A stretch of 64,000 bases of DNA from Streptomyces sp. NBS 14/10 (GTDB lineage Bacteria > Actinomycetota > Actinomycetes > Streptomycetales > Streptomycetaceae): the NCBI RefSeq assembly GCF_002224125.1, contig NZ_NCSM01000036.1:46971-110970 (forward strand), given 5' to 3'. Position numbers and translations under genes: made by a program. The number at the start of each line of letters is the position of its first letter. Positions within the stretch are counted from its first letter, which is position 1. Below the pieces are notes generated by a model that was not told the DNA's origin, did not search any database, and saw only the letters and a program-made list of their open reading frames with translations. Of this stretch, positions 1 to 64,000 are shown piece after piece.

Positions 1-149
1 CCGGTGACTGCCGCCCCCGCCAGGACGCCCTGGACCTCGTCTGGTTCAGCCCGCAAGAAGCCGCGTCGCCACTGGTGCAGAACGAAATGCCGGGCGGCCA
101 GGGAGTCCTGCTCAAGCAGGCACTCGCCCACGTCGGCTGCCTGTCCTGA
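1..149 (+). CDS. Nudix hydrolase, C-terminal end only
   Basis: The reading frame is open from base 3 to the stop at 147-149 and gives the last 48 residues of a protein that begins left of the window. The tail contains ALDLVWFSPQEA and NEMPGGQGVLL, which resembles the C-terminal end of streptomycete Nudix hydrolases that remove nucleoside diphosphate-linked groups. The Nudix box itself lies outside the window, so the family call rests on the tail alone and is moderate. It converges on the LacI-family gene, with a strong hairpin between them. Confidence 0.5.
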   Translation, partial: GDCRPRQDALDLVWFSPQEAASPLVQNEMPGGQGVLLKQALAHVGCLS

Positions 150-227
150 CGAAGCCCTCGACCACATCCTGATCACGAACGAGGCACACGCCCGACACGT
201 CACCAGGAGCGGCTGAGCGCTCGTGCG

Positions 228-263
228 CCGAGGGGACCGCCCTTCGTCCGACGGTCCCCTCGG
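228..263. terminator. Bidirectional hairpin terminator
   Basis: A perfect 12-bp inverted repeat (CCGAGGGGACCG and its complement) encloses a 12-nt loop. It lies between the convergent ends of the Nudix gene and the LacI-family gene. No T-run follows, which is common for Streptomyces terminators. Confidence 0.7.
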
Positions 264-269
264 CCCGGA

Positions 270-1313
270 TCAGCGGAAGAGCTGTTGGCGCCCGCCGTTC
301 GTGGACTCCCGGGCGTGCAGCCAGTGCGGAGCCGTGTGCACCTCGAACGGCAGGGGCGCGTCCGAGCGGATGCGGGCCGCCAGGCACTTCACGGCCATCG
401 AGGCGATGGCGGCCTTGTCGGGGACCACGGACGTGAGGGACGGCGTGCTGTAGAGCGCCTCGTCGGAGCCGTCGATGCTCGCCACGGCGACATCGTCCGG
501 GATGGTCAGCCCCGCTTCGAACAGGGCGCGTTGGGCGCCGACGGCCAGCAGGTCGCTGAAGCAGAAGACCGCGTCAGGGCGTACGCCGGCCGGCAGGGCG
601 GTCAGGGCGCGCATCGCCAGCAGGCCATTGCGCCGGTCGAACTCCTTGACGGCGGGGGCGAGCCGGGGGTCGTAGATCACCCCGGCTTCGTGCAGGGCGA
701 GTTGGAAGCCCTCCAGGCGCTGCCGACTGGTCGCCGACGCCTGCTGGTCCACACCGATGGCGGCGATCCGCGTACGGCCGAGGGCGGCCAGGTGCGCGGT
801 GGCGTCGCGTGCCGCCGCGACGTTGTCGATCAGGACGTGGTCGGCCCCCACCTGGTCGCGCTCATAGCTGCGCTCCCCGAGCAGGACCAGCGGGAACTCA
901 TTGGCCACGGCGGCGAGTTCGTCGGGCGAGACACCCAGGGGTGACAGGATCACACCGTCCAGCAGGGACGCGCCGACGCCGGTCGCCAGGCGCAGTTCCT
1001 CCGTCGCGTCGCCCAGCGTCTCCTCGATCAGGACGGTCAGGCCCAGGTGCGCGGCCTCGGCCCGTACGTGCTGGGCGAGTTCGGCGAAGTACGGCGTGGC
1101 CAGATCCGGGACGGCGAGGCCGATCAGGCCACTGTGCCCGGTGCGCAGGCGGCGGGCCGACGGGTTGGGCCGGTAGCCGAGCTCGTGCACGGCCTTCAGT
1201 ACGCGCTTCCGCGTGGCCTCGGATACGCGGGGAGCATTGCGTACAACGTTGGACACGGTCTTGATCGAAACCCCCGCCCGCTCCGCCACGTCCTTGAGTG
1301 TCACCGCGGCCAC
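270..1313 (-). CDS. LacI/GalR-family transcriptional regulator
   Basis: This 347-residue protein has the LacI-family architecture. The N-terminal helix-turn-helix is TLKDVAERAGVSIKTVSNV, the hinge region is YRPNPSARRLRTG, and a periplasmic-binding-protein-like sugar sensor runs from about residue 65 to the end (IGLAVPDLATPYFAEL near its start). Proteins of this family usually repress sugar-use genes until an inducer binds. It is divergent from the polysaccharide operon that starts at 1560, so that operon is its likely target. The start is supported by GAGGAGG just upstream. The inducer is unknown; the neighbouring GH67 and GH43 genes suggest a xylan-derived sugar. Confidence 0.93.
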   Translation of the reverse strand: MAAVTLKDVAERAGVSIKTVSNVVRNAPRVSEATRKRVLKAVHELGYRPNPSARRLRTGHSGLIGLAVPDLATPYFAELAQHVRAEAAHLGLTVLIEETLGDATEELRLATGVGASLLDGVILSPLGVSPDELAAVANEFPLVLLGERSYERDQVGADHVLIDNVAAARDATAHLAALGRTRIAAIGVDQQASATSRQRLEGFQLALHEAGVIYDPRLAPAVKEFDRRNGLLAMRALTALPAGVRPDAVFCFSDLLAVGAQRALFEAGLTIPDDVAVASIDGSDEALYSTPSLTSVVPDKAAIASMAVKCLAARIRSDAPLPFEVHTAPHWLHARESTNGGRQQLFR

Positions 1314-1343
1314 TGGCCAACCTCCTCACCTGTGTTTCTCCGC

Positions 1344-1372
1344 ATTATGCATGGGCTGCGGCGGGCTGTCAG
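1344..1372 (-). promoter_or_regulatory. Predicted promoter of the lacI-family gene
   Basis: On the minus strand CTGACA (1367-1372) is followed after exactly 17 bp by CATAAT (1344-1349), a good match to a vegetative sigma-factor promoter. It lies about 30 bp upstream of the regulator start codon. Confidence 0.55.
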
Positions 1373-1432
1373 CTCCCGGGTGGCTCGGAATCCCGTTCCG
1401 GACGAGGGGTTGACCGTGGCGAGATATCGCGG

Positions 1433-1446
1433 TTACAACGTTGGAA
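1433..1446. promoter_or_regulatory. Candidate LacI-family operator
   Basis: TTACAACGTTGGAA is a near-perfect palindrome with a central CG, paired at six of seven positions, which is the geometry of LacI/GalR operators. It lies 114 bp before the first operon gene in the divergent intergenic region. The core ACAACGTTGGA also occurs inside the regulator gene near 1240, where it encodes helix-turn-helix residues; that copy may be incidental. Confidence 0.5.
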
Positions 1447-1559
1447 TCAAGCGATAGCAAGCGATTGCTGCCGAGGGTGTCACGCGGGCAGCCGACTGCT
1501 GTCCGTCGGGCGGGTCCGGGCTGCCCGCCCGTCACCGCACATCTCATGAGAGGGGCCGC

Positions 1560-1967
1560 ATGTCTCCGCACCGCTCCAGCCACCTGCCCGCGCTGCGGAC
1601 GCTCGCCGGCGTGGGCGAGGTGGAGATCGTCGCCGCCGTCGACGTCGACATGGACGCGGTGCGCGCGTTCGCGGCCGAGACGGCCGAGAAGCCCGGGGAC
1701 GCGGGACCGTACGCCGCCATCGTCTTCCAGCACCGGTTCGGCTCCGGCGCGCGCCATGTGCGGCGGCTGCTGCGGGAGGGGGCGTTCGGCCGCCCGCTCG
1801 TCGCCCACTGCCAGACCACCTGGTACCGGGACGCCGCCTCCGCGTTCACCGACGCCCCGGTGCGCGCCGGGGAGATCGGCCCCGGCGACCCTTACCACTC
1901 CGAGCCGCACGGCGGCGCCCAGGGCTGGGCGCCGGACACCGCCCGCAAGGAAGAGGCCCACGCATGA
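1560..1967 (+). pseudogene. Internally deleted Gfo/Idh/MocA-type oxidoreductase
   Basis: The open frame encodes 135 residues, whereas Gfo/Idh/MocA dehydrogenases are about 330-390. Three separate pieces of that family appear in order: an N-terminal piece (HLPALRTLAGVGEVEIVAAVD), a middle piece (VFQHRFGSGARHVRRLL to TTWYRD) and a C-terminal piece (FTDAPVRAGEIGPGDPYH). The Rossmann glycine motif, the catalytic region and most of the C-terminal domain are gone, so NAD-dependent sugar oxidation is very unlikely. The frame is still open, has AGAGGGG as a ribosome binding site, and overlaps the next gene by ATGA. It may therefore survive only to couple translation of the downstream gene. Confidence 0.7.
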
Positions 1968-2887
1968 CGCTCGCACTGACCCACGCCCACGGCGACCGCA
2001 TCACCGTGGCCTACGAGGCGACCGGCACCGAACTGTTCGCCTATGTGTACCGCCCCGAAGCCGCGTGGGAGGCCCCCAAGCCGTATCTGCACCCGGTCCG
2101 GACCCTCTCCGGCGGACTCGTCACCGACTACCGCCCCAACGACCACCGCTGGCACAAGGGGCTCCAGCTGACGGCCTCCCATCTGTCGGGCCAGAACCTG
2201 TGGGGCGGGAACACCTATGTCCACGGCGAGGGGTATGTCGCGCTGCCGGAGCGGATCGGCTCGATGGCACACGTCGCCTTCGAGGAGGTCGCCACCGAGG
2301 ACGGCCGGGCCGTGATCGCCGAGCGCCTGACCTGGCATCCGTACGACGGTGAGCTGTGGGCCGACGAGGAGCGCCGCATCGAGGTGAGCGATGTCGATCC
2401 GCGGGCCGGCAGCTGGTCGTTGACGTGGACCTCGGCGGTCACCAACCGCCGTACCGAACCGCTGCGTTTCGGCAGCCCCACCACCCACGGCCGCCCGGCG
2501 GCCGGATACACCGGCCTGTTCTGGCGGGGCCCGCGCGCCTTCCGCGACGGCCATGTCTTCACCGCCGAGGCGGACGGCGGCGACCTCATGGGCAGCCAGG
2601 CGCCCTGGCTGGCGTACGTCGGTGAGCACGACGGGTGCGACGGCCACGCCACGGTCGTCTTCGAGCACGCCCCGGCCAACGACCACGCGGGCGACAAGGG
2701 GACGCACCCCGCGCACTGGTTCGTGCGCAGCGACCCGTTCGCCGCGGTCGCGCCGTCCTGGGCGTTCCACGAGGAGCTCGTCCTCGCCCCCGGCGACACC
2801 CTCTCCCGCGGCTACCGCGTGACCGTCGCCGACGGCGCCTGGGACCGCGAGCAGGTCACCGCTCACCTGGACAGGCACACATGGTGA
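1964..2887 (+). CDS. PmoA-like protein (DUF6807)
   Basis: This 307-residue protein resembles the PmoA/DUF6807 family found in actinobacterial carbohydrate operons. Recognisable parts are an N-terminal beta-rich segment ending RTLSGGLVTDYRPNDHRWHKG, the WGGNTYV motif, and a conserved histidine-rich SPTTHGRPAAGYTGLFWRG segment. The biochemical role is unsettled; the proteins look cytoplasmic and may act on or bind sugar derivatives. It overlaps the upstream remnant by ATGA and so is translated in the same operon as the sugar importer. There is no signal peptide. The link to methane oxygenase is by name only. Confidence 0.75.
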   Translation: MTLALTHAHGDRITVAYEATGTELFAYVYRPEAAWEAPKPYLHPVRTLSGGLVTDYRPNDHRWHKGLQLTASHLSGQNLWGGNTYVHGEGYVALPERIGSMAHVAFEEVATEDGRAVIAERLTWHPYDGELWADEERRIEVSDVDPRAGSWSLTWTSAVTNRRTEPLRFGSPTTHGRPAAGYTGLFWRGPRAFRDGHVFTAEADGGDLMGSQAPWLAYVGEHDGCDGHATVVFEHAPANDHAGDKGTHPAHWFVRSDPFAAVAPSWAFHEELVLAPGDTLSRGYRVTVADGAWDREQVTAHLDRHTW

Positions 2888-3236
2888 GCGCGACGTACGA
2901 CGGCTTCCCCGCGGCGGTCCCTTGGTTCCTGGCGCTGCGCGACGCCACCAAGAGCGACGCTGCCAAGAGCGGGACACCGAGAGCGGGGACCCCAAGCCGC
3001 TGGCGGAGTTCCAGCGTGCCGCCGCCGATCTCGTACGCCCCCTGGTGGACGCCTGGCAGCGGCACCGGCGCGACGGCGCGCAGGCCGCCACGTCGGCGGC
3101 CGCGGCCCACCTCGCCGCCCTGCGCGACAAGGGCGAGCGGCACCTGACCGAGGCCCAGGCGGCCGCCGCGACCGGGCCCACCGCACGCGGACGCTTCGGC
3201 ATGTGCGGCCGCCTGGACGTCTGTCCGGGGATCTGA
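2881..3236 (+). pseudogene. Small frameshifted gene of unknown family
   Basis: An ATG at 2881 overlaps the end of the PmoA-like gene and starts a frame reading MVSATYDGFPAAVPWFLALRD. Near 2970 the protein-like reading moves to another frame (DPKPLAEFQRAAADLVRPLV onward, helix-rich and alanine-rich) and ends at 3236. One missing base in a G-run would explain the break. Joined, the pieces would make about 118 residues. I do not recognise the family. The position inside the operon suggests an original role with its neighbours, but nothing more can be said. Confidence 0.4.
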
Positions 3237-3300
3237 CGTCCCTCCGACTGCCCTGCGCAGCACTCCCCCGCACACCCTCTCCTCCCCCTGGAAGGTCCCC

Positions 3301-4635
3301 ATGCCCGAGCCTCCGAACGGCCGGTTCCCACGCCCGAGCCGCCGGGCCGTCCTGGCCGTTGCCGCCGTCGGCCTCAGCACCGCCGTGGCCGGCACGCTCT
3401 CCGCGTGCTCCGCCGCGAGCGGCGACACGTCCGGCATCACCCTCCGGTTCTCCTGGTGGGGCAACGACGACCGTGCCGCGCGCACCGAGAAGGCGGTCCA
3501 CCTCTTCGAGAAGGAACACCCCGGTGTCACCGTGCGCACATCGAACGGCGACTTCGGCTCGTATCTCCAGAAGCTGGCCACGCTGGCCGCCGGCGGCGGG
3601 ATACCCGACGTGGTACAGCTCGACTACCGACAGATCTCCCAGTACGCGGGCGGCGAGGCGATCATGCCGCTGGACGGTGTCATCAAGGACCGGACGATCC
3701 GCACCTCCGACATGGACCAGGACTTCCTGCGCACCGGCACCTACAAGGGCGGCCAGTTCGCCCTGCCCATGGGGCGTGGCATCACCGGATACGCCTACGA
3801 CTCCGCCGTCTACAAGAAGGCCGGTATCCCCACACCCCGGCCCGACTGGACCTGGCAGGACTGGGCGAAGGCCAACAAGAAGATCGCCGCCCTGGGACTG
3901 AAGTCCCCCGACGGACGCCCCTACACGGGCTCCAACGACGGCGGCGACAACGAGGACGTCTTCGAGACCTGGCTGCGCAGCCGCGGCAAGAACCTCTACG
4001 CGAACCAGACGAAACTCGGCTTCACCGAGGACGACCTGACCGCCTTCTGGTCGTTCCGCGACCGGCTCCGCAGGGAGGGAGCCATCGCCCAGGCCCGGGA
4101 CACCGTGCAGGCCAAGAGCACCGAGACCAGCCCCATCGGCCGCCGTCTCGCGGCCGCCGACTTCACCTGGGACGCGCCGTTCCCCGGATACACGGCCCTG
4201 CTCGGCGAGGACATCCACTTCGCGCCCGTACCCACGACCGGCGGCCGGCAGGGCGCGTACTTCAAGCCGACCATGCTCCTCGGCATCGGCGCGAACAGCG
4301 AGCACCCCAAGGAGGCCGCCCAGTTGATCGACTTCCTCCTCAACGACCCGCGGGCCGGCGACATCCTCGGCTTCTCCCGGTCCACCCCGCCGAACCGCAA
4401 GATCGCCGCCCGCCTCGCCAAGACGCTCGAGGGACCGGAGCGGGAGATCTACGACTACGCGCAGACGATGGAGAAGTACGGCCTGGACGCCCCGCCGACC
4501 GCACCGCCGACCGGCGACCTCGCGATCCAGACCGCGTTCAAACGAGGCTACCAACGCGTGATCTACGGCATGGCCACACCGCGGCAGGCGGCACGTGAAC
4601 TCATCGACGAGGCGAACCGGGAGCTGGAGTCATGA
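3301..4635 (+). CDS. Carbohydrate ABC transporter, substrate-binding lipoprotein
   Basis: This 444-residue protein is a family 1 extracellular solute-binding protein, the sugar receptor of a CUT1-type importer. The leader has twin arginines (SRRAVLAV), a hydrophobic stretch and a lipobox ending at Cys36, so it should be exported and anchored by lipid on the outer face of the membrane. Sugar-receptor features include LRFSWWGNDDRAARTEKAV, DVVQLDYRQISQYA and the late segment KPTMLLGIGANSEHPKEAAQ. It overlaps the first permease gene by 4 bp (ATGA). No ATPase gene accompanies the set, so it probably uses a shared MsiK-like ATPase as is usual in Streptomyces. Confidence 0.93.
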   Translation: MPEPPNGRFPRPSRRAVLAVAAVGLSTAVAGTLSACSAASGDTSGITLRFSWWGNDDRAARTEKAVHLFEKEHPGVTVRTSNGDFGSYLQKLATLAAGGGIPDVVQLDYRQISQYAGGEAIMPLDGVIKDRTIRTSDMDQDFLRTGTYKGGQFALPMGRGITGYAYDSAVYKKAGIPTPRPDWTWQDWAKANKKIAALGLKSPDGRPYTGSNDGGDNEDVFETWLRSRGKNLYANQTKLGFTEDDLTAFWSFRDRLRREGAIAQARDTVQAKSTETSPIGRRLAAADFTWDAPFPGYTALLGEDIHFAPVPTTGGRQGAYFKPTMLLGIGANSEHPKEAAQLIDFLLNDPRAGDILGFSRSTPPNRKIAARLAKTLEGPEREIYDYAQTMEKYGLDAPPTAPPTGDLAIQTAFKRGYQRVIYGMATPRQAARELIDEANRELES

Positions 4636-5603
4636 GCACGGTCTCGACGACGAGGGCGCCCGAACGCGCCGCCCGCACGACGCGGCCGAGCCCGCGGAAG
4701 AGCAAGCGGCGCCAGGTCCGTGAACGGCAGTGGCCCGCATATGTGTTCCTCTCCCCGTGGCTGATCGGCGCGCTCGTGCTGACCCTCGTGCCGATGGCCG
4801 TGTCCCTGTACCTGTCGTTCACGGACTACAACCTGTTCGACCCGCCGCACTGGGTGGGGCTGCGCAACTATCAGGAGATGCTGACCGAGGACCCCCGCTA
4901 CTGGCGGTCGGTCGGCACCACGATGCTGTACGTCGTCGTGGCCGTCCCGCTGAAGCTGGGCCTCGCCCTCGGTGTGGCGATGCTGCTGAGGAACCTCGGC
5001 CGGGGCCGGGGCTTCTACCGCTCCGCGTTCTACGCACCGTCCCTGCTCGGCGCGAGCATGTCCATCGCCCTGGTGTGGAAGGCGCTGTTCAACGACGGCG
5101 GCACCGTCGCGGACGTCCTGGACGCGGTCGGCATCCACACCGGCGGCTGGGTCGGCAACCCCGACCTCGCGGTGTACGGGATCGTCCTGCTGACGGTGTG
5201 GCAGTTCGGTGCGCCCATGGTGATCTTCCTGGCGGGCCTCCAGCAGATCTCGCCCGACCTCTACGAGGCCGCGGCGCTCGACGGCGCGGGCCGCTGGCGG
5301 CAGTTCGTGTCCATCACCGTGCCGATGCTGTCCCCGGTCGTCTTCTTCAACCTGGTCCTGGAGGTCATCAACTCCTTCCAGGTCTTCACCCCGGCCTTCG
5401 CCATCAGCGGCGGCGACGGCGGCCCCGCCGACTCCACGATGTTCTACACGCTGTACCTGTACGAGCGCGGCTTCACGGCCTCGCATATGGGATACGCGGC
5501 GGCGATGGCCTGGCTGCTGCTGATCGCCATCGGCGCGATCACCCTGATCCTGTTCCGGACCTCCCGGTCCTGGGTCTTCTACGCGGACGAGGAGGGCCGA
5601 TGA
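4632..5603 (+). CDS. Carbohydrate ABC transporter permease (MalF type)
   Basis: This 323-residue permease has six predicted membrane helices after a basic N-terminal tail. The permease loop that contacts the ATPase reads EAAALDGAGRWRQFVSITVPML, in line with the EAA motif of binding-protein-dependent permeases. It forms one half of the membrane channel with the next gene. ATGA overlaps on both sides show tight translational coupling with the binding protein and the second permease. Confidence 0.93.
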   Translation: MSTVSTTRAPERAARTTRPSPRKSKRRQVRERQWPAYVFLSPWLIGALVLTLVPMAVSLYLSFTDYNLFDPPHWVGLRNYQEMLTEDPRYWRSVGTTMLYVVVAVPLKLGLALGVAMLLRNLGRGRGFYRSAFYAPSLLGASMSIALVWKALFNDGGTVADVLDAVGIHTGGWVGNPDLAVYGIVLLTVWQFGAPMVIFLAGLQQISPDLYEAAALDGAGRWRQFVSITVPMLSPVVFFNLVLEVINSFQVFTPAFAISGGDGGPADSTMFYTLYLYERGFTASHMGYAAAMAWLLLIAIGAITLILFRTSRSWVFYADEEGR

Positions 5604-6436
5604 ACATCGCCACGAAGCGGTGGCTGCCGCATACGGTCTCGGCCGTCGCGCTGCTCGTCCTGCTGTATCCGCTGGTCTGGCTGCTGGCCACGTCGCTGAA
5701 GCCGGCCGACGAGGTGATGACGAGCCTCGATCTATGGCCCAGCCACCTGGAGTGGTCGAACTACACGACCGCCCTGGACGGGGTCTCGGGCGTCACCGTC
5801 ACACGCCTGCTCGGCAACACCCTGCTGATCGCGGGGGGCGCCGTCATCGGCAACGTCCTGTCCTGCTCGCTGGCCGCCTACGCCTTCGCCCGGCTGCGCT
5901 TCCGCATGAGCAAGGTGATGTTCGCCTTCATGGTGGCGACGCTGATGCTGCCGCACCACGTCGTACTGATCCCGCAGTACATCATCTTCAACCGGCTCGG
6001 CCTGGTGGACAGTTTCTGGCCGCTGATCCTGCCGAAGTTCCTGGCCACCGAGGCGTTCTTCGTCTTCCTCATCGTCCAGTTCATGCGCGGTCTGCCGCGT
6101 GAGCTGGAGGAGTCCGCGCGGATCGACGGCTGCGGTCCCTTCCGTACGTACTGGTCGATCACACTGCCGCTGGCCCGGCCCGCGCTGATCACCACGGCCA
6201 TCTTCACGTTCATCTGGACGTGGAACGACTTCTTCACGCAGATGATCTATCTCTTCTCGCCGGAGAAGTACACCATCACCCTCGCCCTGAGCAGCTTCGT
6301 CGACCTTTCCAGCACCTCCGCGTACGGGCCCATGTTCGCCATGTCGGTGATCTCGGTGCTGCCGATCGTGCTGTTCTTCTTCGTCTTCCAGCGCTACCTG
6401 GTGCAGGGCATGGCCACGTCCGGACTGAAGGGGTGA
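5600..6436 (+). CDS. Carbohydrate ABC transporter permease (MalG type)
   Basis: The ATG at 5600 overlaps the stop of the upstream permease. The 278-residue product has six predicted membrane helices and the EAA loop EESARIDGCGPFRTYWSITLPL. The C-terminal end FQRYLVQGMATSGLKG is typical of MalG-type sugar permeases. It pairs with the upstream permease to form the importer channel. The adjacent hydrolases suggest oligosaccharides released from hemicellulose as substrate; this is inferred from context. Confidence 0.93.
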   Translation: MNIATKRWLPHTVSAVALLVLLYPLVWLLATSLKPADEVMTSLDLWPSHLEWSNYTTALDGVSGVTVTRLLGNTLLIAGGAVIGNVLSCSLAAYAFARLRFRMSKVMFAFMVATLMLPHHVVLIPQYIIFNRLGLVDSFWPLILPKFLATEAFFVFLIVQFMRGLPRELEESARIDGCGPFRTYWSITLPLARPALITTAIFTFIWTWNDFFTQMIYLFSPEKYTITLALSSFVDLSSTSAYGPMFAMSVISVLPIVLFFFVFQRYLVQGMATSGLKG

Positions 6437-6444
6437 GGCCCACC

Positions 6445-7116
6445 ATGGCCCACGCACGGCACACCATGGCCCACGCACCGCTCGCGCCCCGGCGCGAGCG
6501 CCGGGAACCCGGAGAGGTCTTCGGCTCCGGCTTCACCCTCTTCGCCGACATGCTGCTCATCGGCCTGCTCACCAGCCTCGCCTGCCTGCCGGTCGTCACG
6601 GCCCCGGCCGCGTTCGCCGCGGCGTCCGCGACGCTCCGGCGGGCCGCGGGCAACGGCGGGCAGGTCAGGGCCGGTACGTACGGCGCTCACCTCCGTGCCC
6701 AGCTGTCCGCGCGGTCGGCGACCCTCGGGCTGGTGCCGCCGCTGCTCGCGGTGGTCGTCCTGATCGATGCCGCGCTGATGCGTACCGCGCTGCCCGGAGC
6801 GGCCGTCATGGCGCCCGCCCTCGCGCTGCTCATCCTGGGCGCCACGGTCGTGGCGCTACGGGCGGCCGCGCTGGAAGCACCGCACGTCCTGTCCGTACGC
6901 GAGGCGCTGCTGCGCTCGGCCGCGAACCCGCGCGGCAGTCTTCTGCTGGCCGGTGCCGTGATCCTCAGCGGGCTCCTGGCCTGGTCGATTCCGCTGCTGA
7001 TCCCGCTGCTGCCGGGCCCACTGGCGTTCGCCGCCACGGTCGTGGACCTCCGCTCCCCCGCGGACGCCCAGGAGCCCGCGGACGCCCAGGAGCCCGCGGA
7101 CGCCCAGGAGACCTGA
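6445..7116 (+). CDS. DUF624 (YesL-like) membrane protein with repeat tail
   Basis: This 223-residue protein has about four to five hydrophobic segments and the DUF624 signature near the start (FADMLLIGLLTSLACLPVVTA). YesL-type proteins are found next to carbohydrate ABC importers, but their exact role is not established. It begins 8 bp after the second permease. The N-terminal end contains MAHA twice, and the C-terminal end carries three tandem copies of an 18-bp unit encoding PADAQE-type repeats (about 7062-7113). This hydrophilic tail is probably strain-variable. An alternative start is the second MAHA methionine. Confidence 0.8.
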   Translation: MAHARHTMAHAPLAPRRERREPGEVFGSGFTLFADMLLIGLLTSLACLPVVTAPAAFAAASATLRRAAGNGGQVRAGTYGAHLRAQLSARSATLGLVPPLLAVVVLIDAALMRTALPGAAVMAPALALLILGATVVALRAAALEAPHVLSVREALLRSAANPRGSLLLAGAVILSGLLAWSIPLLIPLLPGPLAFAATVVDLRSPADAQEPADAQEPADAQET

Positions 7117-7174
7117 ACGGCAGCGCGGCACCTTCCCATCCCCCATTCACACACCACGCCACCGGAGTTCACGC

Positions 7175-8983
7175 ATGCCCCACCCGCACCTGGACGCCGC
7201 GGGCCATCCGAGGCCGCAGCTGATCCGCGATCCCGACTGGCGCGACCTCGGCGGTCCCTGGCAGTTGGCCTACGACGACGAGGACCGCGGTCGCGCCGAC
7301 CGCTGGATGGACCCGGCGAACTCCGCACCGTTCACCGGCACCGTCACCGTGCCCTACCCGCCCGAGTCCGCGGCCTCGGGCGTGGCGGACACCGCCTTCC
7401 ACCCCGTGCTCTGGTACCGGCGCACGATCGACGTGGCCCGGCCGGCCGCCGGGCGGCGGCTCCTGCTGCACTTCGGTGCGGTCGACCACCGGGCCGAGGT
7501 CTGGCTGGGCGGCCGCCTGGTGGGACGGCACGAGGGCGGGCACACCGGCTTCACCTGCGATCTGACCGACGCCATCGACCGGGACGGCGAGCAGACCCTC
7601 GTCGTACGCGCCGAGGACCAGCCGCTCGACGCCGCACAGCCCCGCGGCAAGCAGGACTGGCGCCGGGATCCGCATGTCATCTGGTACCACCGCACCTCCG
7701 GGATCTGGCAGCCGGTGTGGCTGGAAGAGGTCCCGGCCGAGCACATCGCGCTCCTGCACTGGACCCCCGAGGTCGCCCACGCCCGCGTCCGCTGCCGGCT
7801 GCGGCTCGGCCACTGGCCGCGGCGCCCGCTCACCGTGACGGTCCGCCTCACGGTCAGCCTCACCCGGGGTGAGCGGGTGCTCGCGGAGCAGCGGACGCTG
7901 ATCGAGGGCCAGGAGACGGAGTTCGATGTCGCGGTGCCCGCCCTGCGCCACGCGCAGGATCTCGACGAACTGCTCTGGAGTCCGGAGCGGCCGCAACTCG
8001 TCGACGCTGTGGTGGAGTTGCGCGACGCGGCCGAGGACACACCGGTCGACCGTGCGACGTCCTACCTCGGCCTGCGCGACATCGGCTGGGACGACGGCGT
8101 CTTCCTCCTCAACCACAAACCGTACTTCCTCCGGTTCGCGCTCCAGCAGGGCTACTGGCCCGCATCGCATCTGTCGGCCTCGGCCGAGGAATTGCGCCGC
8201 GACGTCGAACTGGCGAAGGAGATCGGCCTCAACGGGCTGCGTATCCACCAGAAGGTCGAGGACCCGCGCTTCCTGTACTGGGCCGACCGGCTCGGGCTGC
8301 TGCTGTGGGAGGAGATGCCGTCGGCCTACGCCTTCGGCGCGCGGACCGTCGAGCGCGTGGTCGCCGAGTGGACCGAAGCCATCTCCCGCGACCTCAGCCA
8401 CCCCTCGATCGTCGCCTGGGTCCCGATCAACGAGTCCTGGTCCGTGCCGAACCCGGCGCTCGTCCCCGCGCAGCGCCACTTCATGGACGCCCTGTACCAC
8501 CTGACCAAGGCCCTGGACCCGTCCCGCCCCGCCGTCTCCAACGACGGCTGGGAGATCTCCGCCGCCGACATCTGGGGCGTCCACGACTACACCCAGCACG
8601 GGGACGTACTGCGCAAGCGCTACGGCCACGCCTCGCTGCGGCAGGGCGAGCTCGCCGAGCGGTGGCCCGGCGCCAAACGGCTGACCCTGGACGGCGTCCG
8701 CCACCAGGGGCAGCCCGTCGTCCTCAGCGAGTTCGGCGGCGCGACCTTCGAGCCGGCCGACGGCGCCGAGTGGTTCGGCTACGACACCGTGGCCACGAAG
8801 GAGGACTTCGCGGAACGCCTCGCCGACCTGGTGACCGCCGCGGTGGACTCCGGGCTCGCGGGCTACTGCTACACCCAGTTCACCGACACGGAACAAGAGA
8901 CCAACGGCCTGCTCACACCGGACCGCCAACCGAAGATTCCCCTGGCCGAACTGCGCGAAATTCTCACCCGACCCCGCACATAG
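7175..8983 (+). CDS. Glycoside hydrolase family 2 protein
   Basis: This 602-residue enzyme has the GH2 order: a jelly-roll sugar-binding domain (about 15-190, with WYRRTIDVARP and HFGAVDHRAEVWLGG), an Ig-like domain (about 200-285) and a TIM barrel. The expected acid/base Glu420 lies in VPINESW and the nucleophile Glu519 in LSEFGG. There is no signal peptide, so it acts in the cytoplasm on imported oligosaccharides. GH2 includes beta-galactosidases, beta-glucuronidases and beta-mannosidases; the context with GH67 and GH43 makes a uronide or galactoside from hemicellulose possible, but specificity cannot be read from the sequence. Confidence 0.92.
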   Translation: MPHPHLDAAGHPRPQLIRDPDWRDLGGPWQLAYDDEDRGRADRWMDPANSAPFTGTVTVPYPPESAASGVADTAFHPVLWYRRTIDVARPAAGRRLLLHFGAVDHRAEVWLGGRLVGRHEGGHTGFTCDLTDAIDRDGEQTLVVRAEDQPLDAAQPRGKQDWRRDPHVIWYHRTSGIWQPVWLEEVPAEHIALLHWTPEVAHARVRCRLRLGHWPRRPLTVTVRLTVSLTRGERVLAEQRTLIEGQETEFDVAVPALRHAQDLDELLWSPERPQLVDAVVELRDAAEDTPVDRATSYLGLRDIGWDDGVFLLNHKPYFLRFALQQGYWPASHLSASAEELRRDVELAKEIGLNGLRIHQKVEDPRFLYWADRLGLLLWEEMPSAYAFGARTVERVVAEWTEAISRDLSHPSIVAWVPINESWSVPNPALVPAQRHFMDALYHLTKALDPSRPAVSNDGWEISAADIWGVHDYTQHGDVLRKRYGHASLRQGELAERWPGAKRLTLDGVRHQGQPVVLSEFGGATFEPADGAEWFGYDTVATKEDFAERLADLVTAAVDSGLAGYCYTQFTDTEQETNGLLTPDRQPKIPLAELREILTRPRT

Positions 8984-9021
8984 CGCCTCTCGCCATCCGA
9001 ATCCGCAGAGGAGAAACCGCA

Positions 9022-12000
9022 ATGGCGCGATCCGAGTACGAGTACAGTCGTCGCCGAGTGCTCCAGGCATCCGCTCTCGCCTTCGCCACCGCACTGAGCC
9101 CGTGGAGCACGGCGGCCGGCTTCGCCCAATCGGCAGGCACCCCCGATGAGGACGGCTACGACCTCTGGCTGCGCTACCGCCCCACCACCGATCCCCAGCG
9201 GCTCGCCGAGTACCGGAAGGCCCTGGCCGGTCTGGCACGTCAGGGCGAGGGCCCGGTCATGGGCAACGCCGAGTCGGAACTGCGACGAGCCGCCCGGGGC
9301 CTCACCGGCAGCGCACCGGCCCGGGTTTCCGCCGATCGCGCCTCGGTCGTCATCGGCACGGTGGACGAGTCACCGGTCGTGCGCTCCCAGGTGAGCCCCG
9401 ATCGGCTGGCCCGGATCGGCGAGCAGGGGTACGTGATCGAGATGACCGGCCCGCCGGGCAGTCGGCGACTGGTCGTCGGGGCCCGCAGTGATCGGGGCGT
9501 GCTGGCCGGGGTCTTCCATCTCATCCGTCTGCTCCAGCTCGAGCGGCCACTGCACAAGCTGTCCGTCGTGGAGAAACCGCGCACCGCACTGCGCATGATG
9601 AATCACTGGGACAACTTCGACGGATCGATCGAGCGTGGCTACGCGGGCACTTCGCTCTTCGAGTGGGACAAGCTGCCGGACATCTCCGGCCGGCTCGTCG
9701 ACTACGCGCGGTCCATGGCATCGATCGGCATCAACGCCTCGGTGCTCAACAATGTGAACGCCGACGCCGACTTCATCACCGGCGAGATGCTGACCAGGCT
9801 CAGACCCCTGGCGGCACTTCTCCACTCATGGGGCATCTCCGTCTGGCTGTCCGTCAACTACGCCAGTCCGATGATCCTGACCGCGGACGACGCGGATCCG
9901 ATCACGACGGCCGATCCCGCCGATCGACGGGTCCAGCGGTGGTGGCAGGACAAGAGCGCCGAAATCTTCACGAGCCTGCCCGGATTCGGCGGGTTCCTGG
10001 TGAAGGCGAACTCGGAGGGGCAGCCCGGCCCGCTGGATTACGGACGCACCCATGCCGAGGGCGCGAACATGCTGGCCCGCACGGTCGCCCCGCACGACGG
10101 GCAGATCGTCTGGCGCAGCTTCGTCCACGAGGATTTCAGCGACTGGGCGGAGTACCAGTACCGGGTGTTCGCCCCGCTGGACGACACGTTCGACGACAAC
10201 GTCATCCTCCAGACCAAGTACGGACCGATCGACTTCCAGATCCGCGAGCCCGTACACCCCCTGTTCGGCGCGATGCGCCACACGAACCAGATGCTGGAAC
10301 TCCAGCTCACCCAGGAGTACACAGGCCACGAGATCCACACCACCTATCTGGCTCCGCTGTGGCGGGAGGTGCTGACCTTCCCGACGCGGGGGCCCGGCAC
10401 CGGACCGACCGTCGCCGACATCCTCGCGGACGGCGACGGCCGTACGCCGCGGGGTCGTGCGCCGCGGGCGGGCATCGCCGGGGTCAGCAACTTCGGCAAC
10501 GCCCGCAACTGGACCGGCTATCTGATGGGAGCGGCGAACACCTATGCCTTCGGCAGGATGTGCTGGGACCCGGACGCCGATCCCCGGGACCTGGCCGCGG
10601 AGTGGGCCGGGCTGACCTTCGGCACCGACGGCACGGTCACCGAGGTCGTGGCCGACATCCTCGTGCACTCGCGCCGGACGTACGAGGACTACACCTCGCC
10701 GCTGGGGATGGGCTATCTCACCGACCCCGGTGGCGACCATCTCGACCCGAGCCCGCTGGGCACCCTCTTCCAGTCACACCACTCCACGACCGAGGGCACC
10801 GGCTTCGACCGTACCGAGGCGACCGGCAGCGGCTTCACCGGGCTCTACCCACGGCCGTGGCGGAAGATTTACGAGTCCACGGCGACCTGCCCCGACGACC
10901 TGCTGCTGTTCATGCACTGGGTGCCGTACGACCATCGGCTGCGGTCGGGCAAGACGGTCATCCAGCACATCTACGATACGCACTTCACCGGGGTCGACCG
11001 CATCGACCGGTTCCTCGCCGGGTGGAGCAAACTGTCCGGGGCGGTCGACCGACAGCGCCATTCCGCCGTCAAGGCGGGCTTCGAGGCCCAGCGGGAGCAT
11101 GCGACGTTCTGGCGCGACACGGCGGTCGGATTCTTCTTCGACAAAAGCCGCATCGTCGACCCGCGGCGGGAATGGCTGCAAGCGGCGCTGAACGGCTCAC
11201 GGGTGCTGCTCGGCGGCCGGCCGAACCTCCTGCCGGTCACCGTCACCAACGCCTCGGCGCGGGACCGTGACCTGACGGTCGCGCTGCGGCCACCGGCGGC
11301 GGACTGGCGCACCGAGCCCGCCGAACAGTCCGCGGCCGGCGCCGCCACCGCCGAGCTCGAACTGCCGGTCACGCCCCCCTTGTCGGGCACCGTCGCCGCC
11401 CTGGAGCTGGATGTGGCGCCGAAGCTCACCCGGCTCGACGGCCGCCCGCCGTCCCTGGTCGTAGCCCCCGAGGGCAGGCGCTGCCTCCTGGCGCTCAACG
11501 CCGGGCCGCGGAACGGGACTTCGATGCCCGGCTACGACGCGCTGACCCCCGAATCGGCCTGGTCCGCGTCGGCCGGCCACGGCTGGGTCGGCGCCGCCCC
11601 GTCGGCCAGGGACCGCGGTGGCGAGCCCCTGTTGCGCGACCACCTCTGGCACAACTCGTCCCGGGTGCTGCGCGTCGCCCTACCGGCCGGCAAACACACC
11701 GGGTACGCGCTGGTCGGCGACACCGGTGCCACGGCCTCGCCGACCCGGGTCGCGGTGGACGGCGCCACCGTCGCCACCAGTCCGAAGCAGCCCGGCGGAA
11801 CCTTCACCTGGCTGGAGCTCCCCCTCGACGGAGGTGCCACCGGACGCACCACGGACATCACGTTCACGGGGGTGGGCGGCCCCTGGCGGCTGTCCGCGTT
11901 CGCCGTCACGGACCCCGGCGCCCCGGTGCCGTCCCTGGTCGTCATGAGGGCGGTGGCGGATCCGGTGTGGTGGGCGGGCCGGGCCAACCCGGTCACGGTG

Positions 12001-12693
12001 CTGGTACGCAACTCCGGCACCAAGGACCGCGATGTCACCGCCCGCCTCGTCACCCCCGACGGCTGGTCCGGCACCGAGCGGACCGTGACGGTCACCGCCG
12101 GAGCCGAGCGAGAGCTGACCGTCACCGCGACCCCGGTGCCCACTCCGGGATTCGCCACCGTCGAGATCCGGCTCACCACCGGCGACGAGGAGATCGAGCG
12201 CGGCCGGTCGGTGTCCGTGGTCACCACGCCGCACCCCGATGACGCGGCCACGGCGTTCGACGCCGGCCCGCCGTCCAGCCCGCTGCTGACCGGATACACC
12301 AGGCTGTCCCCCGAGGACGACTACACCGCCGACCGCGGCTTCGGTTGGGTCGGCGACCGGCCGAACACCCGTGACCGGGGCAACGCCGACGATCTGCGCC
12401 GCGACATCGTCATGCAGCGGGGCAAGCCCATCGTCCTGAGCGTCCCGGTGCCGGCCGGCCAGCACACGGTGTGGGTGCTGACCGGCGACTCCCTCACCGA
12501 TTCGGGTGTCACCACCATCTCCGAGGACGGCACGGTCCTCGGACGCTCCGGCGACGACAGCCTGCCGAGCCGAGCCTTCGTCTGGTTCTCCTTCGCCCTC
12601 GACGGTGGAACGGATGGGCGCACCGCCGACCTGGCGATCACCGGCTCGAAGCTGAACGGCCTCTGGCGCATCGCGGCCCTCGTCGTCGTCTGA
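9022..12693 (+). CDS. Secreted GH67 alpha-glucuronidase with long C-terminal extension
   Basis: The product is 1223 residues, against roughly 670-720 for most GH67 enzymes. The start follows GAGGAGAAACC. A twin-arginine leader (SRRRVLQASALAF) predicts export. The GH67 core runs from about 25 to 730 and contains HWDNFDGSIERGYAG, the general-acid motif KANSEGQPGP (Glu332), YGRTHAEGANMLA and FQIREPVHPLFGAM. GH67 enzymes remove 4-O-methyl-glucuronic acid from xylo-oligosaccharides. After the core come a repeat (about 822-963), an Ig-like segment (about 975-1070) and a second copy of the repeat (about 1076-1223). Both repeats carry GWVG followed by RDRG and are probably carbohydrate-binding. Most GH67 enzymes are intracellular, so this secreted modular form is unusual. 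Confidence 0.92.
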   Translation: MARSEYEYSRRRVLQASALAFATALSPWSTAAGFAQSAGTPDEDGYDLWLRYRPTTDPQRLAEYRKALAGLARQGEGPVMGNAESELRRAARGLTGSAPARVSADRASVVIGTVDESPVVRSQVSPDRLARIGEQGYVIEMTGPPGSRRLVVGARSDRGVLAGVFHLIRLLQLERPLHKLSVVEKPRTALRMMNHWDNFDGSIERGYAGTSLFEWDKLPDISGRLVDYARSMASIGINASVLNNVNADADFITGEMLTRLRPLAALLHSWGISVWLSVNYASPMILTADDADPITTADPADRRVQRWWQDKSAEIFTSLPGFGGFLVKANSEGQPGPLDYGRTHAEGANMLARTVAPHDGQIVWRSFVHEDFSDWAEYQYRVFAPLDDTFDDNVILQTKYGPIDFQIREPVHPLFGAMRHTNQMLELQLTQEYTGHEIHTTYLAPLWREVLTFPTRGPGTGPTVADILADGDGRTPRGRAPRAGIAGVSNFGNARNWTGYLMGAANTYAFGRMCWDPDADPRDLAAEWAGLTFGTDGTVTEVVADILVHSRRTYEDYTSPLGMGYLTDPGGDHLDPSPLGTLFQSHHSTTEGTGFDRTEATGSGFTGLYPRPWRKIYESTATCPDDLLLFMHWVPYDHRLRSGKTVIQHIYDTHFTGVDRIDRFLAGWSKLSGAVDRQRHSAVKAGFEAQREHATFWRDTAVGFFFDKSRIVDPRREWLQAALNGSRVLLGGRPNLLPVTVTNASARDRDLTVALRPPAADWRTEPAEQSAAGAATAELELPVTPPLSGTVAALELDVAPKLTRLDGRPPSLVVAPEGRRCLLALNAGPRNGTSMPGYDALTPESAWSASAGHGWVGAAPSARDRGGEPLLRDHLWHNSSRVLRVALPAGKHTGYALVGDTGATASPTRVAVDGATVATSPKQPGGTFTWLELPLDGGATGRTTDITFTGVGGPWRLSAFAVTDPGAPVPSLVVMRAVADPVWWAGRANPVTVLVRNSGTKDRDVTARLVTPDGWSGTERTVTVTAGAERELTVTATPVPTPGFATVEIRLTTGDEEIERGRSVSVVTTPHPDDAATAFDAGPPSSPLLTGYTRLSPEDDYTADRGFGWVGDRPNTRDRGNADDLRRDIVMQRGKPIVLSVPVPAGQHTVWVLTGDSLTDSGVTTISEDGTVLGRSGDDSLPSRAFVWFSFALDGGTDGRTADLAITGSKLNGLWRIAALVVV

Positions 12694-12788
12694 GCCACCT
12701 CCTCGCCGTACACCCATCTGTTCTTCCGGCCACGGCCCACGACCCGACATCTCTGGCATCTCGGCATCCGTAAAGGAGAGCTCCCGAC

Positions 12789-15065
12789 ATGACATCGAAG
12801 CCAGCACGATTCCCCGCGCTCCGGGGCAGACCCGGCGCCGCCCTCCTCGCCCTGCTCATGGTCCTCGGCCTCGGCGGTGCGCATCCCGGCCCGGCCGCGG
12901 CCGATCCCGCCGATCCGCCCGGGACGTACCAGAATCCCGTGATGGACAACGTCGCGGACGCCTTCTCCGACCCGTCGATCATCCGCGGTAAGGACGGCTA
13001 CTGGTACGCCTATGCGACCCAGACCAGCATGCGCCGGGACAATCAGGGAGGCCCCTGGGAGTCACAGCACTTCATGCCGATCACACGCTCGGCCGACCTC
13101 GTCAACTGGACGTACGTCGGTGATGTCTTCGGGCCCGACAACCACCCGAAGTGGCGCGACTTCGCGACCACCTACTACTGGGCACCCGACATCCGCTACA
13201 TCAACGGCAAGTACTACCTCTACTACTCGGTCGCCGGCGGCGACAAGAACACCATCGCGCTGGCCACGTCGGACCATCCGGCCGGCCCGTGGAAAGACAT
13301 CGGTCACCCCGTGCTGCCGTACGGGACGACGGTCAATCAGATCGATCCGTCGGTGTTCGTCGACTCCGACGGCCAGAAGTACCTCTACTACGGCTCGTTC
13401 CGCGACGGCGGAATCCAGGCGGTGCGTCTGAACGAGGAGGGCACCGCGCCGGTCGGCGATCCGGTGCAGGTGGTCGGCGCCCGGCGCGGCGAGGCCGCGT
13501 ACGCGGTGAAGCGCGACGGCTGGTACTACCTGTTCTACTCCGGCCTGGGCTGCTGTGCCCGGGACGAGGGCGCCTATCCGGTGTTCGTCGGGCGGGCCAG
13601 GAACCCCATGGGCCCGTTCAAGGACGCCGAGGGCGTCGGTCTGGCCGACCTGCACCCGGGCGGTACGATCGTCAACGCGCCGAACGGCAACAAGTGGGTG
13701 GCGACCGGCCATTCGGCGAACGTGGTCGACAAATCGGGCCAGGACTGGATCCTCACCAATGGATTCGACCGCCACGAGAGCGATCCCAACTGGGGCGGAC
13801 GGCCGACCATGATGGACCGGCTCGACTGGATCGACGGCTGGCCGACGGTCCGCGCGGGGGCCTGGACCAGCGAGGACCGACAGACCGCGCCGACGGGCGC
13901 ATGGGACGCGGGCAGCACCTTCGAGGACGGCCTCGGCCACTTCGACATCCCGGGACACGGGTCCTGGACCACGGGTTCGGATCCCGACTCGGGACGCTAT
14001 GCCCGCAGCCGGTCCCGGGCCGAGGTCCCGCAGCTGCTGCTGCCGCGTCGGGCCCCGGACGGCGATGTGAGGATCGAGGCCGACGTCCGGCTGCGCGACG
14101 ACGAAGGCCGGGTCGGTCTGGTCCTGGCGTCCGCGGGCCCGTCCGACCACGCCGTGGTCTGGCTGGATTCCACCGGCACACTCTCCGTCGAGGTCACCCG
14201 GGACCGGAAGGTGGTGCGGAAGCGCACCGCTCGTCTGCACACGAACGCCGATCCGCGGACCTGGCACTCACTCACGGCCGAGATCCGCGACGGGGCGGCG
14301 CATGTACAGGTCAGCTCGGCCATGCTCGACATGCCGCTGGCCGAACTGAAGGTGGACGTGCCCGAGGACTGGCGCCGTGGCGGTGCCGCCTCGACCCGCG
14401 GCGCCGGCGAGGTGGACAACGTCGGCGTGACCCGGCTCTACCCGCCGGTGACCGTCAAACAGCCGGCCCCCCACATCGGAGCCCGGCTCCCGGAGTACGA
14501 CGAGGACTTCGACGACACCCAGCTGGACGGCTGGACGTGGTTCGGCCCCGCCGACGGGAAGGTCACCGACGGCCAGTATGTGTGGCCGACGCAGGATGCC
14601 GACTTCTCCGGCAAGGGCACCATGGCATCGGCGCTGCTTCGTGACGCTCCGACCGGCACCTACACCGTCGAGACCAAGCTGCACTTCCCGATCACCGACG
14701 CCCCCGACGGGCGCAGCCAGGCCGGGATGATCGCCTTCCAGAGCCCGGAGGACTCGATCCATCTGGCCCCGACACGGACCGGCCCGTCCCGGCAGGCTTT
14801 CCTGTGGATCGGCCGAGACCGTGACAGCTGGCCGGAGATGCAGCTGGGCCCGTCGGCCGACACCATGTGGCTGCGGCTGCGCCACACCGTCGACCCGAAG
14901 ACCGGCGAACACACCTTCCAGCCGGCCACGAGTCGGGACGGGAAGCACTACATCTGGGGTGGGGTCTGGCATCTGCCCGCCGGCTCCGACCCGCGCATCG
15001 GCCTCGTCTCCCTGGCCGGCAAGGGCGTGACCGCACGCTTCGACTACGTGCGCTTCTACTCCTGA
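12789..15065 (+). CDS. Secreted GH43-family hydrolase with C-terminal beta-sandwich modules
   Basis: This 758-residue protein has an N-terminal Sec-type signal (ALLALLMVLGLGGAHPGPAAA) and a five-bladed propeller of GH43 type. The expected catalytic residues are Asp61 (FSDPSIIR), Asp134 (YYWAPDIRY) and Glu235 (RRGEAAYAV). The family contains alpha-L-arabinofuranosidases, arabinanases and beta-xylosidases. Past residue 380 there are two beta-rich modules, the last (about 565-758) resembling a DUF1349/concanavalin-like domain with DGWTWFGPADGK and GMIAFQSPEDSIHLA. It ends the polysaccharide operon and would act outside the cell with the GH67 enzyme. The start follows AAAGGAGAG. Confidence 0.9.
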   Translation: MTSKPARFPALRGRPGAALLALLMVLGLGGAHPGPAAADPADPPGTYQNPVMDNVADAFSDPSIIRGKDGYWYAYATQTSMRRDNQGGPWESQHFMPITRSADLVNWTYVGDVFGPDNHPKWRDFATTYYWAPDIRYINGKYYLYYSVAGGDKNTIALATSDHPAGPWKDIGHPVLPYGTTVNQIDPSVFVDSDGQKYLYYGSFRDGGIQAVRLNEEGTAPVGDPVQVVGARRGEAAYAVKRDGWYYLFYSGLGCCARDEGAYPVFVGRARNPMGPFKDAEGVGLADLHPGGTIVNAPNGNKWVATGHSANVVDKSGQDWILTNGFDRHESDPNWGGRPTMMDRLDWIDGWPTVRAGAWTSEDRQTAPTGAWDAGSTFEDGLGHFDIPGHGSWTTGSDPDSGRYARSRSRAEVPQLLLPRRAPDGDVRIEADVRLRDDEGRVGLVLASAGPSDHAVVWLDSTGTLSVEVTRDRKVVRKRTARLHTNADPRTWHSLTAEIRDGAAHVQVSSAMLDMPLAELKVDVPEDWRRGGAASTRGAGEVDNVGVTRLYPPVTVKQPAPHIGARLPEYDEDFDDTQLDGWTWFGPADGKVTDGQYVWPTQDADFSGKGTMASALLRDAPTGTYTVETKLHFPITDAPDGRSQAGMIAFQSPEDSIHLAPTRTGPSRQAFLWIGRDRDSWPEMQLGPSADTMWLRLRHTVDPKTGEHTFQPATSRDGKHYIWGGVWHLPAGSDPRIGLVSLAGKGVTARFDYVRFYS

Positions 15066-15084
15066 CGCCGCTCCACTCCTGTCC

Positions 15085-15420
<336 letters not shown>

Positions 15421-15440
15421 CACCGCCGCCCACGCGTTCC

Positions 15441-17852
15441 TCACCGAGCAGCGGCTGCCCCCAAACCAGGATCTCCTGAACTGCTGTGGAACAGGCACTC
15501 GATCAGGTAGTCGCCCGTGTTCTCGTCGATGGTCACGCCGTGGGTCTCGCTGCGGAAGCCGGGGAAGCGGCGGTCGAAGGACTCCAGGGCCGTGAGATAT
15601 CGCAGCAGCGGGCCGTCGGGTGCGCCGATGGACTCGCCCGGCATCAGGACCGGGATGCCGGGAGGGGTGACCGTCACCATGGCGGCAGCCACCCGGCCCG
15701 CCGCCTCCGAGATCCGGACCCGCTCGGTGCCACCCCGCACCAGCCGCTGGTAACAGTGCTGAGGTGCCGCCACGGGCTGCGGGAGCTGCTGGAACGCCAT
15801 GTCCAGAAGCTCCACCAGGCGCACCGAGCGCAGTTGCTCGTGCATCTCCTGGCACAGCTCGCGCAGGGTCAGGCCCGCGTACCGGCGGGGGTGGGCGGCG
15901 ACGGCCTCCGGCAGGACGCGCTCCAGTGGGGCGTCGGCGTCATAGAGGGCCTTGAAATCCGTCAGGGCGTCCAGCAGGGTGCCCCACTTGCCCTTGGTGA
16001 TGCCCATGGAGAACAGGATCAGCGTGGTGTAACTGTCGGTCTTCTCCACAACGATCTTCCGGGTGGCCAGATAGGCGGTGAGCACCCGGGCCGGGATGCC
16101 CTCCTCGGCCATCTCGCCGGTGGCGCTGATCCCCGGACAGGTCAGCGTGACCTTGACGGGGTCCAGCATGCAGTGGCCCTCGGTCAGCCCGGGGAAGCCG
16201 TGCCAGTCGGCACCGGGTTCCAGCAGCCAGCAGGACTGGTCGGTGCGCAGCAACTCCGGCGGGGCTTCCTCGAACGGCAGCCGTTCGCCGGCCGCCGCGT
16301 CGGTGACCGTGTCGGGCTGCCACACCCCGAAGAACCACGGCGGCCGGTCCCCGGCGCTCTCGATCCGCCGTCGCAAGCGCACCATCTCCTGACGGAAGCG
16401 GATCGCCTCGGTCACCGCCTCGTCGATCAGCCACTCGCCCTGCGGGCCGTCCATCATCGCCGTCGCCACGTCGAGCGAGGCGATCATCGGGTAGAGGGGC
16501 GAGGTGGTGCCGTGCATCATCAGCGCCTCGTTGAACCGGTCATGCTCCACCGGTGCCCGCGGTGCGGGCCGCACGTGCACCATCGCGCTCTGCGACAGCG
16601 CCGCCAGCAGCTTGTGCGTGGACTGGGTGGCGAACACGGTCGGGCGGTCCGGGCCGGGGAAGGCCTCCTCGTCCACCGACATGCCGTAACGGCCGGCATA
16701 GAGCGGGTGGAAACGGGCGTACGCGAACCACGCCTCGTCGAAGTGCAACCGGGGCGTGCTGGCGGCGAACGCGCGAGCCGTGGGTACGGCGTTGTAACTG
16801 AGGCCGTCGTAGGTGGAGTTGGTGAACACCGCGTACTGCGGGTGCGGGGACACCGCGCCCTCGGTGAGCGGGTGCGCGGCCACCCGGGCCGCTACCGCGT
16901 CCGCGGCGATCTCGGCCGGGGGCAGCGGTCCCGCCAGGCCGTAGCCGTTGCGGGTGGGGACCAGGTAGACCGGCCGGGCGCCCGAGACGACCAGGCCGTG
17001 CAGCACGGACTTGTGGCAGTTGCGGTCCACCAGCGCGATCTCGTCGCGGGTGACGCTGAAATGGCCGACCAGGCGGTTGCACGTGGAGTCGCCGTGCAGC
17101 ACGAAGTAGGTGAGGTCGGAGCCGAACACACGGGCCGCGTTGCGCTCCGCCTCGCCGATCGGGCCGGTGTGCTCGAACAGCGAGCCCAGTTCCTCGACCG
17201 AGATCGACAGGTCGCTGCGCAGCAGCCGCTCCCCGAAGTAGTCGTGGAAGGCGCGTCCCGCCGGCGACTTGAGGAAGGCGACACCGCCGGAGTGGGCGGG
17301 GGTGTGCCAGGAGTACTCGTGGGCGTCGTCGAAGCGGCGCAGTGCCCGGAAGAACGGCGGCAGCACGGATTCCCGGTAGGCGCGGGCGGCGGTGGTGATG
17401 CGGCCCGCGATGAAGCCCGGGGTGTCCTCCAGCGGCCAGACGTAGCCCACCAGCGACTCGGACACCCACAGCGGCAGGTCCCGTACGCCCTCGTCGGCCA
17501 TCACCAGGAAGACCGGCAGCTCCCGGAAACGGCGGCCGATCCGGCGCAGCACGGCGCCGCCGCCCGTCGTCCCGTCGAGGGTGCTGCCCGGCCGGGCGAG
17601 TGTGCCTCCCGGCGCGGCGAGCGCGGCGCCGGGCCCGTCACCGGCGGCCCTGGGAAGGTCCCAGGCCACCAGCGCCGCGGCCAGACCAGCCTCGGTGCGC
17701 AGTACCGCGTCCGCGTCCTCCGCCGTGACCGCCCACCGGACTTCGAAGCCGCCCGCCTCGATCGCGTCCCGGATCTTCCGTAACTGCTGGGGCCCGGCAC
17801 CCTCGCCCCGAGGGTGTTCCGGTACCGCGACCAGGATCCTGCTGTCGGCCAT
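15441..17852 (-). CDS. Orn/Lys/Arg decarboxylase (fold-type I PLP enzyme)
   Basis: This 803-residue protein has the bacterial inducible-decarboxylase plan: an N-terminal receiver-like wing domain (about 1-130), a large PLP-binding domain and a C-terminal domain. Motifs include HTPAHSGGVAFLKSPAGR, SLFEHTGPIGEAERNAARVF, HFDEAWFAYARFHPLYAGRY and the PLP-lysine segment ATQSTHKLLAALSQ. These enzymes remove CO2 from a basic amino acid to give cadaverine, putrescine or agmatine, for acid response or polyamine supply. The start at 17852 is chosen for its GGCGGGGAA upstream and the conserved ADSRILVAV start; a longer frame upstream is less likely. The exact substrate is undetermined. Confidence 0.9.
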   Translation of the reverse strand: MADSRILVAVPEHPRGEGAGPQQLRKIRDAIEAGGFEVRWAVTAEDADAVLRTEAGLAAALVAWDLPRAAGDGPGAALAAPGGTLARPGSTLDGTTGGGAVLRRIGRRFRELPVFLVMADEGVRDLPLWVSESLVGYVWPLEDTPGFIAGRITTAARAYRESVLPPFFRALRRFDDAHEYSWHTPAHSGGVAFLKSPAGRAFHDYFGERLLRSDLSISVEELGSLFEHTGPIGEAERNAARVFGSDLTYFVLHGDSTCNRLVGHFSVTRDEIALVDRNCHKSVLHGLVVSGARPVYLVPTRNGYGLAGPLPPAEIAADAVAARVAAHPLTEGAVSPHPQYAVFTNSTYDGLSYNAVPTARAFAASTPRLHFDEAWFAYARFHPLYAGRYGMSVDEEAFPGPDRPTVFATQSTHKLLAALSQSAMVHVRPAPRAPVEHDRFNEALMMHGTTSPLYPMIASLDVATAMMDGPQGEWLIDEAVTEAIRFRQEMVRLRRRIESAGDRPPWFFGVWQPDTVTDAAAGERLPFEEAPPELLRTDQSCWLLEPGADWHGFPGLTEGHCMLDPVKVTLTCPGISATGEMAEEGIPARVLTAYLATRKIVVEKTDSYTTLILFSMGITKGKWGTLLDALTDFKALYDADAPLERVLPEAVAAHPRRYAGLTLRELCQEMHEQLRSVRLVELLDMAFQQLPQPVAAPQHCYQRLVRGGTERVRISEAAGRVAAAMVTVTPPGIPVLMPGESIGAPDGPLLRYLTALESFDRRFPGFRSETHGVTIDENTGDYLIECLFHSSSGDPGLGAAAAR

Positions 17853-17980
17853 GTGCTTCCCCGCCCTCCACGACGGCGCCCCCGGCCGCCCCCGGCCAGT
17901 GTCCTGGCGGCGCACCGGACAGAGCGGCGACCGGGACGGCAAACCACCGCTATGGCGGAAACCGCTGTTCCGACGTTGAC

Positions 17981-18010
17981 TTTCGCAACAGGCCCCAAAG
18001 TGTTGCAGAA
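17981..18010. promoter_or_regulatory. Inverted repeat upstream of the decarboxylase
   Basis: TTTCGCAACA and TGTTGCAGAA are separated by 10 bp and form an inverted repeat matching at 8 of 10 positions. It lies about 130 bp upstream of the decarboxylase start and just past the 3' end of the SorC-type gene. It could be an operator; the protein that would bind it is unknown. Confidence 0.35.
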
Positions 18011-18039
18011 GTCGGTGTTCGGGCAGAGAGGTTGGGTGG

Positions 18040-19010
18040 TCAGTCGTTCAGCAAGTCTCGGGCCACCTCGACGTCAGTGATCAGGATGTTGATCCATCCA
18101 CCCCGTGCCGCGCCGCGGACAGCGGCGACCTTGTCCATGCCGCCTGCCACTCCGATGCGGCGTTCCACCGCATGCAACCGTTCAGGCTCGATGCCGATGA
18201 GACGGTCGTTGAAGGGCGCGTCCACGGGATTGCCGTCGGCGTCGAAGTACCGCGCGCAGACGTCGCCCACCGCGCCGAGCTTCTTGAGCTGCTGCTGGTC
18301 CTGGGCGGTGATGGCATTGCCCGAGCGGCGCAGCAGCGGTGAGGGGGCGAGGCTGCCGATGCCCAGGAGAGCCAGCGTGAGTCGGGACCACGCCTGCATG
18401 ACCTCGGCCATCGCCGGCTCCCGTGACAGCAGGTCCCGCAACTCACTGCTGCCCACCAGGGCGGCGGACGGAGCGAACACCGGCCGGGCGCCGGTGAGTT
18501 CCGCCAGACGGCTGGTCAGGCGGGTGGCATGCAACTGTACTTCCGGGCTGCCGGAACCGCCGACGATCTGGACGACCTCGTGTGCCACGGACGAGGTCTT
18601 GGCGCGCATGACCTTGACCGACTCCAACAGGGTCGCGCTCCAGGAGGAGACGCCGATGACGTCCCCTCCTTGAGCGTCGCATCGAGGTATGTAGCGGTTG
18701 CCGCAGCGAGCGCGGGAATGACGTCGATCCCCGCGCCTTCCACTTCGACCACCACGGCGTCTCGCAGGCCGAACCGCTCCACGAGCGCGTCTTCGAGTTC
18801 GGCATGCACGCCCTCTGGGGGAACCACCACGGTGCGTACGACACCGCGGTCGACAGCTTCCTTCAGCAGGCGGGAGACGCGCAGTTGGGACATGTTGAGA
18901 TGCGCCGCGATCTCCGGCTGGCGTACTCCGCGCTCGTGATACATGCGGGCTACTTTCACCAGCATCCGCATGTGGTCGGAGCTGGGAGTGGACGACGCTG
19001 CCGCCACCAT
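18040..19010 (-). pseudogene. SorC/DeoR-type sugar-binding regulator, frameshifted
   Basis: The N-terminal part (start 19010) contains a helix-turn-helix, MYHERGVRQPEIAAHLNMSQ followed by LRVSRLLKEAV, and the beginning of the sugar-binding domain up to DATLKEG. The rest (GDVIGVSSWSATLLESV onward to DVEVARDLLND) is in another frame. The break is at a run of four G on the minus strand (18663-18666); one extra G would restore a single protein of about 323 residues. SorC-family proteins bind phosphorylated sugars and regulate sugar or polyol operons. It follows the ribose-type binding protein in the same direction. It is either a recent inactivation or a base-calling error. Confidence 0.75.
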
Positions 19011-19133
19011 GCCTCCATCCTCGTTCGTCCTGGCGGCCAGGCTGGTTGCCGGGCTGCGTGTCTACGCCGCGCAACACCCTATCGCCGAGGGTTTGTGCGT
19101 GCTGCTGACAAGTGGCACGCACAGTCCCGTGCT

Positions 19134-20606
<1,473 letters not shown>

Positions 20607-20764
20607 TCACTGCCCCGTCGCGGGCCCTGGCATCGAATCCTTCCTGGTCTCAGGAGGAATGTCCTTGACGCTCAGCGCACTCGTATTGACCCACAACGCC
20701 CTGCCGGCCTTTTTCGATCTTGAGTGGTAGCGGTAGAACGCGGATGCCCGGTCGGGTGATCCTT

Positions 20765-20960
20765 GAAGGGTGCTTTTATTGCCGTATGGTGGTTGACCTG
20801 GGGCTTTGCGATCTTCCACATATGGGCATGATCAGCGATCGTGGGTCTGCGATTGCTCTACCTGACCTTCTGTCGAACTGGGCCGCTTGCTCTTGCTGGG
20901 CCGATCGACCGCCGCGAACAACGCCGAGATCCTTGCGCTTCGTCATGAGGTCGCCGTGGG
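20765..20960 (+). mobile_element. Left end of an IS3/IS481-type element, truncated
   Basis: This segment matches the segment at 26243-26437 in the opposite orientation at roughly 80% identity by eye. It includes the terminal region TGCTTTTATTGCCGTA and the first codons of a transposase (GLRLLYLTFC, with NNAEILALRHEVAV in a neighbouring frame). The LRHEV motif is the start of the leucine-zipper/helix-turn-helix region of these transposases. Only the 5' part of the element remains. A short unrecognised frame follows to 21118. Confidence 0.65.
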
Positions 20961-21078
20961 TCGACGGCAGGTCGAGCGGCCGCGAGATGCGCGAGGGCGT
21001 CCGGGTCTCGTACGCCACCGAGGTCGCGGACGTCGGCGCCGAGGCCAGCCACCTCATCGACCTGGCGAACCTCCCCTC

Positions 21079-21927
21079 TCACGGCACCAGCCGGTTCCGG
21101 GCATCGGAGAAGCCCTGACGCCCCGCAGTGATGCCGGAGTTCCGCGTGTCTGCCGCAGGGCCAGGCCGGGAGGCCGGTCTGTTCCATTCGCCGTCTCCGA
21201 GAACCAGGACCGGGTCGAACATGACGACCGCCCCGGCCAGAATCAGAAAGACAACCGGGCCCAGCAGCATGGGCAGCAGAAGAGAGACCCCGGACGGACC
21301 ACCGGCCGCCTGTGCCGTATCGGTGTGGAGGTGGACGCTCACAGCGGCCATGCCGGTGTAGTGCATGCCGGAGACGGCCAGGCCCATAACAAGGCTGGCA
21401 CCGAGGGAACGCAGGAAGCCACGGACGGAGACGGCGGCCCACAGTGCCGCCGTCGCGGCGACGAGGGCGATGACCACCGACAGGGCCACGGCGAGCGTGT
21501 CATAGCGGATATCGCCGTTGAGTCGCATCGCGGACATCCCGAGATAGTGCATGGCCGCGACGCCCAGCCCGGTGACGCCGCCTGCCAGAGTGAGCATGGC
21601 CGGGGCGGCACCGCAGTAGCCGACGATGAACACGCCCGCGGAGACCACCACGATCGCAACAACCAGACTGAGCACCGTCCGCGGAACGTCGTAGGTGATG
21701 GGCGCCTGACGCACGGAGAAACCGATCATGGCGATGAAGTGCATCGTCCAGATCCCGCAGCCCAAAGAGGCGGCTCCCAAGGCAAGCCACCCCGGCCTCC
21801 ACCCAGGACTGTGGTGCACCGTGCGCACCACGCAGCGCAGGCCCAGCGCCGATCCCAGACAGGCCATCAGGTAAGCGGCCACCGGAGTGACCAGACCGTA
21901 GCTGAAACCGTCGATCGTGCCGTTCAT
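21079..21927 (-). CDS. MHYT-domain integral membrane protein
   Basis: This 282-residue protein has about seven hydrophobic helices and three MHYT-type motifs at regular spacing: MHFIAMIGFS, MHYLGMSAMR and MHYTGMAAV. The MHYT domain is proposed to bind copper and to sense diatomic gases or redox state. Here it has no attached output domain (no GGDEF, EAL or kinase); the C-terminal end is a short hydrophilic tail. Such stand-alone forms are common in Streptomyces. The start is inside the reading MNGTIDGFSYGLVTPVAAYL. Confidence 0.9.
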   Translation of the reverse strand: MNGTIDGFSYGLVTPVAAYLMACLGSALGLRCVVRTVHHSPGWRPGWLALGAASLGCGIWTMHFIAMIGFSVRQAPITYDVPRTVLSLVVAIVVVSAGVFIVGYCGAAPAMLTLAGGVTGLGVAAMHYLGMSAMRLNGDIRYDTLAVALSVVIALVAATAALWAAVSVRGFLRSLGASLVMGLAVSGMHYTGMAAVSVHLHTDTAQAAGGPSGVSLLLPMLLGPVVFLILAGAVVMFDPVLVLGDGEWNRPASRPGPAADTRNSGITAGRQGFSDARNRLVP

Positions 21928-22059
21928 CCACGCCCTTCCCTAGTTCCATGGACAGCGAAGAGACATTGAGACTGTTTTAAGCCACGAGCAGCAAGCCCTT
22001 ACCGCCAGTAGCGGTTGACGCTTACGCGATCGTTATTAGCGTCATATGACCATGTACCG

Positions 22060-22200
22060 TGCCAGCCAAGGGACTTGACGGCGCTGGGGCACGAGAACGC
22101 GGTCCTACGCCGCCAGTTAGCCGGACCGGTCCTCTACAAGCCCTGCGCTTGCCGAGAATGCCATCCGCCCTGGTCGGGGGCCTGCGCCTGGACTGGCGGT
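22060..22200 (+). mobile_element. Transposase N-terminal remnant
   Basis: The frame reads DLTALGHENAVLRRQLAGPV, the N-terminal helical region of IS3/IS481-type transposases, whose usual form has LRHENAVLRRQ. Similarity fades after about 50 residues. It lies just upstream of a second, different transposase remnant. Confidence 0.55.
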
Positions 22201-22258
22201 CGTCGGCCCCGTCGCTCGAGTCGGCGCTCTCGCGTAGTCGGTGGTTCACGCGTCATGA

Positions 22259-22812
22259 TGATCGACCGTGCTGCTGCGACTGGCCTACCTGGGAATGACC
22301 AACGCGTTCGCGCTGCTGCGTCTGCTGCCGATGAGCGGCCGGAACAAGGATGCGGAGCTCCTTGCCCTCCGCCATCAGATCACCGTGCTCGAACGCCAAC
22401 TCGACGGTGATCGAGTACGGTTCGCTCCGGGTGACCGGGCGTTCCTGGCGGCGCTGCTGCACCGGATGCCGTTGCCCGCCCTGCGGCGTCTGCGGCTGCT
22501 CGTGCGTCGTGACACGGTACTGCGCCGGCATCGCGACCTCGCAAAGCGCCGGCATGCCGCCTCATCACGGCCCAAGCAACCCGGTCGCCCTCGCACCGTG
22601 CGCTCCGTCCAGACTCTGGTGCTGCCGCCTGGCCGGGGAGAATCCGAACTGGAGCTACAGGCGGCTTCACGGCGAACTGCTCGTGCTGGGAATGAAGGTG
22701 GCCGCGTCGACCGTCTGGAAGATCCTCAAGGAATCCGGCGTCGATCCAGCGCCCGAGCTCCAGCACGTTGGCCGGCTTCCTGCGCTCCCAAGCCGACGCC
22801 CTCCTGTCCCGT
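22259..22812 (+). pseudogene. IS3/IS481-type transposase, frameshifted and truncated
   Basis: The N-terminal half reads MTNAFALLRLLPMSGRNKDA, ELLALRHQITVLERQL and then [17 protein letters not shown]. After about 22610 the frame changes and continues LAGENPNWSYRRLHGELLVL, STVWKILKESGVDPAPE, and in a third frame AGFLRSQADALLSRDF. The catalytic domain is cut after its first Asp. The element is closely related to the remnant at 42514 and to the piece fused to the binding-protein gene near 20100. Confidence 0.8.
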
Positions 22813-22920
22813 GACTTCACGGAGGGACGGATCCACTTCGCTGGCCAGCACACCTCCTACGAGCCCAATGGCGGGTCCATGAACTACGCGCTGGAATCCG
22901 CCGTCCGGGTTCTCCCGAAC
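22813..22920 (+). pseudogene. Flavin monoamine oxidase C-terminal tail
   Basis: The frame that carries the end of the transposase continues as GRIHFAGQHTSYEPNGGSMN and ALESAVRV. This is the FAD-binding C-terminal motif of flavin amine oxidases, in which the enzyme body normally ends shortly afterwards. The preceding 400 or more residues are missing; the junction is directly with transposase sequence at about 22812. It marks a deletion that removed an amine oxidase gene. Confidence 0.7.
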
Positions 22921-22963
22921 TGTCAGGCTCGTGACGGCGCACGCCGCCGGGACGGCCGGCCGG

Positions 22964-23914
22964 TCACTGACGGCCGAGGCGGGCGCCGAACCGCCGCAAC
23001 ACCTCGCGGAACTCCGCGGGCTCCTCGACGCGGAAGTCGGCGTCGAGGAAGGCGAGACGCGGCAGGAGCCACTGCCAGGAGTCGAGCATGAGGACGGCGT
23101 GGGTCCCGCCTCCGGCGGCCGCCGTGAGGTCGATGTCCTCATCCGCGAACGCATCCGCCACCTCCGTCATCGGGGCGTCGATCGTCACCACCACACGCTG
23201 CCGGTTTCTGTTGATGCCCTGGCGGAGGTAGTCGACGCCGGTCCCCGCGGGCAGCGCGCGCGGTGCGAACGTCCTGCTCTGCGTTTGGAGTTCACTGACG
23301 CGGTCGATGCGGAACACGCGCCAGTCCTCCTTGTCGGTGTCCCATCCCAGCAGGTACCACCTCAGGAGCAGGTGGATCTGGCGATAGGGCTCGACCCTGC
23401 GCGAGGTGGCCGTCCCGTTCGCGCCGACGTAGTGGAACGTCACGACGCGCTCGTGCGTGATCGCTTCGGCGAGCGTGCTCATCGTCTCCGCGCTGATGCT
23501 CGGCGTCGGCGTCGGCGTCGTCTCCAGGCTGGTGCGCAGCGCAGCCACGCGGGGGCGCAGCCGCTTGGGCAGGTACTGATCGACCTTGCCGTAGGCGCGG
23601 ATCGCCGCGTCGTCGACGCTGCCCTCGCGCGCGTTGCCGGTCGCGCCGAGGGCAGCCAGGCCCAGGAGGGTCGCGATGGCCTCATCGTCGTCCAGGAGCA
23701 GCGGGGGCATGGCCCGCCCGGCCGTGAGCCGGTAGTAGCCGCCCGGGCCTGGCTGGGTCTCGACCGGGTATCCGTAGCCGCGGAGCCGGTTGATGTCGCG
23801 CCGCAGGGTGCGTGGGGGGACGTCCAGCCGGGCCGCCAGCTCCTCACCCGTGAACGTCTTGCCCGACTGCAGCACGACCAGCAGAGCGAGGATGCGTTGC
23901 ATGACGTCGGCCAT
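22964..23914 (-). CDS. WYL-domain transcriptional regulator
   Basis: This 316-residue protein has a DeoR-type winged helix at the N-terminal end (QRILALLVVLQSGKTFTGEE, LAARLDVPPRTLRRDINRLR), a WYL domain (about 140-215, with HERVVTFHYVGANG and RWYLLGWDTDKEDWRVFRID) and a C-terminal WCX-type extension. WYL proteins sense nucleic-acid-like or nucleotide ligands and often control DNA-damage or defence genes. It is divergent from the UvrA-like gene with 63 bp between the starts, so it probably controls that gene. The start at 23914 (MADVMQ) is preferred over one 105 bp upstream, which would overlap the other gene. Confidence 0.9.
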   Translation of the reverse strand: MADVMQRILALLVVLQSGKTFTGEELAARLDVPPRTLRRDINRLRGYGYPVETQPGPGGYYRLTAGRAMPPLLLDDDEAIATLLGLAALGATGNAREGSVDDAAIRAYGKVDQYLPKRLRPRVAALRTSLETTPTPTPSISAETMSTLAEAITHERVVTFHYVGANGTATSRRVEPYRQIHLLLRWYLLGWDTDKEDWRVFRIDRVSELQTQSRTFAPRALPAGTGVDYLRQGINRNRQRVVVTIDAPMTEVADAFADEDIDLTAAAGGGTHAVLMLDSWQWLLPRLAFLDADFRVEEPAEFREVLRRFGARLGRQ

Positions 23915-23977
23915 GACCGCATCGTCGCAGACAGTCGCGGCCACTTTCCGTCCACATCTCGCAGTACGGTCCTGAAT

Positions 23978-26368
23978 ATGTCCAGCCAAGGGATCCAGAT
24001 CAGGCGAGCCCGTACCCACAACCTGCGAGACCTCGACGTGGACGTGCCCCGCTCACAAGTCGTGGTCTTCGTCGGCGTGTCGGGCTCGGGCAAATCGTCG
24101 CTGGTGTTCGACACGATCGCAGCGGAGGCGGGCTACCAGCTGCACGAAACGTTCCCGCCCTACATCCGCAACCGACTGCCGAAGTGGACCCGCCCCGAGG
24201 TCGGCGCGATCGAGGGGCTCTCCCCGGTGGTGGTGATCGACCAGCGGCGCCTGGGCGGGAACGCCCGCTCCACGGTCGGCACGATCACGGACACCTGGAC
24301 CTACCTCCGGCTGCTGTTCTCCCGGGTGAGCACACCGCACGTCGGCGAGTCCAGCCACTTCTCCTTCAACGACCCGGCCGGCATGTGCCCCACCTGCTCG
24401 GGCATCGGCGAGGTCGTGGCCAGCGCCGTCGACCGTTTCATCGACCCGGACAGGTCGCTGCGCGGGGGCGCCGTCCTGCTGCCCGGGTTCGCCGTCAACG
24501 GTTACTGGTACACGAACTTCGCCGACATCGGCGTCTTCGACGTCGACAAGCCGCTGCGCCACTGGAGCCGGACCGAGCGGGACGCGCTGCTGTACGGCAT
24601 CGGGTCCGCCGGGTCGCCGGCGAACCGGCTGCCCAAGGGCTACCAGGGCGTCGTCGAGCGGTTCGAGCGCATCTACCTGCGCACCTCCGACGACATGAAC
24701 GATCGCAAGAAGGAAACCCTCGCCAAGTTCACCCGTTCCAAGGTGTGCCCGGACTGCTGCGGGGACCGTCTCAACAAGGCGAGCCGGGCGGCCACGGTGC
24801 TCGACCACACCATCGGCGAGATGGCGCGGATGGAGGTCGATGAGCTCGCGGAGCTGATGACGGGCGTGACCGACGCAACCGTGGCACCGGTGGTGGCCGC
24901 GCTGACGGAACGACTCCAGGCGATGATCACCATCGGGCTCGGCTACCTCCACCTCGGCCGCGCCACCACGACGCTCTCGGGCGGCGAGTCCCAGCGGATC
25001 AAGACCGTCAAGCACCTGGGCAGCAGCCTCACCGAGATGCTCTACGTATTCGACGAACCCACCGTCGGACTGCACCCCCACGACATCTCCTCCATGACCG
25101 AGCTGCTCAAGCAGCTCCGGGACAAGGGCAACAGCGTCCTCGTGGTCGAACACGACCCCGCCGTCATGGCCATCGCCGACCAGATCATCGAGGTCGGGCC
25201 CCTCGCGGGCGCGCACGGCGGAACGCTCGTCTACCAGGGCAGCTTCCGTGGCCTCCGCACGGCCGGCACCGCCACGACGGCGGCGCTGTCACAGCGCCGG
25301 CCCATCAAGGACGATCCGCGGACGCCGCGGGGACACATCACCGTGGCCGATGCCACGCGCAACAACCTCAAGAACGTGACCGTGGACATTCCGACGGGCG
25401 TGACAACCGTGCTCACCGGCGTGGCCGGCTCCGGGAAATCCAGTCTCGCGAGCGAACTCGTCGCCCAGCACGACGCGGTCGTGATCGACCAGAAACCGGT
25501 CAGCACCAACCGCCGCTCGACCCCCATCACCTACACCGGGATCGCGCCCCCCATCCGTAAGGTTTTCGCACGCCACAACCAGGTCCCAGCCGGCCTGTTC
25601 AGCGCCAACTCCGAGGGCGCCTGCCCCGAGTGCAAGGGCCTCGGGATCGTCTCCACCGACCTGGCGTTCATGGAGGATCAGGAGACGGTCTGCGAGACCT
25701 GCCAGGGGCGCCGGTTCACGCCCGAGGTCCTGCAGTACCGGGTCGACGGGCTGTCCATCGCCGACATCGACGACCTCACGGTCACCGACGCCATCGACCG
25801 GCTCTCCGATCGCACGGTCACAAAGGCGCTGCGCCACCTCGACGAGGTCGGCCTGGGCTACCTCCGGCTCGGCCAGCCCCTCACGTCTCTCTCCGGAGGT
25901 GAATGCCAGCGCGTGAAGATCGCCAAGGAGCTCCGGGACTCCACCGCCCCGACCCTCTACATCCTCGACGAGCCCACTAGCGGCCTGCACCTACGCGACA
26001 TCGACACCTTGCTGAGCCACCTCGACGGCCTGGTGGACCACGGTCACACCGTCGTGCTGATCGAGCACAACCTCGACGTCATCCGACGGGCGGACTGGAT
26101 CATCGACCTCGGCCCCGGTCCCGGGAAGCACGGCGGGCAGATCCTCTATCAGGGACCCGTCGCCGGCATCACCTCCACGGCCACCGCCGAGGCGCTGCTC
26201 GGCTCGACGGCCAGGGACCATCCCCGCCGGCCCGGGAAGCAGAGCCACCTCATGACGAAGGGCAAGGATCCCGGCGTTGTTCGCGACGGTCGACCGGCCC
26301 AGCGAAAGAAGGCAGCCCAGCAGTCGGCAGAAGATCAGGCAGAGCAGTCGCAGACCCACCATCACTGA
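23978..26368 (+). CDS. UvrA-like ABC ATPase (UvrA2/DrrC type) with altered C-terminal end
   Basis: The 796-residue product has two UvrA-type ATPase halves. The first has GVSGSGKSSL, LSGGESQRI and VFDEPTVGLHP; the second has GVAGSGKSSL, LSGGECQRV and ILDEPTSGLHL. Zinc-site pairs CPTCSGIG, CPDCCGDR, CPECKGLG and CETCQGRRF are present. The protein is about 150 residues shorter than UvrA and lacks much of the UvrB-binding region, as in UvrA2/DrrC proteins tied to drug or damage tolerance. The last 40 or so codons, from about 26243, are read through the antisense strand of an IS end (SHLMTKGKDPGVVRDG to the stop), so the native C-terminal tail has been replaced. The ATG is only 63 bp from the divergent WYL gene. 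Confidence 0.88.
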   Translation: MSSQGIQIRRARTHNLRDLDVDVPRSQVVVFVGVSGSGKSSLVFDTIAAEAGYQLHETFPPYIRNRLPKWTRPEVGAIEGLSPVVVIDQRRLGGNARSTVGTITDTWTYLRLLFSRVSTPHVGESSHFSFNDPAGMCPTCSGIGEVVASAVDRFIDPDRSLRGGAVLLPGFAVNGYWYTNFADIGVFDVDKPLRHWSRTERDALLYGIGSAGSPANRLPKGYQGVVERFERIYLRTSDDMNDRKKETLAKFTRSKVCPDCCGDRLNKASRAATVLDHTIGEMARMEVDELAELMTGVTDATVAPVVAALTERLQAMITIGLGYLHLGRATTTLSGGESQRIKTVKHLGSSLTEMLYVFDEPTVGLHPHDISSMTELLKQLRDKGNSVLVVEHDPAVMAIADQIIEVGPLAGAHGGTLVYQGSFRGLRTAGTATTAALSQRRPIKDDPRTPRGHITVADATRNNLKNVTVDIPTGVTTVLTGVAGSGKSSLASELVAQHDAVVIDQKPVSTNRRSTPITYTGIAPPIRKVFARHNQVPAGLFSANSEGACPECKGLGIVSTDLAFMEDQETVCETCQGRRFTPEVLQYRVDGLSIADIDDLTVTDAIDRLSDRTVTKALRHLDEVGLGYLRLGQPLTSLSGGECQRVKIAKELRDSTAPTLYILDEPTSGLHLRDIDTLLSHLDGLVDHGHTVVLIEHNLDVIRRADWIIDLGPGPGKHGGQILYQGPVAGITSTATAEALLGSTARDHPRRPGKQSHLMTKGKDPGVVRDGRPAQRKKAAQQSAEDQAEQSQTHHH

Positions 26369-26437
26369 TCATGCCCATACTTGGGCGATCGCAAGCCCCA
26401 GGTCAACCACCGTACGGCGATAAAGACATTCTTCAGG
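26243..26437 (-). mobile_element. Left end of an IS3/IS481-type element, truncated
   Basis: On the minus strand this reads the terminal region TGAAGAATGTCTTTATCG and then transposase start codons, VGLRLLCLIFCRLLG followed by NNAGILALRHEV. It is the inverted counterpart of 20765-20960. The element is cut inside the UvrA-like gene, whose last codons it supplies. The two ends face inward across 5.6 kb. Confidence 0.7.
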
Positions 26438-26929
26438 CCTTTCCAGATGGCGCCATCACCGCCGATCCACCGTCGCCGCCGGCCTTACGCAGCGGGCCGA
26501 TCCGGACGGCGTGACTACCGTCTGACCCGTTCCCAGCGCCGTCCCTGGAGTGACACCATGTTCAGGCCATCGGGCAGGGCGCCTCTGCGCCATCGCTCAG
26601 CCGCCCCCGGCGGATTCCGGTGCGGTGGACGCCGACATTCCCCCGGGTGGGCATGACGGCGGGCACCATTCCGCCGGTGTGGACCTGTGACATATGCGGA
26701 CCACGCCAGGGGGTCGGTGCCGGTCCCTGCCGGAGGCCGGAGGTCCAGTTGGCGGCCGTTGCCGCGGCGCAAGGACGCCGTTCCCGTCTCGGACGGATTG
26801 TCCGGAAGAGGCGTGCAGGGTTACTGGAGTACGGCGGTTAGGCTCCGGCTTGCTCCGGAGCACCCCACCCTCATTGGCGCGGCTCACCCCGCGCCCGATG
26901 TGCCGTGCCCTCAGACGGGAGAAGCAGTG
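26438..26929. other. Intergenic stretch without a recognised gene
   Basis: About 490 bp separate the IS end from the NHL-repeat gene. No frame here resembles a known protein, and no RNA structure stood out. The last 20 bp supply the ribosome binding site GACGGGAGA of the next gene, and the promoter of that gene is presumably within this stretch. Confidence 0.5.
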
Positions 26930-29230
26930 ATGGCAGGCGAATCGAATACCGGAACCGGACCACAGCCCATCGGCCTGCCCCACGGCGCCATCGCCACCGT
27001 CGCGGGCAACGGCACCGCCGGATATCTCTCCGACGGCGGACCCGCGCCGCTCACCCAGCTCAACTCCCCCTTCGGCCTCGCCGTCGACAGGCAGGGCAAT
27101 CTCTACATCGCCGACCGCTACAACCACCGGGTCCGCAAGGTGACCCCCGAGGGGATCATCACCACCATCGCGGGCAACGGCCAGGCGGGGTACGTGTCCG
27201 ACGGCGGCCCTGCCGTCGCGACGAGGCTCAGCCTGCCCCCCGACGTGGCCGTCGACGACGCCGGCAACGTCTACATCACCGACTTCGGCAACCACCGGGT
27301 CCGCAAGGTGACCCCCGACGGGATCATCACCACCGTCGCGGGCAACGGCGAAGCCGGCTACATCTCCGACGGCGGCCCGGCCGTCGCCACCCGGCTCAAC
27401 TACCCTCACGGCATCGCGGTGGACCGTGAGGGAAATCTGTACTTCAGCGAGATGAACGGCCACCGGGTCCGCAAGGTGACCCCCGACGGGATCATCACCA
27501 CCGTCGCGGGCAACGGCCAGCCGGGGTACGTCTCCGACGGCGGCCCTGCCGTCGCCACCCGGCTGAGCACCCCGTCCGGGCTGGCCGTGGATCCCGAGGG
27601 GAACCTGTACATCGCCGACTGGGGCAACCACCGGGTCCGCAAGGTGACCCGCAACGGCATCATCACCACCATCGCGGGCAACGGCACCGGCGGGTACGTC
27701 TCCGACGGCGGACCCGCCGCCGTCACCAGCCTCAACTACCCCCACGGCGTGGCGCTGGACGCCGCAGGGAACCTGTACATCGGCGACAGCGGCAACCACC
27801 GCGTACGCAGGGTATCCACCACCGGCATCATCACCACCGTGGCGGGCACCGGGATCGCGGGGTACATCGACGACGGCGGCCCGGCCGTCTCCACCCGGCT
27901 CTACAGCCCGTGGGGAGTGGCGCTGGACGCCGCGGGAAATCTGTACATCGGCGACTACAGCAACCACCGGGTACGCGGCGTGACGGCCGTTGCCGTCATG
28001 ACGCCGCCGCTGCTGCCCGCCGCGGATCTGTACGGCGAGAGTGTCGCCCCCTACGCGGTCCCGCGTGGCCAGATGTTCGACCTCGGTGTCCGGATCAAGA
28101 ACCGCGGGCCCAACCCGGTCGAGGGGCGGTTCGTCACCGTGGTGTTGAACCTCGCCGACGGCCTGGAGGGCATACCGGGCAACGGCGACCGGCGGCTCAG
28201 CCGCACCTTCACCGGTCAGCAGCTGCTGCCCCATCAGGGCTCCCTGGACGGCGTCTTCCGCGTCAGCGCCCCCGGCACCATGCCTGCGGGCATCTGCACC
28301 TCCACTCTGGAGATCCAGTACAGCGGCGAGATCAATCTCAAGGACAACGTCGAGCGCCTGCCCGTGACGATCGTCGTCCCCGCACCGGTCGGTGACGAGA
28401 CCGCCCTCACCGTCATCCAGGACACGATCCCCACCGCCGCCCCCGGGCAGTCGGCCGTCTTCACCGTGAAGTACATCTCCGGCGTCGACCGGCCCGTGAA
28501 CCCGGGGGACATCGTCCAGCGTTTCACCGCACCGAGCGGCTTCACTTTCAGGGGCCGGCCCACGTACGCGTACTACGAGACCACCCACGGCGTCACCCCC
28601 GTCCCGCTCGACCACAGCATCGAGGACTCCGGGCAGACGCTGGTGATCACGGCGAATCCGCACCTCAACACCACCGCCAGCGACACCGGTTCGCTCGTCT
28701 ACTTCATCCCGGTGCAGGCCCGGACGGACGCCCTGCCCGGCCGTTACGACAATGGCTCGGCGAGCATCGGGCGTCTCGCCCCCATTCAGATCTCGGGCAC
28801 GATCACCGGCGCCCCATCGCCCCTCACCGCCCGGGTGGTTCAGACGAAACTCGAGAAGGCACGAGTACGGCCCGGGCAGCAGTGGGTCTACCCGGCGGTC
28901 CTGGAGATCACGAACACCAGCCGCCGCGCCATCGGCACCGAGCAGATCACACTGACCGCTCCGCAGGGCATGCGGTTCACCGAGGACGCGCTGACGCTGT
29001 GGCGGGACGGCAGCAGCCAGGAGGTCGTGGGCGCGGCCCAGCGGTCGCCCGACGGCCGCCGGCTCACCTGCCAGGCGCAGCTGGACACCGACCCCGGCAA
29101 GTGGGTGGTGCTCTACCCGGCGATGGAGGTCGACTCCTCCGCGACTCCCGGCACGGTCCGCGTGAGCCTCCAACTCGGCAATCCGCCCTTCGCCACGGGC
29201 CACGCCTCGATCGTCATCGAAACGCCGTAG
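26930..29230 (+). CDS. NHL-repeat beta-propeller protein with CARDB-like tail
   Basis: This 766-residue protein begins with six NHL repeats of about 56 residues (residues 15-350). Each has a core like GLAVDRQGNLYIADRYNHRV followed by RKVTP and ITTVAGNG. The repeats probably form one six-bladed propeller that binds a protein or polysaccharide partner. From about 360 to the end are Ig-like beta-sandwich segments of CARDB/DUF11 type (YAVPRGQMFDLGVRIKNRGP, PGQSAVFTVKYISG). There is no clear signal peptide, which is odd for such surface-type domains. The DNA of repeats 1-4 is almost identical over 50 bp or so, pointing to recent duplication or gene conversion. The start ATG follows GACGGGAGA. Confidence 0.88.
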   Translation: MAGESNTGTGPQPIGLPHGAIATVAGNGTAGYLSDGGPAPLTQLNSPFGLAVDRQGNLYIADRYNHRVRKVTPEGIITTIAGNGQAGYVSDGGPAVATRLSLPPDVAVDDAGNVYITDFGNHRVRKVTPDGIITTVAGNGEAGYISDGGPAVATRLNYPHGIAVDREGNLYFSEMNGHRVRKVTPDGIITTVAGNGQPGYVSDGGPAVATRLSTPSGLAVDPEGNLYIADWGNHRVRKVTRNGIITTIAGNGTGGYVSDGGPAAVTSLNYPHGVALDAAGNLYIGDSGNHRVRRVSTTGIITTVAGTGIAGYIDDGGPAVSTRLYSPWGVALDAAGNLYIGDYSNHRVRGVTAVAVMTPPLLPAADLYGESVAPYAVPRGQMFDLGVRIKNRGPNPVEGRFVTVVLNLADGLEGIPGNGDRRLSRTFTGQQLLPHQGSLDGVFRVSAPGTMPAGICTSTLEIQYSGEINLKDNVERLPVTIVVPAPVGDETALTVIQDTIPTAAPGQSAVFTVKYISGVDRPVNPGDIVQRFTAPSGFTFRGRPTYAYYETTHGVTPVPLDHSIEDSGQTLVITANPHLNTTASDTGSLVYFIPVQARTDALPGRYDNGSASIGRLAPIQISGTITGAPSPLTARVVQTKLEKARVRPGQQWVYPAVLEITNTSRRAIGTEQITLTAPQGMRFTEDALTLWRDGSSQEVVGAAQRSPDGRRLTCQAQLDTDPGKWVVLYPAMEVDSSATPGTVRVSLQLGNPPFATGHASIVIETP

Positions 29231-29289
29231 CGCGAGCGCGGAGGCCGCCCTTTGAGGAGGGTGACCCCCGCGCCGCACCGCCCGGCAGG

Positions 29290-29426
29290 AATGCCTGGGC
29301 GTCGCTCTACCCGGCGGTGGAGGCCGAGGCGACAGCCCCGGCCGGACGGCCCAGGCCGGCATCCAGCTGGGCGACCCGGACTTCGCCACCGCACAGGACA
29401 CCATCGAGATCCACCCCAGGGGCTGA
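29290..29426 (+). pseudogene. Ghost of a second NHL-protein tail
   Basis: Directly after the NHL gene, two frames together read NAWASLYPAVEAEATAPAG and AGIQLGDPDFATAQDTIEI, ending at 29426. This parallels the end of the NHL protein itself, which has KWVVLYPAMEVDSSATPG and SLQLGNPPFATGHASIVIE. One missing base separates the two pieces. It is a degraded paralogous end, left by a duplication whose remainder was deleted. Confidence 0.65.
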
Positions 29427-29508
29427 CCTGGCAACGGGGTGCCGCGCGCCCGGCGCGGCGCCCCACACCTCCCGTACACCCGGACCCCACCGCTCCAGGA
29501 GCACCCGC

Positions 29509-30621
29509 ATGCGATGGCCACGCCCCCGACGACGCCCGGCTCCCCGCGCCCGACACCACGGGACCGCCGCGGCCCCCCGCATCCTCGCGCTGATCCCGGC
29601 CCACAACGAGGCCGAGCGCATCGCCGCCGCCATCGCGGCGCTGCACCGCCAGGACCGCCCGCCGCACCGCATCGTCGTCGTGGCCGACAACTGCACCGAC
29701 GCAACCGCGGAGACCGCCCGGGCAGGCGGGGCCGGCGTCATCGCGTCGCAGAACAACCGGCGCAAGAAGGCCGGCGCCCTCAACCAGGCTCTCGGCCGGC
29801 TCCTGCCCGGCCTCGACGACACCGACATGGTCCTCGTCCAGGACGCCGACACCACGCTTCAGCCGGCCTTCCTCGCCAGCGCCACCGCCGCCATGCACGG
29901 CACCGTCGGAGCCGTCGGCGGCATCTTCTACGGCGAGAAGGGCGGCGGCCTCCTCGGCGCACTCCAGCGCATCGAATTCCACCGCTACGCCCGCGAAATA
30001 GCCCGGCGGGAGTTCAGGGCCGACGTGCTCACCGGCACCGCGACCCTCTTCCGCGTCGCGACCCTGCGCGAAGTCAGACAAGCCCGCCTCGACGGGCTCA
30101 TAGGCGGCGGCACCTCGTACTACTCCCTCGCCTCCCTCACCGAGGACGACGAGATCACCAAAGCCGTGCGGACGCTGGGCTACCGCACCGTCTCTCCGCC
30201 CGGCTGCGGCGTGGTCACCGAGGTCATGACGAGCCTGCCCAAGCTCTGGCACCAGCGGCTGCGCTGGCAGCGCGGAGCCCTGGAGAACCTGCGCGACTAC
30301 GGCTGGACACCCGTCACCGCCCCCTACATCATCCGCCAGGGCTTCATGGGGCTGTCCGTCCTCTTCCTCGCCCTCTACCTCGTCTTCACCGGGTGGATGC
30401 TGGCCCGGGGAAAGCCGGAGTTCACCGCCTTCTGGATCGCCATCGGCCTCGTCTTCGTCGCGGAGAAAGTGGTCACCGCACGCGGCGCCGGATGGAAGTC
30501 CCAGCTGCTGGCCGGCACGCTCGCCGTCGAGCTGGCCTACGACATGTTCCAGCACGCCGTCTACATCCGCTCCCTGTGGGACATGGCCCGGCGCAGAGAA
30601 GAGCACTGGCGCGCCACCTGA
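29509..30621 (+). CDS. Membrane glycosyltransferase, family 2
   Basis: The 370-residue protein has a GT2 catalytic domain (about 25-250) and two or three C-terminal membrane helices. Motifs are ILALIPAHNEAERIAAAI, the metal-binding QDADTT, TEDDEI for the base, and QRLRWQRGALENL, which carries the Q-x-x-R-W signature of processive synthases such as cellulose, hyaluronan and poly-N-acetylglucosamine synthases. The product would be an exported polysaccharide chain, made from a nucleotide sugar in the cytoplasm. The start ATG at 29509 follows AGGAG by 7 bp. The basic N-terminal stretch is low complexity. Confidence 0.88.
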   Translation: MRWPRPRRRPAPRARHHGTAAAPRILALIPAHNEAERIAAAIAALHRQDRPPHRIVVVADNCTDATAETARAGGAGVIASQNNRRKKAGALNQALGRLLPGLDDTDMVLVQDADTTLQPAFLASATAAMHGTVGAVGGIFYGEKGGGLLGALQRIEFHRYAREIARREFRADVLTGTATLFRVATLREVRQARLDGLIGGGTSYYSLASLTEDDEITKAVRTLGYRTVSPPGCGVVTEVMTSLPKLWHQRLRWQRGALENLRDYGWTPVTAPYIIRQGFMGLSVLFLALYLVFTGWMLARGKPEFTAFWIAIGLVFVAEKVVTARGAGWKSQLLAGTLAVELAYDMFQHAVYIRSLWDMARRREEHWRAT

Positions 30622-30640
30622 GCCGCATCACGGCTCACCG

Positions 30641-30664
30641 TTCATCGTTCATCGTTCATCGTTC
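30641..30664 (+). repeat. Short 7-bp tandem repeat
   Basis: GTTCATC occurs three times in a row with a partial fourth, between the glycosyltransferase stop and the next small gene. It may be a slippage site; no function is evident. Confidence 0.6.
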
Positions 30665-30692
30665 GGCACCGTCATCGAGGGGCGGAGACCGC

Positions 30693-30965
30693 GTGTACGG
30701 AGGATTGCCACCAGCCGGAACGCTGGGCATCGGCGGGGCATCGGCGCTCTCGATGAAGGCCCTCGCCCGGCCCGGATCCGGCTTCCAGGCCCTGGCCACC
30801 GTGGTCGCGGCGACAACCCTCGTCATGGCAGGCACCTCCCTGTGCAAACTCCTGCCGCCCCGGCGCCGGGTCGTCCACGCACTCACCGCCATACAGCCAC
30901 CTCGATGGAACATCCGCGGCCGGCAACCGCCGCAGAGCGACCGGACCTGGGTCGCGGTGCCCTGA
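30693..30965 (+). CDS. Small LPxxG-type membrane protein
   Basis: A GTG start preceded by GGCGGAG gives 90 residues. It begins MYGGLPPAGTLGIGGASALS and is followed by a hydrophobic segment (FQALATVVAATTLVMAG) and a basic tail. The LPPAG sequence before a membrane span recalls the sortase-like or LPxTG-related tails of small actinobacterial membrane proteins, though here it is near the N-terminal end. It lies 71 bp after the glycosyltransferase in the same direction, so it may be part of that unit. The family is not established. Confidence 0.5.
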   Translation: MYGGLPPAGTLGIGGASALSMKALARPGSGFQALATVVAATTLVMAGTSLCKLLPPRRRVVHALTAIQPPRWNIRGRQPPQSDRTWVAVP

Positions 30966-30975
30966 CCAGACGCCG

Positions 30976-31009
30976 GGCAACCGGAGCGGCTGGGCACCTG
31001 CCGGTTGCC
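30976..31009. terminator. Hairpin between convergent genes
   Basis: GGCAACCGG and its exact complement CCGGTTGCC enclose a 16-nt loop. The hairpin lies between the small membrane protein gene and the convergent acyl-CoA dehydrogenase-like gene, so it can end both transcripts. Confidence 0.6.
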
Positions 31010-31016
31010 GCCGGGA

Positions 31017-32132
31017 TCAGGCGATGGTGAGCGGTCCGCCGACCAGGTACGCCGCCAGCGGACCGGTCATCCGGGACCGTGCCGGTGGATGCAGGTCCAG
31101 TCCGTTGGCGCAGGTGGTGAAGTAGCCGGCCTCATCGGAGGCCATGGAGTTGAGGTCGCCGAGCAGTTCGACCGCGCGCGGGACCACCCGGGAGAGGGCG
31201 TCCTGCACGCAGTACCGGACGTACAGCGAGTGGGCGAGCGTCGACTCGTCCAGGCCGCCGTCGTCGATCCGGCGGGCGACACCCTCCGCGGCCGACATCG
31301 CGCCCTCGGCCTCCACCAGCAGCCGGACCCGCTCGGACTCGGGCACCCGGTTGTCGAGCAGCACCCGCTCGACCAGTGCGCTGGCGGCCCCGAGGTGGCT
31401 GCCCGTCATCAGCAGCTGGAACCAGACGGAGCCTGCGGTCAGCAGTACGTCCAGCTGCCCGTCGTCGGGGGCCGAGGTGCGCATCAGCAGCTCCGTCGGC
31501 ACCTGTACGTCGTCGAGGGTGACCTGCTCGCTCTCCGCCCCCGCCCCGCCGACGCTCAAACCCTCACTGTCCGCGGGCACCAGCGCCAACGCCAGTTCCT
31601 CGCCCGGGCCGTCCCCGCGGAGCATGACACTGACGCTGAGCAGGTCCATCGACCGGGCCAAACCGCACGGGCGCGTCATCCCGCTGATCCGCACCCCGCC
31701 GCCGTCGGGCTCCACCGTCGCGGTCATCGAGGGGGAGAAGACTCCGGCGCCGGCGCGCTCCTCGGCGAAGCCGAACGCCACGAGGTTGTTGCCGGAAGCC
31801 ACACTCTCGACAAGCATCGACGCCACGCCATCGTAGGTGGTGGCCAGATCGACCAGGGGGGCCATCGAGAAGTGGTGGATGGTGGTGGCCACGGCCAGCG
31901 ACAGTGACCTGCTGCCCAGTGCGCGCTGCACCCGCAGGGCGTCCAGGGCGGTGGCTCCCCGCCCTTGCTGGGGGATCGGCACCAGCAGCCCGGGGCCGCC
32001 GCTGTCGCGGAAGAGCTGGATGCCGGGGCTACTCGGGCCCTCCAGCTCCATGCGGGGTACCGCCGCCAGGCTCTCGTCCAGCCCCGGCAGCAGCTTCTCC
32101 GCAGTGGCGCGTTCCCGCTCCAGAAATCGCAT
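31017..32132 (-). CDS. Acyl-CoA dehydrogenase-family protein
   Basis: This 371-residue protein has the three-part acyl-CoA dehydrogenase layout: an N-terminal helical domain, a central beta domain (GEELALALVPADSEGLSVGG, VTLDDVQVPTELLM) and a C-terminal helical bundle. It is divergent from mainstream enzymes. Similar streptomycete proteins accompany acyl-carrier-protein or secondary-metabolite genes, but none are present here. The catalytic Glu cannot be placed with confidence. The start MRFLERERA is preceded by GGGGAGG. Upstream on the same strand, near 32230-32325, a short frame (VTQLDYKQKGAPHAVVPEYI) looks like another gene fragment. Confidence 0.75.
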   Translation of the reverse strand: MRFLERERATAEKLLPGLDESLAAVPRMELEGPSSPGIQLFRDSGGPGLLVPIPQQGRGATALDALRVQRALGSRSLSLAVATTIHHFSMAPLVDLATTYDGVASMLVESVASGNNLVAFGFAEERAGAGVFSPSMTATVEPDGGGVRISGMTRPCGLARSMDLLSVSVMLRGDGPGEELALALVPADSEGLSVGGAGAESEQVTLDDVQVPTELLMRTSAPDDGQLDVLLTAGSVWFQLLMTGSHLGAASALVERVLLDNRVPESERVRLLVEAEGAMSAAEGVARRIDDGGLDESTLAHSLYVRYCVQDALSRVVPRAVELLGDLNSMASDEAGYFTTCANGLDLHPPARSRMTGPLAAYLVGGPLTIA

Positions 32133-32349
32133 GTCCTCCCCTGTCTTCCCCCCAGGACGACCACCCGGTCGGTGGCCCACGCCGGCTCACAGCGCCCGGG
32201 TGACGCGCGGCAGCTGCCACACCGCCCCGGGCCGGGCCGGCCCTGGAAGGCAATGTACTCGGGCACCACCGCGTGCGGCGCCCCCTTCTGCTTGTAGTCG
32301 AGCTGCGTCACGGCCGGATGGATCCGCTCACCGTGGTCTGCCGGCAGGC

Positions 32350-32780
32350 GCACGCAGCGTGCGAAGGTACGGCTCGCGGACGGCAGTGAAGTCGGCGCCG
32401 TCGCCAGTCTTCGGGGTGACGGTGGCCCGGCCGGAGATGACGGCACGGGCTGCGGCCTCGGCGTCCACGGCGTCGGTCTTGCCCCGGTGCCGCCGCATGC
32501 TGCGGTCCGGGCGGTTGACCCCGATCACCGTGACCCCGCAGCTTCGCAAGTGGCGTGCCTGCGCCGCCCCGTAGGAGCCGGTTCCCTCGACGCCCGCCCG
32601 TCGCACAACACCGAACTTCCCCGCCCAGGCGTGGAGTTCTTCGTATCCGGCGGCCGTGGCAGGGAACGACGCGGTGGCGACAAGGAGGCCGAGGGTGGTG
32701 ACGACAGCCGCAACGTGCTCGTCCTCGGAACTGTGACGGCGCCTGTCGCGAAGGCCCCTATCGGGGCACGTCCGCGCCGG
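32350..32780 (-). pseudogene. IS110-family transposase N-terminal fragment
   Basis: The minus-strand frame reads EHVAAVVTTLGLLVATASFP, GVEGTGSYGAAQARHL, VNRPDRSMRRHRGKTDAVD and AEAAARAVISGRA. This is the DEDD-type catalytic N-terminal half of IS110 transposases (KTDAVDAEAAA is characteristic). The first Asp motif (DTHK) has become degraded and the serine-containing C-terminal half is missing. Confidence 0.85.
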
Positions 32781-32858
32781 TCCGACGGCAGCGAGCACCG
32801 CTCCGGCCCGTGGTCGACAGATCGAGACAACAGGCAGCGAAGGCAATTAGGGAATGCG

Positions 32859-32984
32859 TCAGACCACCGGCCGAAGCGGCACGACCCCATACTCACAGTT
32901 CGGGTAGTCGTCGCACACCTCGGCGACCGTGCGCACCGCGCCGCCGCGGCGGAGCTCAAGCGGGTAACGGGAAGGTCGTGCCAT
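32859..32984 (-). pseudogene. IS3-family OrfA remnant
   Basis: The 41-residue frame begins MARPSRYPLELRRGGAVRTV and then AEVCDDYPN. That is the start of IS3-type OrfA proteins, whose usual form has MARPSKYPLELRERAVRMVAE. The frame stops soon afterwards. It represents the first part of the small DNA-binding subunit of a lost element. Confidence 0.7.
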
Positions 32985-33011
32985 GACTCGATCCTTTCAT
33001 GAAATCGAGTC
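32985..33011. repeat. Nested palindrome between IS remnant and regulator gene
   Basis: GACTCGA and TCGAGTC flank a centre that itself holds the perfect palindrome TTTCATGAAA. It sits immediately outside the OrfA remnant, 61 bp beyond the stop of the GlxA-type gene. It may be an IS-derived end or a terminator. Confidence 0.5.
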
Positions 33012-33071
33012 TCTATTCGAACCAGGGCCGTTCAGCAGGCTTTGCGTGGAAAGAGCGCCAGGAGCTCCCGC

Positions 33072-34028
33072 TCAAGGAGTCAGAATCGTCCGGCCGGAGA
33101 ACGCGGCCCGATACTCGGAGGGCGACACGTCGAGGATTCTCCGAAAATGCAGGCGGAGGTTGGATCCGGTGCCCAGTCCGACGCGCTCGGCGATCTGGTC
33201 GACCGGGAGCTTCGTGGTTTCCAGGAGCGCTCGGGCAGCGTCGACCCGAGCGCGCAGGACCCACTGCAGCGGCGTATCGCCGGTCTCCTCGGCGAAGCGG
33301 CGCATGAAGGTGCGCAGCGACATCCGCGCGTGCGTCGCGAGATCGGTGACTGCGAGCGGTTCGTGGAGGCGCGTCAGCGCCCATTCCCGGGTCGCCGCGA
33401 GCGTATCGCCATGCGGTGCCGGGCTGCTTCGGGGAAGGTACTGAGCCTGGCCGCCGCTCCGATAGGGCGCCGTCACCAGACGGCGGGCGATGTCGTTCGC
33501 CACGCTCACGCCGAGGTCGCGCCGGACGATGTGAAGGCACAGGTCGATGCCCGCCGCGACACCGGCTGATGTGAGGACCGAACCCTCATCGACGAACAGA
33601 ACATTGGGCTCCACCAGGATGTCCGGATGGCGCAGCGCCAGCATCTCCGCTGCGTCCCAATGCGTTGTCGCGCGCCGCCCCTCCAACAGACCCGCGTCGG
33701 CCAGGGCGAACGCCCCGTAGCAGATCGATGCGATGCGGGCTCCTCTTGAATGTGCCCTCCGAAGCGCTTCGTGCACCGCGGTCGGGATCGGTCGGCCGAC
33801 CGGCGCGTAGCCGGGGACGATGATGGTGTCCGCCCCGTTCAGCGCGTCGAGACCCTGCGGCACCGCGTACCCGAAACCCTCACTGGAGGGCACCGTTCCC
33901 GCGGCGACGCCGCACACTGTCAGCTCGTACGGGAGTCCGTCACGCGGGTGGAACACCTGGGTCGGGATGCCGACGTCGAGCGGGAGCGCCCCATCCAGCA
34001 CAAGCACCATCACCTGGTGCGAACTCAT
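33072..34028 (-). CDS. GlxA-type regulator (DJ-1/PfpI plus AraC)
   Basis: The 318-residue protein has an N-terminal DJ-1/PfpI domain (about 5-165, with the expected nucleophile elbow ASICYGAFALADAG) and a C-terminal AraC helix-turn-helix pair (about 215-310, with MSLRTFMRRFAEETGDTPLQ and LHFRRILDVSPSEYRAAF). Such regulators respond to unknown small molecules and control neighbouring transport or catabolic genes. It is divergent from the MFS exporter at 34184, its likely target. The start follows GGAG by about 9 bp. Codon choice in this pair is less GC-biased than in most neighbours. Confidence 0.9.
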   Translation of the reverse strand: MSSHQVMVLVLDGALPLDVGIPTQVFHPRDGLPYELTVCGVAAGTVPSSEGFGYAVPQGLDALNGADTIIVPGYAPVGRPIPTAVHEALRRAHSRGARIASICYGAFALADAGLLEGRRATTHWDAAEMLALRHPDILVEPNVLFVDEGSVLTSAGVAAGIDLCLHIVRRDLGVSVANDIARRLVTAPYRSGGQAQYLPRSSPAPHGDTLAATREWALTRLHEPLAVTDLATHARMSLRTFMRRFAEETGDTPLQWVLRARVDAARALLETTKLPVDQIAERVGLGTGSNLRLHFRRILDVSPSEYRAAFSGRTILTP

Positions 34029-34183
34029 CGTCGTCCATCTCCTCAGCTCGCGGCGATCAATCCCCTGCGGCAGAATCCTCGCACATATTGGCATTCTTGC
34101 CACTGGAGGGTGTCGTCCAACCGCTCGACACTGAGTGGGCCGTCCAGTCGGGTTCGGTCCTACGTCGAGTGGATAGGGGTTCC

Positions 34184-35449
34184 ATGCCGCGTCCAACGGT
34201 TCCGCCGGTCGTCGCCTTCGTCACATCGGCTATCGCGTTCATGGCGGTGATGGCCGCCGCGGGAGCGCCGAGCGCCCTGCTGGTCGTCTACCAGCAGCAC
34301 TGGCATTTCCCCGACAGCGAGCTGACGGTCGCGTTCGCGATCTACGCCTTCGCGCTCCTCCTCGCGCTCCTCGCCATCGGTTCCCTGTCGGATCGAATCG
34401 GTCGCCGTCCGGTACTCATCGCGGCCCTCGCACTCCAGGCGGTCGCGATGGCGGTGTTCCTGTTCGCCCCGGATATCGGCGTCATCATCGTCGCGAGGGC
34501 GCTGCAGGGCTTCGCGACGGGAGCGGCCACGAGCGCGTTCAGCGCCTACATCGCCGAGGTCGCACCAGCGGCGCAGAAGAAGGTCGCGGCACTGGTCGTG
34601 AGCATCGCATCCGTCGCCGGTCTCGGCATCGGTGTCGCCCTGACCGGCGTCGCCATCCAGTTTGCGGCAGCACCCGCCGCGGTCGTGTTCGGAGCCGCAC
34701 TCGCGATCATCGTCATCGCCATCGTCGTCACAGCGGCCTCGCCTGAGACGGTCGGCAAGCGTCAAGGGATCGGCGATGCCCTCGTGTCACGCATCGGCGT
34801 TCCATCCGCGGCCCGGACCGCGTTCGCTCGCACTGCCCCAGGGATGATCGGGATCTGGATGTCGGCCGGGCTGGTCCTCGGCCTCGGGGCGTCGATCGTC
34901 CATCAAGCCCTGCACATCACCAGCGGAGCCGCCCTCGGCCTGGTGGTCGCAGCCCAGCCCCTGGCTGCGGCCGTCTCCGCGCTCGTACTCGGCCCGCTGA
35001 TGCCGCCCCGGCGGTTCATGCTCGCCGGATATGCAGCGGTGCTCGCCGGTGTGTCGCTGGAGGCGTGCTCGTTCGCGGCGGGCCTCGCATCGCTCATCAT
35101 CTGCGGCGCGATCATCACCGGCCTCGGCTTCGGCGCCGTCTTCTCCAGTACGCTCGGGCTCCTTGTTCCGCTGACGCGAGCGCAGGAGCGCGCGAAGCTG
35201 TTCTCCGCCGTCTACGTCGTCGCTTATCTCGCGTATGGCATCCCTACCATCGTGGCCGGCTTCCTCAGTGACGCCATCGGTTTGGTGCCCGCAGCAATCA
35301 TCTACGCCGCCGCGACACTCGCCATAACAGCCGCTGGACTGATCGTCTCGCTCTCCAGGACGGGATCGATGTCGAGGGACGCCCTGCCCGGCGGCACGCA
35401 AGAAGCACGAGCGCACGACGTGCGAGCGTCCACATCAAGCGCGGCCTAG
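34184..35449 (+). CDS. MFS transporter
   Basis: This 421-residue protein has about twelve membrane helices. The loop between helices 2 and 3 carries the major-facilitator motif GSLSDRIGRRPVLI, and helix 5 has the drug-exporter-like SIASVAGLGIGVALTG. It resembles DHA-type efflux proteins, so export of a small toxic compound is the best guess. The divergent GlxA-type gene 155 bp away is probably its regulator. Third positions include more A and T than usual for Streptomyces, a hint of acquisition from another actinomycete. Confidence 0.9.
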   Translation: MPRPTVPPVVAFVTSAIAFMAVMAAAGAPSALLVVYQQHWHFPDSELTVAFAIYAFALLLALLAIGSLSDRIGRRPVLIAALALQAVAMAVFLFAPDIGVIIVARALQGFATGAATSAFSAYIAEVAPAAQKKVAALVVSIASVAGLGIGVALTGVAIQFAAAPAAVVFGAALAIIVIAIVVTAASPETVGKRQGIGDALVSRIGVPSAARTAFARTAPGMIGIWMSAGLVLGLGASIVHQALHITSGAALGLVVAAQPLAAAVSALVLGPLMPPRRFMLAGYAAVLAGVSLEACSFAAGLASLIICGAIITGLGFGAVFSSTLGLLVPLTRAQERAKLFSAVYVVAYLAYGIPTIVAGFLSDAIGLVPAAIIYAAATLAITAAGLIVSLSRTGSMSRDALPGGTQEARAHDVRASTSSAA

Positions 35450-35628
35450 TGCAGCGCCGCATTGATCTTGCGAGGGTCTGTGGCTGCCGTCGGTCTCGGT
35501 CGGGCCGACGGCAGTGGCAGGTGGCGCCAGAAGGGAGGGCGGGAGTCTCGCAAGGTTACCTTGATCTTGTGGACGGTCCGGCTCGGTGCGGTGTGTGAAC
35601 TCGGCTCAGAGCGCCTGGTGTTCGCCAT
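35446..35628 (-). pseudogene. Plasmid pRiA4b ORF-3-like fragment
   Basis: The minus-strand frame reads VHKIKVTLRDSRPPFWRHLPL, the opening strand of the IS1096/pRiA4b ORF-3-like family, whose usual form has LKVTLRGVRPPVWRR. Only about 60 residues remain before a stop. Upstream the same frame continues through the octanucleotide repeat. Confidence 0.55.
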
Positions 35629-35633
35629 GGCGG

Positions 35634-35705
35634 CCACCCTGCCACCCTGCCACCCTGCCACCCTGCCACCCTGCCACCCTGCCACCCTGCCACCCTGCCA
35701 CCCTG
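35634..35705. repeat. Octanucleotide tandem repeat, nine copies
   Basis: Nine perfect head-to-tail copies of CCACCCTG fill exactly 72 bp. The period of 8 is not a multiple of 3, so copy-number change would shift any frame that crosses it. Slippage during replication is the usual origin of such arrays. Confidence 0.95.
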
Positions 35706-36320
35706 CGGCAACAATGATCACCGTTCGGGGAGCCGAAGGTGCTGTTCGTACTGGTCACGAGCTCATGCGGAACCACGCAGCGACCTAATCCCAGGACTCA
35801 GCACGAGAGCCGGTCCGCCACCTCAGTAGCTGTTCGTGGCACCAGCTCACCCCACGGGCCTCGGTCTCATTCGGGAGCTCAGATGGCTCGGGTTTCACAA
35901 AAGGTCACCATGCAGCGGACTCGCACCACCAACTCCAACGAGTAATCAGAGCGAGGGGTGTTGACAGTCCGTGGTGTGCGGCGTGGACGCCGGGCAGCGC
36001 GCGATCTGCACATAGACCTCAGGGCCGGGACAACGTCAGTCGTCTGCCCGGCGCCCCACGGGACCTCCACCATCCCAGTGGTGGCGGCCGGAGAGGCACC
36101 GAGAGTGCTCGGGCTCAGAGGGGGCGTCTGGCGCCCAGCTCACAAGAAGCCGCTAAGCACCCTCCCGACCACCATCACGAGTACTTCGCGGGGTCCCGCA
36201 CACGCCTCGCGGCCGGGAAGTACACGCCGCGGACGTAGATCCGTTCGGGCCTGGGAATGCGGGCCGGCGTGTCAGCTGCGGTTTCGTCGCTCAATGTGGA
36301 AGTGAGCCACGGCATGTTAC
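35706..36320. other. Intergenic stretch with no clear gene
   Basis: No convincing coding frame is seen over 615 bp. A minus-strand frame near 36180-36275 reads PERIYVRGVYFPAARRVRDP and looks protein-like, possibly a gene fragment that I cannot place. The right end holds the control region of the SDR/TetR pair. Confidence 0.4.
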
Positions 36321-36353
36321 GGTACTGAGTACCACTTGGAACTTGATACCAAG
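36321..36353. promoter_or_regulatory. Two palindromes before the SDR/TetR operon
   Basis: GGTACTGAGTACC (36321-36333) is a perfect 13-bp palindrome. CTTGG and CCAAG separated by 9 bp (36335-36353) form a second inverted repeat, whose end overlaps the AAGGAG ribosome binding site of the SDR gene. TetR-type repressors commonly bind such sites to control their own operon, so this is a likely autoregulatory operator. Confidence 0.5.
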
Positions 36354-36362
36354 GAGTCTGCC

Positions 36363-37307
36363 ATGGATAGCCGGACCATCGTGTTGACCGGCGTGACCCG
36401 CGGTTTCGGCCGCGAGTCCGTCGAGTCGCTGATCCGGGAACGGCCGCAGGACCACTACGTCGTGCTGGCTCGCCGCGGCGGCGAACGCCTCGCCGCGGAG
36501 CTCGCCCAGGCCACCGGCGCTTCCGCGGTCACAGGCGTGGACTGTGACCTCGCTTCGCTCGCCGAGATCAGGCGGGCGGTGGAGGAGATTCTGCGTGGGC
36601 TCGATACCGGGTACCTCCCGCCGCTCGGCGGCTATCTCGGCAACGCCGGCCTGACGGTCCCGACGACCGAGAAACGCACCACGGACGGGTACGAGATGAC
36701 CTTCGGGGTCAATGTGCTGTCCCACTATCTGCTCGTCAGGGAGCTGCTGCCCCGGTTTACCGGCCCGGGCTGGATCGTGCTTACCTCGAGCGACTGCCAC
36801 TTCGGGCAGTTCCGCTATACGCTCGGCGCCACGCCGCCGCCGCGCTGGGAGACGCCGGAACGTCTGGCCACGCCTCGTGCCGGTGGCGCGCGGGAGGCCG
36901 GGCGGGCGTACGCGACCAGCAAACTCGGCGTCATCTACCTGACCCACGCGCTGGCCCGCCGCCTGCCCGAGAGCATCGGCGTCTACTCCTACAACCCGGC
37001 ACTCGTCGCGGGCACCGATTTCTTCCGCCACGCCCCGGGGCCCGTGCGGGGCGTGCTCAACGGGTTCTTCCAGCTTCAGCGATTCCTCGGCCGGGGCATG
37101 ACGCCGCAGCAGGCGGGCGCGCGGCTCGCTGAGACGATCCTGACCGGGCTGACCGCCCGGACCGGGTCCTACCTCGATCGCGGCTGCAACGTGCCGTCGT
37201 CGCCGGAGTCGCACGACGAGGCCCGCGAGGAGGATCTGTGGCGCGAGGCCGCCCGCCTCGTCGACGCTGACCGCGGGGCGGGACGGGCGGATATCCTGGC
37301 CGAATGA
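36363..37307 (+). CDS. Short-chain dehydrogenase/reductase
   Basis: This 314-residue protein has the Rossmann motif TGVTRGFGRE near its start, the GNAGL strand of classical SDRs (YLGNAGLTVP) and the active-site YATSK. The layout resembles retinol or protochlorophyllide reductase-like SDRs, which carry a longer C-terminal segment. It should reduce or oxidise an alcohol or ketone with NAD(P)H. AAGGAG is 6 bp before the start. The stop overlaps the start of the TetR gene by ATGA, so the two are translated together. Confidence 0.9.
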   Translation: MDSRTIVLTGVTRGFGRESVESLIRERPQDHYVVLARRGGERLAAELAQATGASAVTGVDCDLASLAEIRRAVEEILRGLDTGYLPPLGGYLGNAGLTVPTTEKRTTDGYEMTFGVNVLSHYLLVRELLPRFTGPGWIVLTSSDCHFGQFRYTLGATPPPRWETPERLATPRAGGAREAGRAYATSKLGVIYLTHALARRLPESIGVYSYNPALVAGTDFFRHAPGPVRGVLNGFFQLQRFLGRGMTPQQAGARLAETILTGLTARTGSYLDRGCNVPSSPESHDEAREEDLWREAARLVDADRGAGRADILAE

Positions 37308-37909
37308 GCGCGAACAAGTTTCCGGTGGAGTCATTGCGGGACCGCAAACGCCGCCAGACCCGGGAACGGATCATCGAGACGGCCTTCGCGCTCTTCATGG
37401 AGCGGGGGTTCGATGTCGTCACCGTGGACGAGATCGCGCAGCGGGCCGAGATCGGCCGCACCACCTTCTTCCGCTACTTCGGCGACAAGCAGGAAGTCGT
37501 CTTCTCCACCGAGGACGACTTCCTGCGCGCGCTCACCGCGGCCATGCGCGATGCGCCCACCGAGCCGCTCCAGGATCTCGCGCAGGCACTGGCCACATCT
37601 CGGCGGCTGCTGCTCGTGATCTGCACCGAGGCCGCCCGCAACCCCGGCCACTACGCGGTTTACCACCGTCTGGTCAAGCAGCACCCCGAGCTCGAAGACC
37701 GCCACACCCGCAAGACCCGGCACTACGCCGACCTCCTCGAGAAACACCTGATCGACCACGGCACCCCGCCGGCCACCGCCGTCCTCGCCGCCCAGTTGAC
37801 CGTCGCCTGCTACCAGGCGGCGTGGCGCCTCGGCAGCCACGACGCGACGGCGGTGCTCCGCGAGGTAAATGACGCCTTCGACCTCCTGCTGGGCGCCACC
37901 GCCGCATAA
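37304..37909 (+). CDS. TetR-family transcriptional regulator
   Basis: The 201-residue protein has a TetR helix-turn-helix at residues 12-65 (RQTRERIIETAFALFMERGF, FDVVTVDEIAQRAEIGRTTF, FFRYFGDKQEVVF) and an all-helical ligand domain after it. It overlaps the SDR gene by 4 bp and probably represses the two-gene unit by binding the palindromes at 36321-36353. Confidence 0.93.
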   Translation: MSANKFPVESLRDRKRRQTRERIIETAFALFMERGFDVVTVDEIAQRAEIGRTTFFRYFGDKQEVVFSTEDDFLRALTAAMRDAPTEPLQDLAQALATSRRLLLVICTEAARNPGHYAVYHRLVKQHPELEDRHTRKTRHYADLLEKHLIDHGTPPATAVLAAQLTVACYQAAWRLGSHDATAVLREVNDAFDLLLGATAA

Positions 37910-37917
37910 CCGGCGGG

Positions 37918-37936
37918 CCGGCCTTCGCTCGGCCGG
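37918..37936 (+). terminator. Short hairpin after the tetR-type gene
   Basis: CCGGCC and GGCCGG enclose a 7-nt loop 9 bp after the stop codon. The stem is only 6 bp, so it is a weak candidate. Confidence 0.4.
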
Positions 37937-38116
37937 GACATGCGCAACCTCGCAGCGGGCTCGACCACCAGTCCAGCACCCGGGAGCGCGTGTGCAGTTG
38001 CATCTGCGGACCGCCGGACGTGACCTGATAAGAGCCTGCCCCACACGCCCCATCGCAGTGTGTCCCCGGTGCTCCGTCGGTGCAGCGCCAGCCCCGCGGA
38101 CCGCCAGGAGGACAGG

Positions 38117-38295
38117 TGTCCAGCAGTTCCAGCACGAGCGTGACCTTCGGAGTCGACACCCACGCCGATGTCCATATCGCTGCCGCTCTCGATCAACTCG
38201 GGCGTCGGCTGGGCACGCTCGTCGTCCCCTCGAGGCCAGGCGGCTATGCGTCCTTGGAGGGATGGGCCACCAGCCTGGGCACCGTCGAGCGGCAG
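38117..38295 (+). pseudogene. IS110-family transposase N-terminal fragment
   Basis: From a GTG after AGGAGGACAG the frame reads TSVTFGVDTHADVHIAAALD, QLGRRLGTLVVPSRPGGYA and EGWATSLGTVER. This is the beginning of an IS110 transposase with the first catalytic Asp (VDTH) intact. Similarity ends at about 38295, where the element is broken. It is a different copy from the one at 32350. Confidence 0.85.
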
Positions 38296-38347
38296 GGACC
38301 GACAATGGGCACGTTAGTTCAATGTGCAATCGCTGGAAGTGATCTCC

Positions 38348-38720
38348 ATGCGCTCCGCTACCTCTCGGGGGCGCGTCTACCGTCGGTGCAGCTGCCGCGA
38401 CCAGCAGCACCGGCAGCTCGGCGCCCGCTGCGCGCGGCTCACCGCCGAGCCCGATCATGGCACGTGGACCTTCGCGGTCGACCTCCCCTCCCCTGGCTCC
38501 AGGCAAAGGCGCTGGTCCTCAAGCCCACGACCATGGCCCGGTACCGCGACTACGTCACCGCCGACCTCATCCCCGCGCTCGGCCAGGTCCGGCTCGATGA
38601 CCTCGGCTACCCCCACATCGCCGGTTTCGTCCACACCCAACTCGGAAACGGCCACGGCAAAGTCACCGTCCACCGCTGCCTGGCCACCCTCTATCATCCC
38701 CTGACTACCAGCGGCCGAAC
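38348..38720 (+). pseudogene. Tyrosine site-specific integrase N-terminal remnant
   Basis: The first piece reads GRVYRRCSCRDQQHRQLGAR (an integrase zinc-ribbon-like start). After a frame change near 38490 it continues LKPTTMARYRDYVTADLIPA, LGQVRLDDLGYPHIAGF and HRCLATLYHPL, the SAM-like core-binding domain of tyrosine recombinases. The catalytic domain with its R-H-R-Y residues is missing. It indicates a former integrative element here, although no tRNA attachment site is visible. Confidence 0.75.
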
Positions 38721-38814
38721 GCCGCATCCGGACCGTCCACGAAGCCACCCGGTTCCTGCGCTACTGGCCTCGTCCTCACCACACCCAAAACCCGAAGCAG
38801 CAAGAACTGGATCG

Positions 38815-38904
38815 CCATCTCACCCCGCGGGTGCGGGGAGCAGACGGGGTGCGGCCAGCGGGCCTCGTCGAGCTTGGGACCATCCCCGCAGGTGCGGGGA
38901 GCAG
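38815..38904 (-). CRISPR. Minimal type I-E-like CRISPR array: two repeats, one spacer
   Basis: Read on the minus strand, the first repeat (38876-38904) is 29 nt and starts CTGCTCCCCGCACCTGCG, ending GGGGATGGTCCC, as in actinobacterial type I-E repeats. A spacer of exactly 32 nt follows (38844-38875). The second repeat (38815-38843) matches 20 of its first 21 positions and then loses similarity at the 3' end, the pattern expected of the terminal repeat. The leader would lie at 38905-39030. No cas gene is in the window. The spacer has an open frame resembling coding DNA, as expected for a phage- or plasmid-derived spacer. Confidence 0.75.
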
Positions 38905-39030
38905 CACGACTCGCCACGACATCTCGCAGGACCCCTTCGTCCTAAGGCCGTGCCCGTGAATGCCGGTCCGGCCGGCCCAAGGCGACCGGATACAGTGCGC
39001 GAGACGGCAGCCTGGTCAGGGAGGGGAAGC

Positions 39031-40251
39031 ATGACCGACACCAGCAACACCCGGCCCGCCGAGGGTGAAGCGCAAGCGCCGCGGCAGAGCCGACTGCGCC
39101 GCCTGATGCGCTACGTCCCCCTGATCGCCCCCGTCCTGCTGTGGGCCGTGCCCTGCTGGGTGCTCCTGCACAGCGGCCAGCACTGGCCGCTGCCCGTCAC
39201 GCTGGCCGGCACCGTCCTGTTCGCCCTCGGCCTCATCGGTATGCCGCTCGCGATGGTGCGCGGCCACGGCCGACGCCAGCAGGACCCGGCGGCGATCATC
39301 GGCGACACCCTGCTGGGCACCATCTGGATTCTGTTCACCTGGTCCGTTCTGCTCGGCGTCCTCTTGCGGCTCGCCCTGACCGTGGCCGGCGTCGGCGAGA
39401 GCCAGGACCGGGCCCGAATCGTCACCTGGGCCGTCCTCGGCATAACCGCCGTACTGCTCGGCTGGGGGTACGCCGAGGCCCGCCGCGTACCGCGCGTGCG
39501 CCGACTCGACGTCCAACTCCCCCGACTGGGCGCCGGGTTGGACGGCATCCGCGTCGTCCTCATCACCGACACCCACTACGGACCCCTCGATCGCACTCGC
39601 TGGTCGGCGCGGGTATGCGAGACGGTGAACACGCTGGAAGCCGACCTGGTCTGCCACACCGGCGACATCGCCGACGGCACAGCCGAACGCCGCCGCGCCC
39701 AGGCCGCACCACTCGGTACCGTGCGGGCCACCCAGGCCCGTGTATACGTCACCGGCAACCACGAGTACTACAGCGAGGCCCAGGGCTGGGTCGACCTGAT
39801 GGACGAGCTGGGCTGGGAGCCGCTGCGCAACCGCCATCTGCTGCTCGAACGCGGAGGCGACACCCTCGTGGTCGCCGGCGTGGATGACGTCACCGCCGAG
39901 TCCTCCGGCCTGGCAGGCCACCGCGCCCACCTCGCCGGAGCCTTGAACGGCGCCGACCCCGACCTACCCGTCCTGCTCCTGGCACACCAGCCCAAGTTCA
40001 TCGACCGGGCAGCAGCCGCCGGCATCGACCTCCAACTCTCCGGCCACACCCACGGCGGCCAGATCTGGCCCTTCCACCACCTCGTCCGCATCGACCAGCC
40101 CGCCCTCGCCGGCCTCAGCCACCACAGCCCCCGCACCCTCCTCTACACCAGCCGCGGCACCGGCTTCTGGGGCCCACCGTTCCGCGTCTTCGCCCCCAGC
40201 GAGATCACCCTGCTCGTGCTCCGCTCCCCCCACCCGCCCACCTCGACATAG
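39031..40251 (+). CDS. Membrane-anchored metallophosphoesterase
   Basis: This 406-residue protein has four hydrophobic helices in its first 150 residues, then a calcineurin-like phosphoesterase domain. The metal-binding motifs appear in order: ITDTHYGPLD, HTGDIADG, GNHEYYSEAQ, LAHQPKF and LSGHTHGGQIWP. Related proteins of the YkuE/YaeI type hydrolyse phosphodiesters, some acting on UDP-sugars or lipids. The catalytic domain would face one side of the membrane. The start follows GGAGGGGAAGC-type sequence by a few bases. Confidence 0.92.
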   Translation: MTDTSNTRPAEGEAQAPRQSRLRRLMRYVPLIAPVLLWAVPCWVLLHSGQHWPLPVTLAGTVLFALGLIGMPLAMVRGHGRRQQDPAAIIGDTLLGTIWILFTWSVLLGVLLRLALTVAGVGESQDRARIVTWAVLGITAVLLGWGYAEARRVPRVRRLDVQLPRLGAGLDGIRVVLITDTHYGPLDRTRWSARVCETVNTLEADLVCHTGDIADGTAERRRAQAAPLGTVRATQARVYVTGNHEYYSEAQGWVDLMDELGWEPLRNRHLLLERGGDTLVVAGVDDVTAESSGLAGHRAHLAGALNGADPDLPVLLLAHQPKFIDRAAAAGIDLQLSGHTHGGQIWPFHHLVRIDQPALAGLSHHSPRTLLYTSRGTGFWGPPFRVFAPSEITLLVLRSPHPPTST

Positions 40252-40496
40252 CACTCGACGGGCCGACACATCCACTTGGAACAGTCCACAAGCCGAAGGA
40301 TGCGGCGTCCACAGATGACCACGCCCGTCTCGCTGCGGACAAGATCCGGACCATTCCCGGGCCGACGGCTCCAACGAACCATACGCCGGATCTCGACGGC
40401 GAGTACGAGCGGCTCGTGCCGAACGGCGCCCTGCCTGCCGACCTGGTCACCCCCAACCGCCAGGTCGCCAGCTGGGCGATGACCCGGCCGCAACCG

Positions 40497-40585
40497 GCGT
40501 GGAGTCCCCACTCCCACATCGCCTGGAGCACAGGACCCAGCTCCAGGCCGTGCGGGGTGAGTTCGTTACGGACCGTGGAGGGCCA
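40497..40585 (-). pseudogene. HxlR-type regulator C-terminal remnant
   Basis: The minus-strand frame reads RNELTPHGLELGPVLQAMWEWG, in agreement with the end of HxlR winged-helix proteins, in which YELTxxGxxLxPVL is the conserved wing and last helix. The preceding DNA-binding part is not recognisable. Only about 30 residues remain. Confidence 0.5.
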
Positions 40586-40656
40586 CCTCGGGGTGCGGTC
40601 CCGGTGGTGGCCGAGATGTACGCGCCGGACGCCGTGTTCGTGGCACCGGATGGCTC

Positions 40657-40694
40657 GGTCGCCCGGTCGCCCGGTCGCCCGGTCGCCCGGTCGC
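40657..40694. repeat. Octanucleotide tandem repeat, about 4.75 copies
   Basis: GGTCGCCC is repeated head to tail four times and then six more bases. It is the second 8-bp array in the window but with an unrelated unit. The surrounding 40586-40777 stretch has no recognised gene. Confidence 0.85.
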
Positions 40695-40777
40695 CGCAGG
40701 CCATCCCCACAGGAGAACCGTCAGCGTCGGCCCACAGGGCGTCGTACCGCTGGCCTGACCGCCGGCGTCCTGGTGCC

Positions 40778-41194
40778 TCAGTACACCGTGTCGGCCTGGT
40801 CCGGGATCAATCGGCCCTGGTCGTCCGGGACCGGGCCGGCGGAGCCGTCCGCGCGGGTATAGGCGGTGGTCGAGCACGGATGGAGAGAGACCCTGGCAGG
40901 CAGTGGCTCGATGAACATCGGGTTCACCAGCCACTTGCCGTCATCGTTGTCGTAGGCGTGGCACATCAGTTTCTGTTTATTCCGGTTGATGGCCAGGCGC
41001 AGTGTGGTGGCGTCACCGACGAACGTGACATCCGTGTTGGAGCCTCCGGCAGCGAAGACCTGTCGTTTCCCGGCTGGTGCCCGCTCGAAAGCGGCACTGC
41101 CCGTGATACCGAGAATCTCCTGGTTGATGAAACAGCGCTTGCCCTCGATGTAGGTGATCACGGCGTCCGGGCCCTCGCCGCCGCGGCCGGCCAC
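40778..41194 (-). CDS. Uncharacterised protein or gene fragment
   Basis: From a GTG at 41194 the frame gives about 139 residues with a protein-like composition: GPDAVITYIEGKRCFINQEI, VFAAGGSNTDVTFVGDATTL, RLAINRNKQKLMCHAYDN and DDQGRLIPDQADTVY at the end. There is no ribosome binding site at the GTG. Just upstream another frame reads GVEAFYLYDDQHTVVET and stops, so the two may be the halves of one broken gene. No family is recognised. Confidence 0.4.
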   Translation of the reverse strand: MAGRGGEGPDAVITYIEGKRCFINQEILGITGSAAFERAPAGKRQVFAAGGSNTDVTFVGDATTLRLAINRNKQKLMCHAYDNDDGKWLVNPMFIEPLPARVSLHPCSTTAYTRADGSAGPVPDDQGRLIPDQADTVY

Positions 41195-41300
41195 ATGGGG
41201 TATCAGTTTAGGTTTCGACGACGGTGTGCTGGTCGTCGTAGAGATAGAAGGCCTCCACACCAATGAACCGATGACCGCCCTACTCGGCAGCGAACTCCAC

Positions 41301-41337
41301 ACGGCCCGGGGGCGGACCCCCATGCACCCCGGGCCGT
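41301..41337 (-). terminator. Terminator of the secreted three-repeat protein gene
   Basis: An 11-bp perfect inverted repeat (ACGGCCCGGGG with CCCCGGGCCGT) around a 15-nt loop lies 11 bp beyond the stop codon at 41348 in the direction of transcription. Confidence 0.7.
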
Positions 41338-41347
41338 CCGCGGCCCC

Positions 41348-42019
41348 CTAGAACGAGCGGCTCAGGCGGAGTGACAGGTAGCAGCCGCCGGCGCGGCCGT
41401 CCGTGTCGTCGCCCACCGTCACAGACCTGGTCTCATCGACCGTGTCCCAGCCGCCCTGCGGAATGTACCCTCTGCACTGCCCCGAGGCATCGCGTCCGCC
41501 ATCGCCGTACCACTGCACGTCGAGCCGAATGTCCGAGCGACCGGACAGGGCGAAGGTGAGGTTGCACCAGCCCGCGCGGTTGTCGGTGTCCACCCGGATG
41601 CTGTCGCCGAACGTCTTGTACGTCTTGATCGGGATCGTGTGCGTGCCCTCGTCCTCGCACTGGCTCTCGTCGCTGCCGGGCTCCACCATCCAGGTGTAGG
41701 TGACGTTCAGGCCCGCGAGCGTGTTCGACGGGTCGTAGATGCCGAAGGCCAGCTGGCAGCCGCCCGCACGGTTGTCGGTGTCCAGGCGGATGGTGGAGGT
41801 CCAGTCGGGCGCGGTGACCCACCGCTCCGGCGGATTCGTCGGCCCGTCACACTGGCCGTCCCCGTCGGGGTAGAACCGGACGCCCAGCTCGGGCGCGGCG
41901 TTGGCCGAGGACGGCGCCGCGTCGGCCGAAGTGACCGACAGGCCGCTCACCATCAGTAAGCCGACCGCCAGCACGGCCGCCCGTCGGGCCGATCTGCTGC
42001 CCAGCTTCTGCTTTCTCAC
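41348..42019 (-). CDS. Secreted protein with three related segments
   Basis: The 223-residue product begins from GTG after GGGAGACAC and has a Sec signal with a basic N-terminal region (RRAAVLAVGLLMVSGLSVTS, cleavage near ADA-AP). The mature protein has three segments with the same core: STIRLDTDNRAGGCQLAFGI, DSIRVDTDNRAGWCNLTFAL and SVTVGDDTDGRAGGCYLSLRL. Each core carries one cysteine followed by alternating hydrophobic residues, and three further cysteines occur between the cores (QCDG, QCED, QCRG). The six mature cysteines may pair as three disulfides. No known family is recognised; it looks like a small beta-rich extracellular protein, possibly structural or binding. Confidence 0.8.
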   Translation of the reverse strand: MRKQKLGSRSARRAAVLAVGLLMVSGLSVTSADAAPSSANAAPELGVRFYPDGDGQCDGPTNPPERWVTAPDWTSTIRLDTDNRAGGCQLAFGIYDPSNTLAGLNVTYTWMVEPGSDESQCEDEGTHTIPIKTYKTFGDSIRVDTDNRAGWCNLTFALSGRSDIRLDVQWYGDGGRDASGQCRGYIPQGGWDTVDETRSVTVGDDTDGRAGGCYLSLRLSRSF

Positions 42020-42510
42020 GTGTGTCTCCCACGATGTCTTCGGTTGATCCGGAAAAGGTGCCGAACCGTTCCACGAGCGTGAATGACCATCACTGAATTC
42101 CCGTTGGTGCGATGGAGCGGAGAGGTACAGAGAGGTACAGAGAGAAACCGAGGTGGATCAGACGGGGGAAGGCGGAATGGGCCCCTCCAAACCGAGGCGC
42201 CGCACCGAGGGCGCGGCGACGACGCCACATTATCCAAGGCACATCAGGACAAGCAGTGAGGCCGATACCGGCCAGGTGCGGTCAATATCGGGCAAAGTCT
42301 GACCGAAATCAGCGCCACCTGGCCATACCGGACGACCGTGATCGCCGTGCCGGGAACCTCCGCACGAAGAGCTAAGGTCGGCGCCCGATGGGCAGGTGAT
42401 CGTCCGCTCGCTACGCTCCGGTGCGACGTATGGGTGCCGAAAACCTCATCCATAGGCTGTGACCTGCAGGATTAGGGATGCACCTGAGAGTCACCGAGCT
42501 GGTACGCCAG
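42020..42510. other. Upstream region of the secreted-protein gene; no gene seen
   Basis: About 490 bp without a recognised coding frame. GC content falls around 42240-42480. The part next to 42020 must hold the promoter of the secreted-protein gene. A 10-bp direct repeat, AGAGGTACAG, occurs twice in tandem near 42120-42140. Confidence 0.4.
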
Positions 42511-42513
42511 GAT

Positions 42514-43315
42514 GATCCATCGCGCTGCTGCGACTCCTCTACCTCACGCTTACCAACGTGTTCGCTCTCCTACGGCTGCTGCCGATGAGCGACACCGACA
42601 AGAGCGTCGAGATTCTCACCCTCCGCCACCAACTGGCCGTCCTTCAACGCCAGGTCGCCAAACCCCGGCTCACTCCGACCGACCGCATATTCCTCGCCGC
42701 CCTACTGCACCGGCTCCCCCGCACCACACTCCGGCGACTTCATCTGATCGTCTCCCCCGACACGGTCCTCCGCTGGCACCGCGACCTCCTACGCCGCCGC
42801 CACGCCAACGCCTCCCGCCCCTAACGGCCAGGACGACCACCCACTCACCGCAGCATCCAAACCCTCATCCTGCGCATGGCCCGAGAAAACCCGAGCTGGG
42901 GACACAGAAGAATCCACGGCGAACTCGCCGCCCTCGGGGTCAAAGTAGCCGCTCCACAGTATGGGAGATCCTCCAGCGCAACGGCATCGATCCCTCACCT
43001 CAGCGCGACTGCCCAGACCTGGACCACCTTCCTCCGCGGTCAACCACAGGCAATTCTTGCCGCCGACTTCTTCGAAACCCGGACGCTGACCGGAGCACGC
43101 CTGTACGTCTTCGCCGTCATCGAACACGCCACGCGGCGTATCCGCGTCCTCGGCGCAACCAACGAGGCCGACGCGACGGTGAAGTACCTGATCCGTGACC
43201 GCGACCGCAGATACACGGATGCCTTCGACGCCGTACTCGAAGTCGAAGGCACGGTCGTGACGGTCGCCCCGGACACCGACCTCAAGTACCTCCCCGGTGA
43301 TCTGTTCGGAGAGTA
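42514..43315 (+). pseudogene. IS3/IS481-type transposase, broken
   Basis: Pieces of one rve-type transposase follow each other: FALLRLLPMSDTDKSVEIL, TLRHQLAVLQRQVA, LIVSPDTVLRWHRDLLRRRH, a stop, then ARENPSWGHRRIHGELAALG, a frame change, STVWEILQRNGIDPSPQ, AADFFETRTLTGARLYVFAV and KYLIRDRDRRYTDAFDAV. An in-frame deletion has removed the residues between the second acidic region and DATVKYL. At least one stop and two frame changes make it inactive. It is a relative of the remnant at 22259. Confidence 0.85.
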
Positions 43316-43625
43316 GCGAGGCGTTTCGCGCGGCCGTCCGTCGCACGGAGTTGGACGAGGCGCCTACCGCAGCAGATGGCTGCGGTAGGCCCGAGACGGA
43401 CACCTCATGCAGCCCCTGAGGTGATCGTTCTCAAGGTGGCTCACCACCTTGCTGCGGACAGTGGTGGATCGCCCCCCGGGTGGTGGACGGTGCTGACCCA
43501 CTCGAACCGGCGGTTGCCGGGTGAGAAGACGATCACCTGTCGGAAGGGCGGCACCCAAGGGTGCCGAGTCCGGAGGCTGACGGGCCAGCCCCGCCTGACG
43601 CCATCGTCCTGCATTACATAAGTTG
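43316..43625. other. Stretch between IS remnant and the sodF control site
   Basis: No recognised coding frame. GC drops sharply after 43610 as the sodF promoter begins. AAGTTG and CAACTT around TTG (43620-43634) make a perfect palindrome that overlaps the Nur box. Confidence 0.4.
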
Positions 43626-43642
43626 TTGCAACTTATTCGCAA
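43626..43642. promoter_or_regulatory. Nur box (nickel-responsive operator) of sodF
   Basis: TTGCAA-CTTAT-TCGCAA agrees with the Streptomyces Nur consensus tTGCaa-N5-ttGCAA at 11 of 12 positions. Nur is the Fur-family nickel sensor that, with nickel bound, represses the Fe superoxide dismutase gene while the Ni enzyme is made. The site is 56 bp before the sodF start codon, over the likely promoter. Confidence 0.75.
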
Positions 43643-43697
43643 TAACGGTTTAGGGTGGTCCTGACGATCACCCAACCGTTGAAAGGGGCCGTGTCTG

Positions 43698-44309
43698 ATG
43701 GGCACGTACTCGCTTCCCGACCTGCCATACGGCTACTCCGCGCTCGCACCGGCCATCACGCCGGAGATCCTGGAGCTGCACCACAGCAAGCACCACGCCG
43801 CATACGTCAAGGGCGCCAACGACACGCTGGAGCAGATCGCCGAGGCCCGCGACAAAGACGCGATCACCCCGACCGGGCTGGTCAGCCTGGAGAAGACCTA
43901 CGCGTTCAACCTCTCCGGGCACGTGCTGCACTCAATCTTCTGGCAGAACCTCTCACCCGACGGCGGAGACCGCCCCGACGGCCCGCTGGCCACCGCGATC
44001 GACGAGCACCTCGGCGGCTTCGAAGCGTTCAAGAAGCAGCTCACCGTCGCCACCTCTTCCGTCCAGGGCTCCGGCTGGGGCGTACTGGCCTGGGAGCCCC
44101 TGGGCAAGCGGCTCGTAGTTGAGCAGGTCTACGACCACCACGGAAACGTCGGCCAGGGCACCACACCACTCCTGGTCTTCGATGCCTGGGAGCACGCCTA
44201 CTACCTCCAATACAAGAACGTACGCCCCGACTACGTCACCAAGCTGTGGGACCTCGTCAACTGGAACGACGTCGCCGCCCGCTACACCACGGCGACCGCC
44301 GCCAGCTGA
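43698..44309 (+). CDS. sodF: Iron (Fe/Mn-family) superoxide dismutase
   Basis: The 203-residue protein is full length for a Fe/Mn superoxide dismutase, which converts superoxide to hydrogen peroxide and oxygen in the cytoplasm. Metal ligands are the first His of LHHSKHH (His28), the His in [13 protein letters not shown], and Asp and His in [13 protein letters not shown]. The start ATG follows GAAAGGGG by about 9 bp. The Nur box upstream implies repression when nickel is sufficient, as for sodF of S. coelicolor. A strong terminator follows. Confidence 0.95.
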
Positions 44310-44336
44310 CAGCAGAGCCAGCCGCCTGTCACCCCT

Positions 44337-44368
44337 CGGGCCGGGAAGCCAAACGGCTTCCCGGCCCG
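44337..44368 (+). terminator. Terminator of sodF
   Basis: CGGGCCGGGAAGCC pairs perfectly over 14 bp with GGCTTCCCGGCCCG around an AAAC loop, 28 bp after the sodF stop. Confidence 0.85.
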
Positions 44369-44424
44369 AACCATCTTGATGCCCCCCAGAGAAGTGCAGC
44401 AGCGATCCCCGACAGCGTCACCTG

Positions 44425-44560
44425 GTCGTGGACACACGCGGGCTGCCCCTGCTGGTTATGGTCACCCTCCTACGAGCGGCTCGTCCGGCACTCCGAGACG
44501 CTCATCACCTGGGCAGCGATCACCCTCATGACCGCCGTCTCACCCGGAAGAAGAGCCCGG
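44425..44560 (+). pseudogene. IS5-family transposase remnant
   Basis: One frame reads VDTRGLPLLVMVT, the motif around the first Asp of IS5 DDE transposases (VDTLGLPLxVxVT). A neighbouring frame reads SYERLVRHSETLITWAAITL, the C-terminal DYERxxxHxExMIxWAMI motif. The catalytic middle of about 90 residues has been deleted, leaving the ends fused. Confidence 0.65.
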
Positions 44561-44895
44561 CACCTCTCACCCGCTCCCGGGTCACACGGGCCGCGTCGGC
44601 CTCGCGTGATCCGCCAGTACTACCTCGGCACCACCAAGATGAACGCGCCGCACGGACGAGATGAACGAACGCTTCCCCGGCCTGCTGCCCGCGCTGGTGG
44701 ACGCAGCCGCCCAGGAAGCGCCGGTACCTGCCGCCTGACGGCCGAACCGGCCCTGCGGGCCGAGGGGCGCCCGGATGGCGACGCCGAGGAGGCCGGGGCA
44801 CGATTCCAGTGAGGAGTCCCCGGAAAAGTACGGCCCGGCGCAAGGAGCGGGCTGGGACCTGCACGAGTAGCGGCGCCTCGGACGGGCCGAGGCTG
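44561..44895. other. Degraded stretch without a recognised gene
   Basis: No frame in this stretch resembles a known protein. A short piece (RQYYLGTTKMN near 44610) looks like the last residues of some lost gene. It sits between IS and regulator remnants. Confidence 0.35.
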
Positions 44896-45325
44896 TCAGC
44901 GAGCGGGCGGGGAGGCGACCTCGGGTGCGGTCCAGTTACTCAGGAGCTGGAGTGCCTGGGCGGTGTCGGAGCCGGGCTCCACGTTGTAGACGCACAGCGT
45001 CTGCTCGGCGTCGCCGGGGACCTGAAACGACTCGTAGGAGAAGTGGAGATCGCCCGCGACCGGGTGGAAGTAGTGCTTGGCACCGTGGGTTCGGCGCAGG
45101 ACCTTGTGGTCGCTCCACCAGGCCGAGAACTCGGGGCAGAGCAGGGTGAGTTCACGCCGGCACGTCCCTCAGCGTCTCCAGCGTCAGGTACGGGCCGGGC
45201 CGGACCCGCTGAGGCCGGCTGGGGGCGCGACGTACTGTGTGCGGGGCGGGCAGCAGCAGGTCGGTGAGGTGCTCACGTTCGGACGAGTCGAGGTGCAGGG
45301 CCCAGGCCAACGCCTCGACGACCTC
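44896..45325 (-). pseudogene. XRE-family regulator with MmyB-type sensor, broken
   Basis: On the minus strand the upstream frame has VEALAWALHLDSSEREHLTD (the end of the XRE DNA-binding part) and PYLTLETLRDVPA. After a deletion and frame change near 45150 another frame reads CPEFSAWWSDHKVLRRTHGA, KHYFHPVAGDLHFSYESF and DAEQTLCVYNVEPGSDTAQA. That is the MmyB-like ligand-binding C-terminal domain. Roughly the N-terminal helix-turn-helix and the middle of the sensor are lost. Confidence 0.75.
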
Positions 45326-45860
45326 GATGCCCGCCTGTGGAGCACCAACCTGGTGACGTGGATCGACGGCTTCGCCGCCGCCTTCGAGCGACCCGTCGAG
45401 TCCACCACGGTCGAACCCGAGATGCTGGCCAGTTACGCATACGGGCAGCAGGTCAGCGGAGCCGAGTTCGTCCACGCGCTCGCGATGCGCAACAGCGTCG
45501 CACGCGCGATCGGCCAGTACTTCGCCGACTACGAGCTGCTGCTCACCCCGACCCTGCCCGAACTGCCCGTCCCCCTGGGCACGTACGCCGAGGGGCGCCG
45601 AAGGCGCCGACGGTCTCGGCTGGCTCAAGCAACTCTTCCACCGCTCGCCCTTCACCGCCGCGTTCAACGTCGCGGGCACCCCCGCCATGTCCGTACCCCT
45701 GGAGACCGACGCCGCCACCGGACTCCCCATCGGCATCCAGTTCGCCGCGGGATACGGACGCGAGGACGTCCTCTTCCGCCTCGCCGGACAACTGGAACAG
45801 GCCGCCCCATGGGCGCAGCGGACCCCTGTCGTATGGGCGGGCAGCCACGACAACACCTGA
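45326..45860 (+). pseudogene. Amidase C-terminal fragment, frameshifted
   Basis: The frame reads ARLWSTNLVTWIDGFAAAFE, FADYELLLTPTLPELPVPLG and, after a frame change near 45595, GLGWLKQLFHRSPFTAAFNV, AGTPAMSVPLETDAATGLPI and GIQFAAGYGREDVLFRLAGQ. This is the C-terminal third of an amidase-signature enzyme of the 6-aminohexanoate-cyclic-dimer hydrolase type. The Ser-Ser-Lys catalytic core is missing. Confidence 0.8.
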
Positions 45861-46025
45861 CCGCCTCCCACCCCGACACGACGACGGAAACGCCGCAGTG
45901 CCGGCGCGGTGGGCCGTCACCCGTGGCTCAGGAGCCGGCGGCGAAGTGGTGCTCGAAGGCGCGTGCAGCCGCGGAAGGGCTGCGTCCCGTCGGGACGGCG
46001 AGGGAGATGGGCCAGCCCAGCTGAC

Positions 46026-46361
46026 GTGATCACCGGAGCCCGCGGCGGCATCGACGCCGGTCTGCTACGGCGCCTGCACGTATCCGGGCACGACGTCCGG
46101 GCGGCCAGCCGTGCCCCGGAAAGGCTCGATCTGCCTGCCGGCGCCCTCGATCTCGCGGACCCGACGACTTTCGCCCCCGCGCTGGTCGGCGTCACCGATG
46201 TCTTCCTCTACGCCGAATGCAGCGGGTGGTACTGCTCTCATCGGACTCGGCGGTCCTCCCCCAACGCGGAACACAACGCGCTGGCCCACCATCACCTGCA
46301 GGTGGAACGGGCGCCACGGGCCACACCGCTGACAGCGACCGTGCTGCGCCCGGGCGAGTGA
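46026..46361 (+). pseudogene. NmrA-type NAD(P)-binding protein, decayed
   Basis: The first frame reads VITGARGGIDAGLLRRLHVS, GHDVRAASRAPERLDL and DPTTFAPALVGVTDVFLYAE. Another continues MQRVVLLSSDSAVLPQ, and a third reads NAEHNALAHHHLQVERAPRA and LTATVLRPGE. The order fits an NmrA-like SDR with an internal deletion and one frameshift. The GxxGxxG motif has become GARGGID. Confidence 0.75.
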
Positions 46362-46537
46362 CCATCAAGCACCCTGAGGTCGGCGAACTCCAGCTCGACA
46401 CCGACCGGTTGCCGGCCCCGAGTGGACCTGCGCATCGTCCTGTACACGGCGCCACCCGGAAGCGAAGCAGCAGGCAGGCTGCGCCTGCTCCGTGTCGTCG
46501 GAGCCGAAGACAGGGCTGCGCCATGGCAAGATGCCTG
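46357..46537 (+). pseudogene. XRE/MmyB-type regulator C-terminal tail
   Basis: The frame VTIKHPEVGELQLDTDRL followed, after a frame change, by DLRIVLYTAPPGSEAAGRLR and LLRVVGAED resembles the last strands and helix of MmyB-type sensor domains (HPxVGELxL, VVYxAxPGSxxAxxLxLL). It overlaps the end of the NmrA-type remnant by five bases and is on the opposite strand to the other MmyB-type remnant. Confidence 0.45.
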
Positions 46538-46639
46538 ACCCCACAACGGCTGCCCGCGACATCATCCACGTCGGCGTACGCGTCCCGCGCTCAGCCGGCC
46601 GGACCGCGGAGTCCGGCCGGCCTGCCCGAAAGAGGCGGC

Positions 46640-46896
46640 GCGGCTGGCCAACTGCTGCGCGTCAGCCAGCGCAGCCGGTGCGCGTACGGGGCTCCTGTGT
46701 GGCCGGCGACCTCGCCGAAAAGGACGCCGAAGACCCGGCGCCACTCGGCGAGCGGTCCGAGCGTGTGCCGCAGCAGGCGGAAGGCGGGCTCCGAGCCCCA
46801 GGCCCAGGGGCAGGCCGCGTCGGTGAACTCGGTGATCCGCAGGATCGGCGGCAGGGCGCCCTGCTCTCCTCGTCCGTCATCCGCGCCATCGGTCAT
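46640..46896 (-). pseudogene. DsbA-family (FrnE-like) oxidoreductase N-terminal fragment
   Basis: From an ATG at 46896 the frame reads LPPILRITEFTDAACPWAWG, SEPAFRLLRHTLGPLAEWRR and VFGVLF, the start of a DsbA-like thioredoxin-fold protein with CPWA in place of CPxC. An in-frame deletion then joins HTGAPYAHRLRWLTRSSWPA, after which similarity ends. The remaining two thirds are missing. Confidence 0.65.
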
Positions 46897-46939
46897 GCCA
46901 GCACCCCGGGGGCGTAGCGCACATCCGGGGCGGACCGGC

Positions 46940-47188
46940 CGGGATCCACGTCGTGAAGGGGCATCCGGAGTTCGTCTTCCTCGACGACTCCAGTGGCACC
47001 GCCGAGGAGGTTCGTATCCGCACCTCCCCCGGCGACTACATCTTCGTCCCGCCGTATGTCCCGCACCGCGAGGAGAACCCGAGCCCGGACCGGGAGACCG
47101 TCGTGGTGATCGCCCGCAGCACCCAGGAGCCATCGTCGCCAACCTGCCCGAGTTGTACGTCCTCCACGAGGCGCCCGAACCCGGCTGA
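46940..47188 (+). pseudogene. Cupin-domain protein fragment
   Basis: The frame reads GIHVVKGHPEFVFLDDSSGT, RIRTSPGDYIFVPPYVPHRE and TVVVIARSTQE, the central strands of a cupin barrel with the PGDxxxxPxxxPH motif. One frame change near 47127 precedes IVANLPELYVLHEAPEP. The N-terminal strands and metal-binding histidines of motif 1 are absent. Confidence 0.7.
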
Positions 47189-47308
47189 CCGGTTCCCCGG
47201 GCAGCGCGCTGCTGCTGCGAGGGGGCACGGCCCTTGTACATATGACTGACAAGAACCTGTCACACACGGATCGGAATGCGGGTTCGCCCGACGCCCGTTC
47301 CGACTGGC

Positions 47309-48232
47309 ATGACTATTGGCGTAACGCTCAACGCGTCCGACGCGCAGAACCAGGTCGACGCCACCGTGCTGCTGGCCCAGGAAGCCGCAGCCGCCGGTCT
47401 GCGGTCGGCTTGGTTCGGCCAGACCTTCGGCGCGGACTCACCTCAACTCGCGGCGATCGTCGGGCGGGCGGTGCCCGGACTGCAGGTGGGCACCTCCGCG
47501 ATCCCCGTCTTCGGCCGCCACCCGCTGCTCGTCTCCAGCCAGGCCCAGACCGCCCAGGCCGCGACACACGGCCGCTACCACCTCGGGCTGGCCCTGGGCA
47601 CGAAACTGCTGACGGAGACCGGCTTCGGCCTGCCCTTCGAACGCCCCATCGCCCGACTGCGTGAATTCCTCACCGCGCTGCGGCAGTTGACGCAGAACGG
47701 CACGGCCGACTTCCACGGTGAACTGCTCACCGCCACCACTCCGATCCCGGCGCGCGTACCGGGCGCCGAGAGCGGTGTCCCCTTTCTGGTCGCCGCGATG
47801 GGGCCGCAGGCGCTACGGGTCAGCGGTGAGATCGCGGACGGAATCCTGCCCTATCTGGCGGGGCCGCGCGCCTTGGCGGAACACATCGTTCCCGCCCTGA
47901 CCGCCGCGGCCGAGGCCGCCGGCCGTCCCGCACCCCGAATCGTGGCCCTGGTGCCGGGCGTGGTCACGGACGACGTGGACGCGGTGCGGGCGAAGGCCAC
48001 CGAGACCCTCGCGTTCTACGAACAGATCCCGTCCTACGCGCGGGTCATCGAACTCTCCGGCGGCCGACGGGCCGCCGACGTGGCCGTGATCGGGGACGAG
48101 AAGACGGTCGGAGCCGAGGTACGGCGTTACCGCGACGCCGGCGCCACCGAGGTCGTGTTCTCGGGCACCGAGATCGCGGGAGAAGCGGACCGCCGGCGTA
48201 CCTGGGCACTCCTCGGCGAACTGGCCGGCTGA
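47309..48232 (+). CDS. LLM-class F420- or FMN-dependent oxidoreductase
   Basis: The 307-residue protein is a bacterial luciferase-like TIM barrel: VTLNASDAQNQVDATVLLAQ, RSAWFGQTFGADSPQLAAIV, HGRYHLGLALGTKLLTE and GVPFLVAAMGPQALRVSGEI. The LAAxGPxxLRxxGExADG-type strand is typical of the F420-dependent branch, but the FMN branch, which includes alkanesulfonate monooxygenases, cannot be excluded. It is followed at 79 bp by DUF1684 and then by the SAM-riboswitch transporter, suggesting a redox step on a sulfur compound (inference). The start at 47309 gives the typical short N-terminal end; 47276 is an in-frame alternative. Confidence 0.87.
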   Translation: MTIGVTLNASDAQNQVDATVLLAQEAAAAGLRSAWFGQTFGADSPQLAAIVGRAVPGLQVGTSAIPVFGRHPLLVSSQAQTAQAATHGRYHLGLALGTKLLTETGFGLPFERPIARLREFLTALRQLTQNGTADFHGELLTATTPIPARVPGAESGVPFLVAAMGPQALRVSGEIADGILPYLAGPRALAEHIVPALTAAAEAAGRPAPRIVALVPGVVTDDVDAVRAKATETLAFYEQIPSYARVIELSGGRRAADVAVIGDEKTVGAEVRRYRDAGATEVVFSGTEIAGEADRRRTWALLGELAG

Positions 48233-48311
48233 GAGCGACCGTCGGGCCGCCGGCCCGACGGATGTCCTGCACCTTGTGCGAGGCCGAGCCTCGCGGGACG
48301 AAGGAGAACGC

Positions 48312-49136
48312 ATGACCACCGAGGTCACCACGACGGACCTCCGGGCCTTCACCGAGAACTGGCTGGACTGGTACCGCGCCCAGGAGGCCCGGCTCGCCGA
48401 CCCGCACGGATTCCTGGCGATCACCGGCCTGCACTGGCTCGACGACCGGCCGCAGCGCTTCCCCGACGCGCCCGGCGCGTGGCACACCGGCCGCGACGGG
48501 GTCGTCGTCACCCTCGACGCCGGTGAGGAACTGGTCGTCGACGGAACGCCGGTACGGGGCGAGCACCGCTTCGGCGTGCTTCCCGAGCGTGGCGGCGTCG
48601 ACGCGGTCTGGGGAGACGCCGTCATCGAGGTCGCCAGGCGCGGCGGCAACGACATCGTGCGCCCCCGGCACCCGGACGCGCCGCTGCGCACCGCCTTCAC
48701 CGGAACACCCGCCTACGCCCCCGATCCGCGCTGGGTCGTGACGGGCCGCTACCTCCCCTTCGGCACACCGCGGCCGACCACCGTGGGCGCCGCGGCCTGG
48801 GGCCTTGAGCATGTGTACCACGCGCCGGGCCGGATCGAGTTCGAACTGCACGGACGTCAGCTGTCGCTGACCGCGTTCCCCGGACGTGGTGCGGGCCGGC
48901 TGATGGTGCTGTTCACCGACGCGACGTCCGGGGTCACCACTTACGCCGCCAACCGGGTCCTGGCCCTCGAGCCGCCCGCCGCCGACGGCACGGTCGTCCT
49001 GGACTTCAACCGCGCCGCGAACCTGTCGTGCGCCTACACGGACCTGGCCACCTGCCCGCTGCCACCGGCCGAGAACCGGCTGCCGGTGGCAATCGAGGCA
49101 GGTCAGAAGACTCCCCGCGAGCGCGGCGGGTCCTGA
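48312..49136 (+). CDS. DUF1684-domain protein
   Basis: This 274-residue protein has the DUF1684 signature (NWLDWYRAQEARLADPHGFL, AITGLHWLD near the start; FPGRGAGRLMVLFTDATSGV, TYAANRVLALEPP later; VLDFNRAANLSCAYTDLATC near the end). The family is widespread in actinobacteria and its function is unknown. AGGAGAACGC precedes the ATG. It probably shares a transcript with the LLM-class gene. No signal peptide or membrane segment is seen. Confidence 0.9.
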   Translation: MTTEVTTTDLRAFTENWLDWYRAQEARLADPHGFLAITGLHWLDDRPQRFPDAPGAWHTGRDGVVVTLDAGEELVVDGTPVRGEHRFGVLPERGGVDAVWGDAVIEVARRGGNDIVRPRHPDAPLRTAFTGTPAYAPDPRWVVTGRYLPFGTPRPTTVGAAAWGLEHVYHAPGRIEFELHGRQLSLTAFPGRGAGRLMVLFTDATSGVTTYAANRVLALEPPAADGTVVLDFNRAANLSCAYTDLATCPLPPAENRLPVAIEAGQKTPRERGGS

Positions 49137-49184
49137 GCCGCGCTGTCGGCCGACGCCATTGACGTACGGCGGGACCGCTCCGTA

Positions 49185-49290
49185 CGATCACGAATGGCAT
49201 TGAGTGTCAGCGTCAAGCCCTGGCTCGCTGACCGGCAACCCTCCCGCGCGGTGGGGTGCTCCAGGTGAAAGCCCGGCGGGATCACCGACG
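49185..49290 (+). promoter_or_regulatory. SAM-IV-like riboswitch aptamer
   Basis: The segment contains, in order, GAGTGTCAGCGTCAAGCCC, TGGCTCGCTGACCGGCAACC, CTCCCGCGCGGTGGGG and GCTCCAGGTGAAAGCC. The GTCAGC/GCTGAC pairing, the AAGCCC turn, the ACCGGCAACC core and the GGTGGGGTGC segment agree with the SAM-I/SAM-IV aptamers that bind S-adenosylmethionine in actinobacteria, best with SAM-IV. It begins about 50 nt after the DUF1684 stop and lies about 380 nt upstream of the transporter operon. A covariance-model search would settle the class. Confidence 0.75.
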
Positions 49291-49343
49291 ATCCCCGCAA
49301 GCGCGTGGCCCCGTGGGCGGGGCCGGAGATATGGAGGACCGGT

Positions 49344-49460
49344 ATGCGGCACGGTGGTGACCTCAGTACCTCCTCCGCCGTCGCCATGGTGTTCTCCCGG
49401 CTCTCGCGTCGGCGCCACATCGACCTGAAGCGCGCGACCAGCTGCCTCTGTCAGGCCTGA
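49344..49460 (+). CDS. Short cysteine-containing leader peptide
   Basis: A 38-codon frame with GGAGG 6 bp before its ATG ends SRLSRRRHIDLKRATSCLCQ-A. The RRRHIDL-(x)n-CLC pattern matches the conserved actinobacterial leader peptides found before sulfur-metabolism genes, where ribosome stalling at cysteine codons is thought to report cysteine supply. An internal ATG at 49386 would give the usual 24-residue form. It sits between the SAM-IV-like aptamer and two hairpins. Confidence 0.7.
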   Translation: MRHGGDLSTSSAVAMVFSRLSRRRHIDLKRATSCLCQA

Positions 49461-49469
49461 CGGCCCTTC

Positions 49470-49499
49470 CCACCGCCGGCCGGAGTCCGGCCCCGGTGG
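49470..49499 (+). terminator. Attenuator-type hairpin after the leader peptide
   Basis: CCACCG with CGGTGG and GGCCGGA with TCCGGCC form a nested stem of 13 bp with a small internal bulge. It starts 10 nt after the leader-peptide stop, so a stalled ribosome could affect its folding. Confidence 0.55.
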
Positions 49500-49567
49500 T
49501 CGCCGCACTCGTTTCCGCCTGATCCCCGTTTCCCCCGTTCCCCCTGATCCCTGTCTGCACAGCGCTC

Positions 49568-49598
49568 CCCCGCCACCGGCGTCGCGCCGGTGGCGGGG
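49568..49598 (+). terminator. Second strong hairpin in the leader
   Basis: CCCCGCCACCGGCG pairs perfectly over 14 bp with CGCCGGTGGCGGGG around a TCG loop. It lies 72 bp before the binding-protein start. There is no T-run, but the stem is strong enough to act as a streptomycete terminator or attenuator. Confidence 0.6.
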
Positions 49599-49669
49599 CC
49601 GAACGCCCATGCGCGGCCGTGCCTCATAGGGCACCCCATGCCTGGTGACACGAGTAGGAGAACCCCTCC

Positions 49670-51289
49670 GTGACAACACTTCCGGATTTCAGATCCTCCC
49701 GATGGGCGGCGCTGACCGCCCTGGTGACCACCAGTGTGCTGCTGACCGCCTGCGGGTCGAGCGGCGACGGCTCCGGCAGCGGCAGCGGCCGGGCGAAGTC
49801 CGGCTCCACCCTGACCTTCGCGGTGAGTTCGGACGCCGGCTGCGTGGATCCGCAACAGGTTGCCAGCAACGACACCATCTACTCGGTGCGCCAGATCGTG
49901 GACTCCCTGACGGACCAGGACCCCAAAACCGGCAAGATCGTGCCGTGGCTGGCGAAGAGCTGGGACATCAGCTCCGACACAACGACGTTCACCTTCCGTC
50001 TGAGGTCGGGTGTCACCTTCAGCGACGGGTCGAAGCTGACCGCGCAGGTGGTCAAGGACAACTTCGACGCGGTGCCGAAGCTCGGCGCCCTGGGGACCCT
50101 GGCCGAGGGCTACCTGAGTGGCGTCAAGAGCACCAGCGTGATCGACCCACTCACCGTCAAGGTGACCTTCAAGGAGCCCAACGCCCAGTTTCTGCAGGCC
50201 ACTTCTACGCATTCGCTGGGCATCGAGTCATCGGCGAGCGTGAGGAAGACCCCGCAGCAGAAGTGCAGTGACGGGGTGGTCGGATCCGGGCCCTTCGTAC
50301 TGAAGCAGTACGCGCAGAACCAGTCGATCACCCTGGCCAAGCGCGCCGGGTACGCATGGGGTTCCTCGCTGTGGACCAAGAAGGGCGAGGCGTATCTGGA
50401 CAAGCTGGTGTTCAAGGTCGTACCGGAAGCGGGCGTGCGGGCCGGCAGTCTCCAGTCCGGCCAGGTGGCCGCGATCAGCAGCGTGGGCAGGGCCAATGAG
50501 GCGGCACTCAAGGGCAGCCAGGTCACTCTCCAGCGACGGGCCAACCCCGGCATCGTGTTCGGTCTCGGGCTCAACAGCTCGCGACCGGCGCTGAAGGACG
50601 CGAGGGTGCGCCAGGCGATCCTGTCGGCCATCGACCGACGGCAGATCGCCGACACCGTGTTCCCCACCGGCACCAAGGCGGCGACCAGCGTCCTCGCACA
50701 CACCACGCCCGACTACACCAACCTCGCCCCGGACCTGGCCTTCGACGCGGCCAAGGCGAAGTCCCTGCTGGACGAGGCGGGCTGGAGCACCGGCAGCGAC
50801 GGCATCCGTACGAAGAACGGCAAGAAACTGAGCCTGACCGTCGACTGGATCCCCAACTCGGCAACCAACCAGCCCGCTCTGGAACTGCTTCAGCAGCAGC
50901 TCAAGGCCGTGGGTGTGGCCGTGACCCTCAAGCAGCTCCAGGTCACTCAGCTGGCGCCGACGCTCCAGTCGGGCGGTTACGACGCGGCTTGGGGGAACAT
51001 CACCCGTGCCGATCCGGACATCCTGCGCAGTTCCTTCTCCACCGAGCTGGCCAACTTCTACCGCGTTCCGGCGGGCAGCCTGGATGCGGCGCTGTCCGCG
51101 CAGGCCGCGACCACGGACCCGGCCAAACGCAAACAACTGACGGGCCGGGCACAGCAGTTGATCGTGCAGAGTGCCTACTACGCGCCGGTGGTGGAGCTCC
51201 AGACCCAGCTGGGCGTGTCGAAGAAGGTGCACGACCTGAACTTCGACGCCTCCAGCAGGATCCAGCTGCACGACACCTGGATCGGCTAG
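49670..51289 (+). CDS. Oligopeptide-type ABC transporter, family 5 binding lipoprotein
   Basis: From GTG 49670 (AGGAG 9 bp upstream) the product is 539 residues. The lipobox VLLTACGSS marks it as a lipoprotein. The family 5 features are CVDPQQVASNDTIYSVRQIV, LTDQDPKTGKIVPWLAKSWD, TFTFRLRSGVTFSDGSKL and VRQAILSAIDRRQIADTVFP. Family 5 receptors bind peptides, nickel, opines or other polar compounds. Control by a SAM-IV-like riboswitch and cysteine leader suggests that the ligand contains sulfur, such as a methionine or cysteine derivative (inference). It is the first gene of a four-gene operon. Confidence 0.92.
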   Translation: MTTLPDFRSSRWAALTALVTTSVLLTACGSSGDGSGSGSGRAKSGSTLTFAVSSDAGCVDPQQVASNDTIYSVRQIVDSLTDQDPKTGKIVPWLAKSWDISSDTTTFTFRLRSGVTFSDGSKLTAQVVKDNFDAVPKLGALGTLAEGYLSGVKSTSVIDPLTVKVTFKEPNAQFLQATSTHSLGIESSASVRKTPQQKCSDGVVGSGPFVLKQYAQNQSITLAKRAGYAWGSSLWTKKGEAYLDKLVFKVVPEAGVRAGSLQSGQVAAISSVGRANEAALKGSQVTLQRRANPGIVFGLGLNSSRPALKDARVRQAILSAIDRRQIADTVFPTGTKAATSVLAHTTPDYTNLAPDLAFDAAKAKSLLDEAGWSTGSDGIRTKNGKKLSLTVDWIPNSATNQPALELLQQQLKAVGVAVTLKQLQVTQLAPTLQSGGYDAAWGNITRADPDILRSSFSTELANFYRVPAGSLDAALSAQAATTDPAKRKQLTGRAQQLIVQSAYYAPVVELQTQLGVSKKVHDLNFDASSRIQLHDTWIG

Positions 51290-51292
51290 CCC

Positions 51293-52252
51293 GTGCGCCG
51301 CTATGTGATCAAACGGCTCGCCCAGGCGGCCGGAGTGCTGTGGGCGGCCTACACGGTCTCGTTCCTGGTGCTGGACTATCTGCCGGGCGACCCGGTCACG
51401 GCGATGGCCAGTGCCGGAATGGACTCGGGGCAGGTCGATCCCGAGCAGATCGCCGCCCTGCGGCACGAGTACGGCTTCGACAAGCCGGTGCTGGTGCAGT
51501 ACGCCGAGTACCTCGGCCGGGCGGTGCGCGGGGACTTCGGCGACTCGGTCGCCACCGGCCGGCCGGTCGCCGGGGCGCTGGCCGACGCGCTGCCGCAGAC
51601 ACTCCAGCTGACCGGCGCGGCCCTGCTGCTCGCGGTGGTCCTCGGCGGCGGTCTGGCGGTGGTGGCGACGTACACCTCTCGGCGCTGGCTGCGGCAGCTG
51701 CTGCTGTCACTGCCGCCGCTGGGGGTGTCCGTTCCCACGTTCTGGGTGGGGCTGCTGCTCGTCGAGGCGTTCTCCTTCCGGCTGCACTGGTTTCCGGCGT
51801 TCGGCAACGACGGCCTTCGGGGGCTGGTGCTGCCGGCCCTGACGCTGGCGGTCCCGACCGGCGCGCAGATCGCCCAGGTGCTCGCCAAGAGCCTGCTCAC
51901 CGCGCTGGACCAGGCGTATGTGGAGACCGCGCGGGCCAAGGGCGCCGGCCGGTGGCGGGTCCATCTGCGGCACGCGCTGCGCAACGCGTCCCTGCCGGCG
52001 CTGACGGTCGTCGGGCTGCTCGTGGGGCAGCTGATCGCCGGTTCGGTGGTAGTGGAGACGGTGTTCTCCCGTGACGGCCTCGGTCGCGTGACCGCGGCGG
52101 CGGTCACGGCCCAGGACATCCCGCTGGTCCAAGGGGTGGTGGTGTTCGGGGCGCTGATCTTCGTGACGACGAACCTGGTCATCGACCTGGTCTATCCGCT
52201 GCTGGACCCGCGGATCGTGGTGGCCTCGGACAGAAGGGCGGGCATCGCATGA
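51293..52252 (+). CDS. ABC transporter permease (DppB type)
   Basis: This 319-residue permease starts at GTG 51293, 3 bp after the binding protein. It has the N-terminal signature of DppB/OppB proteins (YVIKRLAQAAGVLWAAYTVS, then YLPGDPV) and the permease loop YVETARAKGAGRWRVHLRHA. It has about six membrane helices and pairs with the next permease. The stop overlaps the next start by ATGA. Confidence 0.93.
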   Translation: MRRYVIKRLAQAAGVLWAAYTVSFLVLDYLPGDPVTAMASAGMDSGQVDPEQIAALRHEYGFDKPVLVQYAEYLGRAVRGDFGDSVATGRPVAGALADALPQTLQLTGAALLLAVVLGGGLAVVATYTSRRWLRQLLLSLPPLGVSVPTFWVGLLLVEAFSFRLHWFPAFGNDGLRGLVLPALTLAVPTGAQIAQVLAKSLLTALDQAYVETARAKGAGRWRVHLRHALRNASLPALTVVGLLVGQLIAGSVVVETVFSRDGLGRVTAAAVTAQDIPLVQGVVVFGALIFVTTNLVIDLVYPLLDPRIVVASDRRAGIA

Positions 52253-53186
52253 GCCAGAACCTTGTCCACAGCCCGGCCGACACGGCCGACACGGCCGAGG
52301 CCGCCCCCGGCCTCGGCCAGCCGGCCGACACGGGGACCGGTCCCGGACCGGGGCATCGCGTCGACGTACGGCGGGGCTTGCGATTCCTGCTGCGCCGCCC
52401 CGGTCTGCTGCTGTCGGTCGCCGTCGTCGTGCTGGTGGTGCTGGCCTCGTTCCGGCCGGACCTGTTCACCTCGCAGGATCCGCTGAAGGGGGTGCCGTCG
52501 CGGAACTTCCGCGGCCCGAGCGGCACCCACTGGTTCGGCACCGACGAGCTGGGACGCGATGTGTTCTCCCGCGTGGTGCACGGCGCCCAGTTGTCCCTGA
52601 AGGCCACGCTGATCGCGGTGCTGGTCGCGTTCGTGGTCGGCGGTCTGCTCGGCGTGGTCGCCGGGTTCGTGGGCCGCTGGGTGGACGACGTGCTGATGCG
52701 CTTCGTCGACGTACTGCTGTCCATCCCCGCGCTGTTCCTGTCCCTGGCCCTCGTCACCGCGCTCGGATACGGGACGGTGAAGGTGGCGGTCGCGGTCGGC
52801 ATCGCCAGTGTCGCCGCGTTCGCCCGAGTGGCGCGCGCGGAGGTACTCCGGGTGCGTCAGGCGGTGTTCGTCGAGGCGTCGCGCTCATGCGGGGCCCGCT
52901 GGTACTCGGTGCTGGGCCGACATGTGCTGCCCAATGCCGCGGGCCCGGTGATCGTCCTGGCCACCCTCGACTTCGGCTCCTCCATCCTGGCCGTCTCGGC
53001 GCTGAGCTTCCTCGGCTACGGGGCGCCCCCGCCGGCCCCGGAGTGGGGCACGTTGATCTCCGACGGCCGCAACTACCTCGCCAACGCCTGGTGGCTGACC
53101 GCACTGCCCGGACTGGCGATCGCCGCGACCGTGCTGGCCACCAACCGCATCGCACGGGCGCTGGACGGCGAATGGTCCCGGCAGCG

Positions 53187-53190
<4 letters not shown>
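52249..53190 (+). CDS. ABC transporter permease (DppC type)
   Basis: The 313-residue product has a cytoplasmic N-terminal tail rich in Ala and Asp, then six helices. DppC/OppC signatures are GTDELGRDVFSRVVHGAQLS and, in the permease loop, VEASRSCGARWYSVLGRHVL. It forms the channel together with the upstream permease. The ATPase gene starts at its stop (ATGA). Confidence 0.93.
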
Positions 53191-54884
<1,694 letters not shown>

Positions 54885-54955
54885 GGACCGCGAGTCGAAC
54901 CACCGTCACCGCCGACGGGTACGGACTCCCGTGGCCCGTTCGATCGGATTCGCTG

Positions 54956-56257
54956 TCAGTTCAGGGCGAAGTAGCGCAGCCAGAGATATCCGGCGGCGAT
55001 GGTGACCGTCACCGAGGTCACGGCCAGGCCGTACTTGGTGAACTGCCAGAACGAGATGGGCTGGCGGTTGCGTTCGGCGATCCCCAGGACCACGACATTG
55101 GCGGAGGCGCCGATCGCGGTGGCATTGCCACCGAGGTCGGCCCCCAGCGCCAGCGCCCACCACAGCACATGGACACCATCACCCCCGCCGAAGCCGTGCG
55201 CCAGGTCGGCCGTGATGGGAGCCATGGTGGCGACATACGGAATGTTGTCGACAACCCCCGACAACACCGCGGAACCGAACACCAACAGCATCGCCGCGCC
55301 GAGTTCACTGCCACCGGTCGCGTCCGCCAGGGCCTGGGAGATCTCCCCGATGACACCGGTCTCGATCAGCGAACCCACCATGATGAACAGCCCGGCGAAG
55401 AAAGCGAGAGTCGGCCACTCGACCTCCTTCAGCGCCTCACCCGTCCCCACCGTCGAGACGGCGATCAGCAACCCTGCGCCGAGCAGAGCGACCACGCTCG
55501 GCGCGTAGTGCAGCACCGGGTGTGCCACAAAACCGACGACGACCAGCGCGAGTACGGCCAGGCCCTGGTACAGCAGCCGGTGGTCACGGATCGCCTCGCG
55601 CTCCTCAAGCGCCATCACTTCGGCGGCGCGCTGCTCGTCGTACACGAACACCTTGCGGAACATCACCCGGCACATCACCACCAGAACGACGGTGAGGATC
55701 GCGGCGATCGGCGCCAGATGGACCAGGAAGTCGTTGAAGGTCAGCCCGCCCCGGCTGGCGATGATGATGTTCGGCGGATCGCCGACCAGGGTGGCGGTGC
55801 CACCGATGTTGGAGGCCATCACCTCGGCGATCAGAAACGGTGCGACGGGCAGGGCGAGGCGTTCGCACACCAGCAGGGTGACCGGCGCGATCAGCAGCAC
55901 CGTGGTGACGTTGTCCAGCAGCGCCGAGGCGCCCGCGGTGATCACTATCAGCATCGCCATCACCCGGAAGGGCCTGCCGCGGGCGCGTTTGACCGCCCAG
56001 ATCGCCAGATACTCGAACACGCCCGTCTGCCGCAGGACACCGACGATCGCCATCATCCCCAGCAGCAGGAAGATGACGTTCCAGTCGATCCCGGAGCGCT
56101 CGTCGAAGAACGCCGCCGTATCGTCGGTGGCGCCGATCGCGAGCATGGCCGCCGCCCCACCCAGGGCGGCGGCCGTACGGTGCACATGCTCGCTGATGAT
56201 CGCCGCGTACGCGATGACGAAAACCGCGATCGCCGCCCAGCTGTGCCAGTCGCTCAT
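54956..56257 (-). CDS. ArsB/NhaD-family ion transporter
   Basis: This 433-residue protein has about eleven to twelve membrane helices. Conserved segments are ALLDNVTTVLLIAPVTLLVC, GGTATLVGDPPNIIIASRG and VLSGVVDNIPYVATMAPI, which mark the ion transporter superfamily containing arsenite, Na+/H+ (NhaD) and dicarboxylate (SLC13) carriers. It is on the same strand as the malonate genes but 105 bp beyond them, so a role in malonate uptake or sodium cycling is possible. The substrate cannot be told from the sequence. Confidence 0.88.
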   Translation of the reverse strand: MSDWHSWAAIAVFVIAYAAIISEHVHRTAAALGGAAAMLAIGATDDTAAFFDERSGIDWNVIFLLLGMMAIVGVLRQTGVFEYLAIWAVKRARGRPFRVMAMLIVITAGASALLDNVTTVLLIAPVTLLVCERLALPVAPFLIAEVMASNIGGTATLVGDPPNIIIASRGGLTFNDFLVHLAPIAAILTVVLVVMCRVMFRKVFVYDEQRAAEVMALEEREAIRDHRLLYQGLAVLALVVVGFVAHPVLHYAPSVVALLGAGLLIAVSTVGTGEALKEVEWPTLAFFAGLFIMVGSLIETGVIGEISQALADATGGSELGAAMLLVFGSAVLSGVVDNIPYVATMAPITADLAHGFGGGDGVHVLWWALALGADLGGNATAIGASANVVVLGIAERNRQPISFWQFTKYGLAVTSVTVTIAAGYLWLRYFALN

Positions 56258-56362
56258 GTCACCCCCAGGAGTCGTTCCAGCAGATGCACGGCGGTGATCA
56301 CGCCGAGCAGCCGGGAGCCACCGCGACCGACGGTGCCCCGCTCACTCCATCGGCGATTGCCC

Positions 56363-57127
56363 TCACCCACCGACGATCGCCCGCACCCCCATGTACAGCA
56401 GCGACGGGCCGAGCAAGCAGCCGACGCCCGTGTAGAAGGTGGCCGTCATGGCCCCGTAGGGGACCAGGCGCTTGTCGGTGGCCGCGAGGCCTCCGGCCAC
56501 GCCGGAGGTCGTACCCAGCAGGCCGCCGAAGGCCATGGCGGACTTCGGGTTGTTCAGACCGATCAGCGGGGCGATGAGCGGTGTCCCCACCATCACCACC
56601 ACGGATTTGACCAGACCGGCCGCCACCGACAGCGCGATCACGTCCGAGCTCGCGCCCACCGCCGTGCCGGTCACCGGCCCGACGATGTATGTGGCCGCAC
56701 CGGCGCCGATGGTCGTCAGCGATTTGGCGTCGGTGTAGCCGAAGAAGGCGGCGATGACGGCCCCGACCACGAACGAGATGAGTACGCCCAGCAGGATCGA
56801 CAGCCCGCCGGACAGCCCGGCACGCTTGATCACCTTCAGGTCGACGCCGTAGGCGGTGGAGATGATCGCGAAGTCCCGAAGCATCGCGCCGCCCATCAGG
56901 CTCAGCCCGGAGAGCGCTGTGAAGTCGGCGAGCCCGTGCTCGCCGTCGGTCACCGTGCCGCCCCAGTAGGCCAGGACCAGGCCGAGGAGGATGGCGATGG
57001 CGGAGCCCTGCAGCCGGCCGCGGGTCAGCGTCTTGGACAACCACCCGCCGACCAGCATCAGCGCGCCGACCAGCGCGAAGGCCACGAGCAGGCCATTGTC
57101 TTCGAAGACGGATGTGAACCTGTCCAT
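56363..57127 (-). CDS. madM: Malonate carrier subunit MadM
   Basis: The 254-residue product has about eight membrane helices and the MadM segments GGWLSKTLTRGRLQGSAIAI, LMGGAMLRDFAIISTAYGVD, IGAGAATYIVGPVTGTAVGA and NNPKSAMAFGGLLGTTSGVA. MadL and MadM together form a sodium-dependent malonate importer. It begins 1 bp after the madL stop. The malonyl-CoA synthetase and decarboxylase upstream process the imported malonate. Confidence 0.9.
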   Translation of the reverse strand: MDRFTSVFEDNGLLVAFALVGALMLVGGWLSKTLTRGRLQGSAIAILLGLVLAYWGGTVTDGEHGLADFTALSGLSLMGGAMLRDFAIISTAYGVDLKVIKRAGLSGGLSILLGVLISFVVGAVIAAFFGYTDAKSLTTIGAGAATYIVGPVTGTAVGASSDVIALSVAAGLVKSVVVMVGTPLIAPLIGLNNPKSAMAFGGLLGTTSGVAGGLAATDKRLVPYGAMTATFYTGVGCLLGPSLLYMGVRAIVGG

Positions 57128-57128
57128 C

Positions 57129-57539
57129 TCAGGCCTCCTGCTTCTCGTCCGCGCTCAGCGTCTGCGGCGTCTCCAGTGGTTCGCCCGGTTCGCCGATCCG
57201 CGCCAGCGCGGGTACCAGGGCGAACCCCGCGGCGACGGCGCCGAGTCCCGCCAGGATCGCCATCGGACCGCCGGTGACCGCCTTGACCACGTTCTGCGCG
57301 GAGGCCATGGCGATGACGATCGGTATGTACATCGCGCTCCAGAAGAGCACGCCCTGCTCGGAGGCCTCGGGGAACTTGCCCTTCCGGCGGAGCTGGTGGG
57401 TGACCAGCACCAGCATGATCATGGCGAAGCCGACTCCGCCGACATTGGCATCGACGCCGACCACGACGCCGAGCAGTTCACCGGTGAGTGTGCCCGCGAG
57501 CATGCACACCGCCAGTGCGGCAACTCCATAGATAACCAT
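57129..57539 (-). CDS. madL: Malonate carrier subunit MadL
   Basis: From ATG 57539 (GGAGA upstream) the product is 136 residues with four hydrophobic segments. The MadL signature is MVIYGVAALAVCMLAGTLTG, then ANVGGVGFAMIMLVLVTHQL and SAMYIPIVIAMASAQNVV. The last 20 residues are a charged extension. It pairs with MadM downstream to import malonate with sodium. Confidence 0.9.
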   Translation of the reverse strand: MVIYGVAALAVCMLAGTLTGELLGVVVGVDANVGGVGFAMIMLVLVTHQLRRKGKFPEASEQGVLFWSAMYIPIVIAMASAQNVVKAVTGGPMAILAGLGAVAAGFALVPALARIGEPGEPLETPQTLSADEKQEA

Positions 57540-57614
57540 CGTCTTCTCCACGCTGAGAGACACCGGGGGGACATGGGGGAAACAGGGGACCTGCAGGGTG
57601 AGACAGAGGTGGAG

Positions 57615-57645
57615 CCGGCCGGCCCCGTGGACCACAGCCGGCCGG
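57615..57645 (-). terminator. Hairpin between matAB and madL
   Basis: CCGGCCGGC and GCCGGCCGG (9 bp) enclose a 13-nt loop holding a further small palindrome, GTGGACCAC. It starts 5 bp beyond the stop of the decarboxylase-synthetase gene. It may end part of the transcription before the madLM genes, lowering carrier expression relative to the enzymes. Confidence 0.5.
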
Positions 57646-57649
57646 TGGA

Positions 57650-60631
<2,982 letters not shown>

Positions 60632-60674
60632 CTCCGCTCCTTCGCCCTGCCTCCGGTTCCAGACCATTTCATAT

Positions 60675-60748
60675 GCGTAAACGCGTCTGATGTATATAAC
60701 AACGCGAGAGTGAGATGCACCACCCCCTGTCCAGATCGGATAATCTGG
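60675..60748. promoter_or_regulatory. Divergent control region of matAB and the gntR-type gene
   Basis: Between the two start codons are GCGTAAACGC (60675-60684), an AT-rich TGTATATAACA segment (60691-60701), and the perfect inverted repeat CCAGAT-N6-ATCTGG (60731-60748), which covers a GATAAT -10 candidate for the GntR gene. The last is the best operator candidate for autoregulation; the AT-rich segment probably holds a -10 for matAB. Confidence 0.45.
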
Positions 60749-60762
60749 GCTCGGAGGTGTCC

Positions 60763-61440
60763 ATGGCTCGAGTCCCGGAATCACAGCGCGTACGGGACGC
60801 GCTCGAGAACGCCGTCATCGACGGCCGCTACCGACCCGGTGAACGCCTGGATCCGGCACAGCTCGAGCGGGAGTACGGATGCTCGCGCACGCCGATCCGA
60901 GAAGCCCTCCAGGCCCTGGAGCGCTCCGGACTGGTGCAGATCCGCCCCAAACGCGGCACATTCGTCACCGAGTTGAGCATCTCCGAGCTGGCCGAACGCT
61001 TCGAAGTCATGGCCGAGCTCGAGGGAATGGCGGCACGGCTCTCCGCCCGCCGTATCGAGCGGGAGTCGCTGGACGAGCTCGAACGCGCCCTGCAGGAGTG
61101 CGTGAAACACGCCACGGCCGGCGACGCCGACCGCTACTACTACGCCAACGCCTGGTTCCACGACATCGTCTACGACTCCTGCGGCAACGAGTACCTGCGA
61201 CAGCAGGCCCAGGCGCTCAAACGGGCCCTCCAGCCGTACCGGCGGCTGCAGTTGCGCGTGCCGGATCGCATGCGGCGCTCGCTGGCCGAGCACCGTGAGA
61301 TCGCCGACGCCATTGCCGGCGGGGACGCGGACACCGCGGAGAACGCCGCCCGCGACCACGTGCTCGTCCAGGTCAAGGAGTTCAGCCAGCTGATGCGGAC
61401 GTGGCGGCAGGTGACGGAGTCGGCACACAGCGCCAGGTGA
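60763..61440 (+). CDS. GntR-family (FadR subfamily) regulator of malonate use
   Basis: This 225-residue protein has a winged helix at the N-terminal end (NAVIDGRYRPGERLDPAQLE, YGCSRTPIREALQALERSGL) and an all-helical FCD sensor domain with metal-binding type residues (ERFEVMAELEGMAARLSARR, WFHDIVYDSCGNEYLRQQAQ, EHREIADAIAGGDADTAENA). It is divergent from the decarboxylase-synthetase gene, as MatR/MdcY-type regulators are, and so probably represses or activates that locus with malonate or malonyl-CoA as effector. GGAGG precedes the ATG. Confidence 0.9.
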   Translation: MARVPESQRVRDALENAVIDGRYRPGERLDPAQLEREYGCSRTPIREALQALERSGLVQIRPKRGTFVTELSISELAERFEVMAELEGMAARLSARRIERESLDELERALQECVKHATAGDADRYYYANAWFHDIVYDSCGNEYLRQQAQALKRALQPYRRLQLRVPDRMRRSLAEHREIADAIAGGDADTAENAARDHVLVQVKEFSQLMRTWRQVTESAHSAR

Positions 61441-61476
61441 ACCGCGCTCCCGGTACGGCGGAGGCGGCCGCGAGCA

Positions 61477-62484
61477 TCATCCATCCGCGGCGAGGGCCTC
61501 CTCGGCGATCGTGTGGTCGATCGCCGCGTCCCAGTCGACGCTCTTGGTCAGGACGCCGGACGCCTTGAGTTCCCTCTCCTGGCGCTTCAGATCGGCGAGG
61601 AAGCGCTCGTTGGGCGCCGAGAGCAGGTACTCACGGCGGCGGAAGGTGAGCGCGGCGACCTCGGCGTCCAGCTTGTTGGCGGAGGCAAAGAGCCGGAGCG
61701 CATTGTCCTGGTGGGCGTTGACCCAGGTCAGCGCCTTGCGGTAGGTGCGGAGCGCCTTGGCTATGGTCTTCGGGTACTTCTTCACGTAGTCGCGGTGGCC
61801 GTAGATCACCACGTAGTTCTCGACCAGGCCCTGGCCGGTGAGCAGCGTGCGGGTGCGCTTGGATGCCTCGAGCCGGGCGGCGAACGGGTCCCAGGTCTGT
61901 ACGGCGTCCACGGAGCCGGACAGCAGCGCGGCGGTGATCTGATCGGTGGTGAGGGGGACGAACTTGATCTCGCCCGCGTCGATTCCGGCCTTCTCCGCCG
62001 CGCGCAGCACGAACAGGTTCGCGTTGATCGTGGTGCCGTAGGAGCCGAGCTTCCTGCCCTTGAGATCAATGACGCTCTTGATACCGGAGTCCTTGCGGAC
62101 CAGCAACGCCTGGGTGCGCGGGCTGTGTTCGACGAGGGCGACCACGGTGAACGGCTGGCTGGAGAGCTGGATCGGCCCCAGCCCGCCGAGCCCGAGATCG
62201 AGGGCGCGGCCGGCCACCGACTGCTGGATGACGGTCGGGTCGAGGACCTTGAGCGATACGTCGGTGCCGTCGCCGCTCAGCGCCGAGGCGAGCGTCTTCT
62301 GCTTCTGCAGCACGTCCATCACGATGTAGGGCGGCTGGAATCCGATCCTGAGCTGCCCGGCGACCCCTTTTGCCACCGAACCGGAGGCCGAGGCGCCGGA
62401 TCCGCACGCCGCGAGCGATGTCGCGGCGGCGCCGCCCGCCGCGACTCGCAGCAGTCCGCGCCGGGACAGAGAGAGGTCAGGCAT
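61477..62484 (-). CDS. Sulfonate/nitrate/taurine-type ABC binding lipoprotein
   Basis: The 335-residue protein has a twin-arginine leader with lipobox (LSRRGLLRVAAGG then SLAACGSGA) and the SsuA/TauA-like fold: GQLRIGFQPPYIVMDVLQKQ, ALDLGLGGLGPIQLSSQPFT and ALLSGSVDAVQTWDPFAARL. It would deliver a sulfonate or similar anion to the importer encoded just upstream. Its start overlaps the ATPase gene end by 8 bp, so the order is permease, ATPase, receptor. The ligand is inferred from the family only. Confidence 0.88.
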   Translation of the reverse strand: MPDLSLSRRGLLRVAAGGAAATSLAACGSGASASGSVAKGVAGQLRIGFQPPYIVMDVLQKQKTLASALSGDGTDVSLKVLDPTVIQQSVAGRALDLGLGGLGPIQLSSQPFTVVALVEHSPRTQALLVRKDSGIKSVIDLKGRKLGSYGTTINANLFVLRAAEKAGIDAGEIKFVPLTTDQITAALLSGSVDAVQTWDPFAARLEASKRTRTLLTGQGLVENYVVIYGHRDYVKKYPKTIAKALRTYRKALTWVNAHQDNALRLFASANKLDAEVAALTFRRREYLLSAPNERFLADLKRQERELKASGVLTKSVDWDAAIDHTIAEEALAADG

Positions 62485-63319
62485 GGTGCTTCTCCTCGGA
62501 AGGATCGGTGCGTGGGGAATCGGTGCGTGGGGAATCGGGGTGGCGGGAATCGGTGCGTGGGGAGAGGCCGCTCAGGGCGAAGTCACCGAGCAGCGCGGCG
62601 CGGTGCTCGGCGAAACGCGCCGAGGCCCGGTCCCGCGGATAGGGCAGGTCGATCTCGTGGACGCGCCGCACCCGCCCCGGGCGGGAGTCGAGGACGACGA
62701 CGCGCTGGGCGAGGGCGACTGCCTCGTCGATGTCGTGCGTGACCAGGAGGGCGGTGACGTGGTGGGCGGTCCAGATGTCGCGCAGGGCGTCCTGGAGCCG
62801 GATCCGGGTGAACGCGTCCAGTGCGCCGAACGGTTCGTCCAGAAGAAGGACGTCCGGAGCGGGCGCCAGTGCGCGGGCGATGGCCACGCGCTGCGCCATA
62901 CCGCCGGACAGCTGGCCGGGGTAGGCATCGGCGAAGCCCTCCAGGCCGACCAGCTCCAGGAGTTGGGCCACCCGCCGCTCGCGTGCGGCGCGGTCACCTC
63001 GCAGCCCGGCGCCGATGTTCTTCGCGACGGACTGCCACGGGAAGAGGCGGTGCTCCTGGAAGACCAGGCCGCGCGAGGCATGCGGCCCGGTGATGGGGTC
63101 ACCACCTGCGAACACCTCCCCGTCACCCCGGGTGTCCAGGCCCGCGACGGCCCGCAGGATGGTCGACTTGCCGCAGCCGGACGGCCCGACCAGGGCGGTG
63201 AACTCGCCGGGCGCGATGTCCAGGTCGACGCCGTCGACGGCCCTGAGGGCACCGGCCGGGGTGGTGAACGTACGGCCATAGCCGCGCAGGGACAGGGCGA
63301 TACTCATGGCTCGGATCAC
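62477..63319 (-). CDS. Sulfonate/nitrate-type ABC transporter ATPase
   Basis: The ATPase has GPSGCGKSTILRAVAGL (Walker A), LSGGMAQRVAIARAL (signature), VLLLDEPFGALDAFTR (Walker B) and the switch LLVTHDIDEAV. Length is 280 residues from GTG 63319, which overlaps the permease stop by GTGA; ATG 63307 is an alternative. The C-terminal tail contains a short repeat (RHPDSPRTDSPRTDPSEE) encoded by near-perfect 15-bp direct repeats at about 62511-62570. This tail is not part of the family core. Confidence 0.92.
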   Translation of the reverse strand: MIRAMSIALSLRGYGRTFTTPAGALRAVDGVDLDIAPGEFTALVGPSGCGKSTILRAVAGLDTRGDGEVFAGGDPITGPHASRGLVFQEHRLFPWQSVAKNIGAGLRGDRAARERRVAQLLELVGLEGFADAYPGQLSGGMAQRVAIARALAPAPDVLLLDEPFGALDAFTRIRLQDALRDIWTAHHVTALLVTHDIDEAVALAQRVVVLDSRPGRVRRVHEIDLPYPRDRASARFAEHRAALLGDFALSGLSPRTDSRHPDSPRTDSPRTDPSEEKHHA

Positions 63320-64000
63320 GCCCCCGCGTGCAGGTCGCGCCAGCGCAGCAGCCGTCGCTCCGCGGCCCGTACGAGCAGGTCGACGGCCTTGCCCGCGACG
63401 GCGAAGACCAGCAGCGCCGCGATCACCACATCGACCCGCGACAGCTCACGTCCCTGGTTGAGCATGAACCCCAACCCGGAGGTGGCCCCGAGGAGTTCGG
63501 CCAGGACCAGCAGCACCCAGGCGACGCCGAGCGCGTACCGGACGCCGTTGAGGATCTCCGGGAGCGCCGCGGGCAGGACGATCCGGCGCAGCACGGTGGG
63601 CCGGTTCCACTGGAACACCTGGCCCACCTCGACGAGTTTGCGGTCCACGTTGCGGATGCCGCCGAAGGTGTTGATGTACACGGGAAAGAAGCTGCCCACC
63701 GCGACCAGTACCACCTTCGGCGCCTCGTCCAGTCCGAGCCAGACGATGAGCAGGGGCGACAGGCCCGACACCGGTACGGTGCGCAGCATCTGCACCGTGG
63801 TGTCGAGCAGCCGCTCGGACAGCACGGACAGGCCGACGAGCGAGCCGAGCAGCAGCCCCAGCGATGCGCCGATCAGGAAGCCGGAGGCCCAGCGCTCGAT
63901 GCTCGCGGACAGGTCGGTGACAAGAGTGCCGTCGCCGGCGGAGTCCCGCAGGACGCGGGCCACCGCGCCGGGCGAGGGCAGCAGCAGCGGATCCATCCAG
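63316..64000 (-). CDS. Sulfonate/nitrate-type ABC transporter permease, partial
   Basis: The frame is open to the right edge and continues beyond it, so the N-terminal end is missing. The 228 residues present have about five membrane helices and the SsuC/TauC-type segments WMDPLLLPSPGAVARVLRD, LGLDEAPKVVLVAVGSFFPV and LPAALPEILNGVRYALGVAW (the permease loop). It overlaps the ATPase gene by 4 bp and forms the channel of the importer. Confidence 0.9.
   Translation of the reverse strand, partial: WMDPLLLPSPGAVARVLRDSAGDGTLVTDLSASIERWASGFLIGASLGLLLGSLVGLSVLSERLLDTTVQMLRTVPVSGLSPLLIVWLGLDEAPKVVLVAVGSFFPVYINTFGGIRNVDRKLVEVGQVFQWNRPTVLRRIVLPAALPEILNGVRYALGVAWVLLVLAELLGATSGLGFMLNQGRELSRVDVVIAALLVFAVAGKAVDLLVRAAERRLLRWRDLHAGA

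Follow-up and report, generated by a model that had tools for sequence, protein, structure and literature searches.

The window examined here, a stretch of 64,000 nt of DNA from Streptomyces sp. NBS 14/10 taken at its full length, carries an ABC importer operon whose 5′ untranslated region contains two stacked sensors, namely a SAM-IV riboswitch aptamer and, behind it, a short open reading frame (ORF) for a cysteine leader peptide (Table 1). This stacking is a real observation and the pair is conserved, which confirms what an earlier note had remarked on the basis of the letters alone. The importer proved to be of the family 5 type that the earlier note had named, having each of the components by which such an importer is recognised: an SBP_bac_5 binding protein, two permeases and an ATPase, here a fused double one. 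The 12.1 Mb host genome is Streptomyces-like and holds two SAM-IV matches, the copy in the window and a canonical copy, and the closest named orthologue of the binding protein found, at 94% identity, is that of Streptomyces milbemycinicus. SAM-IV is common in the genus (287 of 295 genomes), whereas the binding protein is scarcer, with a relative at E ≤ 1e-120 in 32 of the 295 genomes, 20 of which have at least 76% identity to it (the host being included in both counts).

Table 1. Features of the importer locus, with positions numbered from the first letter of the window
Feature	Position	Strand	Basis
LLM-class oxidoreductase, upstream of the promoter-like site	47276–48232	+	TIGR03564, 366.5 bits (cut-off 234.25)
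DUF1684 protein, upstream of the promoter-like site	48276–49136	+	PF07920
Promoter-like site (−35 TTGACG, 18 nt spacer, −10 TACGAT)	49159–49188	+	Sequence match
SAM-IV riboswitch aptamer	49196–49309	+	RF00634
Hairpin directly 3′ of the aptamer	49307–49324 (49307–49312 with 49319–49324)	+	Covariation
Leader Shine-Dalgarno, GGAGG	49333–49337	+	Sequence; mostly kept in alignment A1
Leader peptide ORF, 38 codons, MRHGGDLSTSSAVAMVFSRLSRRRHIDLKRATSCLCQA, ending ...SRRRHIDLKRATSCLCQA	49344–49460	+	NF042934
Motif-terminal cysteine codon UGU, proposed sensing codon	49449–49451	+	Conserved in leaders
Untranslated stretch rich in C and poor in G, where Rho might load	49461–49567	+	Composition
First hairpin	49470–49499	+	Stretch folds at −22.1 kcal/mol, z −3.0
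Second hairpin, without U-tract	49568–49598	+	Stretch folds at −34.1 kcal/mol, z −4.4
Family 5 substrate-binding lipoprotein (SBP_bac_5)	49670–51289	+	PF00496; lipoprotein signal by eye
ABC permease 1	51293–52252	+	PF00528, PF19300
ABC permease 2	52249–53190	+	PF00528
Fused double ATP-binding subunit	53157–54884 (scanned range; start codon not fixed)	+	PF00005, PF08352, two stretches each

The aptamer matches the covariance model RF00634 over its whole length (model positions 1–116) with 91.9 bits against a cut-off of 38 (E 2.6e-15), and this is the sole Rfam match of the window at gathering cut-offs. The SAM-IV-like element recognised earlier is thus borne out, although its coordinates, given as 49185–49290, were shifted by 11–19 nt from those of the match. 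SAM-IV riboswitches contain two pseudoknots, and two sets of complementary stretches (49219–49223 with 49261–49265, and 49246–49251 with 49301–49305) that may correspond to them can be read from the sequence itself. The promoter-like site is the only match of its kind within 49050–49760 (mean 0.0 in shuffled sequences), and a likeness to it is visible by eye in several relatives. Given this site, the transcript probably starts beside the aptamer, which would make the leader RNA ~475 nt long rather than the 533 nt of untranslated sequence first proposed. The hairpin directly behind the aptamer has modest covariation support: 95.2% of cells are paired, and 5 cells, at three of the six pairs, are changed on both sides compared with 1.1 in shuffles that keep relatedness in place. 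A hairpin of the same kind follows the aptamer in 27 of 30 readable canonical SAM-IV copies.

Conservation was followed through 78 loci, 47 of which (L063–L107, L113 and L116) are termed relatives in matching most of the binding protein's length at 61% identity or more; the other 31 (L108–L112, L114, L115 and L117–L140) include L139, with 69% over a partial match. At the matching place, as matched by hand, 41 of the 47 relatives have an above-cut-off SAM-IV, a weak one of ~40 bits in L082 and L085, while L102 has one of 35.5 bits, under the cut-off, and none is present there in L091, L095, L101, L104 and L106. A leader of the same type precedes the binding protein in 45 of the 47 (L084 and L091 read by eye) and was not found in this place in L104 and L106. 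The conservation that the earlier note had expected is therefore evident, and neither a lack of covariance-model match nor a lack of leader conservation, the two sequence-level outcomes that would speak against it, was encountered. Both elements occur together in 42 sequences, the window and 41 relatives, which we refer to as the tandem set. Since four of the six relatives lacking an above-cut-off SAM-IV (L091, L095, L101 and L102) keep the leader, the sensors can act apart. Among the 31 other loci, the leader pattern is seen only in the more distant L109–L112 and L114, and not in L139, and no SAM-IV was found in those scanned (L109, L114, L121, L129, L131 and L138). In L101 and L102, from Frankia and Protofrankia, the leader 5′ of the binding protein is preceded by an element that resembles a degenerate SAM-IV, for which decay and an altered ligand are candidate readings; in L101 this likeness is by eye, with no SAM-IV match up to E 5.

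The leader ORF lies exactly where the earlier note had placed it and reaches the family NF042934 (putative cis_reg_atten leader peptide) with 27.3 bits against a cut-off of 27, a margin of 0.3 bits; on rescoring it gave 26.4 bits alone and 27 with its frame neighbours. Its score against the Ms4527A leader family NF042936 is 24.5 bits, under the cut-off of 45. The leader of L103 and those of three other SAM-IV-linked loci fall under the NF042934 cut-off, and the range scanned for L091, whose frame is uncertain, has no family match. By its sequence the window leader is a member of the actinobacterial RRHxDL leader family. Across the 42 sequences dN/dS is 0.20 in a 19-codon core and 0.78 in the ten codons after the start, where codons were compared by position without gaps and the value may be inflated, and from this difference we conclude that selection acts on the peptide encoded by the core. 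The distance from aptamer start to leader start is 143–150 nt (40 loci, L084 and L097 standing outside this listing), whereas that from leader stop to the binding-protein match is 155–423 nt, approximate because the match may begin away from the start codon. The aptamer is thus tied to the leader, not to the importer.

Leaders of this family point towards sulfur. All eight of the host's other above-cut-off leaders precede sulfur- or cysteine-type genes, which upholds the sulfur link drawn earlier: a cysteine dioxygenase (L141), a cysteine synthase-type enzyme (L142), a taurine/sulfonate-type permease (L143), a nitrite/sulfite reductase (L144), an NtaA/DmoA-type monooxygenase (L145), SsuE (L146), an SsuC-type permease (L147) and a mercaptopyruvate sulfurtransferase-type rhodanese (L148). 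Most of these names denote types, not assignments, because several matches are under curated family cut-offs. Behind the weaker leader matches L150 and L151 come a Peripla_BP_6 binding protein and an SDF symporter. Leader matches occur in three of 60 genomes of a phylum-wide sample, the host being one of the three. Two cysteine leaders stand in series before a single NtaA/DmoA-type monooxygenase gene at L145/L154 (G000:C58:4671-4846), the second of them under the family cut-off.

The most surprising result of these sequence comparisons is the invariance of UGU as the cysteine codon at the end of the leader motif. Loci were read for the best-scoring matches, and in the resulting tally of 131 leaders (the window counted once, and L197/L272 counted once) the codon is UGU in 130, the remaining one having no cysteine there. 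It is UGU in every one of the 42 tandem leaders, where the cysteine codon two positions before the motif end is divided between UGU (20) and UGC (18); in 12 of 12 host leader matches, three of them (L150, L151 and L154) under the family cut-off; in 28 of 28 leader loci from a search of 21 genomes; and in 34 of 34 from the class and phylum searches, where the other cysteine codons of the same stretches are 37 UGC and seven UGU upstream, and 15 UGC and seven UGU downstream. Further leaders linked to SAM-IV and with a readable motif have UGU in 14 of 15 cases, L239 having a tyrosine codon, and UGU is likewise present in the leaders of L272 and L283. For comparison, UGU makes up 39 of the 373 cysteine codons in neighbouring ORFs, and among the six genes of the window itself UGC occurs seven times and UGU never. 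The codon itself was not selected for, since leaders were found through a protein profile or through their place behind SAM-IV; they are not independent, since many are orthologous to each other. A base-paired cause suggested by the consensus fold, in which GAC would pair with GUC, is unlikely, as it amounts to three pairs over a loop of ~25 nt, and it is further disfavoured by the base 3′ of UGU being unconserved outside the tandem set. The invariance bears on how cysteine is sensed, whether by slow wobble decoding, nascent-peptide arrest or another route, and was not found described in the portions of the literature on cysteine leaders that were surveyed.

Behind the leader stop the RNA is rich in C and poor in G (0.49 and 0.24 over 49461–49560). 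C exceeds G in the 100 nt after the leader stop at all 42 tandem loci, with a mean skew of 0.26 against 0.005 (sd 0.13) in 165 other 5′ regions of the same loci (p 1.5e-19, kinship ignored), and for 34 other leaders the following 80 nt are positively skewed in every case (mean 0.24). As a purely compositional sign of Rho, this RNA agrees with PMC1262725, whose authors, in the text accessible to us, suggested Rho for the cys leaders of mycobacteria and themselves called the suggestion weak. Farther downstream, the importer Shine-Dalgarno is mostly predicted to be paired (mean 0.82 over 38 sequences), usually with a partner near the start codon, such local pairing being predicted in 71% of the 38. 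In the window, where 49656–49669 reads as the importer Shine-Dalgarno and then, within a few bases, CUCC directly before a GTG start, the predicted partners lie mostly farther upstream, unlike in the local majority.

As judged from sequence, the pair of SAM-IV and cysteine leader is uncommon among SAM-IV elements overall, yet it occurs in several families. Twenty further SAM-IV copies were taken from the genomes of the relatives, a non-random choice of second and third copies, and these are followed by an RRHxDL leader ending in Cys in 14 cases, by one ending in Tyr in one case, by a polycysteine ORF in another and by none of these in four; the further copies inside L103 and L105 have no such leader. 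Annotation, run on nine of the 20 and on the L103 copy, gave as the next gene a polar-amino-acid/cystine-type permease in L224 and L226 and a second family 5 binding protein in L237 and L238, while in L232 an MCCCSHR ORF is followed by a metY-like start, whose frame is short, and then by metX. Three of four such SAM-IV-linked leaders tested are under the NF042934 cut-off, and the fourth, that of L239 (~225–297), passes it; here the terminal Cys is replaced by Tyr and the overlapping or following frame has a weak GST_C match only. In a sample of the class, 60 of 118 genomes contain SAM-IV. Among 73 listed hits outside the window's genus (L308 being cut by a contig end and L301 short), an RRHxDL leader follows two (L272 and L283), and four (L242, L256, L300 and L301) are followed by an ORF that has a Shine-Dalgarno before it, no more than 20 codons and at least two cysteines, compared with none of 357 control windows, most of them likely inside genes. 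A looser scan flagged eight of the 73, some of them doubtful. The polycysteine ORFs read MCCCSHR in L232, MCCCCLSLAHR in L301, MHCCCTSIYT in L300 and MCIRRMCCR in L242, and metY-like starts, judged by eye from the N-terminal sequence, lie 3′ of those in L232, L300 and L301. Polycysteine ORFs of mycobacteria were reportedly described by Canestrari in 2020. At some other SAM-IV loci the aptamer has a structural gene as the next ORF, for example one of rhodanese type in L233 and, by eye, in L262 and L273, and translation control of the next ORF is for this reason a plausible expression platform.

What the importer carries can be approached through its neighbours. The best NCBIfam match of the binding protein is TIGR04028 (KPN_01854 type), at 334 bits under its cut-off of 468.5. 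Matches to solved structures, tried as a route to the substrate, were uninformative, being scattered over nickel, heme, peptide and YliB-type binders. Of 55 loci, at least 22 have a DUF1684 gene and at least 16 a TIGR03564-type LLM gene within ~6 kb; a TIGR04027-like FMN (LLM) monooxygenase, absent from the window, is found in at least 17, usually directly after the ATPase, and NtaA/DmoA-type monooxygenases form neighbour clusters of at least 12 and at least six loci, all these counts being lower bounds because contigs end. Each neighbour cluster was named from one member; that tested for the TIGR04027-like cluster has TIGR04027 as its sole match, under the cut-off. The suggestion that the window's LLM and DUF1684 genes share a pathway with the importer is weakened by their place upstream of the promoter-like site, by which they may have a separate transcript, but a link is plausible given these neighbour counts and the presence of DUF1684 3′ of the ATPase at L097 and, in three further genera, at L103, L104 and L105. 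The names of TIGR04027 (KPN_01858) and TIGR04028 (KPN_01854) come from one locus, presumably of Klebsiella, and since the binding protein has TIGR04028 as its best match, the pairing of such a protein with an LLM monooxygenase appears to be a repeated theme. This theme supports an organosulfur cargo without naming a compound. The genes behind the host's other eight leaders likewise make an organosulfur compound the likely cargo, and a conserved series of the two sensors would in itself be a pointer to what this unassigned importer carries.

The region likely works as a SAM- and cysteine-responsive pair. We favour, with a little more confidence than doubt, a reading in which it controls an organosulfur importer through two inputs in series, in that SAM would gate the leader, a ribosome short of cysteine would stall at UGU and the output would be through Rho; how these events are ordered, the involvement of Rho and the nature of the cargo are inferred. 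SAM bound to the aptamer would lower translation of the leader, which starts ~34 nt past the aptamer, and an untranslated leader would expose the C-rich RNA, on which Rho would load and end transcription. With cysteine plentiful, the leader would be translated to its stop, and the same RNA would again be exposed, Rho loaded and transcription ended. When both SAM and cysteinyl-tRNA are low, a ribosome stalled at UGU beside the C-rich stretch would shield the RNA, so that the importer would be made only if SAM and cysteine are both low; its cargo would most likely be an organosulfur compound usable by flavin-dependent (LLM) monooxygenases. Several difficulties attend this reading. Unconstrained folding of the 42 sequences gave no consistent SAM-dependent partner for the leader Shine-Dalgarno, the predicted partners being mixed between CCUCC of the aptamer and the leader itself, as they are in short-segment folds of 10 sequences, and were the Shine-Dalgarno to pair with CCUCC in an aptamer free of ligand, the polarity would be opposite to that proposed. 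It also counts against the model that a single stalled ribosome covers little of a 100-nt C-rich stretch, and so do the six relatives without an above-cut-off SAM-IV, the leader pattern of L109–L112 and L114, with no SAM-IV in the two of these scanned, and the thin NF042934 margin together with the below-cut-off scores of L103 and three other SAM-IV-linked leaders.

The stalled ribosome might act on translation instead, opening a structure that hides the importer ribosome-binding site and leaving SAM-IV as a separate control. Such translational attenuation is reported, in the accessible part of PMC13236596, for several cysteine biosynthetic genes of M. smegmatis, and it would accord both with the kinship of the window leader to mycobacterial ones, as expressed in its below-cut-off score against the Ms4527A profile, and with the predicted pairing of the importer Shine-Dalgarno. 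The partner, however, usually lies near the start codon and is at most 60 nt from the leader stop in just three of the 38 sequences, for which reason long-range hiding of the site by leader-proximal RNA was rejected, and the distance between leader and importer varies widely; we regard this explanation as unlikely. Somewhat more doubtful is the idea that only the leader is a working attenuator and that SAM-IV is a copied-in, decaying passenger without coupled logic. The four loci that keep the leader without an above-cut-off aptamer, and the weak scores of L082 and L085, are what such decay might look like, but the aptamer is above cut-off in 41 of 47 relatives at a nearly fixed spacing, and the combination is also seen before further operons and in further families.

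The two hairpins that the earlier note had marked between leader and importer do fold stably in the window, and could on that account be the competing antiterminator and terminator of a classical trp-type attenuator. Both are kept in the nearest relative, L063, where the first has the same form. Most relatives keep the second, whereas the first comes close to background level and a general role for it is not supported. The best hairpin at the second position has a mean of −21.4 kcal/mol over the 42 loci, compared with −17.6 kcal/mol for shuffled sequence, and beats all six of its own shuffles in 15 (absent in L076, weak in L094 and L097); for the first, the values are −17.2 against −15.5 kcal/mol and 13 of 42 (absent in L064 and L097). 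In the 33-locus alignment A2, 88.2% of cells of the second hairpin are paired and 11 are changed on both sides against 4.7 expected, mostly through one C-G to U-A change, while the number of pairs with both-side changes and the number of pair types are not above shuffles. A2 comprises 32 of the 42 loci and L095, and its pair counts favour this hairpin because ten loci were left out (L071, L076, L082, L085, L089, L092, L097, L098, L103 and L105). No intrinsic terminator, that is a hairpin with a T-run or U-tract, was found in 49050–49760, and the lack of a U-tract together with the near-background first hairpin leads us to consider trp-type attenuation very improbable.

As a rule, a riboswitch and a ribosome-mediated attenuator are presented as distinct sensors, and a conserved series of the two would, if true, be a naturally occurring RNA gate with two inputs that reads sulfur status. 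In its sequence and fold, its actinobacterial host and its sulfur-linked downstream genes, the aptamer resembles other SAM-IV riboswitches (RF00634), but it is followed by a cysteine leader peptide instead of directly by the regulated gene. With the actinobacterial cysteine leaders (NF042934 and the Ms4527A and Ms5788A families) the window leader shares the RRHxDL...C peptide and sulfur-metabolism genes downstream; it differs in standing behind a SAM-IV aptamer rather than being leaderless, in having fewer cysteines and in a motif that invariably closes with UGU. Two sensors ahead of a single operon are also a feature of tandem riboswitches and T-box pairs, as presented in the accessible text of PMC12452182, whereas the second sensor here would be a ribosome on an upstream ORF (uORF), not an aptamer or T-box. 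The uORFC-8-2 attenuator before cysS of Rhodobacterales likewise has uORF Cys codons proposed to sense Cys-tRNA, but in what could be consulted of PMC8632094 UGC is dominant and an intrinsic terminator is present, in contrast to the UGU and the absence of a terminator in the window. For SAM-IV itself, the part of PMC8269248 at hand describes a premature transcript in S. clavuligerus that shows one of the strongest drops ahead of the gene, and an S. lividans annotation paper records, in its available portion, a single SAM-IV, ahead of a cysteine desulfurase, along with eight leader peptides of which none is marked as cysteine. The pairing of SAM-IV with a cysteine leader was not found described in the surveyed parts of the accessible open literature on SAM-IV or tandem riboswitches. 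More widely, and more tentatively than for the locus itself, the recurrences might reflect an actinobacterial module in which SAM-IV would gate translation of a cysteine-sensing uORF under the logic 'SAM low AND cysteine low', with sensing by the invariant but normally disfavoured codon UGU, set within a conserved nascent-peptide motif, and a Rho output, and which would precede three or more kinds of importer and, in a simpler polycysteine form, metY-like genes; we think this possible, if somewhat short of probable.

Canonical SAM-IV copies have a short ORF of another kind. After 31 SAM-IV copies other than that of the window (30 copies from the genus and the host's second), no RRHxDL-type leader is present. 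In the canonical copies L001 and L003–L032, a tiny ORF of the form start-NNN-NNN-CGA-ATG-NNN-TAG lies ~60 nt 3′ of the aptamer in 30 of 30 readable cases, encoding a peptide of the MSKRM.../MSKRMR kind (GTGAGCAAGCGAATG in 28 of the 30). SAM-IV elements may often act via tiny uORFs, which bears on their expression platforms. The Shine-Dalgarno of this tiny ORF can pair with the loop of the preceding hairpin in some copies, and short RM-containing ORFs are also seen 3′ of SAM-IV in L244 and L257.
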